A stretch of DNA of 64,000 nucleotides. It comes from Prorocentrum cordatum (taxonomy: Eukaryota; Sar; Dinophyceae; Prorocentrales; Prorocentraceae). The notes below the pieces were generated by a model. The model had not been told where the DNA came from. It saw only the letters and a program-made list of their open reading frames with translations, and did not search any database. The DNA lies in assembly GCA_963575745.1 (NCBI GenBank), contig CAUYUJ010016066.1, forward strand, positions 196,001 to 260,000. The letters are read 5' to 3'. How positions within the stretch are numbered: position 1 is the first letter of the stretch; every line of letters starts with the position of its first letter. This document shows, piece after piece, positions 1-64,000 of the stretch. The position numbers were made by a program, and so were the translations under genes.

Positions 1-330
1 CCGCTATCGGCCGGCCAGAGGGGGGAGTAAGAATATATTCGAGAGCGCGCGCGCGCGGAACTCGCAAAGGGTGGGGGGGTTCCCCCTTAGCTACCCCCCC
101 CCGTGGGCCCTACCTGGTGGAAGCTCCCCCCCCCTCCCTCCCTTTTTGGTCCCCCCCCCCCCAGAAGCTGCCCCCCCCCTCCCCCCCTTTTTGCCGCTCC
201 GGAAGCTACCCCCTCCGCCCCCCTTTTCCAAAGGGGAGGGGGGCTTAGCTCCCCCCCCCTTGGACCCCCCCTTCTGGAAACTCCCCCCCGTCCCCCCCCT
301 TCCTTGAACTCCCCCTTCTGGACGATCCTC
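1..330. repeat. C/G-run minisatellite with AGCT palindromes
   Basis: Long C and G homopolymer runs are separated by short palindromic cores such as AGCTCC and CGGAAGCT. The same kind of sequence recurs at 17,441-17,790, on the far side of the satellite, so the two blocks bracket the satellite array. Open frames here are proline/glycine-rich low-complexity translations and are not genes. Confidence 0.7.
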
Positions 331-532
331 CCCCGTCGCCGTCGTCGTTGCCGTCGCCGTCGCTCGACGTCTTCGTACGACGCCGTCGTCGTCCTCGTCG
401 TCGTTGTCGCCGGCGTCGCCGTCATTGTCGCCGTCTTCGCATGACCTCGTCGTGGTCGTCACGGCAAGGACGAGGTCATGCGAAGATGGCGACGGACGAC
501 GGACGACGCGCGACCGACGACCGACGACGACC
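331..532. repeat. CGT/CGC trinucleotide-rich tract
   Basis: Imperfect runs of GTC, GCC and GAC triplets, ending in a CGACGGACGACG-like tract just before the 56-bp satellite begins. No gene is visible. A longer and purer version of the same triplet repeat lies at 59,927-60,080. Confidence 0.65.
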
Positions 533-2048
533 AAGGGTCAGAGAAAACGAGACCACGACCCAGGGGCTGAGAAAACGAGGAAACGAAGCAGGGTCCGAGA
601 AAACTAACCCACGGCCCAGGGATCGAGAAAACGAGAAAACGAACCAGGGTCCCAGAAAACGAGCCAGGGTCCGAGAAAACGAGACCACGACCCAGGGGTC
701 GAGAAAACGCGAAAACGAACCAGGGTCCGATAAAACGAGACCACGCCCCAGGGGCCGAACAAACGAGACAACGAGAACACAAACCAGTGCCCGAGAAAAC
801 AAAACCCCGACCCAGGGGCCGACAAAACGAGACAACGAGAAAACGAACCAGGGCCCGAGAAAGCGAGAACACAACCAAAGGGCCGAGAAAACGAGAAAAA
901 CGAGAAAACGAACCAGAGCCCGAGAAAACGAAACAAAAACCCAGAAGCCAAGAAAACGAGAAAACGAGACAATGAACCAGGGTCCGAGCACACACGATAA
1001 CGACTCAGGGGCCGAGAACACGATAAAACGATAAAACAAGCCAAGGTCCGAGCAAATGAGACCACGACCCAGGCCGAGAAAATGCGAACATCGGTCCTAG
1101 AAAACGAGACCACGACCCAGGGGCCGACAAAACGAGACAACGAGAAAACGAACCAGCGTCCGAGAAAACGAAATCATGACCCAAGGGCCGAGAAAACAAG
1201 ACAACGAGAAAACTAACCAGGTTCCGAGAAAACTGGACCACGACCCAGGCGCCGAGAAAAGATGAAACGAGAACACGAACCAGCGACAGAGAAAACGAGA
1301 CCACGACCCAGGGTCAGAGAAAACAAGAAAACGAACCAGGGTCAGAAAAAAACGAGACCACGACTCAGGGGCCGAGAAAACGAGAAAACAAGAAAGCGAA
1401 CCATGGCCCGAGAAAACCCGAACCACGACCCATGGGCCGACAGAACGAGAAAACGAGAAAACGAAACGGGGTCCGATAAAACGAGGCCACGACCAAAGGG
1501 CAGAGAGAATGCGAAAACGGTAAAACAAACCAGGGTCAGAGAAAACTAAACAATGACCCATGAGCCGAGCAAACAAGAAAGCGAGAAAACGAACCAGGGT
1601 CCGAGAAAACAAGAACACGACCCAGGGGGCGATACAACAAAAAAACAACGAATCAGGGTCAGAGAAAACGAGACCACGACCCAGGGGCCGAGAACACGAG
1701 AAAACAAGACAACGAACCAGGGGCCGAGAAAACAAGACAAACATTCAGGGGCCAAGGAAACGAGACAACGAACAAGGGCCCGAGAAACCGAGACCACGAC
1801 CCAAAGGCCGAGACAGCGAGAAAACGCACCGGGGCCCGAGAAAACGAGACCACGACCCAGGGGCCGAGACAACGAGAAAACAAAAAAACGAACCAGGGTC
1901 AGAGAAAGCAAAACCACAATCCAGGGGCCGAGAAACGGAGAACACGAGAAACCGAGCCCGAGAAAACGGGACCACGATCCAGGGGCCGAGAAAACAAAAA
2001 ACGAACCAGTGTCAGAGAAAACGAGACCACGACCCAGGGGCCGAGAAC
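533..2048. repeat. 56-bp satellite array, left arm
   Basis: A degenerate tandem array whose unit is two related 28-bp halves. One half reads roughly CGAGAAAACGAGACCACGAC then CCAGGGGC; the other reads CGAGAAAACGAGAAAACGAA then CCAGGGTC. The array continues at 16,372-17,370, so it was one block before the LTR element inserted. Several frames stay open for 150-230 codons because the unit lacks stops and its length is not a multiple of three; the Arg/Glu/Asn/Thr-rich translations are artefacts of repetition. Confidence 0.9.
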
Positions 2049-2245
2049 TGTGTATGGGGTTAGAGTACAAAGGCACAGAACCCCTGATCCGTTGGTAGAG
2101 GAAAGGAGGGCAATATGGATATCTTTTCCTCCTGCACGATCAAAGGTCTGATCGATCTAGTCCAATACCTAAGCCCAAACGGCCAGGCGCAGGAGAGGTG
2201 AGGATAGGGAGTATATATGAGGGTATTATACGGGTTCTATTCGCA
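2049..2245 (-). repeat. LTR (3' LTR in element orientation)
   Basis: This 197-bp LTR is about 95% identical to 16,171-16,366; the differences are a few substitutions and one G indel near the end. The TG...CA ends and the adjoining AGAAC target duplication fix its borders. Confidence 0.9.
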
Positions 2246-2257
2246 CCCCCCGTCCCG
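2246..2257 (-). promoter_or_regulatory. polypurine tract
   Basis: Read on the minus strand, the bases immediately before the 3' LTR are CGGGACGGGGGG, followed directly by TGCGAATAG of the LTR. A G-rich tract touching the 3' LTR is the expected plus-strand priming site and agrees with a minus-strand orientation. Confidence 0.7.
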
Positions 2258-2992
2258 AATCCCGCCCGTGAGGGCAGGGCTCGGGAACAGGAGAAAAGAA
2301 CCCGTCACCCTTCTACTCCTCAAATCCTCAAGTCTGCAAGGCAGCTGAGCGTGAAATCTGCATCGCATCAGCTGCGTCCCAATCGCGACAGCGGTCACGA
2401 TTAGGCAAGAGAAGGTAAGAAGGATCACCGAAGGTCCCAGTTTCTTCGCCAAGCACACTTTGGCGCCCCCTCGGTGCGCCCCCCAAAAACGCTCCGGCAC
2501 CCGGGGGCGGAGAAGAATGAGACACGGGTGGGCGGAGCAAGAGGATCTGATCAAATTAAAGCAACATCAGAAGCTGCCGCGCCTAGGCGCGGCAGGTGTT
2601 GCCACCGGCTCTCAAGCGAGAGCTGGGCATCATATCGTTCTCAACGCAATGTCATTATATTGCGCAGAATAAACACAACATGTGAATTTATGAAGTCGTG
2701 TTGATGAACGCGATCGTGTTAAGGAACACGTCTAAATATAAAAACAAATGTCTGGCCATACGCAAAGTCGTGTTGATAAACATGAGAAGTTGCATGCATA
2801 AGTTCTGCATTTGGTTACTCCCCATCGGCGTTGCTCCTTAAGAGGCTGCCTTGGGTTTCACAAGTGCAAGTATGGCCACTTTTCTTGAATGGTGAAGTGG
2901 CCTAAGATTATAGTGTTATTCACCGCTCGAGGCGAACTTATATAAAGATGAAGTTCGAGCCAATCGAGCGGTGGGCCTTGCGGCCGACTACA
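2258..2992 (-). other. 3' untranslated region of the LTR element
   Basis: About 735 bp lie between the last ORF and the polypurine tract. I see no conserved protein in either strand. The sequence is less GC-rich than the coding part, and 2,640-2,900 contains similar short stretches around 'aagtcgtgttgatgaac' and 'aagtcgtgttgataaac'. Confidence 0.5.
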
Positions 2993-3670
2993 CTACGTGT
3001 TGCCTCTCGCGTAGAACCTCTGGTCCCACGCCCTGTGGCCATCCTCCGCGATGTAGCTCGTCGCGAAGGTCTCCCAGGGCGTCCTGGGGGCCCAGTGGCG
3101 AAACCTATCGTTGTGCAGCAAGTCGCGGACGTACACGAACTCATCGTTGTTGTCCGCGATGTATATCCAGCATTTGGCATTGTAGCCCCAGTATCTGGGG
3201 CCCCACTGGCTCTCCTCTAGGTTCTTGCACCACCACATCGCGTAGTCCTCCGTCCTGCGCGCCCTCTTGGCGCGGGGAGGCGTCGTTGGTCTGCGGCTGG
3301 CGTCGCTGCTCGGCCGCTGTGCGGCGTCGCTGCGCGGCCCAGCGGGCGTGTCATCCTGCGCGCCAGAGGCGCTGGATCCAGCAGCGTCGCCAGGAGCAGG
3401 GCGCGGCGGCGGCGGGCGCCGCGGCTGCCGCGGCTCCATGACGCCATGCGAATGTGAAGGGTGTGTATCAGGACCGATCGGATCGGCTCTAATCCCTGAA
3501 CTCACCCCCCTTTGATCTGCAGGGCCCATGGCAGGACCGATGGAAGCAAGCGCGGCAAGCTTCCGCTGCGTGACTTTCTCGCAAGTGCCATCCCCGCGGG
3601 GAAGGGCAATTGTGATAAGTCCACGTTCTTGCCTAGTGCCTCTATCGAGTCTACCTGTGTTCAACGCCAT
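2993..3670 (-). CDS. last ORF of the LTR element, unknown function
   Basis: A 225-residue open frame beginning at an ATG that overlaps the end of the preceding 1,450-residue ORF by 10 nt, in another frame. The N-terminal half is rich in Pro, Arg and Ala with a basic patch (PPRAKRARR) that could be a nuclear localisation or RNA-binding signal. The C-terminal part, from about residue 145, looks folded and is rich in Trp, Tyr and Phe (WGPRYWGYNAKCWIYIADNN, then WAPRTPWETF). It occupies the position of an accessory or env-like gene, but has no signal peptide or membrane segment. I do not recognise the family. Translation by reinitiation or frameshifting after the upstream ORF is possible, but inferred only from the overlap. 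Confidence 0.5.
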   Translation of the reverse strand: MALNTGRLDRGTRQERGLITIALPRGDGTCEKVTQRKLAALASIGPAMGPADQRGVSSGIRADPIGPDTHPSHSHGVMEPRQPRRPPPPRPAPGDAAGSSASGAQDDTPAGPRSDAAQRPSSDASRRPTTPPRAKRARRTEDYAMWWCKNLEESQWGPRYWGYNAKCWIYIADNNDEFVYVRDLLHNDRFRHWAPRTPWETFATSYIAEDGHRAWDQRFYARGNT

Positions 3671-6600
3671 TTCTTCCGACCAGCGAAGCCCTGCCTGACG
3701 CTGTGATCGTAAATATCACAAGCATCACGCATGTCTTCGACGGTGAAAGCCTTTTGGCCTTTATCGGCGCGAGCGGCTGTCATTTGGTGGTGGAACCGCA
3801 CATCGCTCAGGAAACGCTGAACGATATTGGCAAAAGGGTGGTATAGAGGTCTGTCGTCCTCAGTCTCGCCCATCAGCCTGCGCATGTGTGCAGGAGGGGG
3901 GCCTGCGTCGACCCACTTCTGATGCCTCTCCGCAGCTTTCTTCGCCAATCTCCTCAAGGTATCCTTTTCCTGACCAGGTGCGGAGCGCTTGCCCATCATC
4001 TGGACATGCGCTCCATCTATCATATACCTTGTGATGTCGTCCTGGGAGAGGGTCGTCTTGATCCAGTGGGTCAACTTCTGGAGGTGTGCTAGGTCGCTCT
4101 CCGCGGCACCACCTTTGCCGGTAGCACCTACAGCGACAGTGTACTGCCAGCAGGTGTCACAAATTGTACCGTCACCTGTGACGATTCCGAGAGATAAGAA
4201 ACGATCGCAATTTCGACATCGCGCAATATCATGCTGGATATCCTCTGGGGCCCCGGAGATCGCAAGGTGCTCACGAGATCCCCAGCGGGTGTCAAGGCCG
4301 CTGGCGAGAACACGGCCGATCTGATCCATGGCATCACGATTGATTTCAGCGGTCGGACGGGAGGCGATCGATCGGCCGATCCCCTCGATCTCGATCCTAG
4401 ACAGTCTTTCCCCCGGTAGTCCTGCGTGCCCGGAGGTGTCGGTGTCCGCAGTATCAGTAGCACCATGGTGTATGTTGTCCGTGCGGATGCGGGTGGCCTC
4501 TGCCTGCAAGAAGGCCTCATTGTCGCCCACCTTGCGGTCGATCTTTTTTTTATCGGCTATGATCTGTACCATGGTCTCTTGGTCAGGAACTGCGGAAGCA
4601 ACGCTGCCTGGATCCCTGGGGATATCCTGATCTGCGCCTGGATCGTCCTGATCAGGCGCGGCAAGTGTCTCCACCGGCTCCCTCCATACGGGGAAGCCTG
4701 GGTTGCCGTGTGTTTGGATGCACTTTGTGAAGAGAGCACGCAACGTATTGAGGGCAGGGTGGTTCTGATAGATAGCATGATTTGTGAAATCACTTAGCTC
4801 TTTGATGCTGTCTAATAATATGATGTGGTACACTTTGGAAATCCAATGAAATATGCCTGTGGCCGACTCCTCGATGACTTCTGGATCCAGGTAGTGTACC
4901 ATCTTTTTGAAGAAACAATCTGCACTGCAAATCGGTAAGTCGCGTGCCCATTGGTGGGTATGATTGTAATCCATGTGGTATACGTCTGTTTTTGGTCCAA
5001 ATTGTATCTCAAATCGTAAGTATGACTCTATCTTGTCCGCCACAATATTGGCCCTGCCAGTGTGTACCTCAAAAATTTGTTTCACCTTTATCATTGGTGA
5101 ATCCACCAACAACTCCGACGTCCAGCGGTATATGCGGTGGTCGTAGGATTGCAAGATCCATCTTGTACCGTCCTCTGGCTCGTAGTCGGGGTGGTTGAGG
5201 AATTCCTCTGGCGGGTCGATAATATTATCAAGGATGCTCGAGCCGATGTCCTCATCAGCGTGAATTTCTGCCGATAAATCTGCCTTCATGGTATCATTTG
5301 CTGCTTTCTCGTCATCTGTGGGTGTTATGCTCGACGCATCCACAATGACAGTTACCAGAGGCTCTTTGGATTGGCCTGCCTCGTGTCGGGATCCATCGTC
5401 GTCTGCTGTGGGATCCTCGGCAAGTGTTGCCGCCAGCTCGTCGGGATCGGGTGTCCGAGGAGCGGGGCGTCTGGTCGGCGTACGTGGGATACGTGGTTTG
5501 TAAATGCTCGGCATTCCAAGATATGGTAAATCACCTGCTTCTTTATACTTATAGATCTGGTCGCTGCATGAAGAGGGGCCCTCCAGTGCAACATTCATGT
5601 GACTCGGGTCGATGTTCGTACGTACTGGCAAAGCGAAGTCAACGCCCTTGAGGGGCATGTTTTTGTCGCAATACCATATGTTTACCCATCGTAGACCGTA
5701 GTTGAGAATAAGTATTTGCACCGCGAAGGATTTCTCGAAGACTCCGAAATGAATGATTGGTCCATAAATATGGCCCTTGTTCTTGCGCGCCTTCGTGTTG
5801 TAGTCGCCCTTGGGGAAGTGATTGTCGTAGTGGTAGCAATTGGTAGAGCCCCAAATTTTGACGATAATGAAGTCCCCCATGCGAGCATCATTGACGATGG
5901 GCCGCCGACCCCAATCTGTCTGCGTAATCTTTGATGTAATGGGTCGCAGGGCCTCTCTGCAATGTGATATAGCTATCAACCATTCCTTATCCTGTGTGTT
6001 GTGCGCACAACTGTTGACCATAGCACGGGCCATCGTCTCATCCAAAGCGTCGGCGTCAGATGTGTGGCCAGCGGGGGTCGCCCCCAGCTGAGGGGCGATT
6101 GGCCGCTGGGCCGATGATGCTGAGGCGGACTGTGTCTTTGGCTGCTGAGCCGTGTCATATGCCATGCCAGGTGGGGCAATCCCAGGCGGGTCATCGATTG
6201 TGTCTGTCCCAGGAGGAACAGCGCAAATCTCGTATTTGCTCAATGGTTGTCTCGCAGCCAGTGGCGGGAAAACCCAAGTAGTGCCTTCCGGCCATATCTG
6301 CCTGCCATGCTCACTGCGTGGTGTGAGACGGCGAATGGCGATGACTGCGGCGGCTGGAACCACGTCCTCAGTCATGATAGCACCTTGTGCTCCCAGCCAA
6401 AATCTGCATCCAGCCTTTGTTGCAATCTCCATGTTGATCACCAGCTCTACCTCGTTCTTGTAGAGCTTGAACTTGTACGATTGTGCCGAGGTGTGAGGAT
6501 TCTTTTGAACGTTGTCTATGTAGGTGCTGGAACTGAAGAATGCCTCCGTGCGTGGTGATCCTCGAAAGTATTTGTCTCTCTGAGAAGACGGATCGATATA

Positions 6601-8013
6601 GCCTGGGCTAATCCCTGACTTGAGGATGCTTCGCCAGGCACGAAATGTTGTGCCATGGTGGAGGTGCTTCGCGTCTGTCCATTGCAAGCTCTCCCAGCTC
6701 ATATTCCATGGTTTGGAGAGTGGATTGACGTAGCTGTGACCTCCAACGCATCTGATCGCGATAGCGCTGTTCCAATCGAAGCAGCTGGGATCGCCCCCGT
6801 CGGGGACTGGTTTGGCATATATCTCGATCTGGTTCTTCTGCGGGTCAATGTGCTTCTGGAGCGCACGAATGACGAAGATCGGGTAGTAATCAGTCCAATC
6901 CATGTATCCGTCTGGCTCACCATCCTTTTTGAAGTGTGCCATGGCCGCCTCGGTGGATGGTCCATTGTGTGGTGCGCGTTCTCTAAATTTCCACTGGGCC
7001 ATATCCTGAAACGATTTCCAATTGCTTGGAATCTTCCAATTGTGCTGTGCTGAGTTCGGCCATATGTCGATACGTCGATCATTGAACTGATTATTATGGA
7101 ACTTTTTGTAGTGAATCTCATGACGTAGCATTGTCGTGATGTCTTTGCTCATCCAAACAGGGTCACCAAGCCACTCCTCGAGCAGCTCAGGTCCGTAGCG
7201 TACCTCGTCGTACGGCGGGAGCGATATCCATTTCCACTCTGGGAAGCAACCAGACTGAACGATGTCAGGCGCGTGGGCGATCGCACAATCGTCGTATGAC
7301 AATTGGCTCATCCACTCATCGTTCTCCAAGCAAGCTATGCCATTGGTCGCGGACGTGCCCCGCAGCGGAGGAGGTACGCATGGATGATCATCCGCGCAAC
7401 CTGCTTGAAGCTTGTACGCACGAGGGGCGCACGCATTGTCGAATGTCGGGATCTGGCTGGTGTCCTCGTGCAAAGAACGCTCGCAACAGTCTTGCCACGA
7501 CAGAATGCACGCCGTATCCGATTGCTGGTCGGGAGAAGGTCCGTCGTCGGCAGGAGTTGCCTCCAGCTCCGCCGCCTCCACATCAGTGTCGTCATCGGGG
7601 ATCGGGACTGACGCGGCTGTCGGTAGCGGGGCTGGTGGCGAAGGATCGGCTGGCGTGCTAATCGGAAGCGGACCAGGCGGCAATGGCTCTGGTAGAGGGA
7701 TCGGCTGCGGGCCAGGCTGCAGTGGATCAGGCAGTGGGCCTGGTTGCACTGGCTGCCCGTCCTCGGTCTGCTGGTCTGTCCCAGCTGCCGCGCGCCAGAA
7801 GGTAGTTGGAACGTCGGCCTCGAGCCCCAATGCAAGCCGATCCAAGGCGTTCTGTGTAAAGAAACCTTTGCATGCTATAGTGGTGTCTTGGTTGTCAATA
7901 CGAGGACCAATACGATGAGAGTTCAATCTGTTGCCCTCTGCGATGATGCGTGATTTGGTCGAATCGCCATCGCCGTCCAAGTCAGTAATCTGCTGTAGGA
8001 ACTGCTCGTACAC
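3661..8013 (-). CDS. 1,450-residue post-integrase polyprotein with an ART/Tpt1-like domain
   Basis: The longest intact frame of the LTR element. A Pro-rich linker (about residues 85-150) precedes a Trp-rich region. At residues 453-455 it reads HGT within LHHGTTFRAW, followed by SILKSGISPG, a nearby Arg (RGSPR) and FFSSS, then a hydrophobic strand. That spacing resembles the Tpt1/KptA RNA 2'-phosphotransferase and other ADP-ribosyltransferase-fold enzymes (HGT, 'il..Gl.p', 'F.SS'). At residues 1266-1288 there is a zinc-ribbon pattern CX2C-X15-CX2C. No RT YxDD, RNase H or second integrase is visible. The upstream end is entered by a frameshift from 7,923-8,741. The domain assignment is by eye; the rest is unrecognised. 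Confidence 0.6.
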   Translation of the reverse strand: MYEQFLQQITDLDGDGDSTKSRIIAEGNRLNSHRIGPRIDNQDTTIACKGFFTQNALDRLALGLEADVPTTFWRAAAGTDQQTEDGQPVQPGPLPDPLQPGPQPIPLPEPLPPGPLPISTPADPSPPAPLPTAASVPIPDDDTDVEAAELEATPADDGPSPDQQSDTACILSWQDCCERSLHEDTSQIPTFDNACAPRAYKLQAGCADDHPCVPPPLRGTSATNGIACLENDEWMSQLSYDDCAIAHAPDIVQSGCFPEWKWISLPPYDEVRYGPELLEEWLGDPVWMSKDITTMLRHEIHYKKFHNNQFNDRRIDIWPNSAQHNWKIPSNWKSFQDMAQWKFRERAPHNGPSTEAAMAHFKKDGEPDGYMDWTDYYPIFVIRALQKHIDPQKNQIEIYAKPVPDGGDPSCFDWNSAIAIRCVGGHSYVNPLSKPWNMSWESLQWTDAKHLHHGTTFRAWRSILKSGISPGYIDPSSQRDKYFRGSPRTEAFFSSSTYIDNVQKNPHTSAQSYKFKLYKNEVELVINMEIATKAGCRFWLGAQGAIMTEDVVPAAAVIAIRRLTPRSEHGRQIWPEGTTWVFPPLAARQPLSKYEICAVPPGTDTIDDPPGIAPPGMAYDTAQQPKTQSASASSAQRPIAPQLGATPAGHTSDADALDETMARAMVNSCAHNTQDKEWLIAISHCREALRPITSKITQTDWGRRPIVNDARMGDFIIVKIWGSTNCYHYDNHFPKGDYNTKARKNKGHIYGPIIHFGVFEKSFAVQILILNYGLRWVNIWYCDKNMPLKGVDFALPVRTNIDPSHMNVALEGPSSCSDQIYKYKEAGDLPYLGMPSIYKPRIPRTPTRRPAPRTPDPDELAATLAEDPTADDDGSRHEAGQSKEPLVTVIVDASSITPTDDEKAANDTMKADLSAEIHADEDIGSSILDNIIDPPEEFLNHPDYEPEDGTRWILQSYDHRIYRWTSELLVDSPMIKVKQIFEVHTGRANIVADKIESYLRFEIQFGPKTDVYHMDYNHTHQWARDLPICSADCFFKKMVHYLDPEVIEESATGIFHWISKVYHIILLDSIKELSDFTNHAIYQNHPALNTLRALFTKCIQTHGNPGFPVWREPVETLAAPDQDDPGADQDIPRDPGSVASAVPDQETMVQIIADKKKIDRKVGDNEAFLQAEATRIRTDNIHHGATDTADTDTSGHAGLPGERLSRIEIEGIGRSIASRPTAEINRDAMDQIGRVLASGLDTRWGSREHLAISGAPEDIQHDIARCRNCDRFLSLGIVTGDGTICDTCWQYTVAVGATGKGGAAESDLAHLQKLTHWIKTTLSQDDITRYMIDGAHVQMMGKRSAPGQEKDTLRRLAKKAAERHQKWVDAGPPPAHMRRLMGETEDDRPLYHPFANIVQRFLSDVRFHHQMTAARADKGQKAFTVEDMRDACDIYDHSVRQGFAGRKKWR

Positions 8014-8741
8014 GACCCAGGTAACAGCGTGTGCATCCTGAGTTTCTCTCTCACGATTTTAAGGTGAACGGGCTCTCTCTTTTCAACTGAATCCCAAGAT
8101 GCCCACGCCCCGGGGTAGTCGTTGATCAGAAGCAGAAGATAGTTGAACAACTCGTCGTATGCATGGCCGAATGGATCATTATCGGGGATAGCCTTAGTAG
8201 GATCGCTCGGATCTGGTGCTGGTGGCTCTTTTACGAGTCCAGGGATGGGCATGCATGGATCGCTTGTTGCCAACGGCATTGATTTAGGCAAAGTACCGCT
8301 GGCGCGAGATGCCACCCAGGCGCAATGAGCCATTTCTCCTGCAGTCTGAGTCATCAGCGTCGTGAGGCTGAGGTTCCTCTTCCACTGGTTGGTCATCTTC
8401 TCACGAAATTGAAGAGCCTCCATAATCTCTGTGGCCTGGGTGTAGGCCTGTGTGCCCGTGTTCGGAGTCAGGATAGGAGGTCTGAATGGATAAGGCTGCG
8501 ATGGTAATGACTGGGTCAATGCACAGAAGTTGCGGTAACAGACTGCATCACAAAACTGAGTCGTAAGTGTCGCCAGATTGTGATTATTCTGTTTTGAATG
8601 CCAAGTCTGAGGCGTGACTCTGTCGTACGCATCAATCCAGTGGTCTGAGGGAAGACGTGATTGCATTGTCTTGATCAGATCGCCCGTGTGGTAGTCGAAG
8701 TTTGGGTGTGCGCCCCATTGTGCCGCTTTGCCTGGCCCCAT
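7923..8741 (-). CDS. LTR-element polyprotein segment, unknown function
   Basis: An open frame of 272 residues that continues the polyprotein between 8,632-9,078 and the 1,450-residue ORF. The last ~30 residues (Ser/Leu-rich, after KIVREKL) look out of frame, and the natural continuation moves to the 8,013 frame near 8,030. It is mostly helical-looking, with 'PFGHAYDELFNYLLLLINDYPGAW' as a conserved-looking block (split here for length by its PF and AW ends). No known domain is recognised. Single-base slips between segments fit decay or read errors. Confidence 0.45.
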   Translation of the reverse strand: MGPGKAAQWGAHPNFDYHTGDLIKTMQSRLPSDHWIDAYDRVTPQTWHSKQNNHNLATLTTQFCDAVCYRNFCALTQSLPSQPYPFRPPILTPNTGTQAYTQATEIMEALQFREKMTNQWKRNLSLTTLMTQTAGEMAHCAWVASRASGTLPKSMPLATSDPCMPIPGLVKEPPAPDPSDPTKAIPDNDPFGHAYDELFNYLLLLINDYPGAWASWDSVEKREPVHLKIVREKLRMHTLLPGSCTSSSYSRLLTWTAMAIRPNHASSQRATD

Positions 8742-9078
8742 GACGGTGGGGCAACGAAAAGTACTGCACCACGTCGATAAAACATGACAGATCCACTTTC
8801 ACATGTACTGGCATAAGCGTCGGGGCGCCGCCCTCGCACTCCATCTTGATGAGCTCGCGCGCGGAAGTAGGGGCGCGATCCTGATGGCGGCGTGTGTCCA
8901 ACATGGTTTGACCATGGTTAGCACACGCAATGTCGTTTGCACTCCAGACCACCATGGCGTTGAGGCCTCTGCAGTAGTGTCTTTGTTTCACAGATGCAGG
9001 AAATTCTTTAGCCCAATAACCCCATATAAGCTCATTTAATATACGCCAATCTTTCATGGGAGCATTGTCGTTCATCAA
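8632..9078 (-). CDS. LTR-element polyprotein segment, unknown function
   Basis: An open frame of 148 residues following 9,109-10,230 after a shift; the short stretch 9,032-9,108 is open in a further frame that ends MILMIRSQGLN. Readable parts include DWRILNELIWGYWAKEF and a Cys/His-containing VVWSANDIACANHGQT. The last ~35 residues run out of frame into the next segment at about 8,740. No family is recognised. Confidence 0.4.
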   Translation of the reverse strand: MMNDNAPMKDWRILNELIWGYWAKEFPASVKQRHYCRGLNAMVVWSANDIACANHGQTMLDTRRHQDRAPTSARELIKMECEGGAPTLMPVHVKVDLSCFIDVVQYFSLPHRHGARQSGTMGRTPKLRLPHGRSDQDNAITSSLRPLD

Positions 9079-9108
9079 CGTTAAGCCCCTGGCTGCGGAT
9101 CATGAGGA

Positions 9109-10230
9109 TCATGTTGCGCTGCTCGAGTGTGGGCTCAAACTGGTTTGCGAGGATAGCTGCGATACGGTTCTCCTGTACTTGCATGCGCCAGCCTCTGGCA
9201 ATCGAATGCAGTCCTGGCCAATCGCCGTGTCGTTCTCTTTGAACAATTCTTTGTAATTGCCAAAGGAGAATGCCCGCATCATAATGTCGTCGCGGATGAC
9301 GGTCGACAAGTGCTCGAGGGTGGCGCCGCCGATGTACTCTGCGCGGTTGGGGCACGGCATAAATAAAGGCACGAGGCCAACATTTGATGCCTTGGCAAGG
9401 GCATCTCGCTGCTGTGAGCTGTTGAGCTCGTCGATGCCGTGGCTGGGGTGCTTCCTATGCGCGGCGGCGTTGGATCCTTTCCTGGGGTGCATGATCCATG
9501 TGGAGTCCGTGTGCAGATTTGCCCATTTGTATGCGTGCCCTGACGGGCCGAAGGCATGATGAAGAAGAAGTCCCAGGTCCTCCTGTATGAGTGAAAGCCA
9601 CCCGTTGTCTGAAATAAGGGTAGAAACCAATCGACCACCACAGAACGCGCTGTATTTTGCTTGTGCAAGCTCTAGCGGATCAACAGCAACACCAGGAGTA
9701 AGACCAGGGTCCTCCTTGGTAGGCGTTTCTCCGGGTAGCACAGAGCCCTCCTCGTATGGCTGCCAATGATTCTCGTCATGCTCTGGGAGGATTGTCCAGC
9801 CGTCTGGGTGATCGGATGGTGTTGCCACCGTCTTGGGGCCTGATCCGATACCTCCAAATCCCCCGCGCGCAGTCAACCACGTGCTGAGCTTGCGGCGGAA
9901 TTTGCCTGTCTGGGTGAGATCGGAGAGCGCCCTCACTTCGGTGACGAGGTTATCCTCGACAACGTGGCCGAGGTGTCCCGCAGTATCTGGTGTCCTGGCC
10001 ATGCCAGGTGGACGTACGGGTAGTTTGATCGCAGCGCGATCAAGTTTAGGAGCGTAGCTGGGAGTCGTCAATCCATTACTGTACACATCGTGAGGCGCAC
10101 ACAGCCCATCTTTGTACAAGTATTTTGTATCCTGAACACTATCCTCAGCGTATTGCCCAAGAAATGCACTGCCAACTTTTGACCAATCGTTGTGCATCAT
10201 CATCCACTCTGCCTTCGTCGTGAGCTCCAT
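9109..10230 (-). CDS. LTR-element polyprotein segment after integrase, unknown function
   Basis: A 373-residue open frame immediately downstream of the integrase region, where a Ty1/copia RT would be expected. It has none of the RT signatures (no YxDD, no DxxxAFL-type block). It contains a GGFGGIGSG glycine-rich turn, a Trp-rich stretch around WTILPEHDENHWQPY, and a segment with HPRKGSN and RKHPSHGIDEL that could be a basic nucleic-acid-binding patch. The last ~25 residues are in the wrong frame. Function unknown; it is read as part of a larger post-integrase polyprotein. Confidence 0.45.
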   Translation of the reverse strand: MELTTKAEWMMMHNDWSKVGSAFLGQYAEDSVQDTKYLYKDGLCAPHDVYSNGLTTPSYAPKLDRAAIKLPVRPPGMARTPDTAGHLGHVVEDNLVTEVRALSDLTQTGKFRRKLSTWLTARGGFGGIGSGPKTVATPSDHPDGWTILPEHDENHWQPYEEGSVLPGETPTKEDPGLTPGVAVDPLELAQAKYSAFCGGRLVSTLISDNGWLSLIQEDLGLLLHHAFGPSGHAYKWANLHTDSTWIMHPRKGSNAAAHRKHPSHGIDELNSSQQRDALAKASNVGLVPLFMPCPNRAEYIGGATLEHLSTVIRDDIMMRAFSFGNYKELFKENDTAIGQDCIRLPEAGACKYRRTVSQLSSQTSLSPHSSSAT

Positions 10231-10601
10231 TGGTGGGCACTTGCGGTGTTTGGAATTACAGCATGCAAGTGATCATGTAAGCCACGAGCGTTTTCTTGTA
10301 CAGAAGAATTACGTGTGAAGAGGCTGGAGATCATGCACATGGCTTTCATGAATGACATCCACGGCGTGGCCGTGGTCGTACTGTACTCGTAGTTGGCGTT
10401 GCCGCCGACTCCTCCATCAACTTTGCCGATCCGACTCGTCACGTCGGCGGACGCGGAGCGGGTAACTTCGACAATGGTGGATTCGTCGGGTACACGTAGA
10501 TCATACCCTGCACTACGATCAAAGCGCAGATGATGTACGTAGGCAAAGCCATCCTCGGGACCGCGAGGGCGACCAGTCTGTGCGTGGTACGTGAAGCCCA
10601 C
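10200..10601 (-). CDS. integrase C-terminal region / linker of the LTR element
   Basis: This frame carries on after the integrase core: the 10,519-11,940 frame turns Arg-rich near 10,690, and sense coding appears to move here (DGFAYVHHLRFDRSAGYDL). It probably covers the variable C-terminal end of integrase and the linker to the next polyprotein segment. The last ~30 residues overlap the next frame and are likely non-coding. Confidence 0.4.
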   Translation of the reverse strand: MGFTYHAQTGRPRGPEDGFAYVHHLRFDRSAGYDLRVPDESTIVEVTRSASADVTSRIGKVDGGVGGNANYEYSTTTATPWMSFMKAMCMISSLFTRNSSVQENARGLHDHLHAVIPNTASAHQWSSRRRQSG

Positions 10602-11940
10602 GCGGTCGTCGTCCTTGGCGTTCGGGTCGTAGCCGGCGTCGTAGGCGACGGCCCAGCCGTCGAGGTGGAGCGGCGGTGCCTGGCAAGGGGCGAGAAGTAG
10701 ATGCCTTGACCTCGTCGCGTGCCTCGGGGTTGTGATGTCGCAGGGAGCCGTCTTTCACAGGGTAGGTGAACTTGCCGTCGGGGATGATGATATCTTTGAC
10801 TCTGTGTACGTGACACAGGTCACCGTCTGGCTTTTTGGGGCATGAAGCCGTATCCAAGACAAGATAATCACCATACCATCGTCCGCCGGAGTGTAAATGG
10901 TAACCCATGAATAACCCTTCCCGAGTATTCTCTTTGAACTTTGCAGTCTCTTTATTGATCTCGGGATTGAGGCATTTCCAAAAGATCCGAGCGCCACATG
11001 GGATGCAGTGCCCGGGGAAACTCTCACCAAAACGTATCTTATGAGCTGTCTTTTCAGCGTGCTCATCGCTAAGGGCGGCGACGCCCGTATATGCATGCAC
11101 AAAGCTATGTCCACGACAAAAGGCTTGCATGGCTTCTTTCCACCACTCGTGTCCCAGACTGGACACGTGCAACACAGCTCTCGTACCAAGGATGACGATC
11201 TTGACAATGCGCTCAATCAATCCATTCGTTTGTGGACGATGAGGGGTACTAGTGTCATGTCTCCATCCCAGTTGGCGGCGTGCCTTCTGAAGCTCTCCAG
11301 CACTATCTGTGTATATTTGCTTCGCCTCATCGTTTGCGGCGATGAACTGCTGGAAGGATGCCTTTGTAGTAGCTGCGTCTTTATGTAATGCTGGGTACGC
11401 CATGAAGATGCCGGTGTATCTATCCAGGACGACAAGTGCGTATTTGTCACCATACTTGTCAGCGGTATCGTCTTTGGCCAAGACGATATGGTCGGCAGTT
11501 AGAGCCTCCCCGGACTTCTTCGGGACGAAAGCCTCGTCGGCTGTGTCCTCGTCGGTGGGGTCTGTCGGTGGATGTGGTTTGTGCTGTCGTCGGCGCGGAG
11601 CGTTCTGCGCCATCGTACGAGAGCAAATCTCACAGTCTGGATGTTTCGGGCTGTGAGTCATGTAATGCATAGGGTCGATCGGTTTCTTCTGTCTGTTTGG
11701 AAGAACGCGATCGCTATCGTGGTGCACTGTGATGGGCGTCTCCATCGGCAGATCCTCGAGGGAGGTCGACGTGATGTCGGTATCTGCTTGAGCTGTCTGT
11801 AGCCCCCCCGCATGTGGGAGGAGAACACTGCATCTGAGACGTAAGCGAGTCGGTGTGTGTATCCACGCTGGGCTCGGCATTATTTGTGTCGGGAGGTTCT
11901 TCGACCGTGGCGGTCCGTGCTCCTCCTCCCTCGCCGACAT
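10519..11940 (-). CDS. DDE integrase of the LTR element
   Basis: A retroviral-type integrase that would insert the cDNA copy into chromosomes. In this 473-residue frame, an HHCC-like zinc-binding block (H92/H96/H100, C103, C106 in HYMTHSPKHPDCEIC) is followed by the catalytic core: D150 in LTADHIVL, D212 in IYTDSAGEL and E243 in PHRPQTNGLIERIV. The D-to-E spacing is about 30 residues, close to the usual DD35E. The fold continues to about residue 390 (FKENTREGLFMGYHLHSGGR). The first ~65 residues overlap the protease ORF in another frame and are doubtful, as is the Arg-rich tail. Its position after protease and Gag matches Ty1/copia order. Confidence 0.82.
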   Translation of the reverse strand: MSAREEEHGPPRSKNLPTQIMPSPAWIHTPTRLRLRCSVLLPHAGGLQTAQADTDITSTSLEDLPMETPITVHHDSDRVLPNRQKKPIDPMHYMTHSPKHPDCEICSRTMAQNAPRRRQHKPHPPTDPTDEDTADEAFVPKKSGEALTADHIVLAKDDTADKYGDKYALVVLDRYTGIFMAYPALHKDAATTKASFQQFIAANDEAKQIYTDSAGELQKARRQLGWRHDTSTPHRPQTNGLIERIVKIVILGTRAVLHVSSLGHEWWKEAMQAFCRGHSFVHAYTGVAALSDEHAEKTAHKIRFGESFPGHCIPCGARIFWKCLNPEINKETAKFKENTREGLFMGYHLHSGGRWYGDYLVLDTASCPKKPDGDLCHVHRVKDIIIPDGKFTYPVKDGSLRHHNPEARDEVKASTSRPLPGTAAPPRRLGRRLRRRLRPERQGRRPRGLHVPRTDWSPSRSRGWLCLRTSSAL

Positions 11941-12583
11941 GTGGTCTCTTGGGACAGGTCCCTATGTGGGGCCGCAGCTCATCTGTAGGTGGTGACTGGT
12001 CTGTAGTTTTGCAACGCCAGCATATGTCGTTGCAGCGGGCGGATGAACGCTTGCGCTGACGACGTCTGGGTGCTGACGAAGTGCACAATCGTGGTGGTGG
12101 TATCATCACCAAGTCGTCGAGTCGTAATTCTGGTACTCTGTTGTTGACGGGAACCCTATACCATTGCCCCCCCGGATCCTGAAGCAAGTAGCCCAGCTCT
12201 GGATCCCAAAGCTGCCGAAAGCCATCAACTTCAATCAATTGTCCAACTGATAACAATGATGGGCAATCTGGCAAGGCGAGGGCTGAACTCTTCAAGCCCA
12301 CTTCAGGTAGCTGTATGTCGTAGTGCTCGTTGACAGTACGATCACCATTGGCGGTCTCCAGAATATGCTCCTCGCGAATAGATATGCGATCCGATTCGGT
12401 CTGTGTCAGCTCGTTTTTATCCTGAATATGGCGCGCAGATCCACTGTCGAGAACCCAGGAGCGTGTCAGCGCAGCGGCCGAGCGTGGAGGGTCGACTTGC
12501 GAAGTCATTGTCGTCTTCTGGCGTGTCTCTGAGGACTCTATGGTAGAGTCGTCGGAATCTGGAATCGCAATTGGTGTGACCAC
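11714..12583 (-). CDS. retropepsin-like aspartic protease of the LTR element
   Basis: An open frame of 289 residues with the active-site block SWVLDSGSARHI, in which D46 is the candidate catalytic Asp of a copia-type protease that would cut the polyprotein. About 30 residues on, ILETANGD and the strand LPDCPSLLSVGQLIEVDGF fit the second half of the fold. Further on are two Cys pairs (CNDICWRC), then a Pro/Thr/Ser-rich linker towards the integrase. The first residues overlap the RS-rich Gag tail, so the true junction is a frameshift near 12,560. Confidence 0.72.
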   Translation of the reverse strand: MVTPIAIPDSDDSTIESSETRQKTTMTSQVDPPRSAAALTRSWVLDSGSARHIQDKNELTQTESDRISIREEHILETANGDRTVNEHYDIQLPEVGLKSSALALPDCPSLLSVGQLIEVDGFRQLWDPELGYLLQDPGGQWYRVPVNNRVPELRLDDLVMIPPPRLCTSSAPRRRQRKRSSARCNDICWRCKTTDQSPPTDELRPHIGTCPKRPHVGEGGGARTATVEEPPDTNNAEPSVDTHTDSLTSQMQCSPPTCGGATDSSSRYRHHVDLPRGSADGDAHHSAPR

Positions 12584-13195
12584 CGACCCCTGTCGTGTCG
12601 GTAGTCATGTAGATCTTTATGCCATAACTTTGCCTCCCGTTGACAACGTTGTAGGGCGTCTGCGCTCTGTTTCCACCACCATTGTGGCAACGGGTCTGGT
12701 ACTTTAACAATGTCGCCCTCGTTCGGCTTCTCCATCCACTTGTCCAGAGTGGACTTGCCGGAAACGGTGTGCGGGTAGTATTCCGCGTTATGTGTGTCGA
12801 AACGTATCCGACGCCGTGGTTTGGTAGATGTTGTAGTGGCCTTATTGGCGGCCATGAGAGTCTTGTCACGTATGACGTAGCTGCGGTCGGAGTGGCGAGA
12901 GCGGCGGTAGTTGGCAGGAGAGCGTGCCCTGAACTTGGGGGAACCACGGGGCGAACCGCGGCTCGTGGAACGTCGGTCACGTCCTCTGTCGCTGCCGTAT
13001 GATCTATCGCGGCCACGTGGGCTGCCACGTCCTCCGCCACGGCCGTCTCGTCCTCGAGAGGAAGATCGCGAAGATCTGTCGTAACGACTTCTCGACTGGC
13101 TGCGAGAGTCGGGAGACCTTCTGGAGGATGATCGAGAGCGATCGTATTTGGCGTCGGTGGTCACGTCTTTGGTGTGGGTCTTTTGCGTGGCGGAA
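12538..13195 (-). CDS. Gag tail: Arg/Ser-rich nucleic-acid-binding region
   Basis: After a frameshift near 13,190 the Gag chain continues as an Arg-Ser-Asp repeat region (SRSSSRRSPDSRSQSRSRYD and beyond), then Gly/Arg-rich, then a Trp-rich end (LPQWWWKQSADALQRCQREA). The RS-rich stretch probably binds RNA next to the zinc fingers. It resembles SR-protein tails, but its position inside a retroelement makes a host splicing factor unlikely. Confidence 0.55.
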
Positions 13196-15055
13196 CCCCC
13201 CGCGTTGTGGAGAGCGTTGGCTCCCCGATCCGCGGGGCGGCGGTCGGCCGCGACTGTCCTGACTGGGGGTCCGTGGGCGACTCGGGCTTCGCTCGGGTGT
13301 CTTCGCACCAGGTGCGAGGTGAGCGTATTTGCATGTGTCGCCTTTGGTGCACTTGTTCTGTGCGAAGTCTCTGCGCTGCGCCATGTGTGGGAAGTTGCAC
13401 TTGTCGCCTCTGGCGCAGGTGTTGCGCTTGGCGAACTCGAAGCAAAATGGCTTCGATGCTGGCTTCTTGGGATTCGCAGGGGCTGAAACGCTGCGGCGAG
13501 AGTTGCCGCCAGCGGTCGATGCTCTGGAAGATCTGCTGCTCTTCCAATCCCTGGAGAAGGTATGCAAAGCCTTGCATCGCTCACCATTGCGACAATTGCC
13601 TTTCTTCCAGGCGGCGCATACATGTACTTGGGAACGAGTCTCGTGTTCGTACCGTAACTTATCTGGATTCTTTTCCAGTTGTTTAAGCTCCAGTACGTCC
13701 AGGACGCACTGTCGGAGCCAATCATAGGTACGATTCGGGTCGCTGGTCTTCATGCGCTGGTATTCGTACATATCTTGTTTCACCCAGGCATGTCGGCGAA
13801 TCTGTGTGCGAAACAGAGATTCCAAAATCTTTGGGTCGGGTGCCTCTCGGCACTCCAACAGTAAAGCGTCCCAATCAGTAATGGAACGTTGCAAATCTTC
13901 ATCTCTCATCCTCAGTTCTTTGAGGCGCTCGAAGTCATGCAGGTCGTCATCAACCTCTGTCGCTTTGTAGGACTGAAGGATGTGCCAGTAGATTTGGCGT
14001 CCTTTGAGCATGCGTCCTGCTTTGTGCTCTCTGGTTTCGATGAGCCTGATCTGGTAACGCAAGTCTGAGGATAAGATGTCGGTGAGAGCAGTAGCGAGTT
14101 TGCAATCGATGCTCTCGAAGTCTCCACTGTCTTGTAAGTCCTCGAAGGTACATTCGGGCTGTTCAGCCACGGATAGGAAGGCATATGCTTTGGATGGTCG
14201 CCCTGCGGCGGCTCCAAAATTCTTCCGTACCTTTTGCTGCCGCTCAAGCAGCTGCGTGATCTTAGGCAAGACAGGGACTCGGACGGTGTCTGACTCCTTG
14301 ATAGGAGTAGTAGTATTGACCGAAACCGCAGACAATGGTTGTGAAGGTATCGGTACACCATCGGTAGTTGGTTCTGTGCGCACAGGAGACACGTGGCGTG
14401 TCTGTGCTGAAGCTGCCGCGGAGGCTGCTCCTGGTGACGTACGTCGTTGTTGTCCTGCAGAAGCGTGTGGTGCTTCTGCGGACGCTGCCGTCGGCCTGTG
14501 CAGGTCGGTTGCAGGTTGAAGGTGAAGTATGGTGTCGTTGGTGTGGTCAATCAGCTGATTTGTCCAGCTCGTCATATCTTCATGTATCTGGTCCACCTTT
14601 TCGCGTGTGTACTCATCAGAATCCCGAGAGCGTTGTGAATGCCGGTCAAGTCGTTGCTCGTAGGCTCGGAGACGGGCGTTGTGCGCCTCTAACTCACTGT
14701 CCAGACGTGCGAGGTGCTCCTCGACACGTACCTTGTCCGTATCTCTCTCACGAATGACCTGGGGGAGCTCAGACTGCGTGTGGTCCGCCGCCTTCTCAAC
14801 CTCCTGCAACCTGTCAGTGAGGCGGGCGAAATCGTAAACCGTGGGGGGAGAATCCAGCTGGCCAGTCTGGGCTCGTCCGACACGCAACTCTGCCAGGGCG
14901 TCCTCTACACCAGGAAAACGCTGCTCCATGTCAGAGATCCGGTTAGCGAGTGGCTGCACGACAGCGTTGGTCGCAGTGTGCTTCGGTGCGAAGCGTCGCC
15001 GTAGTGTGGTCCGTGTGGGAGCGAAGATCGTTGATCTGAGACTGAACGTCGCCAA
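13004..15055 (-). CDS. Gag of the LTR element, with CCCH zinc fingers
   Basis: The main Gag frame, 683 residues. The first half is predicted coiled coil (QEVEKAADHTQSELPQVI, EEHLARLDSELEAHNARLRA). Residues ~270-470 have the helical, Trp/Leu-rich character of a copia capsid domain (GRQIYWHILQSYKATEVDDD, HAWVKQDMYEYQRM). Near residue 490 come two CCCH fingers (CX7CX5CX3H and CX8CX5CX3H) and a third lacking its first Cys. Ty1/copia Gags normally end in a CCHC knuckle, so CCCH fingers are unusual. The first ~25 and last ~60 residues are probably out of frame; flanking frames take over near 15,000 and 13,190. Confidence 0.72.
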   Translation of the reverse strand: MATFSLRSTIFAPTRTTLRRRFAPKHTATNAVVQPLANRISDMEQRFPGVEDALAELRVGRAQTGQLDSPPTVYDFARLTDRLQEVEKAADHTQSELPQVIRERDTDKVRVEEHLARLDSELEAHNARLRAYEQRLDRHSQRSRDSDEYTREKVDQIHEDMTSWTNQLIDHTNDTILHLQPATDLHRPTAASAEAPHASAGQQRRTSPGAASAAASAQTRHVSPVRTEPTTDGVPIPSQPLSAVSVNTTTPIKESDTVRVPVLPKITQLLERQQKVRKNFGAAAGRPSKAYAFLSVAEQPECTFEDLQDSGDFESIDCKLATALTDILSSDLRYQIRLIETREHKAGRMLKGRQIYWHILQSYKATEVDDDLHDFERLKELRMRDEDLQRSITDWDALLLECREAPDPKILESLFRTQIRRHAWVKQDMYEYQRMKTSDPNRTYDWLRQCVLDVLELKQLEKNPDKLRYEHETRSQVHVCAAWKKGNCRNGERCKALHTFSRDWKSSRSSRASTAGGNSRRSVSAPANPKKPASKPFCFEFAKRNTCARGDKCNFPHMAQRRDFAQNKCTKGDTCKYAHLAPGAKTPERSPSRPRTPSQDSRGRPPPRGSGSQRSPQRGGFRHAKDPHQRRDHRRQIRSLSIILQKVSRLSQPVEKSLRQIFAIFLSRTRRPWRRTWQPTWPR

Positions 15056-15626
15056 GGTCGGTGGCCTCGGCTGGTGGTGGTCGGTTGCGGAGCTGGTCGT
15101 GGATCTCGTCGTGGAGGATCCTGACTGCTGAAACGCCTGTGCCGCGTACGATCACAAGCTGTTGCTCCATCTGCGCAAGGTAGTTGCGCAGGTTCTCGAC
15201 CGTCGCCGATCGTTCACCTGAGTGTGACATCTCACGGTCAACCTGGTGCTGCAGCTCACCTAAGATGCGGCGATCTTCAGCGATCCTAGAATCGATAATC
15301 ACTAAGGCGCCGTCGAGATCTTGGCGTAGAGCAGCGGTGTTGGCAGCGTTCGTCTGAACGCTCTGCGTCAGTCCAGAGTACTGCCTGGACACGAAGGTTT
15401 CAACCTGGTCTCTGAGCTCAGCTATTTCGCCTGCAGCGGACGTTACCGCCGGCTGGTCGTCTGAGATGGGGAACGTTAGCTTCCCTCTGCGCCCTCTCGC
15501 GAGGAGTGCATGGCCTCTGCGAGGCAGCGCGCGGGCTCGACCTTCTCTCGTCGTATAGGCCTGTGGCCCCGCGACGGTTACGCAAGGACGAGCTGCGGCT
15601 AGGGCCGTGTATGTGTGGTGTCTCAT
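14943..15626 (-). CDS. Gag N-terminal coiled-coil segment
   Basis: This frame supplies the sense coding between about 15,490 and 15,000: GEIAELRDQVETFVSRQYSG, then NLRNYLAQMEQQLVIV, a heptad-like coiled coil that leads into the main Gag frame. The first ~45 residues (Arg/Ala/Gly-rich) are a shadow of the preceding frame. Two frameshifts in 700 bp suggest decay or read errors. Confidence 0.5.
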   Translation of the reverse strand: MRHHTYTALAAARPCVTVAGPQAYTTREGRARALPRRGHALLARGRRGKLTFPISDDQPAVTSAAGEIAELRDQVETFVSRQYSGLTQSVQTNAANTAALRQDLDGALVIIDSRIAEDRRILGELQHQVDREMSHSGERSATVENLRNYLAQMEQQLVIVRGTGVSAVRILHDEIHDQLRNRPPPAEATDLGDVQSQINDLRSHTDHTTATLRTEAHCDQRCRAATR

Positions 15627-16023
15627 GAGATGATACCAGGGGATACTGCGTCTGCGGCTGTGCCGCCACTGGTCTACTGAGTTCCTCGAAGGTGGCTACG
15701 TGCTCCGCTACAGGAACGGTCGCAGGGCTAGTCATGCCAGCACCTGTGGCCCATCGGCGGTTAGCGCGAAAGCGCCCTGGAGTATCAGGACCAGTGGGGC
15801 TTGCGCCCGACGCAGTTGGGATTGCTCCCGACGGAGGAGGAGATGGAGGATCGAAGGTAGGCGTGTGGAATTCTCTACTGCCTGCCCCTATTCCTTCTCC
15901 TGTCCCCCCGCGGGCGGCGTGGCGGTGAAGTTCAGCAGCTAGCCGCGCCTCGGGTCCGTCGGAGCTGGGGGGGGGGGGTACCTGGGACATCTGCGCGGTC
16001 CACATGAAGGCTCTCCAACTCAT
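15418..16023 (-). CDS. Gag N-terminus, proline/serine-rich
   Basis: The first frame after the 5' LTR. Translation may start at the ATG at 16,021-16,023 (MSWRAFMWTAQMSQ); the open frame itself extends back into the LTR without support. The product is Pro/Ser/Thr/Arg-rich and looks disordered. Its last ~30 residues, from about 15,500, are out of frame, and the coding passes to 14,943-15,626. Confidence 0.45.
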   Translation of the reverse strand: MSWRAFMWTAQMSQVPPPPSSDGPEARLAAELHRHAARGGTGEGIGAGSREFHTPTFDPPSPPPSGAIPTASGASPTGPDTPGRFRANRRWATGAGMTSPATVPVAEHVATFEELSRPVAAQPQTQYPLVSSHETPHIHGPSRSSSLRNRRGATGLYDERRSSPRAASQRPCTPRERAQREANVPHLRRPAGGNVRCRRNS

Positions 16024-16160
16024 CGCCGAACCGTCGCGCCGTCGGAGAGCTCGGACGCGAGGCCCCGATGGACCCCTTACGGCGAATGCGCCGCTTGGGT
16101 TCCATCGAGGCCGCGTGCGAGATCGCGACGCGAGGTTCGATGAACTGTGAGCTTTAAAGG

Positions 16161-16170
16161 GCTGATAACC
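16161..16170 (-). promoter_or_regulatory. candidate tRNA primer-binding site
   Basis: On the minus strand the bases right after the 5' LTR read GGTTATCAGC. This resembles the TGGTATCAGAGC site complementary to initiator tRNA-Met in plant copia elements, with one extra T. The dinoflagellate tRNA sequence is not available here, so the match is only suggestive. Confidence 0.45.
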
Positions 16171-16366
16171 TGTGTATGGGGTTAGAGTACAAAGGTACAG
16201 AACCCCTGATCCGTTGGTAGAGGAAAGGAGGGACATATGGATATCTTTTCCTCCTGCACGATCAAAGGTCTGATCGATCTAGTCCAATACCTGAGCCCAA
16301 TCGGCCAGGCGCAGGAGAGGTGAGGATAATGAGTATATATGAGGGTATTATACGGTTCTATTCACA
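16171..16366 (-). repeat. LTR (5' LTR in element orientation)
   Basis: This 196-bp partner of 2,049-2,245 should hold the promoter for the minus-strand transcript. It contains AT-rich stretches (GTATATATGAGGGTATTATA on the plus strand) that could serve as core promoter or polyadenylation signals. The AGAAC duplication at 16,367-16,371 ends the element. Confidence 0.9.
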
Positions 16367-16371
16367 AGAAC

Positions 16372-17370
16372 ACGAGAAAACGAAAAAACTAACAAGGGCC
16401 CGAGGGCAATTTGGCACCACGACCCAGGGGCCGAGAAAACAAGAAAACGAGATCACGAACCAGGGCCCGAAAAAAACAACACAAACAACAAAAGCCGAGA
16501 CAACGGGAGAACAACACAAGAAAACAAGACAACGAACCAGGGTCAGAGAAAACGAGACCACGACCCACAGGTCGAGGAAAAGAGAAAACAAACCAAAGTC
16601 CGAGCAAACAAGGCCACGACTCAAGGGCACAGAAAACGCGAAAACGAACCAGGGACCGAGAAAACACGACCACGACCCAGGGGCGAGAAAACGAGAAAAC
16701 GATAAGAGGAATCAAGGCTCGAGAAAACGAGACCACGAAGCAGGGGCCGAGAAAACAAGAAAACGAAAACAACGAACCAGAACAGAGAAAACGAGGCCAC
16801 GACCCAGGGGCCTAGAAAACAAACTAAACGAGAAAACAAACCAGGGTCCAAGAAAACTAGACCACGACCCAGGAGCCGATGAAATGAGAAAACGCGAAAA
16901 CGACCCACGACCCAGGGGCCGAGATCACCAGAAAACGCTTGGTTCGAGAAAAAGAGACCACGACCCAGGAGCCGAGAAAACGAAGAAACGATAAAACGAA
17001 GCAGGGTCAGAGAAAACGAGACCACGACCCAGGGGCCGAGAAAACGAGAAAACGAGAAAACAAAACAGCGAACCAAGGGCCGAGAAAACAAGACAAACAT
17101 TCAGGGGCCAAGAAAACGAGACAACGAACAGGGGCCCGAGAAACCGGGACCACGACCCAGGGGCCGAGGCAACGAGAAAACGAGAACTCGAACCAGGATC
17201 AGAGAAAACGAGACCGCGACCCAGGAGCCGAAAACACGAGAAAAAAAAACGAACCAGGGGCAGAGAAAATGAGACAACGATGAAAAAGGAATCAGGGCCC
17301 GAGAAAACGAGACTACGAACCAGGGGCCGAGAAAACAAGAGAACAAGAAAACGAACCAGGGGTCGACGTT
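16372..17370. repeat. 56-bp satellite array, right arm
   Basis: Continues the 28+28-bp satellite of 533-2,048 in the same orientation after the LTR element. Some blocks match across the insertion: 'gacaaacattcaggggccaa' occurs at about 1,735 and 17,090, suggesting higher-order repeats within the array. Confidence 0.9.
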
Positions 17371-17440
17371 ATTCTCCAATTCGTTCTGTAGTGCTGCGGT
17401 GCGCACCTGTCGTCAGGGATTCCGTCATGTTGCCAGAGCC

Positions 17441-17790
17441 CCAGAAGGGAGAGGGGAGGAGGTAGCTTCGGAAGCCCCCCCCTTTGCACAAGAGGGGAGG
17501 GGGGTAGCTTGAAGCCGCCCCCCCTGTGTCCAAACCAAAACAGGAAGGAGGGGAGGGTAGCTTCCGAAGCCCCCCCCCTTGAAAGGGAAGCCCGGGCTCA
17601 CCTTCTGCTCCAGAAAAGGGAGGGGGGGGGATAGCTTCGAAGCCCCCACCACTTTAGCCAGGGCCCCCCTAGCTTAGAAACCCTTACAGAAGGGAGGGGG
17701 GAGTAGCTTCGGAAGACCCCCCCTTTTCGAAGGAAGGGGGGGGGGGGTAGCTTGAAGCTGGGTCTCCCCTTTTAGTCTTGAGTTCCGTAC
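17441..17790. repeat. G/C-run minisatellite with TAGCTTCGGAAGC cores
   Basis: Repeats of GGGAGGGGGGTAGCTTC and GGAAGCCCCCCCC, each core being nearly palindromic. It is the counterpart of 1-330 on the other side of the satellite. The 70 bp between the satellite and this block holds nothing recognisable. Confidence 0.7.
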
Positions 17791-17837
17791 GGGCGCGCTC
17801 TTACGTATATTCTAATAAGGAATAAGGAGAGGATTAG

Positions 17838-18133
17838 GAGGAGGAGGAGGAGGAGGAGGCGGAGGCGGAGGAGGAGGAATAGAGGGAGGGGAGGGAGGCG
17901 AGCGAGGGAGGGAGAGGAGGGAGGGAGGGAGGGAGGAGGAGGGAGGAGGGAGGGAGGGAGGAGGAGGAGGAGGAGGAGGAGGGAGGGAGGAGGAGGAGGA
18001 GGAGGAGGAGGAAGGAGGAGGAAAGGAGGAGGAGGAGGAGGAGGAGGAGGAGGAGGAGGAGGAAAAGGAGGAGGAGGAGGAGGGGAGGAGGAGGAGGAGG
18101 AGGAGGAGGAGGAGGAGGAGGAGGAGGAGGAGC
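17838..18133. repeat. GGA/GAG microsatellite
   Basis: Nearly pure (GGA)n with occasional GGGA and GGC variants, purines on the plus strand. It is one of about a dozen GGA or CCT arrays in the window. It abuts the GC-rich 3' part of the coiled-coil gene fragment, and its poly-Ser/Leu/Pro ORFs are artefacts. Confidence 0.95.
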
Positions 18134-18241
18134 CGCGCCCATGTCGAGCGCGAGCTCGGCAGAGGGCTCCCCCCCGCCGCGCCCGACGCCGAGCGGCCCG
18201 CCGCAAGCCGCCCGCTGCGGCGAGTGCTGGCCTCCGCTCAC

Positions 18242-18409
18242 CGTGCGGGCCTCCCGTCCAAGGAGGCGGCCAGCAGGCGAGCCTGGCGGGCCGCCCCCTC
18301 GAGCGCGCCGGCCAGCTGCTCCGCCTCCCGGGCCTCGGCGGCGGCCTCCGCCGCGGCGGCGGCGCCGCGCCAGCCCCCGCGGGTGGCCTCCTGGAGCGCG
18401 GCAGCGCTG
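18242..18409 (-). CDS. coiled-coil protein, exon 3 (fragment)
   Basis: On the minus strand the segment starts after ATCAG and ends at a consensus donor, GCACG|GTGAGC. It encodes an Ala/Glu/Arg-rich helix, AAALQEATRGGWRGAAAAAE followed by AREAEQLAGALEGAARQARL. Joined to 18,631-19,180, the reading frame is kept. Downstream exons would lie below 18,242, but only a GC-rich stretch and the GGA array follow, so the 3' end is not seen. Confidence 0.5.
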
Positions 18410-18630
18410 CTGATCTCAGGCGTGGTCACGAAGCTCGGGCGCGGCCACAGAGGCGAGGGGCGGCGTGCTGATCCTCTGAGGTTTGCTGGCCATGCCTGAG
18501 GCCGCGCTTGGGGGTGCAAGTGCCCATGGTCAGGCACGTAGGGAAGAATGACAAGTGCATGTTCAACCATGTTCAGCACGGATGCTGGCAGTGCACACCG
18601 CTCCCAGGAGGTCACGCTTGAGATTGGCAC

Positions 18631-19180
18631 CGTGCGCCCCCGCGCAAGGCCTCCTGGAGCGCGGCCAGCTCCCGCGTCAGCTCCTCGCCGCGTCGCCGCG
18701 CGCCCGCGAGAGCGTCGCAGCCTCGGGCCCGCGGCGGCCGCTCCGCCTCCGAGGCGCTCCACGGCGGCGGCGTCTGCGCCGACGGCGATCGGCGGCGGCG
18801 GCGGCTGCGGCCACGGCGGCGGCGGCGGCTGCAGCGACGACTGTCGGTGACGGCGGCGGCTGCGGCCACGGCGGTGGCATCCACGGCGCCGGGCGGCGGC
18901 GGTGGCGGCGGCCACGACGGATGGCGGCGGCGGCGGCGGCCGCGTCGCGGCCGCTCCGCCTCCAGAAGCTCGTCCGTCCCGCCTGCCGCGCCCGGGACCC
19001 TCCAGGGCGAGGCCGGGCTGAGCTCCCCGTCCTGGCGCGGCGGGGGCTCCCCACGCCCCCCGAGCGAAAGCCGCAGGGCGTCCTCTGACAGCACCAGCGC
19101 CCGCGCCAGCGCCGCGGCGTCCGACTCGGCACTCCCGCGGGCGCCCGCCTGCTCCGCCGGCTCCTTGCGGAGGGCGTCGG
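18631..19180 (-). CDS. coiled-coil protein, exon 2 (fragment)
   Basis: The minus-strand open segment begins after the acceptor ACAG (ADALRKEPAEQAGARG) and ends ELTRELAALQEALRGG at the donor GCACG|GTGCC. The middle (about 18,770-18,960) is a (GCC/GGC)n expansion that reads as Arg/Ala/Pro and may be an expanded coding repeat or a further intron. A duplicated motif, EAERPRR and EAERPPR, flanks that expansion. The ends are helical and charged, like the neighbouring exons. The protein family is not recognised. Confidence 0.45.
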
Positions 19181-20073
19181 CTGTACACCTGCACCGATCC
19201 TGGCCAGGCCAGTCCTGGGCTCAGGATTGGTTGGTTTATCCTTTTCTATATTGCGCCCTTCCGCATGCATGTACGTGCGTTTGTACGGATGCATAGCGGC
19301 ATAGGTGTGTGCACATGTCTATGTTTATGTATATGTAGATGTGTATGTATGTATGCATGCATGCATGCATATACGTATGTAGGTATGTATGTCTGTATAC
19401 GTGCATGCATACAGCGTTGTATGTAGGTAGACAGGTTAAACGTATACGCCTGTGTGTACGCAACCATTTACACTTACACATGTGTACATACAAACGTATG
19501 CATGCATGCATGAATGCATGTACGTATGTTTGTATGCATGCATCTATACACATAGACAACCATATGCATACATGCACACGCATACATACATGTACATGTA
19601 ATCATGTATGAATGTATGTGTGTAGGCATGCATGTACGTATGCATCCACGCACGTATGTATGCATGTACTTATGTATATATGTATGGTTGTATGCATGTG
19701 CACATACACACATATATATGTATATTCATATACAAGTATTCTGAACATGTTCATCTAACGTATACGTGCATGCATCAGTGTGTGTATGTATATATGTATG
19801 TATATCCATGCGTTTTCTATGTATGTATACATCCATACATACATGTATATGCACAATCATGTACATACAACTGTATATGTACATATAAATATGTCCGTAT
19901 ATATGCACACGCACTTGTAGGTAATTGCGGATACGTGTACCTAATCCTACATGCACGTGTAGACGTTCAAACGCATATCTACGTATATGCATACATACAA
20001 TTGTATGTATGTATGTATGCATGTATGTATGTATGTACGTATGTATGTACCTATGTATGAATGTATAGATTGC
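19181..20073. repeat. TGTA/TGCA microsatellite filling an intron
   Basis: From about 19,250 to 20,070 the sequence is a degenerate tetranucleotide repeat (TGTA, TGCA, ATAC and relatives). It lies inside the inferred first intron of the minus-strand coiled-coil gene, between the GC donor at 20,072-20,073 and the AG acceptor at 19,181-19,182. The Tyr/Met/Cys/His-rich ORFs across it are artefacts. Confidence 0.75.
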
Positions 20074-20233
20074 CTTCCTCGCCCGCCCGATCCGGCGGCT
20101 GCCCTGCCGCGTGCGCCGCGCAGCACTCGAGCGCCGCCTGCGCGGCGAAAGCCTCCGAGGCTGCTACGCGGAGCTGGCGCTCCAGCGCCTCGCCGCGCCT
20201 CCGCGACTCCTCGAGTTCGTCGGCGAGCCTGCG
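20074..20233 (-). CDS. coiled-coil protein, exon 1 of the visible fragment
   Basis: The minus-strand segment after a pyrimidine tract and acceptor (CTGCCTGCCCCTCAG, or the CAG eight bases later) encodes RRLADELEESRRRGEALERQ and continues as a helix to the GC-type donor GAGGAAG|GCAATC. Joining it to 18,631-19,180 gives GEE-ADALRKE in frame. That agreement, at a GC-AG intron typical of dinoflagellates, is the main support for a real spliced gene. The upstream part of the gene is not identified. The exons are helix-forming and Ala/Glu/Arg-rich, suggesting a structural coiled-coil protein; no function is claimed. Confidence 0.5.
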
Positions 20234-20486
20234 CTGCGAAACTGAGGGGCAGGCAGCATTACTGTCAGGAGCTTTTGCTCAACGTTTCGCGGCGGCGGCT
20301 CCAGCGACACGCTATACCATGCAAACGGATAGCGTGCCGCTCCGTTCCGCGGTGCGGGAGGCTCAGACAAGGGGTCGTTGGAGCCTGGGGACTGGGAAAC
20401 GGATAACGTGTCGCGCCAAAGCGTGAGAGCCGGCGGAGCAACACGGTATCCCAAAACATCCCGACCGTAAGGGGGACCGGCTCAAG
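20234..20486. other. non-coding stretch, no gene seen
   Basis: It holds the pyrimidine tract before exon 1 and two similar pieces, 'gcaaacggatagcgtgccgc' near 20,320 and 'gggaaacggataacgtgtcg' near 20,393, about 75 bp apart. No conserved protein or RNA is recognised. Confidence 0.4.
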
Positions 20487-20865
20487 TGGGGAGACGCCGA
20501 CCTGGAGTCGACGATACATCGCCGATAGGCCCCCCAATAGCGAGCCCGCACGCTCCTGGGATCGGGAGCGGCCAAGAGGGGGGTGTCCAAGAGGGGGGGG
20601 GTGCAAATCATGACCGGCGGCATGTGCGCGGCCCAGCGGCGGGGCCAGGGACGTAATGAAATAAGAAGAGGCGCCATGAAATCTGGGGAAATATCATGGC
20701 CCACGCCATGATATCCACCCCCCCCTAGTCATCACCCCCCTCTTTTCCGCCCCCGATGGGAGGGGGTGGATCTACCGGGCCCCCCGTCGTGATGAAGAGT
20801 CGATTGGGGGTCGATGTGTCCTCTCTGAGCCTATCCCCCCTTTGCATTGCCTCTGAGAGCCCGGC
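20487..20865. repeat. dispersed palindromic repeat, copy a
   Basis: Shares two blocks with 23,565-23,745 and 60,862-61,048. The first is GGGGAGA..CCGACCTGG, then a CGATACATCG-type palindrome and TAGCGAGCCC. The second is GGTGGATCTACCGGGCCCC, then CGATTGGGGGTCGATG and CTGAGCC. In this copy the blocks are pushed apart by about 170 bp (20,580-20,754) of unrelated sequence. Confidence 0.65.
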
Positions 20866-21185
20866 ATGGCCGGGGCGTCCGCGTCTCCAGAGGCCCGAGG
20901 GACCAACCCGCCAGCCGCTTCGACTCTCTGTCGCGCTGGCGCCCGGATGTGAGGAGGCGTCAGGAACTCCTGCTGCATACCCAGCTCGAGGGCACGAACC
21001 TTGTGCTCCTGTCGGCTTATGAGGAAAACTGTCCTGGGCCCTGGAGTTTTCCCCGAAACTATTTCTTCATCCCGAGCCGCTCACTGACAGCCCCGAGGCT
21101 CAGAAAAGGCCGCCAGAGGGCCAGAACGGCGACACTTTCCCTCAGGTCCCGTACTCTTCTGGGCCACTGCGAATACCATTAACCC
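20866..21185. other. non-coding stretch, no gene seen
   Basis: GC-rich unique-looking sequence between a dispersed repeat and a microsatellite block. Short open frames exist, but none has recognisable motifs or clear splice borders. Confidence 0.35.
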
Positions 21186-21189
21186 AACA

Positions 21190-21191
21190 CT

Positions 21192-21223
<32 letters not shown>

Positions 21224-21522
21224 TGTATGTATGTATGTATGTATGTATGTATGTATGTGTGTGTATGTGTGTATGTATGTATGTATGTATGTATGTAAGT
21301 AAGTAAGTAAGTATGTATGTATGTATGTATGTATGTTTGTATATATAATGTATTTATATGTACATATATGTGAACTTGTATGCATGTATGTATATATGTA
21401 CATATGCATATATGTACGTATGTATGTATACATGTGTGTGACTGTCTGTCTGTCTGCATGCCTGCCTGTGTGTCTGTCTGTATGTATGTATGTGTGTATA
21501 TATGCATATATGTATGTATGTG

Positions 21523-21559
<37 letters not shown>

Positions 21560-21632
21560 GTCTGTCTGTCTGTCTGTATGTATGTATGTATGTATGCATG
21601 TATGTATGTATGTATGTACGTGTGTGTATGTA

Positions 21633-21675
<43 letters not shown>

Positions 21676-21740
21676 ATGTATGTATGTATGTATGTATGTA
21701 TGTACGTGTATGTATGTGTCTATATATATATATAGGTCGA

Positions 21741-21776
<36 letters not shown>

Positions 21777-21800
21777 TGTATATATATATATGTATATACA
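21190..21800. repeat. compound ATGT / CTGT / AT microsatellite
   Basis: Runs of (ATGT)n, then alternating blocks of (CTGT)n and (ATGT)n, ending in (TA)n. The blocks of CTGT inside ATGT suggest local slippage and conversion. The long Tyr/Ile/His and Cys/Val/Tyr ORFs on both strands are artefacts. Confidence 0.95.
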
Positions 21801-21829
21801 TTTGCATGCAATTTTATCCATATACACAC

Positions 21830-22137
21830 TTATAAGCCCATGTTTAGTTTTACAATAGATGTGTCATGCCTATTTTTCAATGGGGGGTCGCTTCTACTTC
21901 CAGCAGCCTCCAGCCAGCGGGCCCGTCCTCGTTTTGCTTGGGAATCCGAGTCAACCCAAACTTGGGTCCGTCGGGCTTTGCAGGATCCCGCAGGATCCTG
22001 CGCGCTGACCTGGGCCAATGCACTCCTGTCTCTGGACACCGCCAGATCCGCCGCTCTGGCTGACCCCCCTTTGGCATGGACCCCGTCACGAGGCCTGCAC
22101 TGTGCCCCAAACATGATCGCGTTGTCACAGAAATCAG
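21830..22137. other. unique-looking sequence, no gene seen
   Basis: Moderate-GC sequence between the microsatellite and an inverted repeat. It contains a near-duplicate CAGGATCCCGCAGGATCCTG. No protein is recognised. Confidence 0.3.
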
Positions 22138-22262
22138 GACGGGACGTCTTTGGCGATTCTTCGCCACGGGGGGGCCTCGCCGGGCCTCGGGACCGTCAAA
22201 AAACGACTCAGGACGAAAAGCCGGTCCCGGGGAGAGGGTCGGGACTTCCAGGCACGCCGTCC
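22138..22262 (+). repeat. inverted repeat arm 1
   Basis: Contains GGCCTCG..GGGACCGTCAAAAAACG followed by ACGAAAAGC and CCCGGGG. The reverse complement of 23,895-24,003 reads similarly (GGCCCCGGGGCCGTCAAAAAACG, then GCAAAGCTGGTCCTGGGGGA). The two arms are about 1.7 kb apart and face each other. Confidence 0.55.
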
Positions 22263-22672
22263 TGAAAAAATCAGGATATCGCATGTCTGGGACTGCCTCG
22301 GCCTCCGATGCGGCCCCTCCCCGCAACAGCCGCTCTTCCGCCCTGGACCGCGGTTCGGAGCTCCCAAGGGCCCGAGACGGCCTCCAGAGGCCGAGAGACG
22401 GGGGAAGGCTTGCCGCCGTGCCTGGCCGACAAGCTGGGGAGCTGGGGAGGTGATTGAGCAGGGACCGGCCGTCCCCACATTCCTATGGGCTCACTACGAA
22501 ATATTCTAAGAACCAAGGAATGTTCCAACGACAACAAAGAGAGTTCTGAGAACATGAAACCGATGTGATAAACCAAGAGAGTCTCAGCCAGACGTGCTCT
22601 AATTTGACGGAGTTTCTGTGGAACTCGCGTCATCCTGACCCCTGGCGCGCGAGAAGGTTGCCTCCCAGCGCG
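22263..22672. other. unique-looking sequence, no gene seen
   Basis: Between inverted-repeat arm 1 and the minisatellite. No protein family or RNA is recognised; there is an AT-richer patch at 22,490-22,620. Confidence 0.3.
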
Positions 22673-22960
22673 CCCCCAGGGACCACTTCCGGTGACGCGC
22701 CGGGCGCGACGGGCGTGTCCCGATCTGGCGCCCTCGCTCGAGACATCCTCGCCAAATCACCCCGCGGGCCCCCAACGCACCCCCAGGAAGCATTTCTGGC
22801 GATGCGCCAGGCACGCTGGGCGCGCCGGGCGTGTCCCCCACCGGCGCCCTTGCTCGAGACATCCTCGCCAAATCGCCCCACAGGCCGCCAGCCCCCCCCC
22901 AAGGACCATTTCTGGCGATGCGCCGGGCGCTCCGGGCGTGTCCGCATCCGGTGCGCCGCA
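22673..22960. repeat. minisatellite, ~107-117-bp unit, 2.5 copies
   Basis: The blocks 'ccagg..gcatttctggcgatgcgcc' and 'ggcgccc.tgctcgagacatc' followed by 'ctcgccaaatc.cccc' recur at about 22,680, 22,785 and 22,902. Copies differ at many positions, so the array is old. Both strands stay open because the unit is stop-poor. Confidence 0.8.
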
Positions 22961-23094
22961 CCGGGTGAGGACGCGGGCGGAAACGAGGACTAGCACGAGG
23001 GCGAACGCGGGGAGGAAAAGGATGAGCAGGGAGGAAGACGCATGAGGACGGAGGAGGGAGGAGGGAGGCGGGAGGAGAGGGGGAAGAACGAGGA

Positions 23095-23292
23095 AGAGGA
23101 GGAGGAGGAGGAGGAGGAGGATGAGGAGGATGAGGAAAGAGGAGGAGGAGGAGGAGGAGGACGAGGAGGAGGTCGAGGAGGAGGATGAGGAGGAGAAGGA
23201 GGACGAGGAGGAAGATGTGGAGGAGGAGGAGGAGGAGGAGGAGGAGGAGGAGGAGGAGGAGGAGGAGGAGGAGGAGGAGGAGGAGGACGGAT
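23095..23292. repeat. GGA microsatellite
   Basis: (GGA)n with GAT, GAA and GTC interruptions, purines on the plus strand. Confidence 0.95.
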
Positions 23293-23480
23293 GACCTCCA
23301 GGGACCTCCAGCTCGTGAACCTCACACTCCTGATCCTCACCCTCCTGTTCTGCACCCGCCGCACCACCGCCGCCCGCTCCTTCTTCTATATACAGAAACT
23401 CCCGATCAACCGCAGAGCGGCCGGCTAGTAGCACTCCTCGCAAATCGCCAAAGGCTCGTAGAACATTCTTTGGTGGACCT
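23293..23480 (-). CDS. possible exon, unrecognised
   Basis: On the minus strand an open stretch reads VLRAFGDLRGVLLAGRSAVD then FLYIEEGAGGGG and an acidic end (EQEGEDQECEVHELEVPGGH) that runs into the GGA array as poly-Ser. The non-repeat composition is compatible with coding, but no family, start or splice border is clear. It may be a chance frame beside the repeat. Confidence 0.2.
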
Positions 23481-23564
23481 ATAAGCAAGCCAGGACGCTT
23501 CGCCACTGGTCGAGGTGAAGCAATCTCTGGACCAGGGGGCGATGAGGGGGGGCCAGTTTCAGGG

Positions 23565-23745
23565 GGGGAGAAACCGACCTGGGCTCGGCGATGCATCGCC
23601 GATCGGCCTCCGATAGCGAGCCCGCCCGCGCGCTCCTGGGCGGGGGTGGATCTACCCTACCGGGCCCCAAATCGGCGATGAATGGCCGATTGGGGGTCGA
23701 TGCTTCCCCCCTGAGCCTCTTCCTCCCCTATCGTTGCCCCTGACA
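23565..23745. repeat. dispersed palindromic repeat, copy b
   Basis: The most compact copy. GGGGAGAAACCGACCTGG leads into the palindrome GGCGATGCATCGCC, then CGATAGCGAGCCC, GGTGGATCTACC, GGGCCCC and CGATTGGGGGTCGATGC. See 20,487-20,865 and 60,862-61,048 for the other copies. Confidence 0.7.
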
Positions 23746-23894
23746 TTAACGGCCCATCGCCAACGGCTCTCCCGCTATCCCGGCGGCAAAATCAGTCTCC
23801 CTATCCCTCCCTGGGTCCATCCCGCTTCGTTTTTCGAAGCGGACCCAACAGTGCCGGGTCGAAACCAGCACGAGGCTGACCCAGAGATCCGAAG

Positions 23895-24003
23895 TATCCG
23901 GTGTTTCAAGCCTTCCCCCAGGACCAGCTTTGCAACCCGCGCCGTTTTTTGACGGCCCCGGGGCCTGGCGACGGCCCCCAAGCGACGAAAACTACGAAGA
24001 ACT
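23895..24003 (-). repeat. inverted repeat arm 2
   Basis: Minus-strand partner of 22,138-22,262. The shared core is CCGTCAAAAAACG plus flanking G/C-rich blocks. Together the arms could form the ends of a fold-back element of about 1.9 kb containing the minisatellite, a GGA array and repeat copy b. Confidence 0.5.
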
Positions 24004-24092
24004 GCTGCCTCGACTTTCTCGATACGCTGCAAGTCGGGGGACTGGAAGTGATCCCGCCCAAGCTGGTCCTCGTCCTCGTGCCTGCGGCACGC

Positions 24093-24246
24093 TCAGGAGG
24101 AGGATGATGAGGAGGAGAAGGAAGAGGAGGAGGAGGCGGAGGCGGAGGAGGAGGAGGAGGAGGAGGAGGAGGAGGAGGAGGAGGAGGAGGAGGAGGAGGA
24201 GGAGGAGAAGGGGGAGGAACAGGAGGAGCAGGAGAGGGAGGAGGAG

Positions 24247-24278
<32 letters not shown>

Positions 24279-24318
24279 TGAGGAAGAGGAAAAAGAGGAG
24301 GATGAGGAGGAGATACAG
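24093..24318. repeat. GGA microsatellite
   Basis: (GGA)n with GGC, GAA and CAG interruptions, purines on the plus strand. Confidence 0.95.
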
Positions 24319-24449
24319 GATGTGGATGTTCTTTTGACCAGGCCAGGTGCCCGCCAAGCCAGCGGGGAAGTAGAGGCAGCGTCAATCGTAACCCGACTCG
24401 CTGCCTGCTTGACTGGGTGCCGCTTGGCCCGCCAAGGCGTCCTCACGCC

Positions 24450-24692
24450 TCAGGGCCTCCGCAATACTCTCGAGCTGAGCTTCTGACCCAACTGCTTAGT
24501 CAACAGAACCGCAAGTGAGAGCAACGTCCTTGGGATGGAGGCCTCTGGACAATTCCTCACGACGGCCGCGGCGTATTCAGACAACTTGCGAGGCTGCTCA
24601 AGGATACATTGTTTCCTGAGCTTCTTGAACTGGCCACCGTTGGGGTACCCGAGACAGCAGAGCACATATACAGCATGGTGGCGTTGGAGCAA
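24450..24692 (-). CDS. unrecognised minus-strand ORF, possible LINE C-terminus
   Basis: 80 residues with a natural-looking composition: FKKLRKQCILEQPRKLSEYA and SIPRTLLSLAVLLTKQLGQK. It lies downstream of the LINE RNase H on the same strand, separated by a GGA array, so it may be the decayed C-terminal extension of that LINE. No motif decides this. Confidence 0.3.
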   Translation of the reverse strand: MLQRHHAVYVLCCLGYPNGGQFKKLRKQCILEQPRKLSEYAAAVVRNCPEASIPRTLLSLAVLLTKQLGQKLSSRVLRRP

Positions 24693-24724
24693 CTGAGAGC
24701 GAGGATTCGGTGACCTCTCTCCTA

Positions 24725-24795
24725 CGAGGAGGAGGAGGAGGAGGAGGAGGAGGAGGAGGAGGAGGAGGAGGAGGAGGAGGAGGAGGAGGAGGAGG
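24725..24795. repeat. GGA microsatellite
   Basis: Pure (GGA)n of about 70 bp, purines on the plus strand, apparently inserted between the LINE RNase H remnant and the ORF at 24,450-24,692. Confidence 0.95.
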
Positions 24796-24989
24796 TCAAG
24801 AGGTGACTACCGCAGGTAGCTGACCCGTGCAGCCACTGGGCGGCGGTCTGTCCGCCTGCCGTTTGAGTCGTGAACATGCTTGGCAGCGCCGGAAGCATGC
24901 GAGCTGGGTCCATTCGTGGGGCGACGACTCCACGCTCACGGTACCTGAGGGCTGGGACCGAATTCGTGAAACATCCGAGACATCCAGCC

Positions 24990-25640
24990 CAGGACAGATT
25001 GGCATAGGCTGGCACGCGAACTTGACAACGTGTTCGGCAACGGCAGCGTGAGGTGAGACTTGCGGCATATCGTAATCAGAAAAGGAGGGTGAGAAACAGC
25101 TCCTCCCTTGGCCGCATCGTCTGCGGCGTCGGTGCATTTTCTTTCTCCACAGAACTGCTGCAATTCCGTTGGATTTCCTTCATCAACAAGGTGTGCCTTC
25201 TCTCTCTGTGCTGCAGACATCTGGCTGCGGCGCATGCGCAGGAACGCGCCCGGACGTCTTAACAGAAGGGAACGCGAAAGCTTTTGCAGTATTAAGACAG
25301 TCACTTATCCCTGGCAAGGGGCCAGCCACTATGCCATTTCCCACAAACAAGCAACCGATCTCGCCAACCTGGGGTGTCTGCGGGAACTCGGCCCACATGG
25401 GCCCCGAAATAAATACGAGGTGCTCGCCCGAGTCGCTCAAAAACCGCTATCCCCCATTCCGCTCGATCAAGCTCCGAAGCAGCGTTTTTAAACTCTGACC
25501 CGTCGACAAATACATGCCCTTGGACCTCAGTGCTCGAAGAGGTGGCATCACCAAACCAAGTGATCTCGATGCCTCCGTCCTTGGCTGGTCCATCCAACCG
25601 ATCTACAGGGTGTGGAAAACGCCGCGACTGCAAAGCTGGA
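24990..25640 (-). pseudogene. LINE RNase H domain remnant
   Basis: Three overlapping minus-strand frames together give an RNase H-like domain. GHVFVDGSEF (candidate first Asp) and ELDRAEWGIAVFE lie in 25,301-25,633; VGNGIVAGPLPGISDCLNTA (the D of the third motif) follows in the next frame; then TDAADDAAKGGAVSHP matches the last motif, 'AD..AK.GA..H'. The order and spacing fit the RNase H at the end of dinoflagellate non-LTR retrotransposons. At least two frameshifts make it a pseudogene. It belongs with the endonuclease pieces at 26,878-27,107 and 34,968-35,650. Confidence 0.6.
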
Positions 25641-26204
25641 ACAAGTCGTCATCATGGCTTAGGGACAAGGTCTAGCTAATGACCTCTGGGGAGCACATTC
25701 CAACTTTTCCTCTTGTGCTGCTGTGCGCTGCCATGGAAGATGGGCGATGGTGTCAGCCTCGTGGAGACAAAAAGGGACAGAGAGTACATGGTACATCGTA
25801 GCAAGCCTGAGCGGCGCGAGTGCGCGGTCACATCGCATCGCGGCACAGGGCCTTTACGCAGCCCTTCTTGTGCGGCGTGGGCTTTTTGCTGCGGAGGGCC
25901 GTACCCATTGCGTCGAAACGAGCTCGCTCTTGAGATTTTACCTTAGCTCCCGCGCTCCTATGAAGAACTCGGACAACTCCTTCATGTAGATTTTTTGTTT
26001 CATATATATATATATCATTTTCGGGGACGTGGTGGTCAGTGAACTGCGAACATCTTTATCCGAAATCAGGGTGGCAAAATCAGCCATGGCCCACCCGCGA
26101 CGCCGAAGGGATATAACCGAATGGCCATCACCAGGCCTGAACTTGACCTCCAGGACGGATTTTGAACGCTAAAGACTGAGAGCCAAACTTCTCGGAGTTG
26201 GGGG
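25641..26204 (-). other. LINE-derived or unrelated sequence, no domain seen
   Basis: This gap lies between the RNase H and linker remnants of the LINE. A reverse transcriptase domain would need about 800 bp here with an F/YxDD block, and neither frame nor motif is visible. An AT run (about 26,000-26,020) is present. The RT appears deleted or decayed beyond recognition. Confidence 0.35.
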
Positions 26205-26877
26205 TTAGGCGCGGTGAAACTGATCTCGCGGAGCTGGTTGGTCCAAATCTCCTCGGAATATCACGCCATGGGGGCCGCTGGTGGCTGCCAACCAGGAACT
26301 CCTTCCAAAATAGCGAGAGCAGCGAACGACTTGCATCCCGCCAATGGCTTCGCACACATTCCGGAGGCACGCTGAAGTCATCGAGCTCGAAATCCGGCAT
26401 CGGTCTCTACGGCATCTGTTCCTTAGTCCGGCTGCGGACTCGACGGCCCCCTCGGTCTCTGCCTTCAAAAAGGCCACGCGCGCCAGGACTTCCCGGGTTC
26501 TTCCCCAGACTTGGCCGAGTGCTGCTTGAGGTCTTTTTCGAGCTGCTTCAAGATAGAGGCCCGCGCGCGCACAACCCTGGGCGCGGTGCAACACGTCCAG
26601 GGCAGCGTCGTGATGATCGCGAGCGGGAGACGGAGCTCTAGCAGAACCTTGGCATGCGTGTGGAGCGAACTATCTGATGCATCCTGGCTGGCGGCAATGA
26701 AAAGGGCGCGGAAGGAACGACCGAGCCACGTGGGAGTATCTGAACCAAGCGGCCGAACGCGACGGCCTGCGTGTTCGCGCGCAGGAATCTTGGACCACGT
26801 GAGTCCGGGAGGCTTGCCACGCATGCCTCGCCCTCGGAGCTCCCGGCTGCAAGTTCGACCTCAGCTAGGCAGCGCAA
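26205..26877 (-). pseudogene. LINE linker region between endonuclease and RT
   Basis: Overlapping minus-strand frames include VRARASILKQLEKDLKQHSA with a preceding WTCCTAP, and AEVELAAGSSEGEACVASLP with SRGPRFLRANTQAVAFGRLV. Their helical, Arg/Ala/Leu-rich character and position after the endonuclease fit the linker region of dinoflagellate LINE ORF2. Frameshifts are frequent. The assignment rests mainly on context. Confidence 0.4.
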
Positions 26878-27107
26878 AGATGGTAGAGAGTGTCCCGATG
26901 ACTCATCATCTCGTTCCTACGGGCAAGAACTTGGGCGCATTTGAAGCCGTGCTGGGCGTAGTCGAGAGCTTCGGGCGCATCGGGCGGGGCTGGCTGTGGG
27001 CCGATTGGCGCGTCAATTTCGATCTTCGGGATCTCGCCGGAGGTGAGGGCGTTGAAATGGGCGCGGGCTGAGGGTGAACGAGGGAGAGAAAGAGGGGCGG
27101 GAAAATA
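26878..27107 (-). pseudogene. LINE endonuclease domain, C-terminal part, cut by the YR element
   Basis: The minus-strand frame reads FPAPLSLPRSPSARAHFNAL then IPKIEIDAPIGPQPAPPD and ALDYAQHGFKCAQVLARRNE. In LINE endonucleases the last strand and 'H.PV.l.l' are followed by a Pro-rich 'PIG..P' linker, which this resembles. It continues the domain broken at 34,968 by the 7,860-bp insertion. It ends at a stop after LYHLCAA. Confidence 0.5.
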
Positions 27108-27238
27108 CGCGTTTTTAAACACACTTTTACACACCCCCTTTAAACGTTCAGATAGCCGCCTCAACTGTAATTTAGGAGAAGGGCTAGCGCTTTCTCTCTC
27201 GTGCTTGACCCTCCTCTCCTGGCGCAAAGTTTCGGCTC
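27108..27238 (+). repeat. split direct repeat A1
   Basis: 131 bp from CGCGTTTTTAAACACAC to GTTTCGGCTC, repeated at 34,470-34,600 with two mismatches. It marks the left end of the YR element. Confidence 0.92.
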
Positions 27239-27511
27239 GAGGCGTGGGTTTCGCGGGCGAGGCCCGCACTCGAGCCTTCAGAGAGGGGAAGCTTCCAGCC
27301 CCTGCTCGCCCCGAGCCCGACAGGCTCGGGCGCCGCCACGACGCCGGCCATCGGGCGTCCCGGCTGGCTGCTGGTGACGGCACTCGCCCTCTGCGAGCTG
27401 GACGGGCTGCTGGAGTTCTTCGGCGGCCGCCAGAGGGAGTCCGAGGAGGTCCTCATCGAACCCCTCGACCTCGCGGGGGGCGCCGAGTGGACAGGGTCGC
27501 CAGCGGGGTTC

Positions 27512-29215
27512 ATGGCGCCGTGGAGCAGGTGGAACCGCGTCTACGTCCAGACGCAGGGGAGGAACACGGGGGTGGTGATGCTGCTCGTGAGCCGCGTCGG
27601 CCCAGGGACTTCGCTGGTGTGGACCGCGATCGACCCCGCCAAGCGGGTGCAGATCATCAACCTTCGGGACAAGGCGCGGATGCTGCCGCGCCCGAAGAAG
27701 GGAGTGACTTGGACCGAGCACCCAGGGCTGAGCGAGAAGGAGAGGGAGCAGGCGATCATAGCCGCGGAGCGGCTCATTGTGCGACACGAGCTGGGACAGG
27801 CTGGCGCCGAGAGCGCTAAGGCTAACTTGACGAAGGGCAAGAAGGCGAGCTCGAAGGCCAAGGTGGCGTCCTGGTTCGGCAAGGGGCTCGTGACCACCGT
27901 GGTGACGGCGTGGGCCCACAAGACGTGGGGCGGTGCTGCGGCGGCGTTCTTTGTGGGCTGGAGGTTGTGGCGTTGGCTGCATCTCGGGTCCTTCTTCGCC
28001 GCAGGGTACCACACCATCTTCGCGGGGATGCAGGCGATCGAGGACCTGGACAACTTCCGCGAGTTCATGGGCGAGCTGTACGAGTCGGGCGACCTCGAGC
28101 TGGGCGCGGCGTACCTGGGCTGTGTCCTCATCGGGATCTACGCGGTCTGGACATACGGGTGTTCCTGCCGCAAGGAGGGCGACTCGGACAGCGACTCGGG
28201 CTCGGACTCGGACGGCGGGTCCGTGCGCGCTGGCGAGGACGTGAGTGACGTGAGTGGGGACGAGCGGGACACCAAGACCCTGTTCGCGGAGTTGGCTCGG
28301 GGGCAGTCTGACTTGGCCGACGCGGTGGGTATGCTGAAGTCAAGGCTGGATGTCGGGGGCGGCGCGGGAGCAGGCCCGGCCTGCGGCGGTGGGGCTCTGG
28401 CGTCGGAGCCAGGCCCGCCTCCTCCGCCCCCCGCGGGGCCGCCGCCGTCCAGAGGAGACGAGCCCAGCACGGCCGAGGTGGATGCGTTCATCAAGAAGTT
28501 GACGGAGCACGAGGAGCTGGTGCAGCGTGACTCGGGCTCGAGCACCCGGGCGCAGGCAGGATCGCTTACGCCGAGTTCGAGCGCAGCATCCTGGGAGAAG
28601 GTTGGTGACCTGGGCGAGCTCGATGACCCCCTGAAGGACCAGATCGTTCAGCTGAAGGAGGAGTCGAGGAACCCGAAGGAGAGCTTGCTGACGACGCTGG
28701 AGAAGTACCGCCGCGTGGCAGGCTCCCCCGTGGGTGGGATCAAGGCCCGCGTGGCGCCGACGGTGCTGGCGAGGCTCTACAAGGGCGGGCGGAGCGCCCG
28801 CGTGGAGACGCAGGAGTGGCTCCGCTCCAAGGAGCTGCAGGGCGCAGGCATCGCGCAGGAGCTGAACATGCTGGCGCTGGTCCTTGACAGGATGATGAGC
28901 CAGGGGCAGTACGACGAGCTGATCAACTCGCAGGCCGCGGAGGTGACCTGCTTGCGCCTGTACTCGATCTGGAAGGCCTACGAGCGGGTGCAGTGCAAGA
29001 GCGACTGGCAGAGGCCGAAGGCGCAGCACGGCGGCAAGTGGCGCTCCAAGGTCGATTGGAGTCTGGCGGAGGAGTACCTGCGCCTCGACGGGGACCCCAA
29101 CAGCGAGAACAGGGGGGCCGACGACGAGGTGCTGGAGAAGCTCAGGCGGCGGGCGATCCTCAGCAAGCACCTGGGTGAGGTGCGCTCGGGGCAGCCCGCC
29201 GGCGAGGACGAATAG
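27512..29215 (+). CDS. Gag-like ORF of the YR element, with hydrophobic segments
   Basis: The first in-frame ATG is at 27,512, but the frame is open from 27,209 and residues just upstream look coding (ELDGLLEFFGGRQRESEEVL), so the true start is uncertain or non-AUG. Two hydrophobic segments come in the first half: GGAAAAFFVGWRLWRWLHLG and LGAAYLGCVLIGIYAVWTYG. An Asp/Ser acidic stretch follows (SDSDSGSDSDGG), then a Pro-rich linker, then a helical C-terminal half (ARLYKGGRSARVETQEWLRS, NMLALVLDRMMSQGQYDELI) that resembles a capsid-like domain. Membrane segments are not usual in DIRS-order Gags. No zinc knuckle is seen. It ends 0.3 kb before Pol. Confidence 0.7.
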   Translation: MAPWSRWNRVYVQTQGRNTGVVMLLVSRVGPGTSLVWTAIDPAKRVQIINLRDKARMLPRPKKGVTWTEHPGLSEKEREQAIIAAERLIVRHELGQAGAESAKANLTKGKKASSKAKVASWFGKGLVTTVVTAWAHKTWGGAAAAFFVGWRLWRWLHLGSFFAAGYHTIFAGMQAIEDLDNFREFMGELYESGDLELGAAYLGCVLIGIYAVWTYGCSCRKEGDSDSDSGSDSDGGSVRAGEDVSDVSGDERDTKTLFAELARGQSDLADAVGMLKSRLDVGGGAGAGPACGGGALASEPGPPPPPPAGPPPSRGDEPSTAEVDAFIKKLTEHEELVQRDSGSSTRAQAGSLTPSSSAASWEKVGDLGELDDPLKDQIVQLKEESRNPKESLLTTLEKYRRVAGSPVGGIKARVAPTVLARLYKGGRSARVETQEWLRSKELQGAGIAQELNMLALVLDRMMSQGQYDELINSQAAEVTCLRLYSIWKAYERVQCKSDWQRPKAQHGGKWRSKVDWSLAEEYLRLDGDPNSENRGADDEVLEKLRRRAILSKHLGEVRSGQPAGEDE

Positions 29216-29498
29216 GTTGCGGCCGGAGCTATCGTGGTGTGCTCTGGCCAAGGCCTGAGGGGTCAATCCCCTCTACCACGGCCGCGGCGGCGAGCCGCTT
29301 TCGTGCCGAGCTTCTTGCTGGACACGTCTTTCGGGTGGTGGTGCTACATCGGGCTGGTGAGCTTCCTGACGATCGGTTGTGGGGTCTTCCACGGCGGCGT
29401 CGGAGCGTCGAGGCCTTTCTTGTACTTAGAGCCTCGCGCCGTTCTGTGGCGAGTTGGCTTTCCCGTGCGTCGGAGCGCAGGTCGCTCGGTGGTCCCAG

Positions 29499-32400
29499 AT
29501 GCCTACTGGGGAGAAGGATGCGAGAGAGAGGGATCCCCTGAGGAGTCTGCCTGGGCTCCCGTTCCCACTACAGTCGAGGAGGTCGAGTTCGAGCCTGTCC
29601 GAGAAGGAGCTGAGGACAACCTGGCATCGGACTTCGAGGACGATAGCGGCGATCAGGAGTATGGCGACGGGCTGTTCGAATGGTTGGATACATCCATCGA
29701 CCCTGACGGACAAGCAGACGTGCCAGACGGACTGGAGTGCGAGTACGCCGCTGCAGAAAAGACTGGTGACGGAAGCCTGGGACCTTCACGCCGCGAGGGC
29801 GAAGTGGGGGACCATCAACGACGGCAGGGCGGCATTGAGCCGCCTGGCAGGAGGGAGCCCGACAGAGTATTTTGCGAAGGGATCGAGGCCTACGACGGCT
29901 ACGGCATCGAAGGCTTCACCGCAGTTGAGAAAGGGCGACTTGTGCCCTCTGAGAGCGGAGCAGGTGTCTCTCCCAGCGCCGGGGACCCAGAGCTTGGATG
30001 TGGCGGCGATCTCGAGTCTCGCTGGACGGTACCTCACAGAGGCCAGCCAGCTGATGATCAAGGGCTCGGGGGAAGTCGACTGGGAGAAGTACGAGGCGAC
30101 AAAGAGCTACTCGGACCCGGCGTGGCGGAGCAAGAAGGAACGCTTGGCACTTGCCCTGCGGATGGCGCAGGCTGGAATGATAACATATGTGACGAGGGTA
30201 CGCGAACATGTCGGGCTGTTCACGGTGGCGAAGGACTTCGACCCCAAGACTGGTGGTATCTTGAAGTCTCGGCTGATCTGGGACTGCCGAAGAGTCAACC
30301 TGCTCTTCGTGGATCCCCCGTGGGTGCCTTTGGGCAGCCCCGCGGGCCTCGCGCTCCTGGAGCTGGACGAGGCGGTGCTGCGTGGACGGCGGCTCTTCTC
30401 CTTCCAGGGCGACGTACCGGACTGGTTCTATCGGTTGCACTGGGGTTCGTTTTTGGCGGAGTATTTTGTGGTGGAGGATGTCTCGCCGCAGGAGCTGTAT
30501 CAGTACGGGATGGCGCAGGGCGTGGCGTTGCCGAAGCCGCGCGAGGAGGACATTGGTATTGGGGCTTCGAGCTTAGTCATGGGCTCGGCGTGGGCGGTGT
30601 TCTTGGCCCACAGCTGCCTGGAGGCGAGCTTCGAGTCCCTGAAGGCCCCCAGCTTGACTTACGGCAAGCCCACCCCGTCGTTTGGCCTATCGGAGGAGGA
30701 GGCGATCAGGTTCCTGCTGATGTTGTACATCGACGACTACATCGGCTTCACCCTCGAGGGCGAGGACGGCGAGCTGAAGATCCTGGAGGACAAGGAGATG
30801 ATCAAGGAGCTTCTGAACGGCAAGGGGCTCGCGGTGCACAAGGAGGCCTGGGGAGAAGGGATGGAGAACGGCCTGGGTCTGTGCATTGCCGCCACGAGAC
30901 CCTACACGCTGAGGATCCAGCCGAAGAAGATGGAGCAGGTCGTGCTGGCTACCGAGGCGGCGGTGTTGGAAGTGGCTCTCAGACCTGCGGCGGTGGCTTC
31001 TCTGGTCGGGCACTGGACCTGGACCATGATGGTCTTCCGCCCCTCGTTTGCGATCCTGGACGCGACCTACAGGTGGCTGAGGGAGTTCACCGAGGAGGAG
31101 AGTGTTGTGCCGCACCGCTTGCCCGAGGAGGTCAGGAGCGAGTTGAGGGCCGTCGCGTCCCTCTCGGTCTACATGGAGTCGAACCTGGAGATGGGCTGGT
31201 GGCCGAGAGCATATATGACGGATGCGTCCAACGAGGGCTTCGGCGCCCTGGCTTGCGACTGCACGGAGGAGGACGTCCGACGGGAAGCTGCCCGAGGAGA
31301 TGGGGGAGCTTGGGGACCCTTGGCCGAGCAGAGCTACACCGAGATCGAGCGGGCGCAGGAGGCGATCGGCGAGGAGGAGGACCTCCCGGCCGCTCCCACC
31401 ATGGGGCGACCTGGGGTGTTGGAGCTCTTCGCTGGGAGCTCTCGCTTGCTGGGGGCGATCAGGGAGCTGACCGACTCGTGGGGCGAGGCCTGGGACATCC
31501 AGCGGGGCATGGAGTTCGACGTGCTGGTCACAGAGAACTTGGAGCTGCTGTTACGGAGATTGAGGACTGGCTGGTTCTGGTGGGTGCATGTTGCCCCCCC
31601 GTGCGCGACGTTTTCGAGAGCAAGGCAGCCGCCGCTGAGGTCGAGCGATCACCCATGGGGGCTGCCGGACTGCACGGAGACGGACCAGGCCAAGATCGAC
31701 GAAGGGAACGCTTTGGCTTTGATAGCAGTAGAGGTGGTCAAGATCTGCCTACGCCTTGGCATTGGATTCACCCTCGAGAACCCCAGGACCAGCATGATAT
31801 GGGCGTTCGCGCCAATGACCGCGCTCTTGGATCTCGAGGGGGTTTTCCGTGTGGAGGTGGATTACTGCATGTATGGCGAAGAATGGAGGAAGCCAACTAC
31901 GTTCATCACCAACGTGAAGAAGATGGCGACGCTACAGCGGGTGTGCTTGTGCCCCTCGAGCCGATGCAGTCGGACTGGCCGAGCTCACCGAGAACTACGA
32001 GGACGATCACCAGGTGGGCTACGGTGGACTCAGGTGGCCTGTGCTTACCCGCTGGAGTTGTGCAGGGCATACGCGTCCACTCTGCAGGAGCTCGAGCCGC
32101 ACTGGGACTCGATACCAGCGGGGGCCCGGCTTCGCCTGCAGGGGGACCGCGGGCGCGTCGTGCGAGCGACTGGCCCAGCCCTGCCTTTGCTGGGCCATTG
32201 GCTGGAGAGGAAGTGGCACGTGCTGTTTCAGGGACGATGGTCTCACGCCGAGCACAACAACGTCCTGGAGTTGCGTACGGTGGTGGCGGTGCTCCGACAC
32301 CTCAGTCGCGCGTCCCAGAGCTGGAATCACCGCGTGTTTTTCTTCACCGACTCGTTGGTGAGCTTAGGCGTCCTGAAGAAAGGGCGCTCGTCTGCCAGGG

Positions 32401-32636
32401 ACCTCTTGCACCTGGCGAGGATCGGCGGCATCATCCAGATGGTCTGCAGGATCCGCGGGTACTTCAGGTGGGTGCCGAGCGAGCTCAACCTGGCAGACGG
32501 CCCCTCGAGAGGTCAAGGCATCGGCGCGGCGGAGGACACGGTGGCGGGCCACGTGGGCCGTGGAGTGCCGAGGGAGCTACTTCAACGGCTGCAAGATCGG
32601 GCCCGACGAGGACCGCCTGGAGCTTCGCATTTGTGA
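29499..32636 (+). CDS. Pol of the YR element: RT, RNase H split by a methyltransferase-like domain
   Basis: About 1,045 residues from the first ATG; the frame is open from 29,454. RT: RLIWDCRRVN, a first catalytic Asp at ~305 in FQGDVPDWFYRL, and YIDD at 410-413. RNase H: the first Asp, D575, lies in YMTDASNEGFGAL; the remaining residues appear far downstream as E924 in EHNNVLELRT, D951 in FFTDSL and D1000 in LNLADGPSR. Between them sits a methyltransferase-like domain: LELFAG (motif I, ~642-646), APPCATFS (PPC at 700-702, the motif IV position of C5 cytosine methyltransferases), LENP (760-762, near motif VI) and CMYGEEWRKPTTFITN. The protein would copy the element RNA; a DNA-methylating role is inferred only. 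Another frame is open throughout, but it is a Gly/Arg-rich shadow up to 32,636. Confidence 0.85.
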   Translation: MPTGEKDARERDPLRSLPGLPFPLQSRRSSSSLSEKELRTTWHRTSRTIAAIRSMATGCSNGWIHPSTLTDKQTCQTDWSASTPLQKRLVTEAWDLHAARAKWGTINDGRAALSRLAGGSPTEYFAKGSRPTTATASKASPQLRKGDLCPLRAEQVSLPAPGTQSLDVAAISSLAGRYLTEASQLMIKGSGEVDWEKYEATKSYSDPAWRSKKERLALALRMAQAGMITYVTRVREHVGLFTVAKDFDPKTGGILKSRLIWDCRRVNLLFVDPPWVPLGSPAGLALLELDEAVLRGRRLFSFQGDVPDWFYRLHWGSFLAEYFVVEDVSPQELYQYGMAQGVALPKPREEDIGIGASSLVMGSAWAVFLAHSCLEASFESLKAPSLTYGKPTPSFGLSEEEAIRFLLMLYIDDYIGFTLEGEDGELKILEDKEMIKELLNGKGLAVHKEAWGEGMENGLGLCIAATRPYTLRIQPKKMEQVVLATEAAVLEVALRPAAVASLVGHWTWTMMVFRPSFAILDATYRWLREFTEEESVVPHRLPEEVRSELRAVASLSVYMESNLEMGWWPRAYMTDASNEGFGALACDCTEEDVRREAARGDGGAWGPLAEQSYTEIERAQEAIGEEEDLPAAPTMGRPGVLELFAGSSRLLGAIRELTDSWGEAWDIQRGMEFDVLVTENLELLLRRLRTGWFWWVHVAPPCATFSRARQPPLRSSDHPWGLPDCTETDQAKIDEGNALALIAVEVVKICLRLGIGFTLENPRTSMIWAFAPMTALLDLEGVFRVEVDYCMYGEEWRKPTTFITNVKKMATLQRVCLCPSSRCSRTGRAHRELRGRSPGGLRWTQVACAYPLELCRAYASTLQELEPHWDSIPAGARLRLQGDRGRVVRATGPALPLLGHWLERKWHVLFQGRWSHAEHNNVLELRTVVAVLRHLSRASQSWNHRVFFFTDSLVSLGVLKKGRSSARDLLHLARIGGIIQMVCRIRGYFRWVPSELNLADGPSRGQGIGAAEDTVAGHVGRGVPRELLQRLQDRARRGPPGASHL

Positions 32637-33850
32637 TGGCAATGAGTGGGCTGAGGCTGTGCGAGGCGATGCCGCGGCGTGGAGCGGGCGGCCCCGCCGC
32701 GACCTCGGCGAAGCCCCCCCCTCTGGCTAAGAGGGGCGCTCGGGCCTGGGAGCAGGCACCGAGCGACAGGCTGCATCACAATGTGAGGCTCGTGGTGCAC
32801 GCCGTGGACGACGCCACGAATCAGATCTACGAGAAGGAGGTGAGGACCTTTCTCCTGGACGTGAAGCGGCACGGGCTCCCCTTCTCCACTTACGAGGAAA
32901 GGGATGCGGCGCTCGGCGGGTACATATCGGACATGTGCTACGTGATGCAGTTACCCTTCGGCAGGGCGTCTGCGTTGTTCAATGGCTTCATGCACATCTT
33001 CGAGGATCACCGCAATCGGCTCCCCGTCGCTGCCAGGGCGCTGAAGTCCTGGTCCAGGATGGGCTTCCAGAAGGAAGGGGCGCCGGTGCCGTTCGAAGCC
33101 GTGGGGTGCGTGCTCTACGACCTCTTTGAGCACGGCCAGCTGTGCGAGGGGGCCGCGGTGCTGCTGCAGCTTGACGGCTGGCTGAGGGAGCAGGACTGGG
33201 GCCTCCTCAGGAAGACGGACGTGGCGGTGGGGCCCGACGGGGAGGTCGGGCTCACCTTGGGCCGCAGGGAGCGGGGCGAGAAGGTGAAGACGGGAGCGAA
33301 CCAGGGCGTCGTGGTCTCGTGGCAGGTGACGAAGGCCATCCTGCGGGCGATCGGCAAGGGCGCGGCGCCACGGGACCTCCTCTTCCCGCTCTCACAGGAC
33401 AAGTACAGGAAGGCGTGGAGGATGGCTTTCGACAGGGCGGGCCTGGCGGACTTCGGGCCCCCGCACTCGCTGAGGCACGCGGGTGCGGCGGCCTACATCG
33501 CCGCGGGCGGTTCGCTGGAGGCGGCGCGCCGGAAGGGCCGCTGGCAGACCACGTCGGCCCTTCAGCGCTACACGAAGGTGCACGTGCTGATCGAGCAGCG
33601 GAGCCGGCTCACCCCCGAGCAGCTTGAGCGGGGGCGGGCCTTCTGGCGCAGGCCGGCCCAGCAGATCGCGGAGGCCATCTACCGCTCCGACGCCGTGCTG
33701 GCCCCGCTGGCGCGGGACATGGTGCACGAGCTCGAGGCAGCCAAGAACGACGAGGTCGTGCTGCCGCAGCTGGAGAGCATGGCGGACGGGGGCGCGGAGC
33801 CCACCGGCCGCCCGTCTACGGCTGGCCGCAGCAGGGCTAGACGGCAATGA
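32636..33850 (+). CDS. tyrosine recombinase of the YR element
   Basis: 404 residues that start at an ATG sharing its A with the Pol stop codon (TGATG). This overlap suggests translation by termination-reinitiation. It would integrate circular cDNA by site-specific recombination, replacing a DDE integrase. Catalytic residues in order: R184 in DGWLREQDWGLL, H277 and R280 in PHSLRHAGAAAY, W303 in KGRWQTTSALQ, and the nucleophile Y312 in QRYTKVH. The N-terminal half (RTFLLDVKRHGLPFSTYEER...) fits the core-binding helical domain. Length is normal for DIRS-order recombinases. The same frame is open far upstream, but that region is antisense-like shadow of Pol. Confidence 0.88.
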   Translation: MAMSGLRLCEAMPRRGAGGPAATSAKPPPLAKRGARAWEQAPSDRLHHNVRLVVHAVDDATNQIYEKEVRTFLLDVKRHGLPFSTYEERDAALGGYISDMCYVMQLPFGRASALFNGFMHIFEDHRNRLPVAARALKSWSRMGFQKEGAPVPFEAVGCVLYDLFEHGQLCEGAAVLLQLDGWLREQDWGLLRKTDVAVGPDGEVGLTLGRRERGEKVKTGANQGVVVSWQVTKAILRAIGKGAAPRDLLFPLSQDKYRKAWRMAFDRAGLADFGPPHSLRHAGAAAYIAAGGSLEAARRKGRWQTTSALQRYTKVHVLIEQRSRLTPEQLERGRAFWRRPAQQIAEAIYRSDAVLAPLARDMVHELEAAKNDEVVLPQLESMADGGAEPTGRPSTAGRSRARRQ

Positions 33851-34135
33851 GCAGGCTGCCGCAGCCCCCACCCTCATTTTAGGCCCCCGCCTTTCGCGGG
33901 TGCTATATCTTTTGATATGAATGCAGGAGCCTCGAGAGTTGGGCGCGTGCACCCTGTCCTCCACTTGTCTTCCTTGAACGCTTGATAGATATGGGGAAAA
34001 TATAAAGCAGGTTTTTTGGTGGGTGAGAGCGACGCAAATTATCTCCCTTTCCCCCCCTCCCGAATGTGTGCCGCGCTCGTGTCTAGCAGTGGCTGGAAGC
34101 ATGAAGGCACTAGTGCCAGTCTAGTGATGACGGGA
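33851..34135 (+). other. 3' non-coding region of the YR element
   Basis: Lies between the recombinase stop and repeat B1. It is AT-richer, and holds GAAAATATAAAGCAGG near 33,995, a possible polyadenylation region. No ORF is supported. Confidence 0.45.
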
Positions 34136-34469
34136 CTGGGGGTTTCGCCGCGAGGCTTGTTGGCCCGACCGTGGGCCGAGGCACGGTCAGGAACCTCTCG
34201 GCCTTTTAAGTTTCGGGCCTCACACGGGGCCCCGCCGCTGCGAACAGATACTTTCGGAGGGTGCCCCCTCCTCTCGAGCCGCTCGCTGTCCTGTGGGTGT
34301 GTCTCCTCCCGCTGCTGCGTCGGATATTCTGTGGGGCCTCTTTTCATTAGGGTTGTCGCTCTACCCCCGCCTGCCCCCAGCACTCTTAAATCAAGATTTA
34401 ATGGTATAGGCACGCTCCGAGTTAACATAGATTCAAGCCTGGCTCTCGAGTGTGGGTGCTGTGTAAATG
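34136..34469 (+). repeat. split direct repeat B1
   Basis: 334 bp, from CTGGGGGTTTCGCCGCG to GTGCTGTGTAAATG, identical to B2 except at two positions and joined without a gap to A2. Confidence 0.92.
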
Positions 34470-34600
34470 CGCGTTTTTAAACACACTTTTACACGCCCCC
34501 TTTAAACGTTCAGATAGCCGCCTCAACTGTAATTTAGGAGAAGGGCTAGCGCTTTCTCTCTCGTGCTTGACCCTCCTCTCCTGGCGCGAAGTTTCGGCTC
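34470..34600 (+). repeat. split direct repeat A2
   Basis: 131-bp internal copy of A1. The B1-A2 junction (AAATG|CGCG) should equal the junction formed when the element ends are joined in a circle, which is the expected logic of split direct repeats. A 33-bp spacer (34,601-34,633) separates A2 from B2. Confidence 0.92.
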
Positions 34601-34633
34601 CCAACCCTGCCCCCCCTTGGGCTTGTATGGGCT

Positions 34634-34967
34634 CTGGGGGTTTCGCCGCGAGGCTTGTTGGCCCGACCGTGGGCCGAGGCGCGGTCAGGAACCTCTCGGC
34701 CTTTTAAGTTTCGGGCCTCACACGGGGCCCCGCCGCTGCGAACAGATACTTTCGGAGGGTGCCCCCTCCTCTCGAGCCGCTCGCTGTCCTGTGGGTGTGT
34801 CTCCTCCCGCTGCTGCGTCGGATATTCTGTGGGGCCTCTTTTCATTAGGGTTGTCGCTCTACCCCCGCCTGCCCCCAGCACTCTTAAGTCAAGATTTAAT
34901 GGTATAGGCACGCTCCGAGTTAACATAGATTCAAGCCTGGCTCTCGAGTGTGGGTGCTGTGTAAATG
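34634..34967 (+). repeat. split direct repeat B2
   Basis: The right end of the YR element, 334 bp, 99% identical to B1. The LINE endonuclease sequence resumes immediately after it at 34,968. Confidence 0.92.
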
Positions 34968-35650
34968 AATCTTGCTGTCCGAATCATGGGCCACGTTGAT
35001 CACGGCTGTGGCCTTGCCCAGGCCAGATGGAACCGCTAGCTCAAAACTCTTGGACCCCCCGAGCTGCTTACGCACGTGCCAGGGGTATCTGGGGGCGCGA
35101 TGTTGGCGACCAGCTGGGTCACGAAAGTGTTTGCTGTAAGCGTGGGCAATGCTATGTTGAAATCCCCGCCCGCAGGGTGCGGGTGCTGAGAGATCGACGT
35201 GCTGCTGCCGACGCTGGCCAACAACTGCAGACTGTTGTCGCCCGTGTCTCTGGAGCCGTGCAGGTGCGCGCCGCGCGTGCAGATGGTCTCGCCACCTGGG
35301 GGCCTGGGCGGGAAGCCGCTGGCGCGTGCCCATTCGGGGAGGAGGATGGGGCCCCGGGGAGGCCTGGGACAGGATCGCAAAGCCACTCGAGAGACCACCT
35401 CGATGGCTTTTTCACAGCTGTGAAAGAAAATTGCCCCTTCCACCCCTGAGCCAGAGCCGATGGAAATCCTCGTCGAGCGACCCCTTGCCACTGGGCCTGT
35501 GCTCCTCGACGAGCACCGCGGGCCCGCGCGCAGTCATCAACCCAGACTCTGCTGCAGCCCAGGCGGCGCAATTCACATATTCGGCGGACAGCGCAAAAGT
35601 TTCGGGCGATTGAGGGAGTGGGGATCTTAAGCCCTTTGTCTTGGGTTGAC
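34968..35650 (-). pseudogene. LINE apurinic-type endonuclease domain, N-terminal part
   Basis: Minus-strand pieces spread over three frames follow the endonuclease/exonuclease/phosphatase fold. MTARGPAVLVEEHRPSGKG has the first catalytic Glu (in EEH); HPAGGDFNIALPTL holds the GDFN motif; NIAPPDTPGTCVSSSGG and KSFELAVPSGLGKATAVINV match the strand-loop-strand before the final H. The final Asp-Ser-Asp (AHDSDSK) is followed directly by the YR insertion, and the rest of the domain is at 26,878-27,107. At least two frameshifts show decay. Confidence 0.6.
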
Positions 35651-36939
35651 TTGGGGACTGGGAGGAGGGGGGGCAACTGCTGGCGGCGGCCGTCGAAACC
35701 TGGCGCGGTTGGCTCTCGGCCCCCAGCTGGGGGGCCTCAAGACTGGTGCAGGTGCTGATGCTGAAGATGCCCCCCACGCAAATTAGGCGGCGGTTTGCAT
35801 GGGGGGGCTGCCTGCTCCGGTCGCGCGCGCTCAGCGCGCGCGCGTCATCCTCGGGAGCTGAAGGTGGAGCCGCCGCAGCTCCATCGGTGCTGGCGCTGTC
35901 AGAGCCCGCAGCCTCAAATCCGGCAGCTCCTGCAAATTGAGAATCGTCGCGCGCTTCTTGCCCGCCGCCTGCCTCGGCGTCGGGCGTGCCAGCTGGTGAG
36001 TCGGCCTCCTTGCGCTTCTTCTTGAGGCGACCAAGGTGTTCGCAATGCGCTGCCTTGATGCTGTCCAGCTTGGACAAGGCCTCGCCGAGCATTTCTGAGC
36101 GAGCGTCTTGAGGTCGTCCTCCAGCTCCGACTTGCGGGGGGCGAAGGAGTCGCCGTCCTCCTGCGTGAGCTCGTACCCCTCGATGTCTTCGAAGATGTCA
36201 CCATGGTCGAGACGCAGAGTCTCCTAGTCACCAACGAGATCACGAGACGAACGACTGACACCATCCTGGCCACTGGGCGGGCATGCCGAGGCGTGAAGCT
36301 CCGCGGCCAGCCGCTTGTGCCCCTTGTCCTGATCGGTCAGCCAGGGGCTCTCCCAATTGGCCAGCTGATCAAACTCGCGCTCCAACTTGCCCTGGGGGTC
36401 TTAGCCTCCCGTGTTGTATCTGGAGCGCGAAATTTCAGAACGCATGCAGGAGGAAGCGCCGGCCGACGAAGCAGTGAGAGACGATCAGAGTAACGCTGCG
36501 CCAGGCCAGCGTCGCCGCTATCTTTTTGCCAGCAGCACCATCAGTGATGGGCACCTGTGGGGACTGGGCACCGACAGGAAGATGCTCACTAGGACCAGCA
36601 AGCAGGAGCGCACCAGGCGAACGTTCCGACGCGGAAGACCACCACGGACTCGGTGGGGATGCCTCGCCCTTGTTGGTGCCACGGCACTTTCAAAACCAGT
36701 CGTGCCAACAATTCTTGGCGCACATGCACGCGGGTTCTCGCAGGTTCAGGAAGAGCTCACACTGGTATCGCGCCAAAGGTGCCATGCGCACGGGCCGCCG
36801 CTGCCCTGCGCTGCTGGCCCCGAGTGGGAAGCCACATCGCTGCAGAGCTATCTTGGTCTGGGAGAAGACTGACCACCGAGCCAAATCGGCCCGCGGCCAC
36901 CCAGCCGTTCTGAAGCGTCGGTGGCAGCAAACTCAAAAG
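35651..36939 (-). pseudogene. LINE 5' region with Cys-rich motif
   Basis: From the spliced-leader relict inward, minus-strand frames read FEFAATDASERLGGRGPIWL, then a Cys-rich stretch YQCELFLNLREPACMCAKNC followed by WHDWF, which could bind zinc. Downstream are charged helical segments (EALSKLDSIKAAHCEHLGRL) and an Ala/Ser-rich linker before the endonuclease. Frame changes are frequent. It is assigned to the LINE by strand, order and the leader at its 5' end; no Gag family is identified. Confidence 0.4.
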
Positions 36940-36982
36940 CCTGAGCCAAAACGGCGGGGGCTTGAGCCAAAATGGCTACGGA
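36940..36982 (-). other. tandem relict spliced leaders (DinoSL)
   Basis: On the minus strand, 36,982-36,961 is an exact match to the 22-nt dinoflagellate spliced leader, beginning TCCGTAGCC and ending TTTTGGCTCAAG. Directly after it, 36,960-36,940 reads CCCCCGCCGTTTTGGCTCAG plus G, a decayed second leader lined up end to end. DinoSL is trans-spliced to mRNA 5' ends, so genomic copies mark reverse-transcribed mRNAs. Two in tandem, with the outer one intact and the inner one diverged, point to two rounds of trans-splicing and retroposition. They sit at the 5' end of the LINE remnant. Confidence 0.9.
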
Positions 36983-37004
36983 CAAGCTGTGGATAAGGAT
37001 GAGG

Positions 37005-37100
37005 ATGAGGAGGGGGAGAAAGAGGAGGAGGAGGAGGAGGAGGAGGAGGAGGAGGAGGAGGAGGAGCAGGAGGAGGCGGAGGAGGAGGAAAATGAAAAGG
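37005..37100. repeat. GGA microsatellite
   Basis: (GGA)n with interruptions, purines on the plus strand, just upstream of the leader relicts. Confidence 0.9.
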
Positions 37101-37229
37101 AAAAGGAGGAGCGTGGAAGAGGAGGACCAATGGAAACCCAAGACGCATCGACGATGTTGCAATCGGCCCTCTTTTCACAAACTCCTGTGATAATTTTGTT
37201 TTCGCTATGGACGTGCTCCGCTGAAAAAC

Positions 37230-37640
37230 AAAAGGTCTGATAATCAATACTCGTGCCAATACGCCACTCCTTGGACTTCAATGCCGCGAACAAAACTTCA
37301 CTGTTGCGTCCTGACGACCCTGCATCGTGCCAAACCACCATTCCTGGGATGCCAACATCAAATTGACGCGACTTTTGCGCCCTGAGAATCCTACCTCGTG
37401 TCGGAACACCGTTCTTGGGGCGTGAATCAACAGAATCCGTTAAACAGTTGTAAGCTTGAAGACGCATGTGCGCGGTGCTAAAACGAAAACCACATTCTGA
37501 AACCGCCCGCTCTCCATGCGCGAAGCTCTCGTGCGCGGCGCTAAGGCGAGAGCCACATCTTGCATACCACCCGCCCTCCATCCATGAAGCTGTTGCGTAT
37601 CTTCAACTTGAACATCATAAGCGGTGACGACGTCTCAGGA
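37230..37640. repeat. non-coding stretch with two short tandem duplications
   Basis: Two imperfect duplications: 'cctgacgaccctgcatcgtg' with 'cctgagaatcctacctcgtg' (period ~73 bp), and 'gtgcgcggtgctaaaacga' with 'gtgcgcggcgctaaggcga' (period ~64 bp). A minus-strand frame is open across it, but its repeats and composition do not support a gene. Confidence 0.45.
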
Positions 37641-37714
37641 AGCCCGCCTGGCCCGCTCTGCTGACACGTCTCTGGGTGTGGCGGGGAGGTTTACTTGATG
37701 AGGAGCGGGATGGA

Positions 37715-38115
37715 GGAGGAGGACGATGACGGAGGAGGAGGAGGAGGAGGAGGAGGAGGAGGAGGAGGAGGAGGAGGAGGAGGAGGAGGAGGAGGAGGAG
37801 GAGGAGGAGGAGGAGGAGGAGGAGGAGGAGGAGGGAGGAGGAGGAGGAGGAGGAGGAGGAGGAGGAGGAGGAGGAGGAGGAGGAGATGATGAGGAGGAGG
37901 AGAAGGAGAGGAGGAGGAGGAGGAGGAGGAGGAGGAGGAGCATGAACATGAGCAGGAGCAGGATGATGAGGAGGAGGAGGAGGAGGAGTTGAAGGAGGAG
38001 GAGGAGGAGGAGGAGGAGGAAGAGGAGGAAGATGAAGAGGAGGAGGAGGAGAAGGAGGAGAAGGTGGAAGCAGAAGCGGAGGAGGAGGAGGAGGAGGAGG
38101 AGGAGGAGGAGGAGA
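37715..38115. repeat. GGA microsatellite
   Basis: About 400 bp of (GGA)n with GAT, GAA and CAT interruptions. The poly-Glu, poly-Gly and poly-Ser/Pro/Leu ORFs are artefacts. Confidence 0.95.
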
Positions 38116-38294
38116 AGATCCTGGCAAAGCTCGTACATCGCGGAGCCCGCGTTCCCGTCGGCGCGGCCTCGGCGCGGCGCCGCCGGCCTCGGCCGCTCCC
38201 GGGGCCCCGCGGGGGCGCGGCCGGCCACTGGTGCGCGGGGCCGCCCCGGCGCCGAGATGCTCGGGCAGAGGCGCCTGCGGGGGATGGGGGAGGC

Positions 38295-38449
38295 TTTTTT
38301 TGGGGGGGCCTCGACGCCATCACCTTCCAATCCTCAGCCTGCAGCGAGGGGGCTGCAGGCCAGGGGCAGGGGGGAAATTTTTTTTTGGGGGCCTCGACGC
38401 CACCACCTGCAGATCCTTAGCCTGCAGCGAGGGGGCTTCAGGCCAGGGA
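38295..38449. repeat. 83-bp tandem duplication
   Basis: TTTTTTGGGGG(GG)CCTCGACGCC followed by CCTGCAGCGAGGGGGCT and CAGGCCAGG occurs twice, 83 bp apart. Confidence 0.75.
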
Positions 38450-39440
38450 TGCGCTGGCCTGCTCGCCGGTGGAGTTGGTCAGGCCCCTCCAGAGAACGAG
38501 TTGCATCATGAGCCTCCTGCTCCTCCTCAGCTGGGGGGGAGAAGGAGAATCGACAAGCGCGTTTCAGTACTCGCAAAGTGACTACTCGCAGAAGCCCTGC
38601 AGTCGACGAGCGCGTTCCACGACTCGCAACGTGACTACTCGCAAATGGCCTGGATCCGCCGCGGGGGATCCACGATAAAATTACACCGACACGGACATGT
38701 GTTTTTTTCGGTTGTCTGCGAGTGGGCACTCTGCGAGCAGCGGAGCGCGCTCGGTGAGAGGAGGACCCTGAGATCTGCAGAGGAAGAACCACGCAGCACA
38801 CGCAACAACTGCCGGAGGTCCGCGCGGACAGCCAAGATCGGCACTCTGGCCATCGCTTGGACGTCCATTCCCTGTGTTTTTTTCGATTTCGTGCGTGGTT
38901 TTTTCGCTAAATGATCAAGGATGCTCCTCGATGGCCCTCGCCGAAGGAAAAATGCACACGTCCGAGCGATGCCAAACACTGGGCCTCGAACGTGGGCGCT
39001 GCAATCTTCTTCGCCGGGCGCTCCCGCCCGATCTCGGGCCCCGGGGCCTTCACAGAGAGATCGGGCGGGCTCGGAAGCTACCGCGCAAGGACGGGGTGCA
39101 TTTTCTTTTGTTTTTGTTTTTTTTCTTCCCCCCCAAATACCAGCCAATGTCCACAATTCGATGTCTCCAGTCAGGCCGCCGGCTGCCAGATGCGTGCACC
39201 CGCGTGCTACCCGCCAGGTCCGAAGCAGAAACCCTGGACTGGGGCAGCGAGGCAGACGCATACCTGGACACGGTGTTTTCGGACATCCCGCAGGTCGAGG
39301 ACGGGGCGCAGGGCTCTGGTGGGAATTTCGTTGTGCTGCGTTTTTTTCTGCAGCGCCAGGCTGCATGGGGAGGAGGCCGGACCAAGACGACGCATGCAGC
39401 ATGATTTCGACGTGCGCGCGCGAACATGGACTCTGTCATA
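38450..39440. other. about 1 kb without a recognised gene
   Basis: Contains a two-copy repeat at about 38,560-38,645 (ACTCGCAA.GTGACTACTCGCA). On the plus strand a non-repetitive frame at about 39,180-39,320 (RLPDACTRVLPARSEAETLD, then DAYLDTVFSDIPQVEDG) looks like it could be an exon, but its borders are not clear. Poly-T runs at 38,880 and 39,110 break other frames. Confidence 0.3.
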
Positions 39441-39978
39441 CTTATGCACTGGGGCTCATGGCAAACGGTCTTCTACGATGGGCGACTGGAAACGAGGAGA
39501 AGTTCGTCAGGGCATCCGCCGTCTCGGCCAACCGCTTGGCCCTCCTGAAAGGGAAAAACAGATCAATTTGAGAGGTTCTTATTCTGTCAAACAAGAGCCC
39601 TCACTTGTTGTATGCGCTCCTCACAGAAAATTGTGCGGAACAAATCCCTGCGCACATCGTGCCGAAACGCTTGACCGAACGGCTAGCCCGCTCGCCCAAG
39701 CAATTGGGGACAGCTCGCGTCGAGGTCGTGGGCCTTGTACTCGTTATCCTGCCCGGTGTCCGCTGGCGTCGCGTTGTAGTTGCGGAGCGCCAAATTCTCG
39801 GCAACCCGAGCCCCGCTCGAGAACCAAAACAGTCGGTTAAACCAGATCTTCCGTTAGACCCACTGGAATATTTGCCGAGTCGTTGGGCGTTCTTCCATGT
39901 GGACGGGCTGGGATAATAGATGTCCGAAGTTTTGCAATGGTAGACCACAGGAGTGTTGACAAACACAAACCGATCCAT

Positions 39979-40476
39979 TCATCGCGTCGATTTGTCTCTG
40001 CCGAAAAAATGTTGGGATTCGCGATCGTACCAGCCATCCCAAAAGCATTTGTCCGCATCTTTGGCTGCCCAATGCCCAATACACAATGTCCCGAGGATGT
40101 TACGCAATACCAGATCCGTCCATGCGGACGTCGGCCCATTTGTCTTTGGACAATCCTCCAAGGATGAATAGTTGTCCCCGGTATCAGTTTGTATGATTGA
40201 AGTATCAATCAAGATATGCCGATTTTGGTTTATCAGTGGGTTCATCGTGTTCGTTGATGTTATGTCGTCATCGGCGTTGCCGACGATGACGTCACCGACG
40301 GCATAAAAGACAAAGTCACCGTCCAGATTGGTGAGGCGGACAATGTTCGAGGCGACGTTGCCTTCAATGCGGCTGGCACCTGAGTTGAACAGATCAGAGA
40401 TAGATCGCCCCTGCTGTTGCGTGTGATTACTTTCAAAACGATCAAAAATCCGAGCGGGTACCGTGTGGCCAATCAC
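39979..40476 (-). CDS. hypothetical ORF in the lower-GC block
   Basis: 165 residues of ordinary composition: GDFVFYAVGDVIVGNADDDI, SIIQTDTGDNYSSLEDCPKT and CIGHWAAKDADKCFWDGWYD. Two other minus-strand frames overlap its 3' end (39,837-40,208 and 39,601-39,978), so the coding, if real, is frame-shifted. No family recognised. Confidence 0.25.
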   Translation of the reverse strand: MIGHTVPARIFDRFESNHTQQQGRSISDLFNSGASRIEGNVASNIVRLTNLDGDFVFYAVGDVIVGNADDDITSTNTMNPLINQNRHILIDTSIIQTDTGDNYSSLEDCPKTNGPTSAWTDLVLRNILGTLCIGHWAAKDADKCFWDGWYDRESQHFFGRDKSTR

Positions 40477-40950
40477 ATCGTATTGGAAAACATTTAAGGC
40501 AGTCGCATATTTGCGACTCCCATGGCCAATCGTTATCGATCACATCCGAGGGCGTCTCAAATAATCCACTGTTGTGCATTGCGATGTGAGACCCTGCGGA
40601 TTGCCGTTGAAGGAACCCGGGAGCACCTTAACATAACAACCGTCGATCATTCACTGCAAGCAGATCAATATGCCAGTCAGCAGCGCGATCGGGAGCATAA
40701 TCACATGATTATCCATATGCCGAACTATTGTGATATGCCAGTCGAAACAAACACCTGGATGTGGGCACAGCCATGACGGTGAAATCGCGCAGGCAAGCAG
40801 TCCATTGGAGGTTCTCACTAAACAATCGAGCCGAAGGAGCACTAGGGAGTGCCTCGGCTTCGCTTGAGACAGAATGGCTACACTGGCAGCTGAGTGATAG
40901 TGGATAACAGATACGATGTTACGATGGTAAACACTTGTAAGAATTGGATT

Positions 40951-41600
40951 CGGTCGGCGCTCCGTCAAGGCGCGGCCTTCCGTGACCGCGCTCCGCGGCG
41001 AGAGACGTGCAACGAACGTATTTTGGGCGCCGGTTGTTCTCGTGAGCACAAGCAGTGAAGCGTTTCGTCCGCGCTAAAGGAACCACCAACCTCCACATCG
41101 GCCGCGGTCCTGGCCCAGCCCTTACAGTCGGGGCGCTGAAGAAGGAACCCTTTTCGTTGGGGACGGGCTCGGCGTTCCTTAATTATTCCACACTTTGCCC
41201 AATGTTTTCCTGAAGTTTTTGGTTGCAAGTCGAAGGTTAACTTATGAAAAAAGGGGCTTCGTTCCTTATTTAGGGTTCCTTAGGTCAGCGCCCCGACTGT
41301 AAAGGCCAGTGAAGATAGATGGATCATGATACAAAATATTGCTCATTCCCAGAAGACGAAGCCAGAGCCCAGTCAAGGCGCGTCCCTCTGCGTGCCACGC
41401 TTCGCGGCGAGACGCGAGCAGCGAACGTAGATAGGGTACCAGCTGTCTTCGTGGGCACAGGCGCCACTGTGTTTCTTCTGCGATGAGCAGGCCATCAACC
41501 TCCGCGTCAGCCGCGGCCCCGGCCGAGCCCCTGAGGGCTGGTTGGAACATGGTATATATCATTATGATGTTCTTGACCTGTAAAAAAATCGGTGGGGTCA
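40951..41600. repeat. ~408-bp tandem duplication with coding character
   Basis: About 190 bp starting near 'gtcaaggcgcg' at 40,964 recurs at 41,372, offset 408 bp. A third start is suggested near 41,605 ('agttccgtcaagac'). Minus-strand translations of the two copies align: ADVEVGGSFSADETLHCLC with ADAEVDGLLIAEETQWRLC, and KIRSLHVSRRGARS with YLRSLLASRREAWH. Similarity is preserved at protein level with many nucleotide differences. Confidence 0.6.
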
Positions 41601-44190
41601 GAGTTCCGTCAAGACAGGGCACTGACTGGTTGAAGGCCCTCTGGTGTATGACGTCATCGTTAGATCATACGAATGACGGGTATGCAATTTGACTGGTTTT
41701 GTGGCGGTGGCGATGATTATTGTTAGTTGTGTAAACGTGTTCGTTTTCGAACGGCATCGTTCGTTTCTGTTGTGGCGGTGAGCGTGTTGATTGCTGCTTG
41801 TTGTAGAAACATTGGTTGAGTGAGCGTCTTCCTTCGTACGCGGCCAACGCTATACCAGACGAACAAAGATATGCAAGCTGTTGTTTTTCTGCGTGGCGGT
41901 TGGCGTACAGAGTGCGTTGGCGTTGCGTGGGCCGCTCACTGATTGGCCCACCAGTTCTTCCACGCTCGGATAGCTCTTTGGCAATCGCTCTGCGGTGTTG
42001 AGAGAAGCGCCGAGGTCCGAGGCCGTCTTCGCATACCTCTTGGCGCCCTGTTGGTCGTCCAGTGGTTTTACGAAGTCTATAAAGCATATGCGGAGTATCG
42101 CGTCGGGAACGATACCATGGGGAACTTTGACCACTGCGAGATCTGCGACAATATCATCCACTGCGGTGGCCCTCTCACGGGGAAATGCTTGCCTGGTCGC
42201 TGAAGTGACGTGCACGATCATTGGGCCCGCATGAAGGAATATTGCGGACGTGGTATCGTGGGCCCATGCCCTGTGATTGATTTATGTTGAGCAGATCGTT
42301 TACGACCCGCCCTGTTTGCCCAACGCCAAAAATTGTGGACGAACAACGTTGCGCGAGTAGTTTGCCTTTCTCCTCGCATAGTTCGTGCTGACGTCGATAA
42401 TTGACATCGGGGTGTACACGATGTTTACACGTGCCTGGCACGCGCCTTGCAAACGCACGGTCTGCAAACCTTTTCGCGGCAAAAGTGTCCTTGTGGATTT
42501 TGGAAGATGGCAATAGTCTTTTGCGCCATTTGAGTCACGCCGATATTCAATGATGAGTTGGTAAGAATGCAAGCTGGAGGGATCATTATTTTGTGCAATG
42601 CCGCGGGATCTGAAACAATTGGAGAAGGGTCGGTCGCATTTTGAACCTGCGAAGGGAAGCCACGGCGAAATCTAGTATCGTGATAGCGGTTGGGCGCGGT
42701 AGGGTCATCACTTGTTCGAGCATTTCTCCTCCTTGAGCGAATGCATAACTTTTGCAATACTCTTTGGTGGGCTTTTCGGAATTCCTGACTTGTCTACTGA
42801 TTTGCGCGCATGGGCGGCGGCCTTCCACGTAATGGCGTTGAACAACCGCACGCTTCCAAATGCTTCGCCCGAATATAATGTTCGCGGAACTCGGCCGCGC
42901 CGCCGACGCTGACCCGACGGCCCAAATCGACCAGGAAGCGCCAACAGGTGCCGACGACGCGTTCAGCCAACAGGAAAAAGCCAAGACGTTGATCAAGCAT
43001 GTTAGGGCACACGCATACACTTACACAGGCAACGAACTTAACATTTGCGTTATAGGGAAGTTTTTTGATTGAGGATGCTAAGCTGACTGGCGACCATTAC
43101 GAGCTGGACCATCAAGTTTCCATATTCTTGCTTAAACGACACTAGTAGGTGGGCTCATACACAACAACCATTCAAGGACCATCATTTGGGGAGCTGGGAT
43201 ACCTGGACGAGAAACAAGGTGAGACTCTTGCATGACAAGGGAATGGCAGACATCTATTCGTGGTTGTAGAACAGTTCTTCATACGAATTTCGAACGAAGA
43301 TAAATCAACATATGCTCAATGGAAGTGGTCTGCTGTACCTAACGGTAAGATCCGAAACACGCAACGCATTTTCCTTTGATTTGCGCTACCATTCAAAGTG
43401 ATTCCACCAAGAGACAAACCAACAACGTCTGGGAGGCTCACTGGTGCAACCGTCTTGGCGATATGGCGCAACAAATCATGCGCAGCATCTCCAGGACAGG
43501 CACACTCAAGGAGATCGCAGCCCACTTCTTGACTGTGCGAGGCATGCCAAAGCCAGCAAGCAAAGGCATTACTTTCGCAGATCGCTGCGTCGACGACGCT
43601 AGGCAATATTGCCCCGCAGCTCGGGGGACCAACTGTTGCTTCAGAATTGGTCATGCGTTCATGTTAGCGAATCAGAGATTGCCAATGCTGGTGGGACCCT
43701 GTAGAAATATAAGGAACAACTGTTGGTCAATTCATTTTTGGTAATACGGCAACGGAACATTCTCCTGGGTCAAACTTGCCGTGTCTGTTCTCGCTTTCCG
43801 CCGTGTTGGTAACGAAAGATGGATTGTTGAACTTGGCAAAAGTGGTGACGGGAAACGGAACTAATGACTTCAGGAACGCGGGCGCCTCGGCAAATCCAGC
43901 ACATCCACAATTGATGTATGTTTTTGATGTTTTCTCCCGAGAAGAGCGCCGCTCTTACCGACGGCGATTTCCACTGAGATGGCTAGTTGTTTGGAATATC
44001 GACTTGATTGGTGATCTTCTATGTGTGGATCGCGGGATCGGCCTGCGAACTTGATCGATCGAAGCGTTGGTCGCGCTTCGGCGCCGGCTCGATTCGTGTG
44101 CGTCTGTGCCGACAAGTGGTATAGATCTCGAAGTCCTGCTGCAACTGGGGTTTCGAGATTGCTAACCTTGGGCGGTCAGGCAAAGGCAGT

Positions 44191-44817
44191 TTGCATTCGG
44201 GGGGGGGGGCGGACGAGCGCTTTCCTGAACATGAAGAGCGCGATCTTCGGGCTAATTGCGGTCTCACTGGCGAAAGATCGTTGTACAAATCGTTGAACAT
44301 TCACGACGTGAATCCTCATGGCACCCCAAATTTTAGCAGATGGCGAGGGCAGCAGGGGGCGACCCCGCGAACAGCATTGGCAGAAGCCATCGTGGGGGCA
44401 ATGAGGGCAACTGAGTTCGTCAAGAACGAGTACGAAATCAATCGCGACGAAGAGCGTTGTCTGACTATTCCCGCAGAACATTTTATTCCTCTGCCGGAGA
44501 ATCCTATTTCTACTTGCTTGTACTTCAGCGAATGGGTCCGCCCAATCGGGAAAGAATGGGAGGCGTGCGACATTCTACGTGCTTTTCGTACTCTGGAACC
44601 TATTGGTGGGGCAATTGCCGCAGACGCGCGTTGGCTCGGAACAAGAAGGCTAGGGGTGGAAGCTGGCCATTCTCAAGTGTATTCGCCAGGGCACGAGATT
44701 TGGATATTGGCCACACGCGCTCATGTCCCAAGGGAAGCAACTTTCACGATATCGTACCATGTAAGCGATGCCGCTGGCATACCAGGGCTGAACAAACAGG
44801 GCCCAAGTTCAAAGTGA
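44191..44817 (+). CDS. hypothetical ORF in the lower-GC block
   Basis: 208 residues, the longest frame in the block: LAEAIVGAMRATEFVKNEYE, IPAEHFIPLPENPISTCLYF and HSQVYSPGHEIWILATRAHV. A second plus-strand frame (44,457-44,888) overlaps and has CPKGSNFHDIVPCKRC, a possible zinc site, so the coding frame is uncertain. No family recognised. Confidence 0.25.
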   Translation: MHSGGGADERFPEHEERDLRANCGLTGERSLYKSLNIHDVNPHGTPNFSRWRGQQGATPRTALAEAIVGAMRATEFVKNEYEINRDEERCLTIPAEHFIPLPENPISTCLYFSEWVRPIGKEWEACDILRAFRTLEPIGGAIAADARWLGTRRLGVEAGHSQVYSPGHEIWILATRAHVPREATFTISYHVSDAAGIPGLNKQGPSSK

Positions 44818-45569
44818 ACGCCAACCAAGACGAACATTTGTTCAAATGCAATTTGGGGCTGATCAGAAGAAACAGCGGACTTATTTAACTGGGACGCACA
44901 ACGTGATGCATTTCAGAGGTTGGCAACTGCGTGCGATGATATGATGCATGGCGTGGCGGCGCACGGAGGATTGGGACGACTGAGGAGACAACTTTGGCAC
45001 GGGAGACGCGCAGATGCAGCCCCGTTCTTTTGTTGGAGGCACAGACTTCGTCGAAGACGTCTTCGATAGAACCACGCGTGAATGTCCCCCACACTCGCAG
45101 TCGCCATCTACTGCAGCCGCGCGAATACCTCGCAACATTGTAAACGCCAGAGGGTTCGGGAAATGTCTTCTTGACGGTGCCGCCCAGCCATCGCAAGTGC
45201 AAAACTCACTTGGACTTGCTAGTGCTCGCGGAACAACTTCGGCCGCACCGTCGTCGCCGACGCGGAGGACGCCCACGGCGCACTGTTTTACAATATGCTT
45301 GTTGACGAGAGCTTGCATTCAATGATCCGCCACAGTACTATAACCGTAAGGCTTGGCGTGCTATTCTTTCTACTTGTAACGATTGTTCATTGGCTGGCGC
45401 CGAATAAACATGATGCCCGTGGGACTTGCGTGTCTGAGCCATCACTGGGCTCCCGAATTCCCAGGCTGGATACCGCCGGACCGACCCTCAGATATCCTGG
45501 AACGCGCAAACCAGGCTCAGCTGGACTCTTTCAGTCATCTCAGGCGTTGAGGGAGGTGAAATAGAAAAA

Positions 45570-45876
45570 TGAATAATTTCCTGACTCAGCTTTCCCGCCG
45601 TCAGCACAATGAAAGTCGCTTTCCTTCAGCGAAGGAAGCCGCAGGCACTGAAAATCCTTGCCGGAGGCTCGACAATCATCGATCCTGATGGTGGAGAGAG
45701 CGTGATCCACCGCCGCTTTACTGTGGAAAATTGCCAACCTTTTCCTCCGGAGCCCGGGGGTCTCTCCCCCCCTCCGAAAATCCCCCCCCCCCGCTGGGAA
45801 CCCCTCCCCCCCCCCCCCCCCAGCAAAACCCCGCCCTCCCCTAACCCCCCCCCCCCCACACGAAAACCGGGAGGGG
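45570..45876. other. stretch between lower-GC block and TIR element, C-rich at its right end
   Basis: From 45,770 onward C runs dominate. Before that lies unrecognised sequence. No gene is supported. Confidence 0.35.
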
Positions 45877-46757
45877 GGGTCACTACCGGTTCGAACCCTC
45901 CCCCCCCCCCCCCCCCCTGATCCGGAAAACCGGGGGGGGGTCACTACCGGTTGGACCCCCCCCCCCCTCGAGAACCGGAGGGGGTCACTACTGGTTCGAC
46001 CCCCCACCACGCACCGCCAGCAAACGACTCCCGGTCCCTACCACCGCTCGCATCACATCCCCCACTGTTGTTCCCAGCACCACTGTCCTCACCACACTGT
46101 CCCCACTGGTTCCACCCGTCCCTATTGTCCCACCAGTGCCCCACCACTGTCGCACTGTCCCCACTGTTCCCACCACTGTTCCCACCACGGTTCCACTCTC
46201 CCCACTGTCTCCACGGACCCAACCACTGCCTATCCCCACTGTCCCCACTGTCCCACTGACTCCTCCGCTGTCCCACTGAGCTGTCCCACTGTTCCACCAC
46301 TGTCCCCACTGTCCCCACCACTGTCCCCACTGTACCTCTGTCCCATTGTCCCACCGCCGTCCTCGCCACCGCCTTTACCACTGTCCCCACCACCATTGTA
46401 CCCTCCACTGTCCCACTGTTTCCACCTCATTCCCACTGTCCCCACACCACTGTCCCCACCACCACCGTCCCCACCACTGTCCACTGTCCCCCCTGTTCCC
46501 ACCATTGTCCCCACCACTGTCCCCACCACTACCGTCCCCACCACTGTCCCCCTGTCCCACTGTCCCCACCACTGTCCCGCTGTCCCCTCATTACTGTCCC
46601 TATTAATACCGTCCCCACCACTGTCCGCACCCCCACTCGGTTTTGGAGGGGGGGGGGGGGGTTTGAACCGGTAGTGACCCCCCCCCCCTTTTCATGATTG
46701 GAGGGGGGGGGGGGGGGGGGAGGGGTTCGAACCGGTAGTGACCCCCCCCGGTTTTCC
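45877..46757. repeat. CCCCACTGT minisatellite bounded by inverted repeats
   Basis: The core (about 46,050-46,640) is a tandem array of CCCCACTGTC-CCAC units. On the left the motif GGTCACTACCGGTTCGAACC occurs three times with variants (45,878, 45,939 and 45,983). On the right its reverse complement GGTTCGAACCGGTAGTGACC occurs twice with a variant (46,661 and 46,735). C or G runs separate the motif copies. The arrangement is that of an insertion with multi-copy terminal inverted repeats; a target duplication could not be fixed because of the homopolymers. Confidence 0.7.
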
Positions 46758-47305
46758 GCCAGCAGCGGTAGAACACGCTCTTTCTGATGGTGCGATGTCT
46801 GCTGGGAAGACGCTGCATTCCTACGTTTACTCCTAGACGCCTAAGGTTCATGATCTTCTTCTCCAAATATATCTTGGAACCTGGCAAATTCTGAAAACCT
46901 TCCTGAAACAGCGGTGGGGCATCCTCCTCTCAAGCATCTAGCTCGATGATTCCGCACTTTCCCTGGATGCCTGCGGGAATCAGTGCCGCGTGCAACACCT
47001 TTGCCGCCTGCCACTTCCCGGGCCGAAGGGTTCTTGGAGGGGAACTAAGGGAACCTTGCGACCCCTGGCTTCAGAACTTCGATGTGTCGATCCAGAAACG
47101 GTTTCTCTGCCGCGGTGTCCACTACGGCCTCCCCGGGCGTGACCGCGAGAAGCACGAACTCATTCTGGGAATGGTTCGTGCCGCTCCAAAGACGGCCCCC
47201 AAACAGCCCCTCGCGACGCCCAGTGCTGCCACACAGGAGCACCAAGCAGCCCCAAGACGGCCCAAACGAGCTCCATGAGAGCTCCTCAAGAAGTGGAGAC
47301 GACAC
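46758..47305 (-). pseudogene. retroelement aspartic-protease fragment
   Basis: The minus-strand frame at 47,305-47,045 has GTNHSQNEFVLLAVTPGEAV followed by VDTAAEKPFLD, where DTA is the likely active-site block of a retropepsin. The continuation in nearby frames (KWQAAKVLHAALIPAGIQGK, then CGIIELDA and NLRRLGVNVGMQRLPSRHRT) fits the second half of copia-type proteases. It stops at the right border of the CCCCACTGT element, so it was probably truncated by it. It is a short, frame-shifted remnant. Confidence 0.45.
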
Positions 47306-47488
47306 GTGTCACATGTGACGGCCTCCCTCTTCCTCCTCCTCCTCCTCCTCCTCTTGCTGCTCCTCATCCTCCTCGTCATCATCATCCTCATCCTCCTCCT
47401 CTGATCGGAGCCTTCGACCTCTGCCCTCGGACCGGCACGTTTGCAGGACTCACCACAGGCAGCTGAATATTGAAAGCGGCGCACGGAC

Positions 47489-47696
47489 CTGGCATCGCGC
47501 TGGATCGGGCGCCATGCGCCATCTCAGCAAATCTTTCGCTGCCCTCTTCGGCGATCAGGAACAACACGCTCTCGCCCTGGACCTTCGACGGGATCATCAT
47601 CAGCGTGTTCGCAACGGATTGCGCGCCAGGAGTGACCTGCAGCTTCTGGTCGAATGCTATCACAACGTCGCAAATGCCCAAGATAATCCGCCGACC
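47489..47696 (-). CDS. probable exon of an unrecognised protein
   Basis: On the minus strand the segment is bordered by a candidate acceptor (CGTCGACAG|GG) and a candidate donor (GCCAG|GTCCGT). It encodes RRIILGICDVVIAFDQKLQV, VANTLMMIPSKVQGESVLFL and EEGSERFAEMAHGARSSAMP, a mix of strands and helix typical of a folded domain. The neighbouring exons are not identified. Not a recognised family. Confidence 0.4.
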
Positions 47697-47889
47697 CTGT
47701 CGACGTGTGACAGGGGCTGTTCCGTCGTCATCGCCGTCGCTGCCGCCGTCGCGTCGCGTCGCCGCCATCACGTCCCCTCCTTCCCCTGAGTCCGTCGCCG
47801 CTCCTCCCCTTTCCTTGGGCCCTCGTCCTCAAGCACGCCAATCAAAGCGAAATACACCAGCCCATCCACAGCGACATTTAAAAAACGCT

Positions 47890-48062
47890 GTCATTGAGTC
47901 GAGGGGAGGCCCCTTCCCTTTGATCCCTTCCCCGCGGAGGGGGGGTCCGAGAGGGGGGTCCCAGGTCAGAATGCCACCCTCCCGGGGCCTATGGCCCGCG
48001 CTCCCCCCCCGTTTCCGTCGAGGGCCGAGGCCTCCAGGGTCGGCGGCACTGGCCGCAAAGGC
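47890..48062. repeat. dispersed repeat, copy 1
   Basis: Shares CCCTTTGATCCCTTCCCCGCG, followed by a G run and 'ggtcc', with 59,195-59,262, and CAGGGTCGGCGGCACTGGCCG with 60,084-60,118. Here both blocks lie within 170 bp; in the other copy they are about 830 bp apart. Confidence 0.6.
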
Positions 48063-48164
48063 TTAGCAATATTTCTGCGCACCACGTCGCTGCGGCGCGC
48101 TGGGGGCGTGCGGCATGGCGCAAGTCCATGAGATGCACGTGGCCCGCTTCCTGCTCAACCCTCC

Positions 48165-48329
48165 TCCTCCTCCTCCTCCTCCTCCTCCCTCTCTCTCTCT
48201 CTCTCTCCTCCTCCTCCTCCTCCTCCTCCTCCTCCTCCTCCTCCTCCTCCTCCTCCTCCTCCTCCTCCTCCTCCTCCTCCTCCTCCTCCTCCTCCTCCTC
48301 CTCCTCCTCCTCCTCCTCCTCCCCCCACA
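48165..48329. repeat. CCT/CTC microsatellite
   Basis: (CTC)n interrupted by a short (CT)n block near 48,190-48,208; pyrimidines on the plus strand, the opposite strand sense to most GGA arrays here. Confidence 0.95.
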
Positions 48330-48380
48330 GCCCGCCGCATCCAGATTTCCATGGTGTTCAGCTGGCTATGCTCAGCACTC

Positions 48381-49485
48381 ACATGCGGTTGGAATCACGT
48401 GCGCAGGGCAGGCGCGGCGGCGCCGCACCGCGCCCAGGGGCGAGGCGCGGCGAGGACGCGGGCGACATGGGAGGAGGAGGAGGAGGAGGGGGGAGAGGAG
48501 GAGGAGGAGAGGATGATGATGAGGAGGAGGAGGAGGAGGCGGCGGAGGGAGGGGAGGAGGGAGGAGGGAGGGGGAGGAGGGAGGGGATGGAGGAAGGAGG
48601 GGGGAGAGGAAGGAGGTAAGGAGGGTAGGAGGGAAGAGGGAGGAGGGAGGAAGGGAAGGAGGGAGGAGGGAGGAGGGAGGAGGAGAGGATGAGGAGGAGG
48701 GAGGAGGGAGGAGGAAGGAGAGGAGGAGAGAGCGGAGGAGGAGGAGGAGAGGAGGAGGAGGAGGAGGAGAGGAGGAGGAGGAGGAGAGGGGAGGAGGAGG
48801 AGGAGGAGGAAGGAGGCCTGAGGAGGAGGATGAGGAGAGGAGGGAGGAGTGGAGGAGGGAGGAGGAGAAGGAGAGGGAGTAGGTAGAGGAAGGAGGGAGG
48901 ATGGAGGAGGAGGAGGGAGGAGGGAGAGGAGGAGAGAGGAGGGAGAGGGAGGGGGAGGAGGGAGGAGGGAGGAGGGAGAGGAGAGGAGGGAGGAGGGAGG
49001 AGGGAGTAGGGAGGAGGGAGGAGGTAGGAGGAGGAGGAGGAGGGCGGCAGGGAGAGGGAGGAGGAGGACAGGAGAGGAGAGGAGGAGAGAGGAGGAGGAG
49101 GAGGAGGAGGAGGAGGAGGAGGAGGAGGGGAGGAGAGGAGGAGGAGGAGGGAGGAGGGGGGGAGGAGGAGAGGAGGAGAGGAGGAGGAAGGAGGAGGAGA
49201 GGAGGAGGAGGAGGGAGGAGGAGGAGGAGGAGGAGGAGGAGGAGGAGGAGGAGGAGGAGGAGGAGGAGGAGGAGGAGGAGAGGAGGAGGGAGGAGGAGGA
49301 GGGAGGAGGAGGAGGGAGGAGGGGGAGGAGGAAGAGGAGGAGGAGGAGGAGGAGGAGGAGGAGGAGGATGAGGAGGAGGAGTAGGAGGAGGAGGAGGAGA
49401 AGAGGAGAGGAGGAGGAGGAGGGGAGGGGAGGAGGGGGAGGGGGAGGGGAGGGGGCTGGAAACACATGCGGCTGAAATCACGTGC
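48381..49485. repeat. 1-kb GGA array between 23-bp direct repeats
   Basis: The array fills about 48,467-49,455. It is bracketed by ACATGCGG(T/C)TG(G/A)AATCACGTGCG at 48,381-48,403 and 49,463-49,485 (two mismatches in 23 bp). Within it, GGGA and GAGA variants form higher-order blocks. It could be a duplicated flank or an expansion inside a former tandem repeat. ORFs across it are artefacts. Confidence 0.85.
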
Positions 49486-49764
49486 GGAACACGCGGCGGC
49501 CAGTTGCTGGATACACGTGCGTATGGCTGACTTACTCAGCCGCACGATGGCCGAAGCCTGGAGAGACCTGCGGCCACAGGTCCGTGCAGCTCTCGCCCAG
49601 GCTCGCCACGTCATGTCTCTACGTACAACTTCATGGCAAGAGGCACACATGACAAGTGTCCCGTCTTATTGGGTACTATCGTCCCAGCGTGGCAGGAACA
49701 CGACGACGACGGCGGCGACCACGACGACGACGACGGGGAACATGATGAGGGACGCGGGAGGAGC

Positions 49765-49857
49765 AAGGAGGAGGAAGAGGCGGAGGCGGAGGAGGAGGAG
49801 GAGGAGGAGGAGGAGGAGGAGGAGGAGGAGGAGGAGGAGGAGGAGGAGGAGAAGGGA
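49765..49857. repeat. GGA microsatellite
   Basis: (GGA)n preceded by a (GAC)n-like tract at 49,700-49,740. Purines on the plus strand. Confidence 0.95.
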
Positions 49858-49962
49858 GGCCCTCTGCCGTAGCACGTTCCCACAGGTATGCGTGCTCTGC
49901 CGCACCAGATCCCTGCAGACATCTGCTATCCGAGCTGCCTTTGGTTATTCCTACACGTCGTT

Positions 49963-50070
49963 CATTTCTAATCGTGCTCATTTCTAATTGTGCTCGTTTC
50001 TAGTTGTTCCTGGCCCCCAGGTGGCCAGGATTAGGCCCAGGATAGAACAATTAGAAATGAAAGGATCTTG
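49963..50070. repeat. ~100-bp imperfect palindrome
   Basis: TTCATTTCTAAT and TCATTTCTAATTGT on the left pair with ACAATTAGAAATGAAAG on the right around a CTGGCC/GGCCAG centre. It could be a small hairpin MITE; no target duplication is obvious. Confidence 0.5.
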
Positions 50071-50929
50071 GCCCCCCAAAAATCAAACAACTTTCGAAAA
50101 CTTAGAACTGAACAACGTGTAAGCATTCCCGGACGGCGCCGGCGCGAAACGTGACATTACTGGCCCCTTCCTCCCCTCCTCCCCCACTCCACGGGTGACG
50201 CCCGTGATCGACAGGGGGTAGATAATGCTCCCCGACTGGCGCCAGAACGCAGGAGGAACAAGCATGCACGGTACCCTCGCAGCCCACTTCAGGGTGCGAC
50301 GTGAAGGCAGCCACTGCTGCATAAACGTAGGAGGTGTGATCATAGAGCCCTTTAGAGACCTCTAGAGGCCCGGGTGCTTAGCCAGAGCCCCTGAAGCCCC
50401 TTTCTCTCTTAAGCCATCTGGGTTCAGCCGAAGGGAGCCCGCGGCCCCCTCCCAGGAGTGCAGCTTGGTGTACTGAAAACGCTGCTCGCATCATCATTCT
50501 CTTTCGGTCTCAGGATGTCCTGGAGTTCTCCGAAGAATGGAGGTCGGATCACATGTGGTAAGAGAAGCGACGGCAACGGCAGTCACGACATCAACGTGCG
50601 GGGGTTTGGTTGAGGACGACGAAGGGAACGGCAAGGGCGAGCAGCAGCACGGTACGGATGACGCTTCAAAGGACCCCTGGGCACACTGGACAGGGATACC
50701 ACCGCGACGAGCAGCACATCAAGACACCAATTCCAGATCATGCAGGAGTCAGTCCAACCAGGGAGCTTGGTGGGCATGCGAAGACTACGAGGGCGGCTCC
50801 GAGGGGAACCGCAACATGGGCAGGAAGTAGGGCTGGGAGGCAGGATCTTCAGACGGGTCTACGCCGTCGAGAGGTTTCGGGACCCCTGAGCAGGTGAAGA
50901 GGATGATGGAGACGCGAGGCCGACTCGAG
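50071..50929. other. upstream region of the copia-type element, no gene seen
   Basis: Mixed GC sequence. I searched for a long terminal repeat matching the region after 58,812 and found none, so the left border of the copia-type element is not defined. Short frames here have no recognisable motifs. Confidence 0.3.
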
Positions 50930-50931
50930 GA

Positions 50932-51062
50932 ATGGGACGAGCCAGAACACCAGAACGACGAGGCGGTCGAAAGTGCAAGGACCCTCCATGCCCAACCTGG
51001 GACGGTAAGGACCTGAGCGAGTGGCCCGAGAGGAGACTGGCGATAGACAGATGGAGTCGGGA
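50932..51062 (+). pseudogene. copia Gag N-terminal fragment
   Basis: The frame reads KCKDPPCPTWDGKDLSEWPE then RRLAIDRWSREG before running into the GGA array. 'P.WDG' followed by a Trp-containing helix is the usual start of the copia Gag capsid region. It is interrupted by 51,063-51,429. Confidence 0.5.
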
Positions 51063-51429
51063 GGGAAGGAGGGAGGGAGGGCGGGAGGGAGAGGGAGGAG
51101 GAGGCGAGGAGGAGGAGGAGGAGGAGGAGGAGGAGGGAGGAGGAGGAGGAGGGAGGAGGAGGAGAGGAGGAGGAGGAGGAGGAGGAGGAGGAGGAGGAGG
51201 AGGAGGAGGAGGAGGAGGAGGAGGAGGAGGAGAGGAGGAGGAGGAGGAGGAGGAGGAGGAGGAGGAGGAGGAGAGAGGAGGAGGAGGAGGAGGAGGAGGA
51301 GGAGGAGGAGGAGGAGGAGGAGGAGGAGGAGGAGGAGCGGAGGAGGAGGAGGAGGAGGAGGAGCGAGAGGAGGAGAGAGGAGGAGGAGGAGGAGGAGGAG
51401 GAGGAGGAGGAGGAGGAGGAGGAGGAGGA
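51063..51429. repeat. GGA microsatellite inside Gag
   Basis: About 370 bp of (GGA)n between Gag coding fragments, purines on the coding strand. The array has expanded within, or inserted into, retroelement coding sequence. Confidence 0.9.
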
Positions 51430-51597
51430 CTGACCGCCGTACTACCCGAAGCGCAGGGCGAGACCTTGCCCCTGCACAAACGAAGGGAGCGGCGACGGCA
51501 GCGAGACGCTTACGACCTGGGAGCGCCCAGTATCCACGAGGCTTGCGGGCGGTGATGCTGGCGCCAGATACGCTTGCGTTCCCAGAGGCAGACGCTG
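51430..51597 (+). pseudogene. copia Gag fragment between GGA arrays
   Basis: About 170 bp of non-repetitive sequence (one frame reads RGLRAVMLAPDTLAFPEAD). Assigned to Gag by position only. Confidence 0.35.
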
Positions 51598-51690
51598 GAG
51601 GAGGAGGAGGAGGAGGAGGAGGAGGAGGAGGGGGAGGAGGGGGAGGGGGAGGGGGGGGGGGGTGGGGGAGGGAGAGAAGGAGAAGGAGGA
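51598..51690. repeat. second GGA/G-run array inside Gag
   Basis: (GGA)n degrading into G runs, ending at about 51,690 where Gag coding resumes. Confidence 0.9.
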
Positions 51691-51691
51691 G

Positions 51692-52517
51692 AAGGCAGTG
51701 TTCGCGGCGCCGCGAGCACGAGACCAGACGCTGACGACGTTCACGAACATGGTGCGAGCTGCGCAGAAGGAGCTAGACAAGTTGCTGCCGATGGACGAGA
51801 CGGACATCATATTCCTGTTACTGAGAGGAACGGGTCTAGCCAAGACGGAGAGGAACCAGGTGCTGATCCGGACGGGGCACGGCGACAACGTGAACAATTT
51901 CGTGGCGATCCTGAAGAGGATGACCGACGACAACACTGTGATCGACAAGTCATCAACAGCGAAGGCAACGTATCAGGTAGGCGTGGACGAAGCGGGCGAA
52001 CAACCAGCATCTGAAGAAGGAGATGCGGACAACGCAGTATACGACGCGATGGCCAACCTGTTCGGCATTGACGACGACGAGCAGAGAGAGAGAGAGAGAG
52101 AGAGAGAGAACCTCGAACAGACGGAGAGCGGGCAGATCTTGACGGATACGGAGGCGCTCGACTGCTTGGCGGCCATCGTACCACCACCACCGAAGCCAAG
52201 AACGTGGGGAGAAGCTCGAAAGACCGTGGCCGACAAGAAGGCTAACAGGGGCTTCTACAATCTCAGGGATCGCAGACAGGTCGAGGAGAATATCGAGGAC
52301 ATCAAGACACGGACGAAACGTGGCATATGTAAGAAACTGGGGCATTGGCATCGAGAATGCCCCGACAACCCGAAGATCAAGAGCACGCCCACGGAAGGTT
52401 TCATCGCGATGACGGTGCTCCAGGACGATGAGGTCTGCAACTACATCGCGACGGAGGCGAAGATGGCGTCCAAGTCCAATTTCGTGGATCACACCAGCCT
52501 GGCCATAGACATCGAGA
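51692..52517 (+). pseudogene. copia Gag, capsid and zinc-knuckle part
   Basis: The frame resumes after the GGA array: TTFTNMVRAAQKELDKLLPM, GTGLAKTERNQVLIRTGHGD and FVAILKRMTDDNTVIDKSST fit the helical end of a copia capsid. A (GA)n microsatellite encodes RERERERE near 52,085. The nucleocapsid knuckle reads KRGICKKLGHWHRECP: relative to CX2CX4HX4C, the first Cys is replaced by Arg (CGT, one transition from TGT). The frame ends at the protease active site, where the sequence slips. Confidence 0.65.
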
Positions 52518-52800
52518 AATCAGTCCACGGCATGTGGCTTCACCATGCTGGGCCTGGACACGTTCACCAAGTGGGTCACGCACTTCAAGGAGAAACATGG
52601 TATCACGCTGGGGGCCATGCCATACCACAAGAAATACACGTTCGGGAAGGACCAAATCTGCACGGCCACGGAAGGGGTCACCATCCCGCTCATGCCGCGC
52701 ACCTTCAGCGGCGTGATCGTCGTGTGCCTGGTCAAAGCAGCGGCTCCACTACTGCTGTCCAAGACTTTCGTCGTTGAGCTCAAGGCTTCAGTGCACGCGT
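52518..52800 (+). pseudogene. copia protease, active site disrupted
   Basis: STACGFTMLGLDTFTKWVTH followed by FKEKHGITLG and GVIVVCLVKAAAPLLLSKTF is a dinoflagellate copia-type protease. The catalytic Asp is missing. Gag ends ...IEKSV in one frame and the protease continues with TACG in another; the simplest reading is a 2-bp loss at the Asp codon, which both removes the residue and causes the frameshift. The domain is therefore inactive in this copy. Confidence 0.6.
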
Positions 52801-53398
52801 CTCAGTCAGAGCTGGACCTACCCCAGCAAAATCTGAGACTTCCCCTGGCACGACACCGTGGAGCAAACCTGACAGCTGGTCACTGTGCACGAAGGAGGTG
52901 TCGATGGATTTCGAGACGCGCTCCGAGTATGAGCATCGATCGGCATCAGCCCCATCAAACGACATCGCCAATCAGCAGATTGAAAACTGCCTGTTCTCGG
53001 GGATCTTGGGCCGATCGAACCTCGACGAAACGGAGACACGAGGAGAATCGAGGAGCATGAAGAGGAGGGCATGAACGTAGCGGCACTAATTGCACGAATA
53101 CTGCAAGGAGCCAGAGGAGTACGGGACGGGACGTACCAGCAGCACAGCAACATCAGCAAGCAACACAAGGACAGCTGCCAGCACGACAGTATCATAAACA
53201 AGAAGAGCGAGCGGTCGAGCCACACCGACCATCTAAACGCGAGCAGCTACCAGCACGACGGCAGCTCAGCCAAGAACATGTTCGAAGCGATACAGCATCA
53301 CGGCAGCAGCCATAATCTAAGCAGCCAGTTCGGCTCGAGCCAGACTTCGCGAACAAGGGTGTCGAGCGCAACCTTGACCGATTTAAATCCATAGTTCC
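52801..53398 (+). other. Gln/Ser/His-rich linker of the copia polyprotein
   Basis: About 600 bp between the protease and the Cys-rich segment. Repeated CAGCA-type triplets give Gln-rich or Ser/His-rich frames (for example HQQATQGQLPARQ). It is likely a disordered linker with frameshifts; no domain is seen. Confidence 0.35.
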
Positions 53399-54094
53399 AT
53401 GCCGTGCAGCGGGCCCCCGAGCCCATCCTCTCGGCGCTCGCCGCCTCTCTCGTCGCGAGGGCCAGTGGCATTCGCGCATGCCGAGGACTCGCGTGTGGCG
53501 GCGGAGAAGCCAGTAGCCTGCCAAGAGAGGGAGCTGGAGACAACGGCCAGACAGACGAGACCAACATTCAAATGGCCGACAACACGAGATCCGCGACGAG
53601 TCGAGGTCGTGCCACCAGGAGCGGTGATCCGCCGCTTCCTCGGGATCGCGAGCCAGGGGCCCTGCCAACCGACGGTGGGGACGAGAGCCAGGGACCACGG
53701 CCCGAAGAGGGAGACCGACTGCATCCGCGAGTGCTGCGGCTACCGCGGGAACGCGAAAGCCTTCTACGCGCAGTGCACTGCATGCAAGACTCACCTGGAA
53801 TGCTGTCCGATGCCGGCGCCTGAGATGCAGGAGGCGATCGAGGCCCTCGAGGAGTACACGGCACCGGAGGCGCAGATCAAGGGGTGGAAGCCACGGAGCA
53901 AGAAAGGCGCCACGGCAACGGAGAAGGACCCGACGGTAGCTACCTCGACACGAAGCAAGGCGCTGACGACCCGAACGATGTCGTCCAAGGGAGCCGAGAT
54001 CACACCGACGGCCGCCCAGCACCAACAGATCACCCAAGACGAGGACGCGACGAACCGCTACGTGCAGGAGGGCTGGGAGGAGCTGGACGAGTAA
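53399..54094 (+). pseudogene. Cys-rich linker segment of the copia polyprotein
   Basis: 231-residue frame. After a Pro/Arg-rich start it has CIRECCGYRGNAKAFYAQCT followed by ACKTHLECCP, a set of paired cysteines that could form a zinc ribbon. It continues as a charged linker (EAIEALEEYTAPEAQIKGWK). From memory of dinoflagellate copia polyproteins, a Cys-paired module lies in this position between protease and integrase; this is not verified here. Confidence 0.45.
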
Positions 54095-54170
54095 CCACGC
54101 AACAAAGCACTGACGGCACTGAAGAAACTCCTCCAGGACGAGAACGCCAACGATACGACCAACACGTTAG

Positions 54171-54770
54171 TTGAGAACCTCCGCGACCCCCTGGGAGCAA
54201 ACATCAGCGAGCTCTGACCTGCCCGAGCGAGAAGAAGAACACCGAAACCAACAAGGCTTTGAAGCAGCCGGCCGGCAATCGGAGCGGACGAGCATGCAGG
54301 AGGCCGTGCAGGCAGCGATACCCGAGGGCACAGCCTTCGTGAGCCCGATCAGGGAGAACGCGCAGGAGGAGCTGGAGTACCTGGAGGACAGCAAGGCCGC
54401 GATATTCAATATTGACAAGGACGTGATGGTACTCATGGGACACCACCTGATCACGAAGGATAGACGTAAGGAAATCTGGGACATGATGAAAAGTCATGCG
54501 CCGCTTCTTACCGTTCTCAAGTTGCCCAAGGAGATCTACACCGCGAAGCTGAATGCGAAACTGGGAAGGGAGATGCTAACATTCATGTCAAGCGACCAAC
54601 GGCACACACTTCTATTTCGAGCAGGACGTCCACTCACGGGACTGGGAGGACCCCCTGATCAGTAAGCTGAAGCGGTTACCTGATACACTCTCCGACAAAA
54701 CCTGCTTGAAGAATCGAGTCTGCTTATCCAACCTGCGATGCTGAGCCAAGAGTTCGTGAACGGCCCCGTC
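54171..54770 (+). pseudogene. degenerate methyltransferase-like region between protease and integrase
   Basis: The frame 54,171-54,665 contains KDRRKEIWDMMKSHAPLLTV and then LKLPKEIYTAKL, where a 'P.l....pPc..fs' block would be expected in a Rossmann-fold methyltransferase. In the next frame come FYFEQDVHSRDWEDPLISKL and SLLIQPAMLSQEFVNG, resembling the 'F.fE.P....sW' block that follows. The cysteine motif is not preserved. The identification is by pattern only and should be treated as tentative. Confidence 0.35.
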
Positions 54771-54773
54771 TAG

Positions 54774-55770
54774 ACGGAATTAGGGGACATCCCCGAGCCG
54801 CTACAGGAGCTGACGGGCGCACTGGAACGGACCATCGTGAAGGAGAAGACGATCACCAAGGCGAAGGACGTCTCGGAGTAGGACAGGGCAGACACGTTCT
54901 GTACTCCATACTGCGCAGCACCGACGACGAACGTCAAAGGGGAAAGGAGTACCGATCCCCAGTCCAAGCAGCTGGTTCAGAAGATCCACGAGAACATGGG
55001 CCACCGCAGCAACGAGGATTTGGTGATGGTGTTGAAGTGCCGCAAGGCTCGACAAGTCTTTACCGAGGCGGCGCAGCAACTGGCGTGCCCAAGCTGCGAG
55101 GCGAGCAAGCGGCCAAAGCTGACCAAGCCTGCCAAGGCACCCACAACCTACTAGTTCAACGACGTCATCGGCATGGATATCTTCTTCCTGCTCGGCCCCG
55201 GGAACATCACCCGAATCTCCATGCTCAACATCGTGTGCCACAACACGGTATACCAAATCGTGGTGCCACTTCCGAATCGACACGGACACCAAATACGACG
55301 TCATTATATAGCCTTCTGGAAGCGAGTTTACGGCATACCTCGCGGCATCGTGGTTGACGGTGGGAAAGGCTTCTCGGTGGGCGCGTTTACTGACGCTGCC
55401 GAAGGAGACGGTACTGAGGTGAACATGACAAACGCTACCTCACCATGGCAGGCCAGCAAGACGGAACGCGCGGGAGGTACCTGGAAGGAGACATTCTACA
55501 GGACCAGGCAGAAGTACAACGCCAACAACTGGGACGACTTCTATGAGCTGGTGTATTCCGTCAACGTTGCCATGGGAGAGAGCGTGCGCAGAGGAGGTTT
55601 TGCACCCTACCCACGGGTATTCGGCAGGCCATTCAAGCTACCTGAGAAGATCTTGGAAGAAGGGTCTCCGAGTCTAACGACGGTGTCTCGCGCCATGAAC
55701 GGAGACGCGGAGCTGGCGAGGAGTATCGATATGCGCAAGGCGGCCATGGCAACATACATCGAGGCATAAT
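54774..55770 (+). pseudogene. copia integrase with in-frame TAG codons
   Basis: Integrase of Ty1/copia type. HHCC: H and H in KIHENMGHRSNEDL, C and C in LACPSCEASK. Core: D in NDVIGMDIFFL, D in GIVVDGGKGF and E in ASKTERAGGTWKETFYR. The frame is otherwise intact but broken by TAG at 54,771-54,773, 54,879-54,881 and 55,152-55,154, all in the same frame and each one transition from CAG (Gln). The C-terminal part (ELVYSVNVAMGESVRRGGFA, YPRVFGRPFKLPEKILEEGS) is well preserved and ends at a TAA after YIEA. Confidence 0.75.
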
Positions 55771-56226
55771 GGTCTGAGAAGTGGAGGCACGCACTCAATC
55801 GAAGGACCCGACCACCGCGGGGGACTACGTTTCAGCCTGGAGATCGATGCTGCTTTTGGAGAAGCAGTTCCGAGAAGCTGCCTGAGAAGTCATGGCACGG
55901 ACCCGCGCGCGTTATATTCAGACGGAGTTGAAGAACACGATCTGGTGCTCATTCCAAGGAGGGCTGCTAAAGTGTTTCCCTGAGCAGCTGCGACACGCCA
56001 ACGAGAGCGAGATGACCGCCAGGGAGCAGGTCGACCGCTCGATGCAAGAGGAGCTGAGCACCGAGAACCGCGGGAGACGCAAGTATGAGGACCCTACCCG
56101 ACAGGAGGGGCCACCTAACGAAGCAGAATATACAGTGCCGCAAGCAGCACCACCTGAACCAGCAGGAGCGATCAGCCCACATCCTCGTGGCAGCCGCCCA
56201 TCAAGGAGATCGAGAAGGCAACAGAA
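55771..56226 (+). pseudogene. post-integrase region of the copia polyprotein
   Basis: Continuing past the TAA the frame reads WSEKWRHALNRRTRPP, then TTFQPGDRCCFWRSSSEKLP and EKSWHGPARVIF, matching the 'GD.v..wR......W.GPA.V' block that follows many integrases. The remainder is a Glu/Gln/Arg-rich linker in shifting frames towards RT. Confidence 0.5.
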
Positions 56227-56660
56227 GTGGAACCAAATCCAATACCCATGATGACCCAACACTACTGTCATTTGGACGACGCCCCTTTCACCATCAAGCA
56301 GAAGTCCGACAACCTGACCTCAGCCATACCGGTGTCGGAGCGCATTGCGACGATCGAGGAGAAGATTTTGAAGGACGCGTCGGCATCATCCAAGAAGATC
56401 AAGAAGGGCAAGGGCAGCAACATCGCCAACGCACTGCTCACCAACACCAACCAGCGCATGCGGAAGAAGATCACCGAGAAGCCTCTGGTGAACACCTACA
56501 AGTACCAGCCCTGCATCGCGGCCAAGCGCCGACAGTGGAACAATATTACGACCGCCGAGGCCGTGAGGGTACTACCTCCTAGGGTAGCTGGTAGAGCACA
56601 GAGCGATCCTGAGCTAGCCAAGCGTATCATGGGATCAAGGTGGGTACTGACCGACATCGG
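56227..56660 (+). pseudogene. copia RT, N-terminal part
   Basis: The frame ends KRRQWNNITTAEAVRVLPPR, then ELAKRIMGSRWVLTD, the usual entry into a copia RT ('..I..SRWV.T.K'). The first part (IATIEEKILKDASASSKKIK and the Lys-rich stretch) is linker. It is broken at 56,655 by a partial tandem duplication and then by a MITE. Confidence 0.6.
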
Positions 56661-56857
56661 CGGTGGACAAACCTCCCTTTAGTAAACCTCCCCTTAGTGA
56701 AAACGGCCTGGGACCGAAACCGACGGACCTGGACCCGCGAGAATGGCGGCCGCGACGCCCTCTCGCGAACCGAAAACGGCCAATTCGCTGATCGACGTGT
56801 CAGAGCAGGAGGCCTGTCCACCCCCAAATCATGGGATCAAGGTGGGTACTGACCTTA
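56630..56857. repeat. partial duplication inside RT
   Basis: AATCATGGGATCAAGGTGGG and the following TACTGACC at 56,629-56,654 recur at 56,828-56,854 (199 bp apart). The intervening sequence, with CCTCCCTTTAGTAAACCTCC, is not RT. An inserted segment with a duplicated flank is one explanation. Confidence 0.6.
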
Positions 56858-57040
56858 TGTCGGGCGTGTCCCCCTACAGGGGGATTTTCGACGAAATATA
56901 AAAAAAAACCCAAAAATGTCCAAAAAGGTAAAAAATACCCCCAAAATAGTCCCCAGACTATTTTTGGACTATTTTTTCATTATTTGTGGTGTATTTTTTA
57001 TTCTTCGTCGAAAATCCCCCTGTAGGGGGACAGGCCCGAC
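56858..57040. mobile_element. MITE copy 1, TTA target duplication
   Basis: A 183-bp element with ~37-bp terminal inverted repeats. The left arm GTCGGGCGTGTCCCCCTACA and the rest to TTTTCGACGAA pair with the right arm (reverse complement GTCGGGCCTGTCCCCCTACA...) with one mismatch. TTA flanks both ends (56,855-56,857 and 57,041-57,043). The interior is AT-rich (GTCCCCAGACTATTTTTGGA). TTA duplications are usual for PIF/Harbinger-type elements. It interrupts the RT coding region. Confidence 0.8.
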
Positions 57041-57043
57041 TTA

Positions 57044-57195
57044 ATACTGACCGACAAGGATGGGGATCCCGAGGAGGCCGACGCGAGCAAGAGGCCGCTG
57101 CTGCTCCCGAGCGGTGGGCGCCCGGAGGATGGCCGGGGCACGCTGGACCGTCCCAGGCCCAGGCCGACCCTGATCTGCTGGAGCTCGAGGCTTAC
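57044..57195 (+). pseudogene. copia RT fragment after the MITE
   Basis: Resumes with ACTGACCGACAAGGATGG (LTDKDGDPEEADASKRPLLL) and, after a slip, HAGPSQAQADPDLLELEAYR, which fits the finger region of RT ('K..l...KARLVl'). It ends at a CCT array. Confidence 0.5.
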
Positions 57196-57199
57196 AGAT

Positions 57200-57425
57200 A
57201 TTCCTGCTCCTCCTCCTCCTCCTCCTCCTTCTCCTCCTCCTCTCCTCCTCTCTCCTCCTCCTCCTCCTCCTCCTCCTCCTCTTCTTCTCCTCTCTTCTTC
57301 TTCTCCTCCTTCTTCCTCCTCCTCCTCCTCCTCCTCTCCTCTTCTTCTCCTTCCTTCTTCTCCTCCTCCTTCTTCTCCTCCTCCTCCTCCTCCTCCTCCT
57401 CCTCCTCCTCCTCCTCCTCCTCCCC
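57200..57425. repeat. CCT/CTTC microsatellite inside RT
   Basis: About 225 bp of (CCT)n with TTC and TCT variants between RT fragments, pyrimidines on the coding strand. Confidence 0.9.
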
Positions 57426-57529
57426 CTCCCCCCCGCGGGTCCCGTGCTCCCTCTCCGCCGGGGTGGCACGCCCCCATCCACGGAAGCGGCGAGCCGAGGC
57501 GGGCGGAGGGGAGGACCCGTTGTGGGAAA

Positions 57530-58148
57530 AGGCTCGGTGTTTCTGATCCTACAGATCCTGTGCACCAGCGAATGGGCGCTGCAGCTCGCAGACATCACCT
57601 CAGCCTTTTACCGCAGGAGGCCCCATCGACAGGTCCCCATGGGGAGCCTGTGCGTGGAGCTGCACCTGCACTGGGGTCCTCGACGTCGAGTATGGTTCGC
57701 TGGTTCGCTGGTGGAGTTGCTCGAGGCAGTGTACGATCTTGGAGACGCCCCAGTACAATGGCTGTCGGCTTTCACGAAGTGCGCGAAGGCCATTGGCTTC
57801 AAATGCTCCATCTTCGACGGCTGCGCCTTCTATCTGCGGGGCGCCAAAGCTTACACGGAATCATGGGACTTACCGTGGATGACATCGTGGGAAGTGGCGA
57901 CGCCAAGTTCGACGAGGCCTGCGAGAAGCTGCGCAAGATATTCCCTGTCGGTGCCTGGCGTCTCAAGAAAGGAAAATACACGGGCAAGGAACTGACGCAG
58001 AACGAGGACAACACCGAGATCACGGTATCACATAGCAAACGTTCAGCAAACATTCAATTGATCAACACCGCGACGGAGCGTCGGAAGGGGACACAATCTG
58101 CTGTGACACCTAAGGAGCTACACCAAGCAAGGAATCTGTGGATCCATT
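57530..58148 (+). pseudogene. copia RT, catalytic part
   Basis: ALQLADITSAFYRRRP carries the first catalytic Asp (57,591-57,593). VELLEAVYDLGDAPVQWLSA and FTKCAKAIGFKCSIF follow in order, and the catalytic pair lies in LTVDDIVGSGDAKFDEACEK (57,878-57,883), after a frame change near 57,840. The thumb continues as LRKIFPVGAWRLKKGKYTGK. These are clear Ty1/copia RT motifs. Confidence 0.75.
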
Positions 58149-58812
58149 TTGCTTCTTGCCGGCGAGAGCCGACCAGATCTATCAGGGCCAGTGTCCCTAC
58201 TTCAAGGGAAGACGCCCAACTTTACGATGGAGGACCTTGTGGAGGCCAACCGCGTGGGACGCATGACCAAGAAGTTCTGCTCGGTGACGCTGAAGATACA
58301 GCACATCCCTTTCCACGAGCTTGCCTTCGTCGCCTTCAACGATGCGGCATGGGCCAACGCACGGGATGGAGCTTCACAAGCTGGCTACATCGTGTTCTCA
58401 ACACAGCGCAAGATCTTGAAGGGCGAGGCGGTCACCATCTCCATCCAAGCCTGGAAGCGCCACACATTGAAGAGGAACTGTGATCACCACTTAGGTATGG
58501 AGACGCTGGTCATTTCGGAGGGCATGACCATGGCAGAGTCTATCAGGATAATGCTTCTGAAGACTGTTGACCCAGAGTTCGACCTCGTGCGGCCCTATCT
58601 CCCTGCAGGACGCTTCCCAGTCGTCAGCGTCACGGACCGTAGAGGAGGCTGTGGCCACGCCGCCAATCCGAAGGCGGGCCAGGCAGAAGACAAAGGGGGC
58701 AGCGATAGGCGTGGCCGTCGTACGAGCCGCCATGCGACGACCTGAGGTTCATTTGCGATGGATCGAGGGCACGAGCCGGCTGATGGATCCACTCACCAAG
58801 AGGAAGGGTTAG
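58149..58812 (+). pseudogene. copia RNase H, C-terminal end of the polyprotein
   Basis: LAFVAFNDAAWANARDGASQ has the first catalytic Asp (58,341-58,343), followed by GYIVFSTQRKILKGEAVTIS and WKRHTLKRNCDHH, the 'W.S.k..R...S' strand, here with CDHH. The end, after another slip, is HLRWIEGTSRLMDPLTKRKG. The final stop TAG uses TA of a TTA target site and the first G of MITE copy 2, so the original C-terminus may have been different. Confidence 0.65.
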
Positions 58813-58964
58813 GCCGGGCCTGTCCCCCTACAGGCGGATTCTGGGCGACAGATTCAAGATACTCGAGAAATGCGCCAAACATGCTCAAACATGGTAGAAA
58901 CATCGTCCCCAGACTATTTCAGGACTATGTTTGAAAATCCCTCCTGTAGAGGGACGGGCCCGAC
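58812..58964. mobile_element. MITE copy 2, TTA target duplication
   Basis: A 153-bp relative of 56,858-57,040. It starts GGCCGGGCCTGTCCCCCTAC and ends with the reverse complement of GTCGGGCCCGTCCCTCTACA, flanked by TTA (58,809-58,811 and 58,965-58,967). It shares the internal GTCCCCAGACTATTTCAGGA. More diverged and shorter than copy 1. Confidence 0.75.
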
Positions 58965-58967
58965 TTA

Positions 58968-59194
58968 AAGAAAGGGCGAGAGCACGCTTCTACGACACGC
59001 TCTGGAGCAATGAGAGTATGGCATCACCTCGGACAGCATCGTGCTTCGCCGACGGGGAGAAGAGCGAAGCCAACGAAAACAGGAAAGACAGTCGCCGTCT
59101 CCGTCAGACGTCGTCTCCGTCGCCCCCTTTCTCTGCGCCCCTCCTCAAGCTCGTCGGCGAGAGAAAAATCTAGCGACGTCGTAACCGAGTCGAA
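58968..59194. other. non-coding stretch, no gene seen
   Basis: Region after the copia element. No LTR matching the 5' side, no ORF with motifs. Confidence 0.3.
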
Positions 59195-59339
59195 AGGAAG
59201 CTCCTTCTCTTTGATCCCTTCCCCGCGCCAAAGGGGGGGGGGTCCCTGGAGGGTCCTGGGGGGGATCGCCACCCAGATACGTTTTCCCCCCCTGGGGGCC
59301 CTGGGGCCTCAGAAAGTATACCAAGATAGACCAAGAGTG

Positions 59340-59912
59340 CCCAAAGAGGCCGCCGAGACGGTCCAATAGGATCCCCAATCGCCAAACGATCGGTCCAAAA
59401 CGCCTTCACGCCCTCCAGGAGGCCATGATGCCCCAAGACGCTTCCAAGAGCACCCCCGAGAAGGCCCCAAGAGGCCAAATTCATTGATTTTTATTGGTTT
59501 TTGAAAGATTTGGGCGTTCTCGCCATTTCCACTTCTCTCCGCTCCCAAACGGCGCCAGAGGGCCCCAAGATCTCCCCAAGACGGCCCAAGAGGCCCCCAA
59601 GAGGGCTCCAAAACAGCTCAAGAGGACCCCAAGACAACCCCAAACGCCTCCAAGACGGCCCCAGATGCCCCCAAGACGGCTCCAAGAGCGCGCCCAGACG
59701 GGGGACCCGAACGGACATTTCGACCCTTCGGCCTCAAGAGGCTCCCAGGAGGCCCCAAGAGGTTCCCCAGAGGCCCACAAGAGGTCCCCAGGAAGGCCGA
59801 AGAGGCCCCCAAGAGGCTCCCAAGAGGCCCCCAAGAGGCTCCAAGAGATCTCAAAATTCCTCCCCAGAGGCTCCCGAGAGACTTCCGAAGAGACCCCAAG
59901 AACCATCCCTGA
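59340..59912. repeat. CCCCAAGAGG minisatellite
   Basis: Imperfect short units of CCCCAAGA(G/C)G and GGCTCC, clearest at 59,730-59,850 (CCAAGAGGCTCCCAAGAGGC). Both strands are open. A related, less regular stretch lies at 47,185-47,275. Confidence 0.7.
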
Positions 59913-59926
59913 GGACTCCCCACGTC

Positions 59927-60080
<154 letters not shown>

Positions 60081-60119
60081 TTCAGGGTCGGCGGCACTGG
60101 CCGTAAGGCCTTCGCAATA

Positions 60120-60860
60120 ACATTGGCAGCCTTGCTTGCTCTTGGCTATCAGCGTCTGCATCTCGCGAACCACCCAATGAATAATAAGAATGTTGCACAT
60201 AACAATCCACGTGAGGTACCGAACACACATGCCATGATATTTCCCTTGGTATCCTCGTTGTTGCACGCTCCATGCGCCATCAGGAGGGACCCCCACGTCG
60301 CACATTTCTGATGAGGTTGAATGCCACGTAAACGTCCCCACAACCACCAGAAACGTCCGCCATGTGTACTGTACCATTCAGGGCTGTACCCGCAAGACAC
60401 CACGATCGGCGAGGGCCGTACCGACTGACAGTGGGAGCCCGCACCGCTGCACAGTTCGGTGAGGCAGGCGTGAAACGCTTGAAACAGAGGAGCAACAACA
60501 GCACAAACATAAACCTTTGGCGGTCCGCGCGGATGTCTTGGATCTGAGCTGGACCCCCCCTTGCCTGGGACGCGGAGCGCGCCACCAGGGGCAGCGCTGG
60601 AGGCGCCGCCGGGGGAGCCCAGCGCGGATCCCCAAAAATCGGCGTGGGGCGGCAACACTTTATGCTTATGCCGTTTTTCCTCCCTCGACTGACTCGGAGC
60701 ACCCACGCTCTCACAGACTCAGCTTGTAGCGGTCGGCTTGGCGCCCGTCCTCGGACGAGGCTGCGCCCGACGGTGGCGCCGCCGCCCCAGAGCTCGCCGC
60801 CCCAGAGCTCGCGGCCCGCGGCACCACCTCGCGAGGGGCAGCGCTGTGGGGGAGCAGCTC
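60120..60860. other. about 740 bp without a recognised gene
   Basis: Mixed composition, GC-rich from 60,540. Open frames on both strands lack motifs and clear splice borders. Confidence 0.3.
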
Positions 60861-60861
60861 C

Positions 60862-61048
60862 GGGGGAGAAACGTCGAGCTGGAATCGGCGACGCACCGCC
60901 GACAGGTCGGCGACCGGCCCCCGACAGCGAATCCTCAGGCGCCCCGGCGGGGCGGGGCCGTCGGGCCCCCCTCGGCGACATCCGCGGGCGACTGGGGGTC
61001 GCCGCGCTCCCCACTGAGCGTGCTCCCCCTCGTCGTTGCCCTGGGCCT
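60862..61048. repeat. dispersed palindromic repeat, copy c
   Basis: GGGGGAGAAACGTCGAGCTGG leads into GGCGACGCACCGCC, then CCCCGACAGCGAATCC, GGGGCCGTCGGGCCCCCCTC, CGACTGGGGGTCGCCG and CTGAGCG. It has the same layout as copies a and b but is the most diverged. Confidence 0.55.
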
Positions 61049-61529
61049 CGTCGCGAGCCACCGCGTGATCCCGCTGTTCCGCCACAGATGGCTCCGTCGA
61101 CGAGCCCGCCGCCCCCTGCCCGGCGCGGGCCCCGTCCGCCGGCCCGGCCGCCGCCTGCCCCGAGCTCGCCGCCTGCGCCTGGGAGGCAGCCTGCTGCTCC
61201 GCGTGGGCGCGCGCCTCTCGATGATCCTCAGAACGTGCGCCAGCGCCAAGGATGGATGCCCGTGTGAGCCTGTGCCCTGGCAGACATGTACGCGGCCTTC
61301 ACGGTCTGAAGCTGCTCCGCCGCCCGCGGCTTCCTCTCCCCTCTCCGTGCCTTTCCGTCTCCCGCTGTGCCCCATCGGGCCCCGAAGCGTCCCTCGGCTG
61401 CCCCGTCCGCGTCTCGGGCCCAAATCGCCGCATGATCAAAAATACTCCGCCAGTCGGACCCCGCACGAGAATCGATGCAACTTGCCCCTCGTTTTTTGCT
61501 TCTTCGTCTGGCGGGGGCTTCCTTCCGCC
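61049..61529. other. GC-rich stretch without a recognised gene
   Basis: Pro/Arg/Ala-rich open frames follow from base composition only. No motif or clear exon. Confidence 0.3.
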
Positions 61530-61770
61530 CTCTCCGTCCTTCTCCTCCTCCTCCTCATCCTCCTCCTCCTCCTTTTCCTTCTTTTCCTCTTTCTTTTCCT
61601 TCCCGTCTTACTCGTTACATGTCTCATCCTCTTCCTCATCCGCCTCGTCGTCCTCCTCCTCCGCCTCCTCCACTTCATCCCTCTACTTTTCATGTGCCTC
61701 CTCCTCCTCGGCCTTTGGTTTGCCCTCCTCCACCTCCTCCTCCTTTTCCCCATCCTCATCGCCGCCCCGC
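61530..61770. repeat. CCT-rich degenerate microsatellite
   Basis: (CCT)n with TTT, CAT and CGC interruptions, pyrimidines on the plus strand; an older version of the GGA/CCT arrays. Confidence 0.8.
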
Positions 61771-61990
61771 TCGTTCTCCCCCTGCACTTCTCCTTCCTCC
61801 TGACAGGGGCGCGCGCGTAGATTTTCCTCGGCGCCCTCGCCGCCACGCACGCCTGGCAGGGGCGCGTTCTCCGACAGCGAAATCGCGCACCCGTCGGGGA
61901 CAACCCCGCGGGACAACCCCGCGAGCCGCTGGCGCACGAGACCAAGCCGTTGGGATAATCCCGCGGGCTCCGAGCGGGGCGCCGCCGCGC

Positions 61991-62355
61991 TCAGGCGGGG
62001 GGCAGCACGAAACCCAGCTCTGCCGCGAACTGCTCCGCCTCTGCCCTGGAGCTCTCCGGTCTGAAGTCGAACTCCAGGAGTGCCTTCCGCAAGGATGCCG
62101 GCGGCCCTCGCTCCAGGAACTCTCGCGGCGGCGGCCGCACGATCAGCATGTTCCGCATGCGCGTGGCGCGGGAGAACATGACGTAGAGGTGCAGCCACTG
62201 CTCGTCCGACATGCCCGTGCGACCAGTGTCCTCGCCCCTCGCGCAGTCGATCGTGACGTCTTTGTGCAGCGTCTGGCCCTGCCACTGCGTGGAGGTGAAG
62301 TACGACGCGTGCGTCATGGTGAACCCCGATGACCCGCTCGGATTAAAAACGTGAG
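61991..62355 (-). CDS. C-terminal exon of a PIF1/RecD-like helicase
   Basis: The minus-strand frame GFTMTHASYFTSTQWQGQTL has a helicase 'T.h..QG.T' motif, and HLYVMFSRATRMRNMLIVRP matches 'yV.lSRat....l.v', the last conserved motif of superfamily 1 helicases (UvrD_C_2/RecD C-terminal fold). It ends with a natural stop after ELGFVLPPA. The frame is open upstream to about 62,355 without an obvious start, so the rest of the gene should lie at higher coordinates, but the satellite follows from 62,625. It may be a broken copy or part of a helicase-bearing mobile element. Confidence 0.6.
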
Positions 62356-62624
62356 CGGCGTGCCCAATACAGAGAGGGCTCCCGCCTGAGACTTCCTCGC
62401 AATTCGCTCACAAACGAGGCTCCCGCCTGATACTTCCTCCATATTCAGGCCTCAGGGGCCTAACTGTGACGACAGTTACAGGAGGCCGATGATCCGCCTC
62501 GGATAACAAATTACCCTGGCGACGTACCCAACCGCTGCGCAATGCGGGGCATGAGTAGCTTGGGAGACGTTATACGGCGGTGATGACGTGAGATGGGCGC
62601 ATCTACTTCTGCGAGCGGCGATCG
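62356..62624. other. short stretch between helicase exon and satellite
   Basis: Holds a small duplication (GAGGCTCCCGCCTGA.ACTTCCTC, cf. 'agggctcccgcctgagacttcctcgc', about 50 bp apart). No gene. Confidence 0.4.
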
Positions 62625-64000
62625 TGAGGCTCGCAGCCCCCCAAGGATTGCGAGATCCAGCTCAGATCTGCGTGGTGCCCCACTCCGCTGGACCCGCCAC
62701 CAGCCTTCGAAAGTAGCGACGGTTTCGCAGATCGCAGCCCCTCAAGGACGACGAGATCCCGCTCAGACCTGCGCGGTGCCTCACTCCGATGGACCCACCA
62801 TCACCCTTCGAAAGTGGCGACGGTTTCGCAGATCGCAGCCCCCCAAGGATTGCGAGGTCCCACTCAGATCTGCGCGGTGCCTCACTCCGCTGGACCCACC
62901 AGCAGCCCTCGAACGTGGCGACGGTTTCGCAGATCGCAGCCCCCCAGGGACGGCGAGATCTCGCTCAGATCTGCACGGTGCCCCACTCCGCTGGACCCAC
63001 CAGCAGCCCTCGAAAGTGGTAATCGTTTTGCAGATCCCTATGCTATCCCCCCAAGCAGCCCTCGAAAGTGGTGACGGTTTCGCAGATCGCAGCCCCCAAA
63101 GGACGGCGAGGTCTCGCTCAGATCTGCGGGGCGCCTCACTCCGCCGGACCCACCAGCAGCCCTCGAAAGTGGCGGCAATTTCGCAGATCGCAGCCCCCCA
63201 TGGACGGCGAGGTCTCGCTCAGATCTGCGCGGTGCCTCACCCCGCTGGACCCACCAGCAGCCCTCGAAAGTGGCGACCGTTTCGCAGATCGCTATGCTGG
63301 CCCCCCAAGCAGCACTCGAAAATTGCAACAATTTCGCAAATCGCAGCCCCCCAGAGACGGCGAGGTCCCGCTCAGATCTGCGCGGTGCCTCACTCAACTG
63401 GACCCACCAACAACCCTCGAAATTGACGACAATTTCGCAAATCGCAGCCCCCCAAAGACGGCGAGGTCCCGCTCAGATCTGCGCAGTGCCTCACTCCGCT
63501 GGACCCACCAGCAGCCCTCGAACGTGGCGACGGTTTCGTAACCCCCCAGGGACGGCGAGGTCCCGCTTAGATCTTCGCGGTGCCTCACTCCGCTGGACCC
63601 ACCAACAGCCCTCGAACGTGGCGACGGTTTCGCAAATCGCAGCCCCCGAAGGACGGCGAAGTTCAGCTCAGATCTGCGCGGTGCCTCACTCCGCTGGACC
63701 CACCAGCAGCCCTCGAAAGTGGCGACGGTTTCGCAAATCGCAGCTTCCAAGGACGGCGAAGTTCCGCTCAGATCTGCGAGGTTCCTCACTCCGCGGGACC
63801 TACCAGCAGCCCTCGAACATGGCGACGGTTTCGCAGATCGCAGCCCCCCAAAGACGGCGAGGTCCCGCTCAGATCTGCGCGGTGCCTCACTCCGCTGGAA
63901 CCTAGCAGCCCTCGAAAATGGCGACAGTTTCTCAAACCGCACCCCCCCAAGGACGGCGAGGTCCCGCTCAGATCTGCGCGGCGCCTCACTCCGCTGGACC
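62625..64000. repeat. 101-bp satellite, continuing past the window
   Basis: About 13 tandem units, GCAGATCGCAGCCCCCCAAG to GTGGCGACGGTTTC, with starts at 62,727, 62,828, 62,929, 63,030, 63,082, 63,183, 63,284 and 63,336. Most units are 101 bp; those at 63,030 and 63,284 are only 52 bp and share the variant CTATGCT. Because 101 is not a multiple of three and units lack stops, frames stay open across the array; these ORFs are not taken as genes. Confidence 0.93.

Follow-up and report, generated by a model that had tools for sequence, protein, structure and literature searches.

Retrotransposons of the PAT-like and Ngaro-like groups (DIRS order) encode a gag protein, a Pol with reverse transcriptase (RT) and RNase H and, in a further ORF, a tyrosine recombinase (YR). 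DIRS and PAT-type elements likewise carry a methyltransferase (MT), described in published accounts as a Dam-like N6-adenine enzyme (PF05869) lying beside RNase H (PMC3783388, PMC3266345); the role of MTs in YR retrotransposons is there called unknown (PMC3266345). For dinoflagellate DIRS elements, C5 MTs of Dnmt3 type inside the Pol polyproteins, with two domain orders, have been on record since 2018 (de Mendoza et al., PMC5890265); according to that paper, the Dnmt3-type MT of such an element carries out de novo CG methylation.

The element described here shares the gag, Pol and YR organization of the PAT-like and Ngaro-like groups; its MT, however, appears to be of C5 type and to lie inside RNase H rather than beside it. 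The explanation we favour, with a probability of about 60%, is a PAT/Ngaro-like dinoflagellate element in which a small, phage-related C5-type MT has been inserted in RNase H and serves in cDNA methylation.

A complete YR retrotransposon in the window

The window, the whole stretch of 64,000 nucleotides analysed, belongs to a 4.13 Gb dinoflagellate genome and holds one complete YR retrotransposon (Table 1). The dinoflagellate spliced leader has 14,218 exact copies in this genome, and its reversed control none. When the element was compared with 20 copies by blastn, 16 aligned as a single piece from ~27106 to ~34965 and four were partial. The order A1-ORFs-B1-A2-B2 is that of the A-pol-B-A-B split direct repeats of PAT/Ngaro-like elements, and the absence of a target-site duplication is a further likeness, none having been seen by eye in the flanks of the window element and 16 copies.

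The gag-like ORF gave no Pfam match; its relatives in the other three families with the same Pol arrangement (see below) were found at E values of 3e-158 to 2e-81. The Pol of the window (P0001) showed no Pfam RT match either, and its RT was assigned through relatives, the aligned protein P0017 matching RVT_1 at 4.2e-9. At the 43 genome places scored among 20,737 first-look candidates, the Pol copies were 96–100% identical over nearly the whole of Pol, and 41 of the 43 had no internal stop. By sequence, the description of the element in a sequence-only reading that preceded this work, as young and with an intact ORF, stands.

Table 1. Features of the element, in window coordinates
Feature	Position	Strand	Evidence
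Complete YR retrotransposon, 7,860 bp	27106..34965	+	blastn against 20 copies; ends TACGCG...GTGTAAA
Split direct repeat A1	27106..27238	+	98% match to A2
gag-like ORF, 668 codons, TAG end, in the YR frame	27209..29215	+	ORF listing
Stop-free gag/YR-frame ORF overlapping all of pol, tyrosine recombinase at its end	29216..33850	+	Stop counts
pol ORF, open frame of 1068 aa, first Met at 29499	29430..32636	+	ORF listing
Reverse transcriptase region, YIDDY at 30726 (approximate bounds)	30117..31109	+	Alignment to relatives
RNase H N-terminal piece, first catalytic Asp (TDAS)	31197..31295	+	Residues 590–622 match profile positions 5–37 of 166, i-E 6e-5; shuffles
Predicted nested C5-type MT (LFAG, APPCATFS, LENP, CMYG..RKPT)	31404..32090	+	PHROG 2882, homologues; profile bounds
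RNase H C-terminal piece (HNNVLEL, FTDS, ADGPSR)	32205..32513	+	Residues 926–1028 (first Asp not included) match profile positions 63–166 of 166, i-E 2e-30
Tyrosine recombinase catalytic domain	33158..33580	+	PF00589, E 4.9e-7
Split direct repeat B1	34136..34467	+	99% match to B2; end from copy alignment
Split direct repeat A2	34468..34600	+	98% match to A1
Split direct repeat B2	34634..34965	+	99% match to B1; copy alignment

RNase H is found in two pieces

No RNase H was found by Pfam in the intact P0001. A profile of 166 positions built from eight uninterrupted relatives, in contrast, matched this protein twice and co-linearly, with the MT in between (Table 1), in agreement with the earlier claim of an RNase H split around a block of ~235 residues. 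The four carboxylates D-E-D-D follow in order as D598, E947, D974 and D1023 in the numbering of the stop-to-stop frame; these are the residues first given, correctly, as D575 (codon 31221), E924, D951 and D1000 (ending at 32498) in a count from Met-24. A profile restricted to the N-terminal piece scored 22.1 bits at residues 590–618 of P0001, the best of 300 shuffles reaching 4.0. In nine of ten proteins this piece scored above all 300 shuffles, and a chance TDAS motif was rejected on that ground; P0016 was the sole protein in which the same test gave the piece no support. Among the window element and 19 copies, TDAS was present in 19 of the 20 (TDAP in one), and HNNVLEL, FTDS and NLADGPSR in all.

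Comparison with uninterrupted relatives placed the insertion after DASxxGxGxxx and before GxWxxxEHxNxLE. This agrees with the site originally proposed, between what we take to be the first strand and the first helix of RNase H. When the MT was removed in silico, Pfam RNase_H appeared below its cut-off in three of six constructs (E 0.033, 0.017 and 0.083, an unrelated Pfam family outscoring it in the last); controls with the C-terminal piece gave it in one of five, at 0.21. Six uninterrupted RNases H were also combined in a profile for a PDB sequence search, which found no RNase H. On the profile matches, the order RT, RNase H (N-terminal piece), MT, RNase H (C-terminal piece) in one Pol polypeptide is very probable.

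The nested block resembles small C5-type methyltransferases

The block spans ~230 residues (659–887 of the window Pol), with LFAG starting at 666, APPC at 722, LENP at 782, CMYG at 813 and RKPT at 820. It matched PHROG 2882 ‘DNA methyltransferase’ at E 3.4e-5, and among nine MT members, six and five matched PHROG 757 and 2882, respectively, both carrying that annotation. In none of the nine was a methyltransferase Pfam match obtained at E values up to 10. PF00145 was matched directly by none of them, and the link to it runs only via an intermediate standalone family: a search with the MT alignment reached small standalone proteins, four of ten of which, when tested, matched PF00145 above the cut-off. 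By hhalign, the nested and the small standalone groups were related with 99.6% probability (E 4.9e-24), and the alignment was co-linear from motif I to KPT..TN, with PPC and ENP in between. The phage proteins of PHROG 757, 2882 and 363 and the standalone PF00145-matching proteins P0059–P0061 and P0071 have in common with the nested MT the motifs FAG, PPCxTFS, ENP and YCxYG..KPTxxxTN and a small size; unlike it, they are standalone proteins, with no RT or RNase H attached. In a PDB sequence search, motifs I–IV weakly matched the solved DNMT2, at E 0.004 and among chance matches, and a single-sequence query with the MT had one hit, at 0.05 and to an unrelated protein.

The Cys of PPC (motif IV; C66 of the alignment) and both the Glu and the Pro of ENP were invariant in the nine aligned members, as was the Gly of motif I (FAG; G10 of the alignment). 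The start of PPC was variable in four of the nine, where the first Pro was changed (MPC, TPC) or PVC was found instead, and P0031, a standalone relative, is without the motif cysteine. The usual C5 motifs VI and VIII are ENV and QxRxR; here ENP and KPT are found. Membership of the Dam-like adenine group was considered and rejected, since no PF05869-type Pfam match arose in the nine members at E values up to 10 and the MT lies within RNase H. By its motifs and homology the nested MT is probably a C5-type cytosine methyltransferase in its chemistry, and the initial description of the domain as cytosine-methyltransferase-like stands by sequence.

The arrangement recurs, and a sister class has an uninterrupted RNase H

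Three more families of this genome (40–54% Pol identity) also have the split RNase H with a nested MT, as do database relatives. The N-terminal piece was detected in L033 at i-E 0.02 and in L034 and its near-copy L036 at 1.3e-6 and 9.5e-7; in L035 it was not reported at i-E 0.01, and it exceeded 300 shuffles at only 4.7 bits. As judged from these matches, nesting is a recurrent architecture in four families of this genome, L035 being the weakest case, and not a one-off. On the MT tree a modestly supported branch (84/77) has the nine nested rows together to one side of it; the same was true of nine nested rows on the RT tree, the degenerate P0015 included (71/70). The nested rows of the latter tree also took in P0018 (85/89), in whose record there is no MT.

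A sister class of YR elements (L029–L032 in the genome and P0008–P0011 in the database) has a related RT and the same MT family, but its RNase H is uninterrupted and carries a long loop where the nested class has its insertion, and the MT lies downstream; in L029 the YR, encoded in another frame, separates RNase H from the MT. Relatives in which the MT is absent or placed elsewhere thus exist (P0017, P0018 and P0020; P0008–P0012 and P0014; L029–L032). Such homologues had been named beforehand as evidence against nesting, yet what they document is the uninterrupted alternative, and they do not refute nesting.

Selection on Pol and a second open frame through it

Selection was measured over eight stretches of Pol in the window element and 19 copies. 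The dN/dS ratio was 0.27 for the MT, the highest of the eight, 0.19 for RT, 0.11 for the C-terminal and 0.035 for the N-terminal piece of RNase H, the lowest of Pol. LFAG, LENP and CMYG were kept in 20 of 20 copies and APPCATFS in 19. Selection on Pol is thus purifying, and the nested arrangement seems to be maintained by selection.

An unexpected observation was that the gag/YR frame, which runs for 1544 codons after the gag TAG, had no stops across 1045 pol codons, against 21–24 expected, and was stop-free through pol in all four nested families examined. The depletion rests chiefly on TGA, since TAG was also rare in this frame in the control class (1, 3 and 1, against 10.7, 12.7 and 10.0 expected). 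TGA was absent from the nested families, where 12.5, 8.5, 9.5 and 10.5 were expected, while the control class had 25, 44 and 37 against 21.1, 36.6 and 31.4. A conserved protein in this frame was rejected, the families being just as similar in it as codon-shuffled pols are (six pairs, z -0.5 to 2.2). If a stop-free gag-to-recombinase frame is kept by selection, production of the recombinase would require ribosomes to pass through all of pol in a second frame. That such a frame, kept by selection without peptide conservation, embeds pol, and that a C5 MT also grew out of the RNase H fold and methylates cDNA where the RNA template is removed, is possible as a whole but doubtful.

Alternative explanations

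RNase H might instead be complete on the C-terminal side, with the upstream TDAS vestigial or due to chance. The C-terminal piece does carry most of the profile score, and P0006, P0013, P0021 and P0042 show that side alone, but their records begin inside or at the MT; moreover, this piece starts at profile position 63, without the first Asp, and the piece with that Asp was in place above all shuffles in nine of ten proteins, with a dN/dS lower than anywhere else measured in Pol, which makes this reading highly improbable. Dinoflagellate genes can be intron-rich, and the middle block could be an intron, or else an assembly artefact. This is scarcely credible and was rejected because 41 of 43 copies are free of stops throughout Pol and three other families show no break in the frame across the block; the protein-level conservation of the block and the selection on it also speak against it. 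It is rather unlikely that the block is mainly structural, an MT-derived module giving shape or support to the RNase H/RT complex, its catalysis having become secondary or been lost. The high dN/dS of the MT would fit this role, as would P0015, in which PPC and ENP are gone from a diverged MT-like block at the same place (12.6 bits against the MT profile, with 7.7 as the highest among 2000 shuffles), so that catalysis would not always be needed. Against it, the MT motifs are kept in 19–20 of 20 copies and the Cys and Glu in nine of nine divergent members, and P0015 is the one degenerate relative seen, with an hhalign probability of only 5% (E 0.007).

It is quite unlikely that the element is SymbioDIRS-Dnmt3 of 2018 or a direct relative, and hence already known. 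Going by PMC5890265, SymbioDIRS-Dnmt3 is, like this element, a dinoflagellate DIRS-type element with a C5-type MT in the Pol ORF, a separate YR ORF and two coexisting domain orders. The published MTs, however, were recovered by a PF00145 search and belong to Dnmt3, while here PF00145 was negative in nine of nine members of a family nested in RNase H, and a genome search with PF00145 gave 129 matches, none at this element (123 of 3,988 candidates scored); the contrast is drawn from published text. The prior knowledge first stated was incomplete, C5 MTs in dinoflagellate DIRS Pol having been published (PMC5890265). The original remark that no description of the arrangement was known may still hold for the nesting and for this MT family, neither of which was found in the literature searched, mostly titles and abstract openings with text parts of PMC5890265, PMC3783388, PMC3266345 and PMC6338049; only these two are candidates for novelty.

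Meaning of the nested methyltransferase

In the favoured explanation, a C5-type cytosine MT from a family related to phage DNA methyltransferases would sit in the loop after the first RNase H strands, RNase H folding from its two pieces and the MT projecting out of that fold. The MT would methylate cytosines of the new cDNA during or just after RNA removal by RNase H, and the cDNA copy would enter the genome already methylated like its surroundings. That cDNA methylation is the purpose of the nested MT is proposed tentatively, at somewhat less than even odds.

Most such retroelements depend on RNase H, a compact enzyme, to finish their cDNA, and a second whole enzyme nested in its fold and retained across deep divergence would make a striking domain insertion. 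Surveys based on PF00145 may have missed this MT family because Pfam does not match it. The sister class of this genome, in which the same MT lies outside RNase H, allows a direct comparison of the two layouts, and the nested MT makes the role of methyltransferases in YR retrotransposons open to test.

An RNase H split around a methyltransferase-like block

The Pol protein of the YR (tyrosine recombinase) retrotransposon in the window (P0001) gave no Pfam match to an RNase H or a methyltransferase at E values up to 10; an RNase H profile was therefore built from eight relatives with an uninterrupted RNase H, and applied to a set of 14 proteins (P0001 and database relatives). Two co-linear RNase H pieces were recovered in P0001 (residues 590-622 and 926-1028), P0002, P0004, P0005, P0007, P0015 and P0016, the weakest N-terminal pieces being those of P0016 (i-E 0.0065) and P0005 (6e-4). 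Between the pieces of P0001 lies the methyltransferase-like block (MT, residues 659-887) that the sequence-only reading had placed inside RNase H. Only the N-terminal piece was found in P0003 and P0025 (weakly in the latter, 0.049), and essentially only the C-terminal piece in P0006, P0013, P0021, P0034 and P0042; these single-piece matches mostly reflect partial records, P0034 being of the kind in which the MT lies downstream of RNase H. The N-terminal piece alone outscored 300 shuffles in 9/10 proteins, that of P0016 failing this comparison. When the MT was deleted in silico, Pfam RNase_H spanned the junction in three of six constructs (E 0.033, 0.017 and 0.083), all below the family cut-off and with an unrelated family scoring better in one of the three, while one of five C-terminal-piece controls gave a Pfam RNase_H match, at 0.21. 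This lends weak support to an RNase H split across the junction.

A genome search with P0004 listed 43 places, the window family included, their open frames spanning 1032-1091 residues. In the representatives fetched from other nested families (L033-L036, L036 being nearly identical to L034), Pol was 40-54% identical to P0001, and in all four the MT lay within Pol and was followed by the C-terminal RNase H piece. The N-terminal piece was matched in L033 (i-E 0.02), L034 (1.3e-6) and L036 (9.5e-7), and in L035 was detected in the shuffle test only. Selection was compared over the window and 19 copies, L015 being dropped from the 20 fetched because its pol is broken; since counts were made pairwise over related copies, the dN/dS values are comparative rather than independent estimates. 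They were 0.035 and 0.11 for the N- and C-terminal RNase H pieces, 0.27 for the MT, 0.21, 0.19 and 0.20 for the N-terminal region, reverse transcriptase (RT) and tail, and 0.11 and 0.13 for the linkers. At the level of sequence, the nested Pol shows interleaved domains, intact motifs and selection.

The element and its copies

The window element ends at ~27106 and ~34965, as judged by alignment to 20 copies. Its three coding regions are a gag-like ORF, pol and the gene of a tyrosine recombinase (PF00589, E 4.9e-7). Its repeats are laid out as A1-ORFs-B1-A2-B2, the same order as in PAT/Ngaro-type YR elements. Sixteen of the 20 copies aligned in a single piece across the full length; the alignment of L011 was broken in two, and only parts of L012, L022 and L025 aligned. 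The window and the 16 full-length copies had the same end sequences, and no target-site duplication was seen by eye in their flanks; the end coordinates used for L017 and L021 were out by one and two bases. Pol was 96-100% identical at no fewer than 43 scored genome places, 41 of the 43 having no internal stops; this is a lower bound, only part of the 20,737 first-look candidates having been scored. The assembly (4.13 Gb) contains 14,218 exact occurrences of the dinoflagellate spliced-leader sequence and none of the reversed control, on which ground the host is regarded as a dinoflagellate. At ~37600-38500 the window holds long simple-repeat tracts that yield poly-Ser/Leu/Pro frames.

Repeats of the window element and extended pol frames in two MT-downstream loci
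Feature	Coordinates	Remark
Split direct repeat A	27103-27238 / 34465-34600	98% match between A1 and A2
Split direct repeat B	34136-34435 / 34634-34933	99% match between B1 and B2
Pol frame passing through recombinase gene to MT	L029 3085-5628; L031 3070-5391	reverse complement of locus

Elements with the MT downstream, or without it

In each of the loci L029-L032 RNase H was matched once and without interruption (profile positions 1-166, or 7-166 for L029) across 207-213 residues, with the MT match downstream of it (partial in L029-L031). The MT shares the pol frame in L029 and L031, where the intervening YR has a different one. L030 has its YR match in the frame of RNase H and its MT in a different frame; the MT of L032 is likewise in a different frame, and no YR match there reached significance. 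Frameshifts may be present in some of these copies. No MT is present in the records of P0017 (which stops directly after RNase H), P0018 and P0020. Near residue 1220, after the MT, P0014 bears a 2A-like GDVEPNPGP; similar NPGP motifs precede the recombinase in P0012 and P0013.

Identity of the nested methyltransferase

The P0001 block matched PHROG 2882 ('DNA methyltransferase') at E 3.4e-5, and of nine divergent MT members six matched PHROG 757 and five 2882 (E up to 1). An alignment of the nine used as a query returned 53 proteins, the weaker matches being small standalone proteins; 4/10 of the proteins tested from this search had an above-cut-off PF00145 match, and the MT and standalone groups aligned over almost their full length (99.6%, E 4.9e-24). 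The motif IV cysteine and the E and P of ENP were invariant in all nine members, as were several later Cys, Gly and Lys positions. Hence, on the PHROG matches, the standalone and PF00145 links and the invariant residues, the nested MT is classed as putatively C5-type, with caveats: Pfam recognized none of the nine directly, the PP of PPC varies in four of them, P0031 lacks the motif IV cysteine, and ENP and KPT depart from the usual C5 motifs VI and VIII. Among at least 129 classical PF00145 matches in the genome (123 of 3,988 candidates scored), none lies at the window element.

A branch of the RT tree (71/70) sets nine nested rows, P0015 among them, apart from the rest, and the MT-less P0018 lies close to these nine (85/89 for the ten); a branch of the MT tree (84/77) likewise sets nine nested rows apart. 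Support is strong for none of these branches. An RT tree constrained to keep P0016 with the other nested rows was rejected (AU p 0.009), so its nesting may be independent, but P0016 is a long branch. P0016 and P0025 form a distant group outside the other nested elements, with the MT before the C-terminal RNase H piece; perhaps this group is a second, independent nesting.

A stop-free second frame through pol

The gag/YR frame, which overlaps the window pol (second frame), is free of stops from 29216 to 32600: pol holds none in its 1045 codons, where shuffling synonymous codons gives ~21-24 (12 at the fewest). Stops in the third frame number 39 (39-41 expected), and the control genes gag (9 versus 10-11) and YR (5 versus 6) are not stop-depleted. 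Over the window and 17 copies (L010, L015 and L017 excluded), 16/18 have no second-frame stop in pol and two have one; the gag stop is TAG in 18/18, after which the frame is open for all 1544 codons in 14/18. The other nested families also have none (13.7, 21.9, 19.2 and 17.3 expected for L033-L036 respectively), whereas the MT-downstream class lacks such a frame (31, 31, 54 and 43 stops versus 38.7, 38.6, 55.6 and 46.5 expected). In 4/4 nested families gag is in the frame that overlaps pol, and YR was located in this frame in the window element and, near the locus ends, in L034 and L036, the L033 and L035 stretches ending too early.

Conservation of the second-frame peptide was not above that of codon-shuffled pols. 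According to PMC3266345, half of 28 DIRS1-like elements have a long pol/YR ORF overlap, the catalytic domain being in the non-overlapping 3′ end. Beyond such overlaps, what appears to be selected here is the openness of the frame alone, not its sequence. In the window this frame has no ATG between 29216 and 31655. Possible explanations are readthrough, reinitiation, frameshifting out of pol and initiation at a non-ATG codon; a tuned readthrough signal is disfavoured because the stops separating gag from the second frame differ among nested families: TAG (window and L034), TGA (L033) or two stops (L035).

Possible role of the nested layout

A C5 MT inside a dinoflagellate DIRS Pol is already known; an MT nested in RNase H, and the MT of the window's family, were not found in the open-licence PMC literature searched. 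PMC5890265 describes de novo CG methylation by a DIRS-type DNMT and proposes methylation of cDNA; that DNMT belongs to another MT family, and is therefore a lead only for the nested MT. In the nested Pol, the RNase H loop would hold the MT close to the hybrid, and the MT would act on cDNA. In P0015, the same loop holds a diverged MT-like block (residues ~670-965) without PPC and ENP, which scored 12.6 bits on the MT profile versus at most 7.7 in 2000 shuffles, with an hhalign probability of only 5%. This suggests that the loop insert can outlive its motifs.
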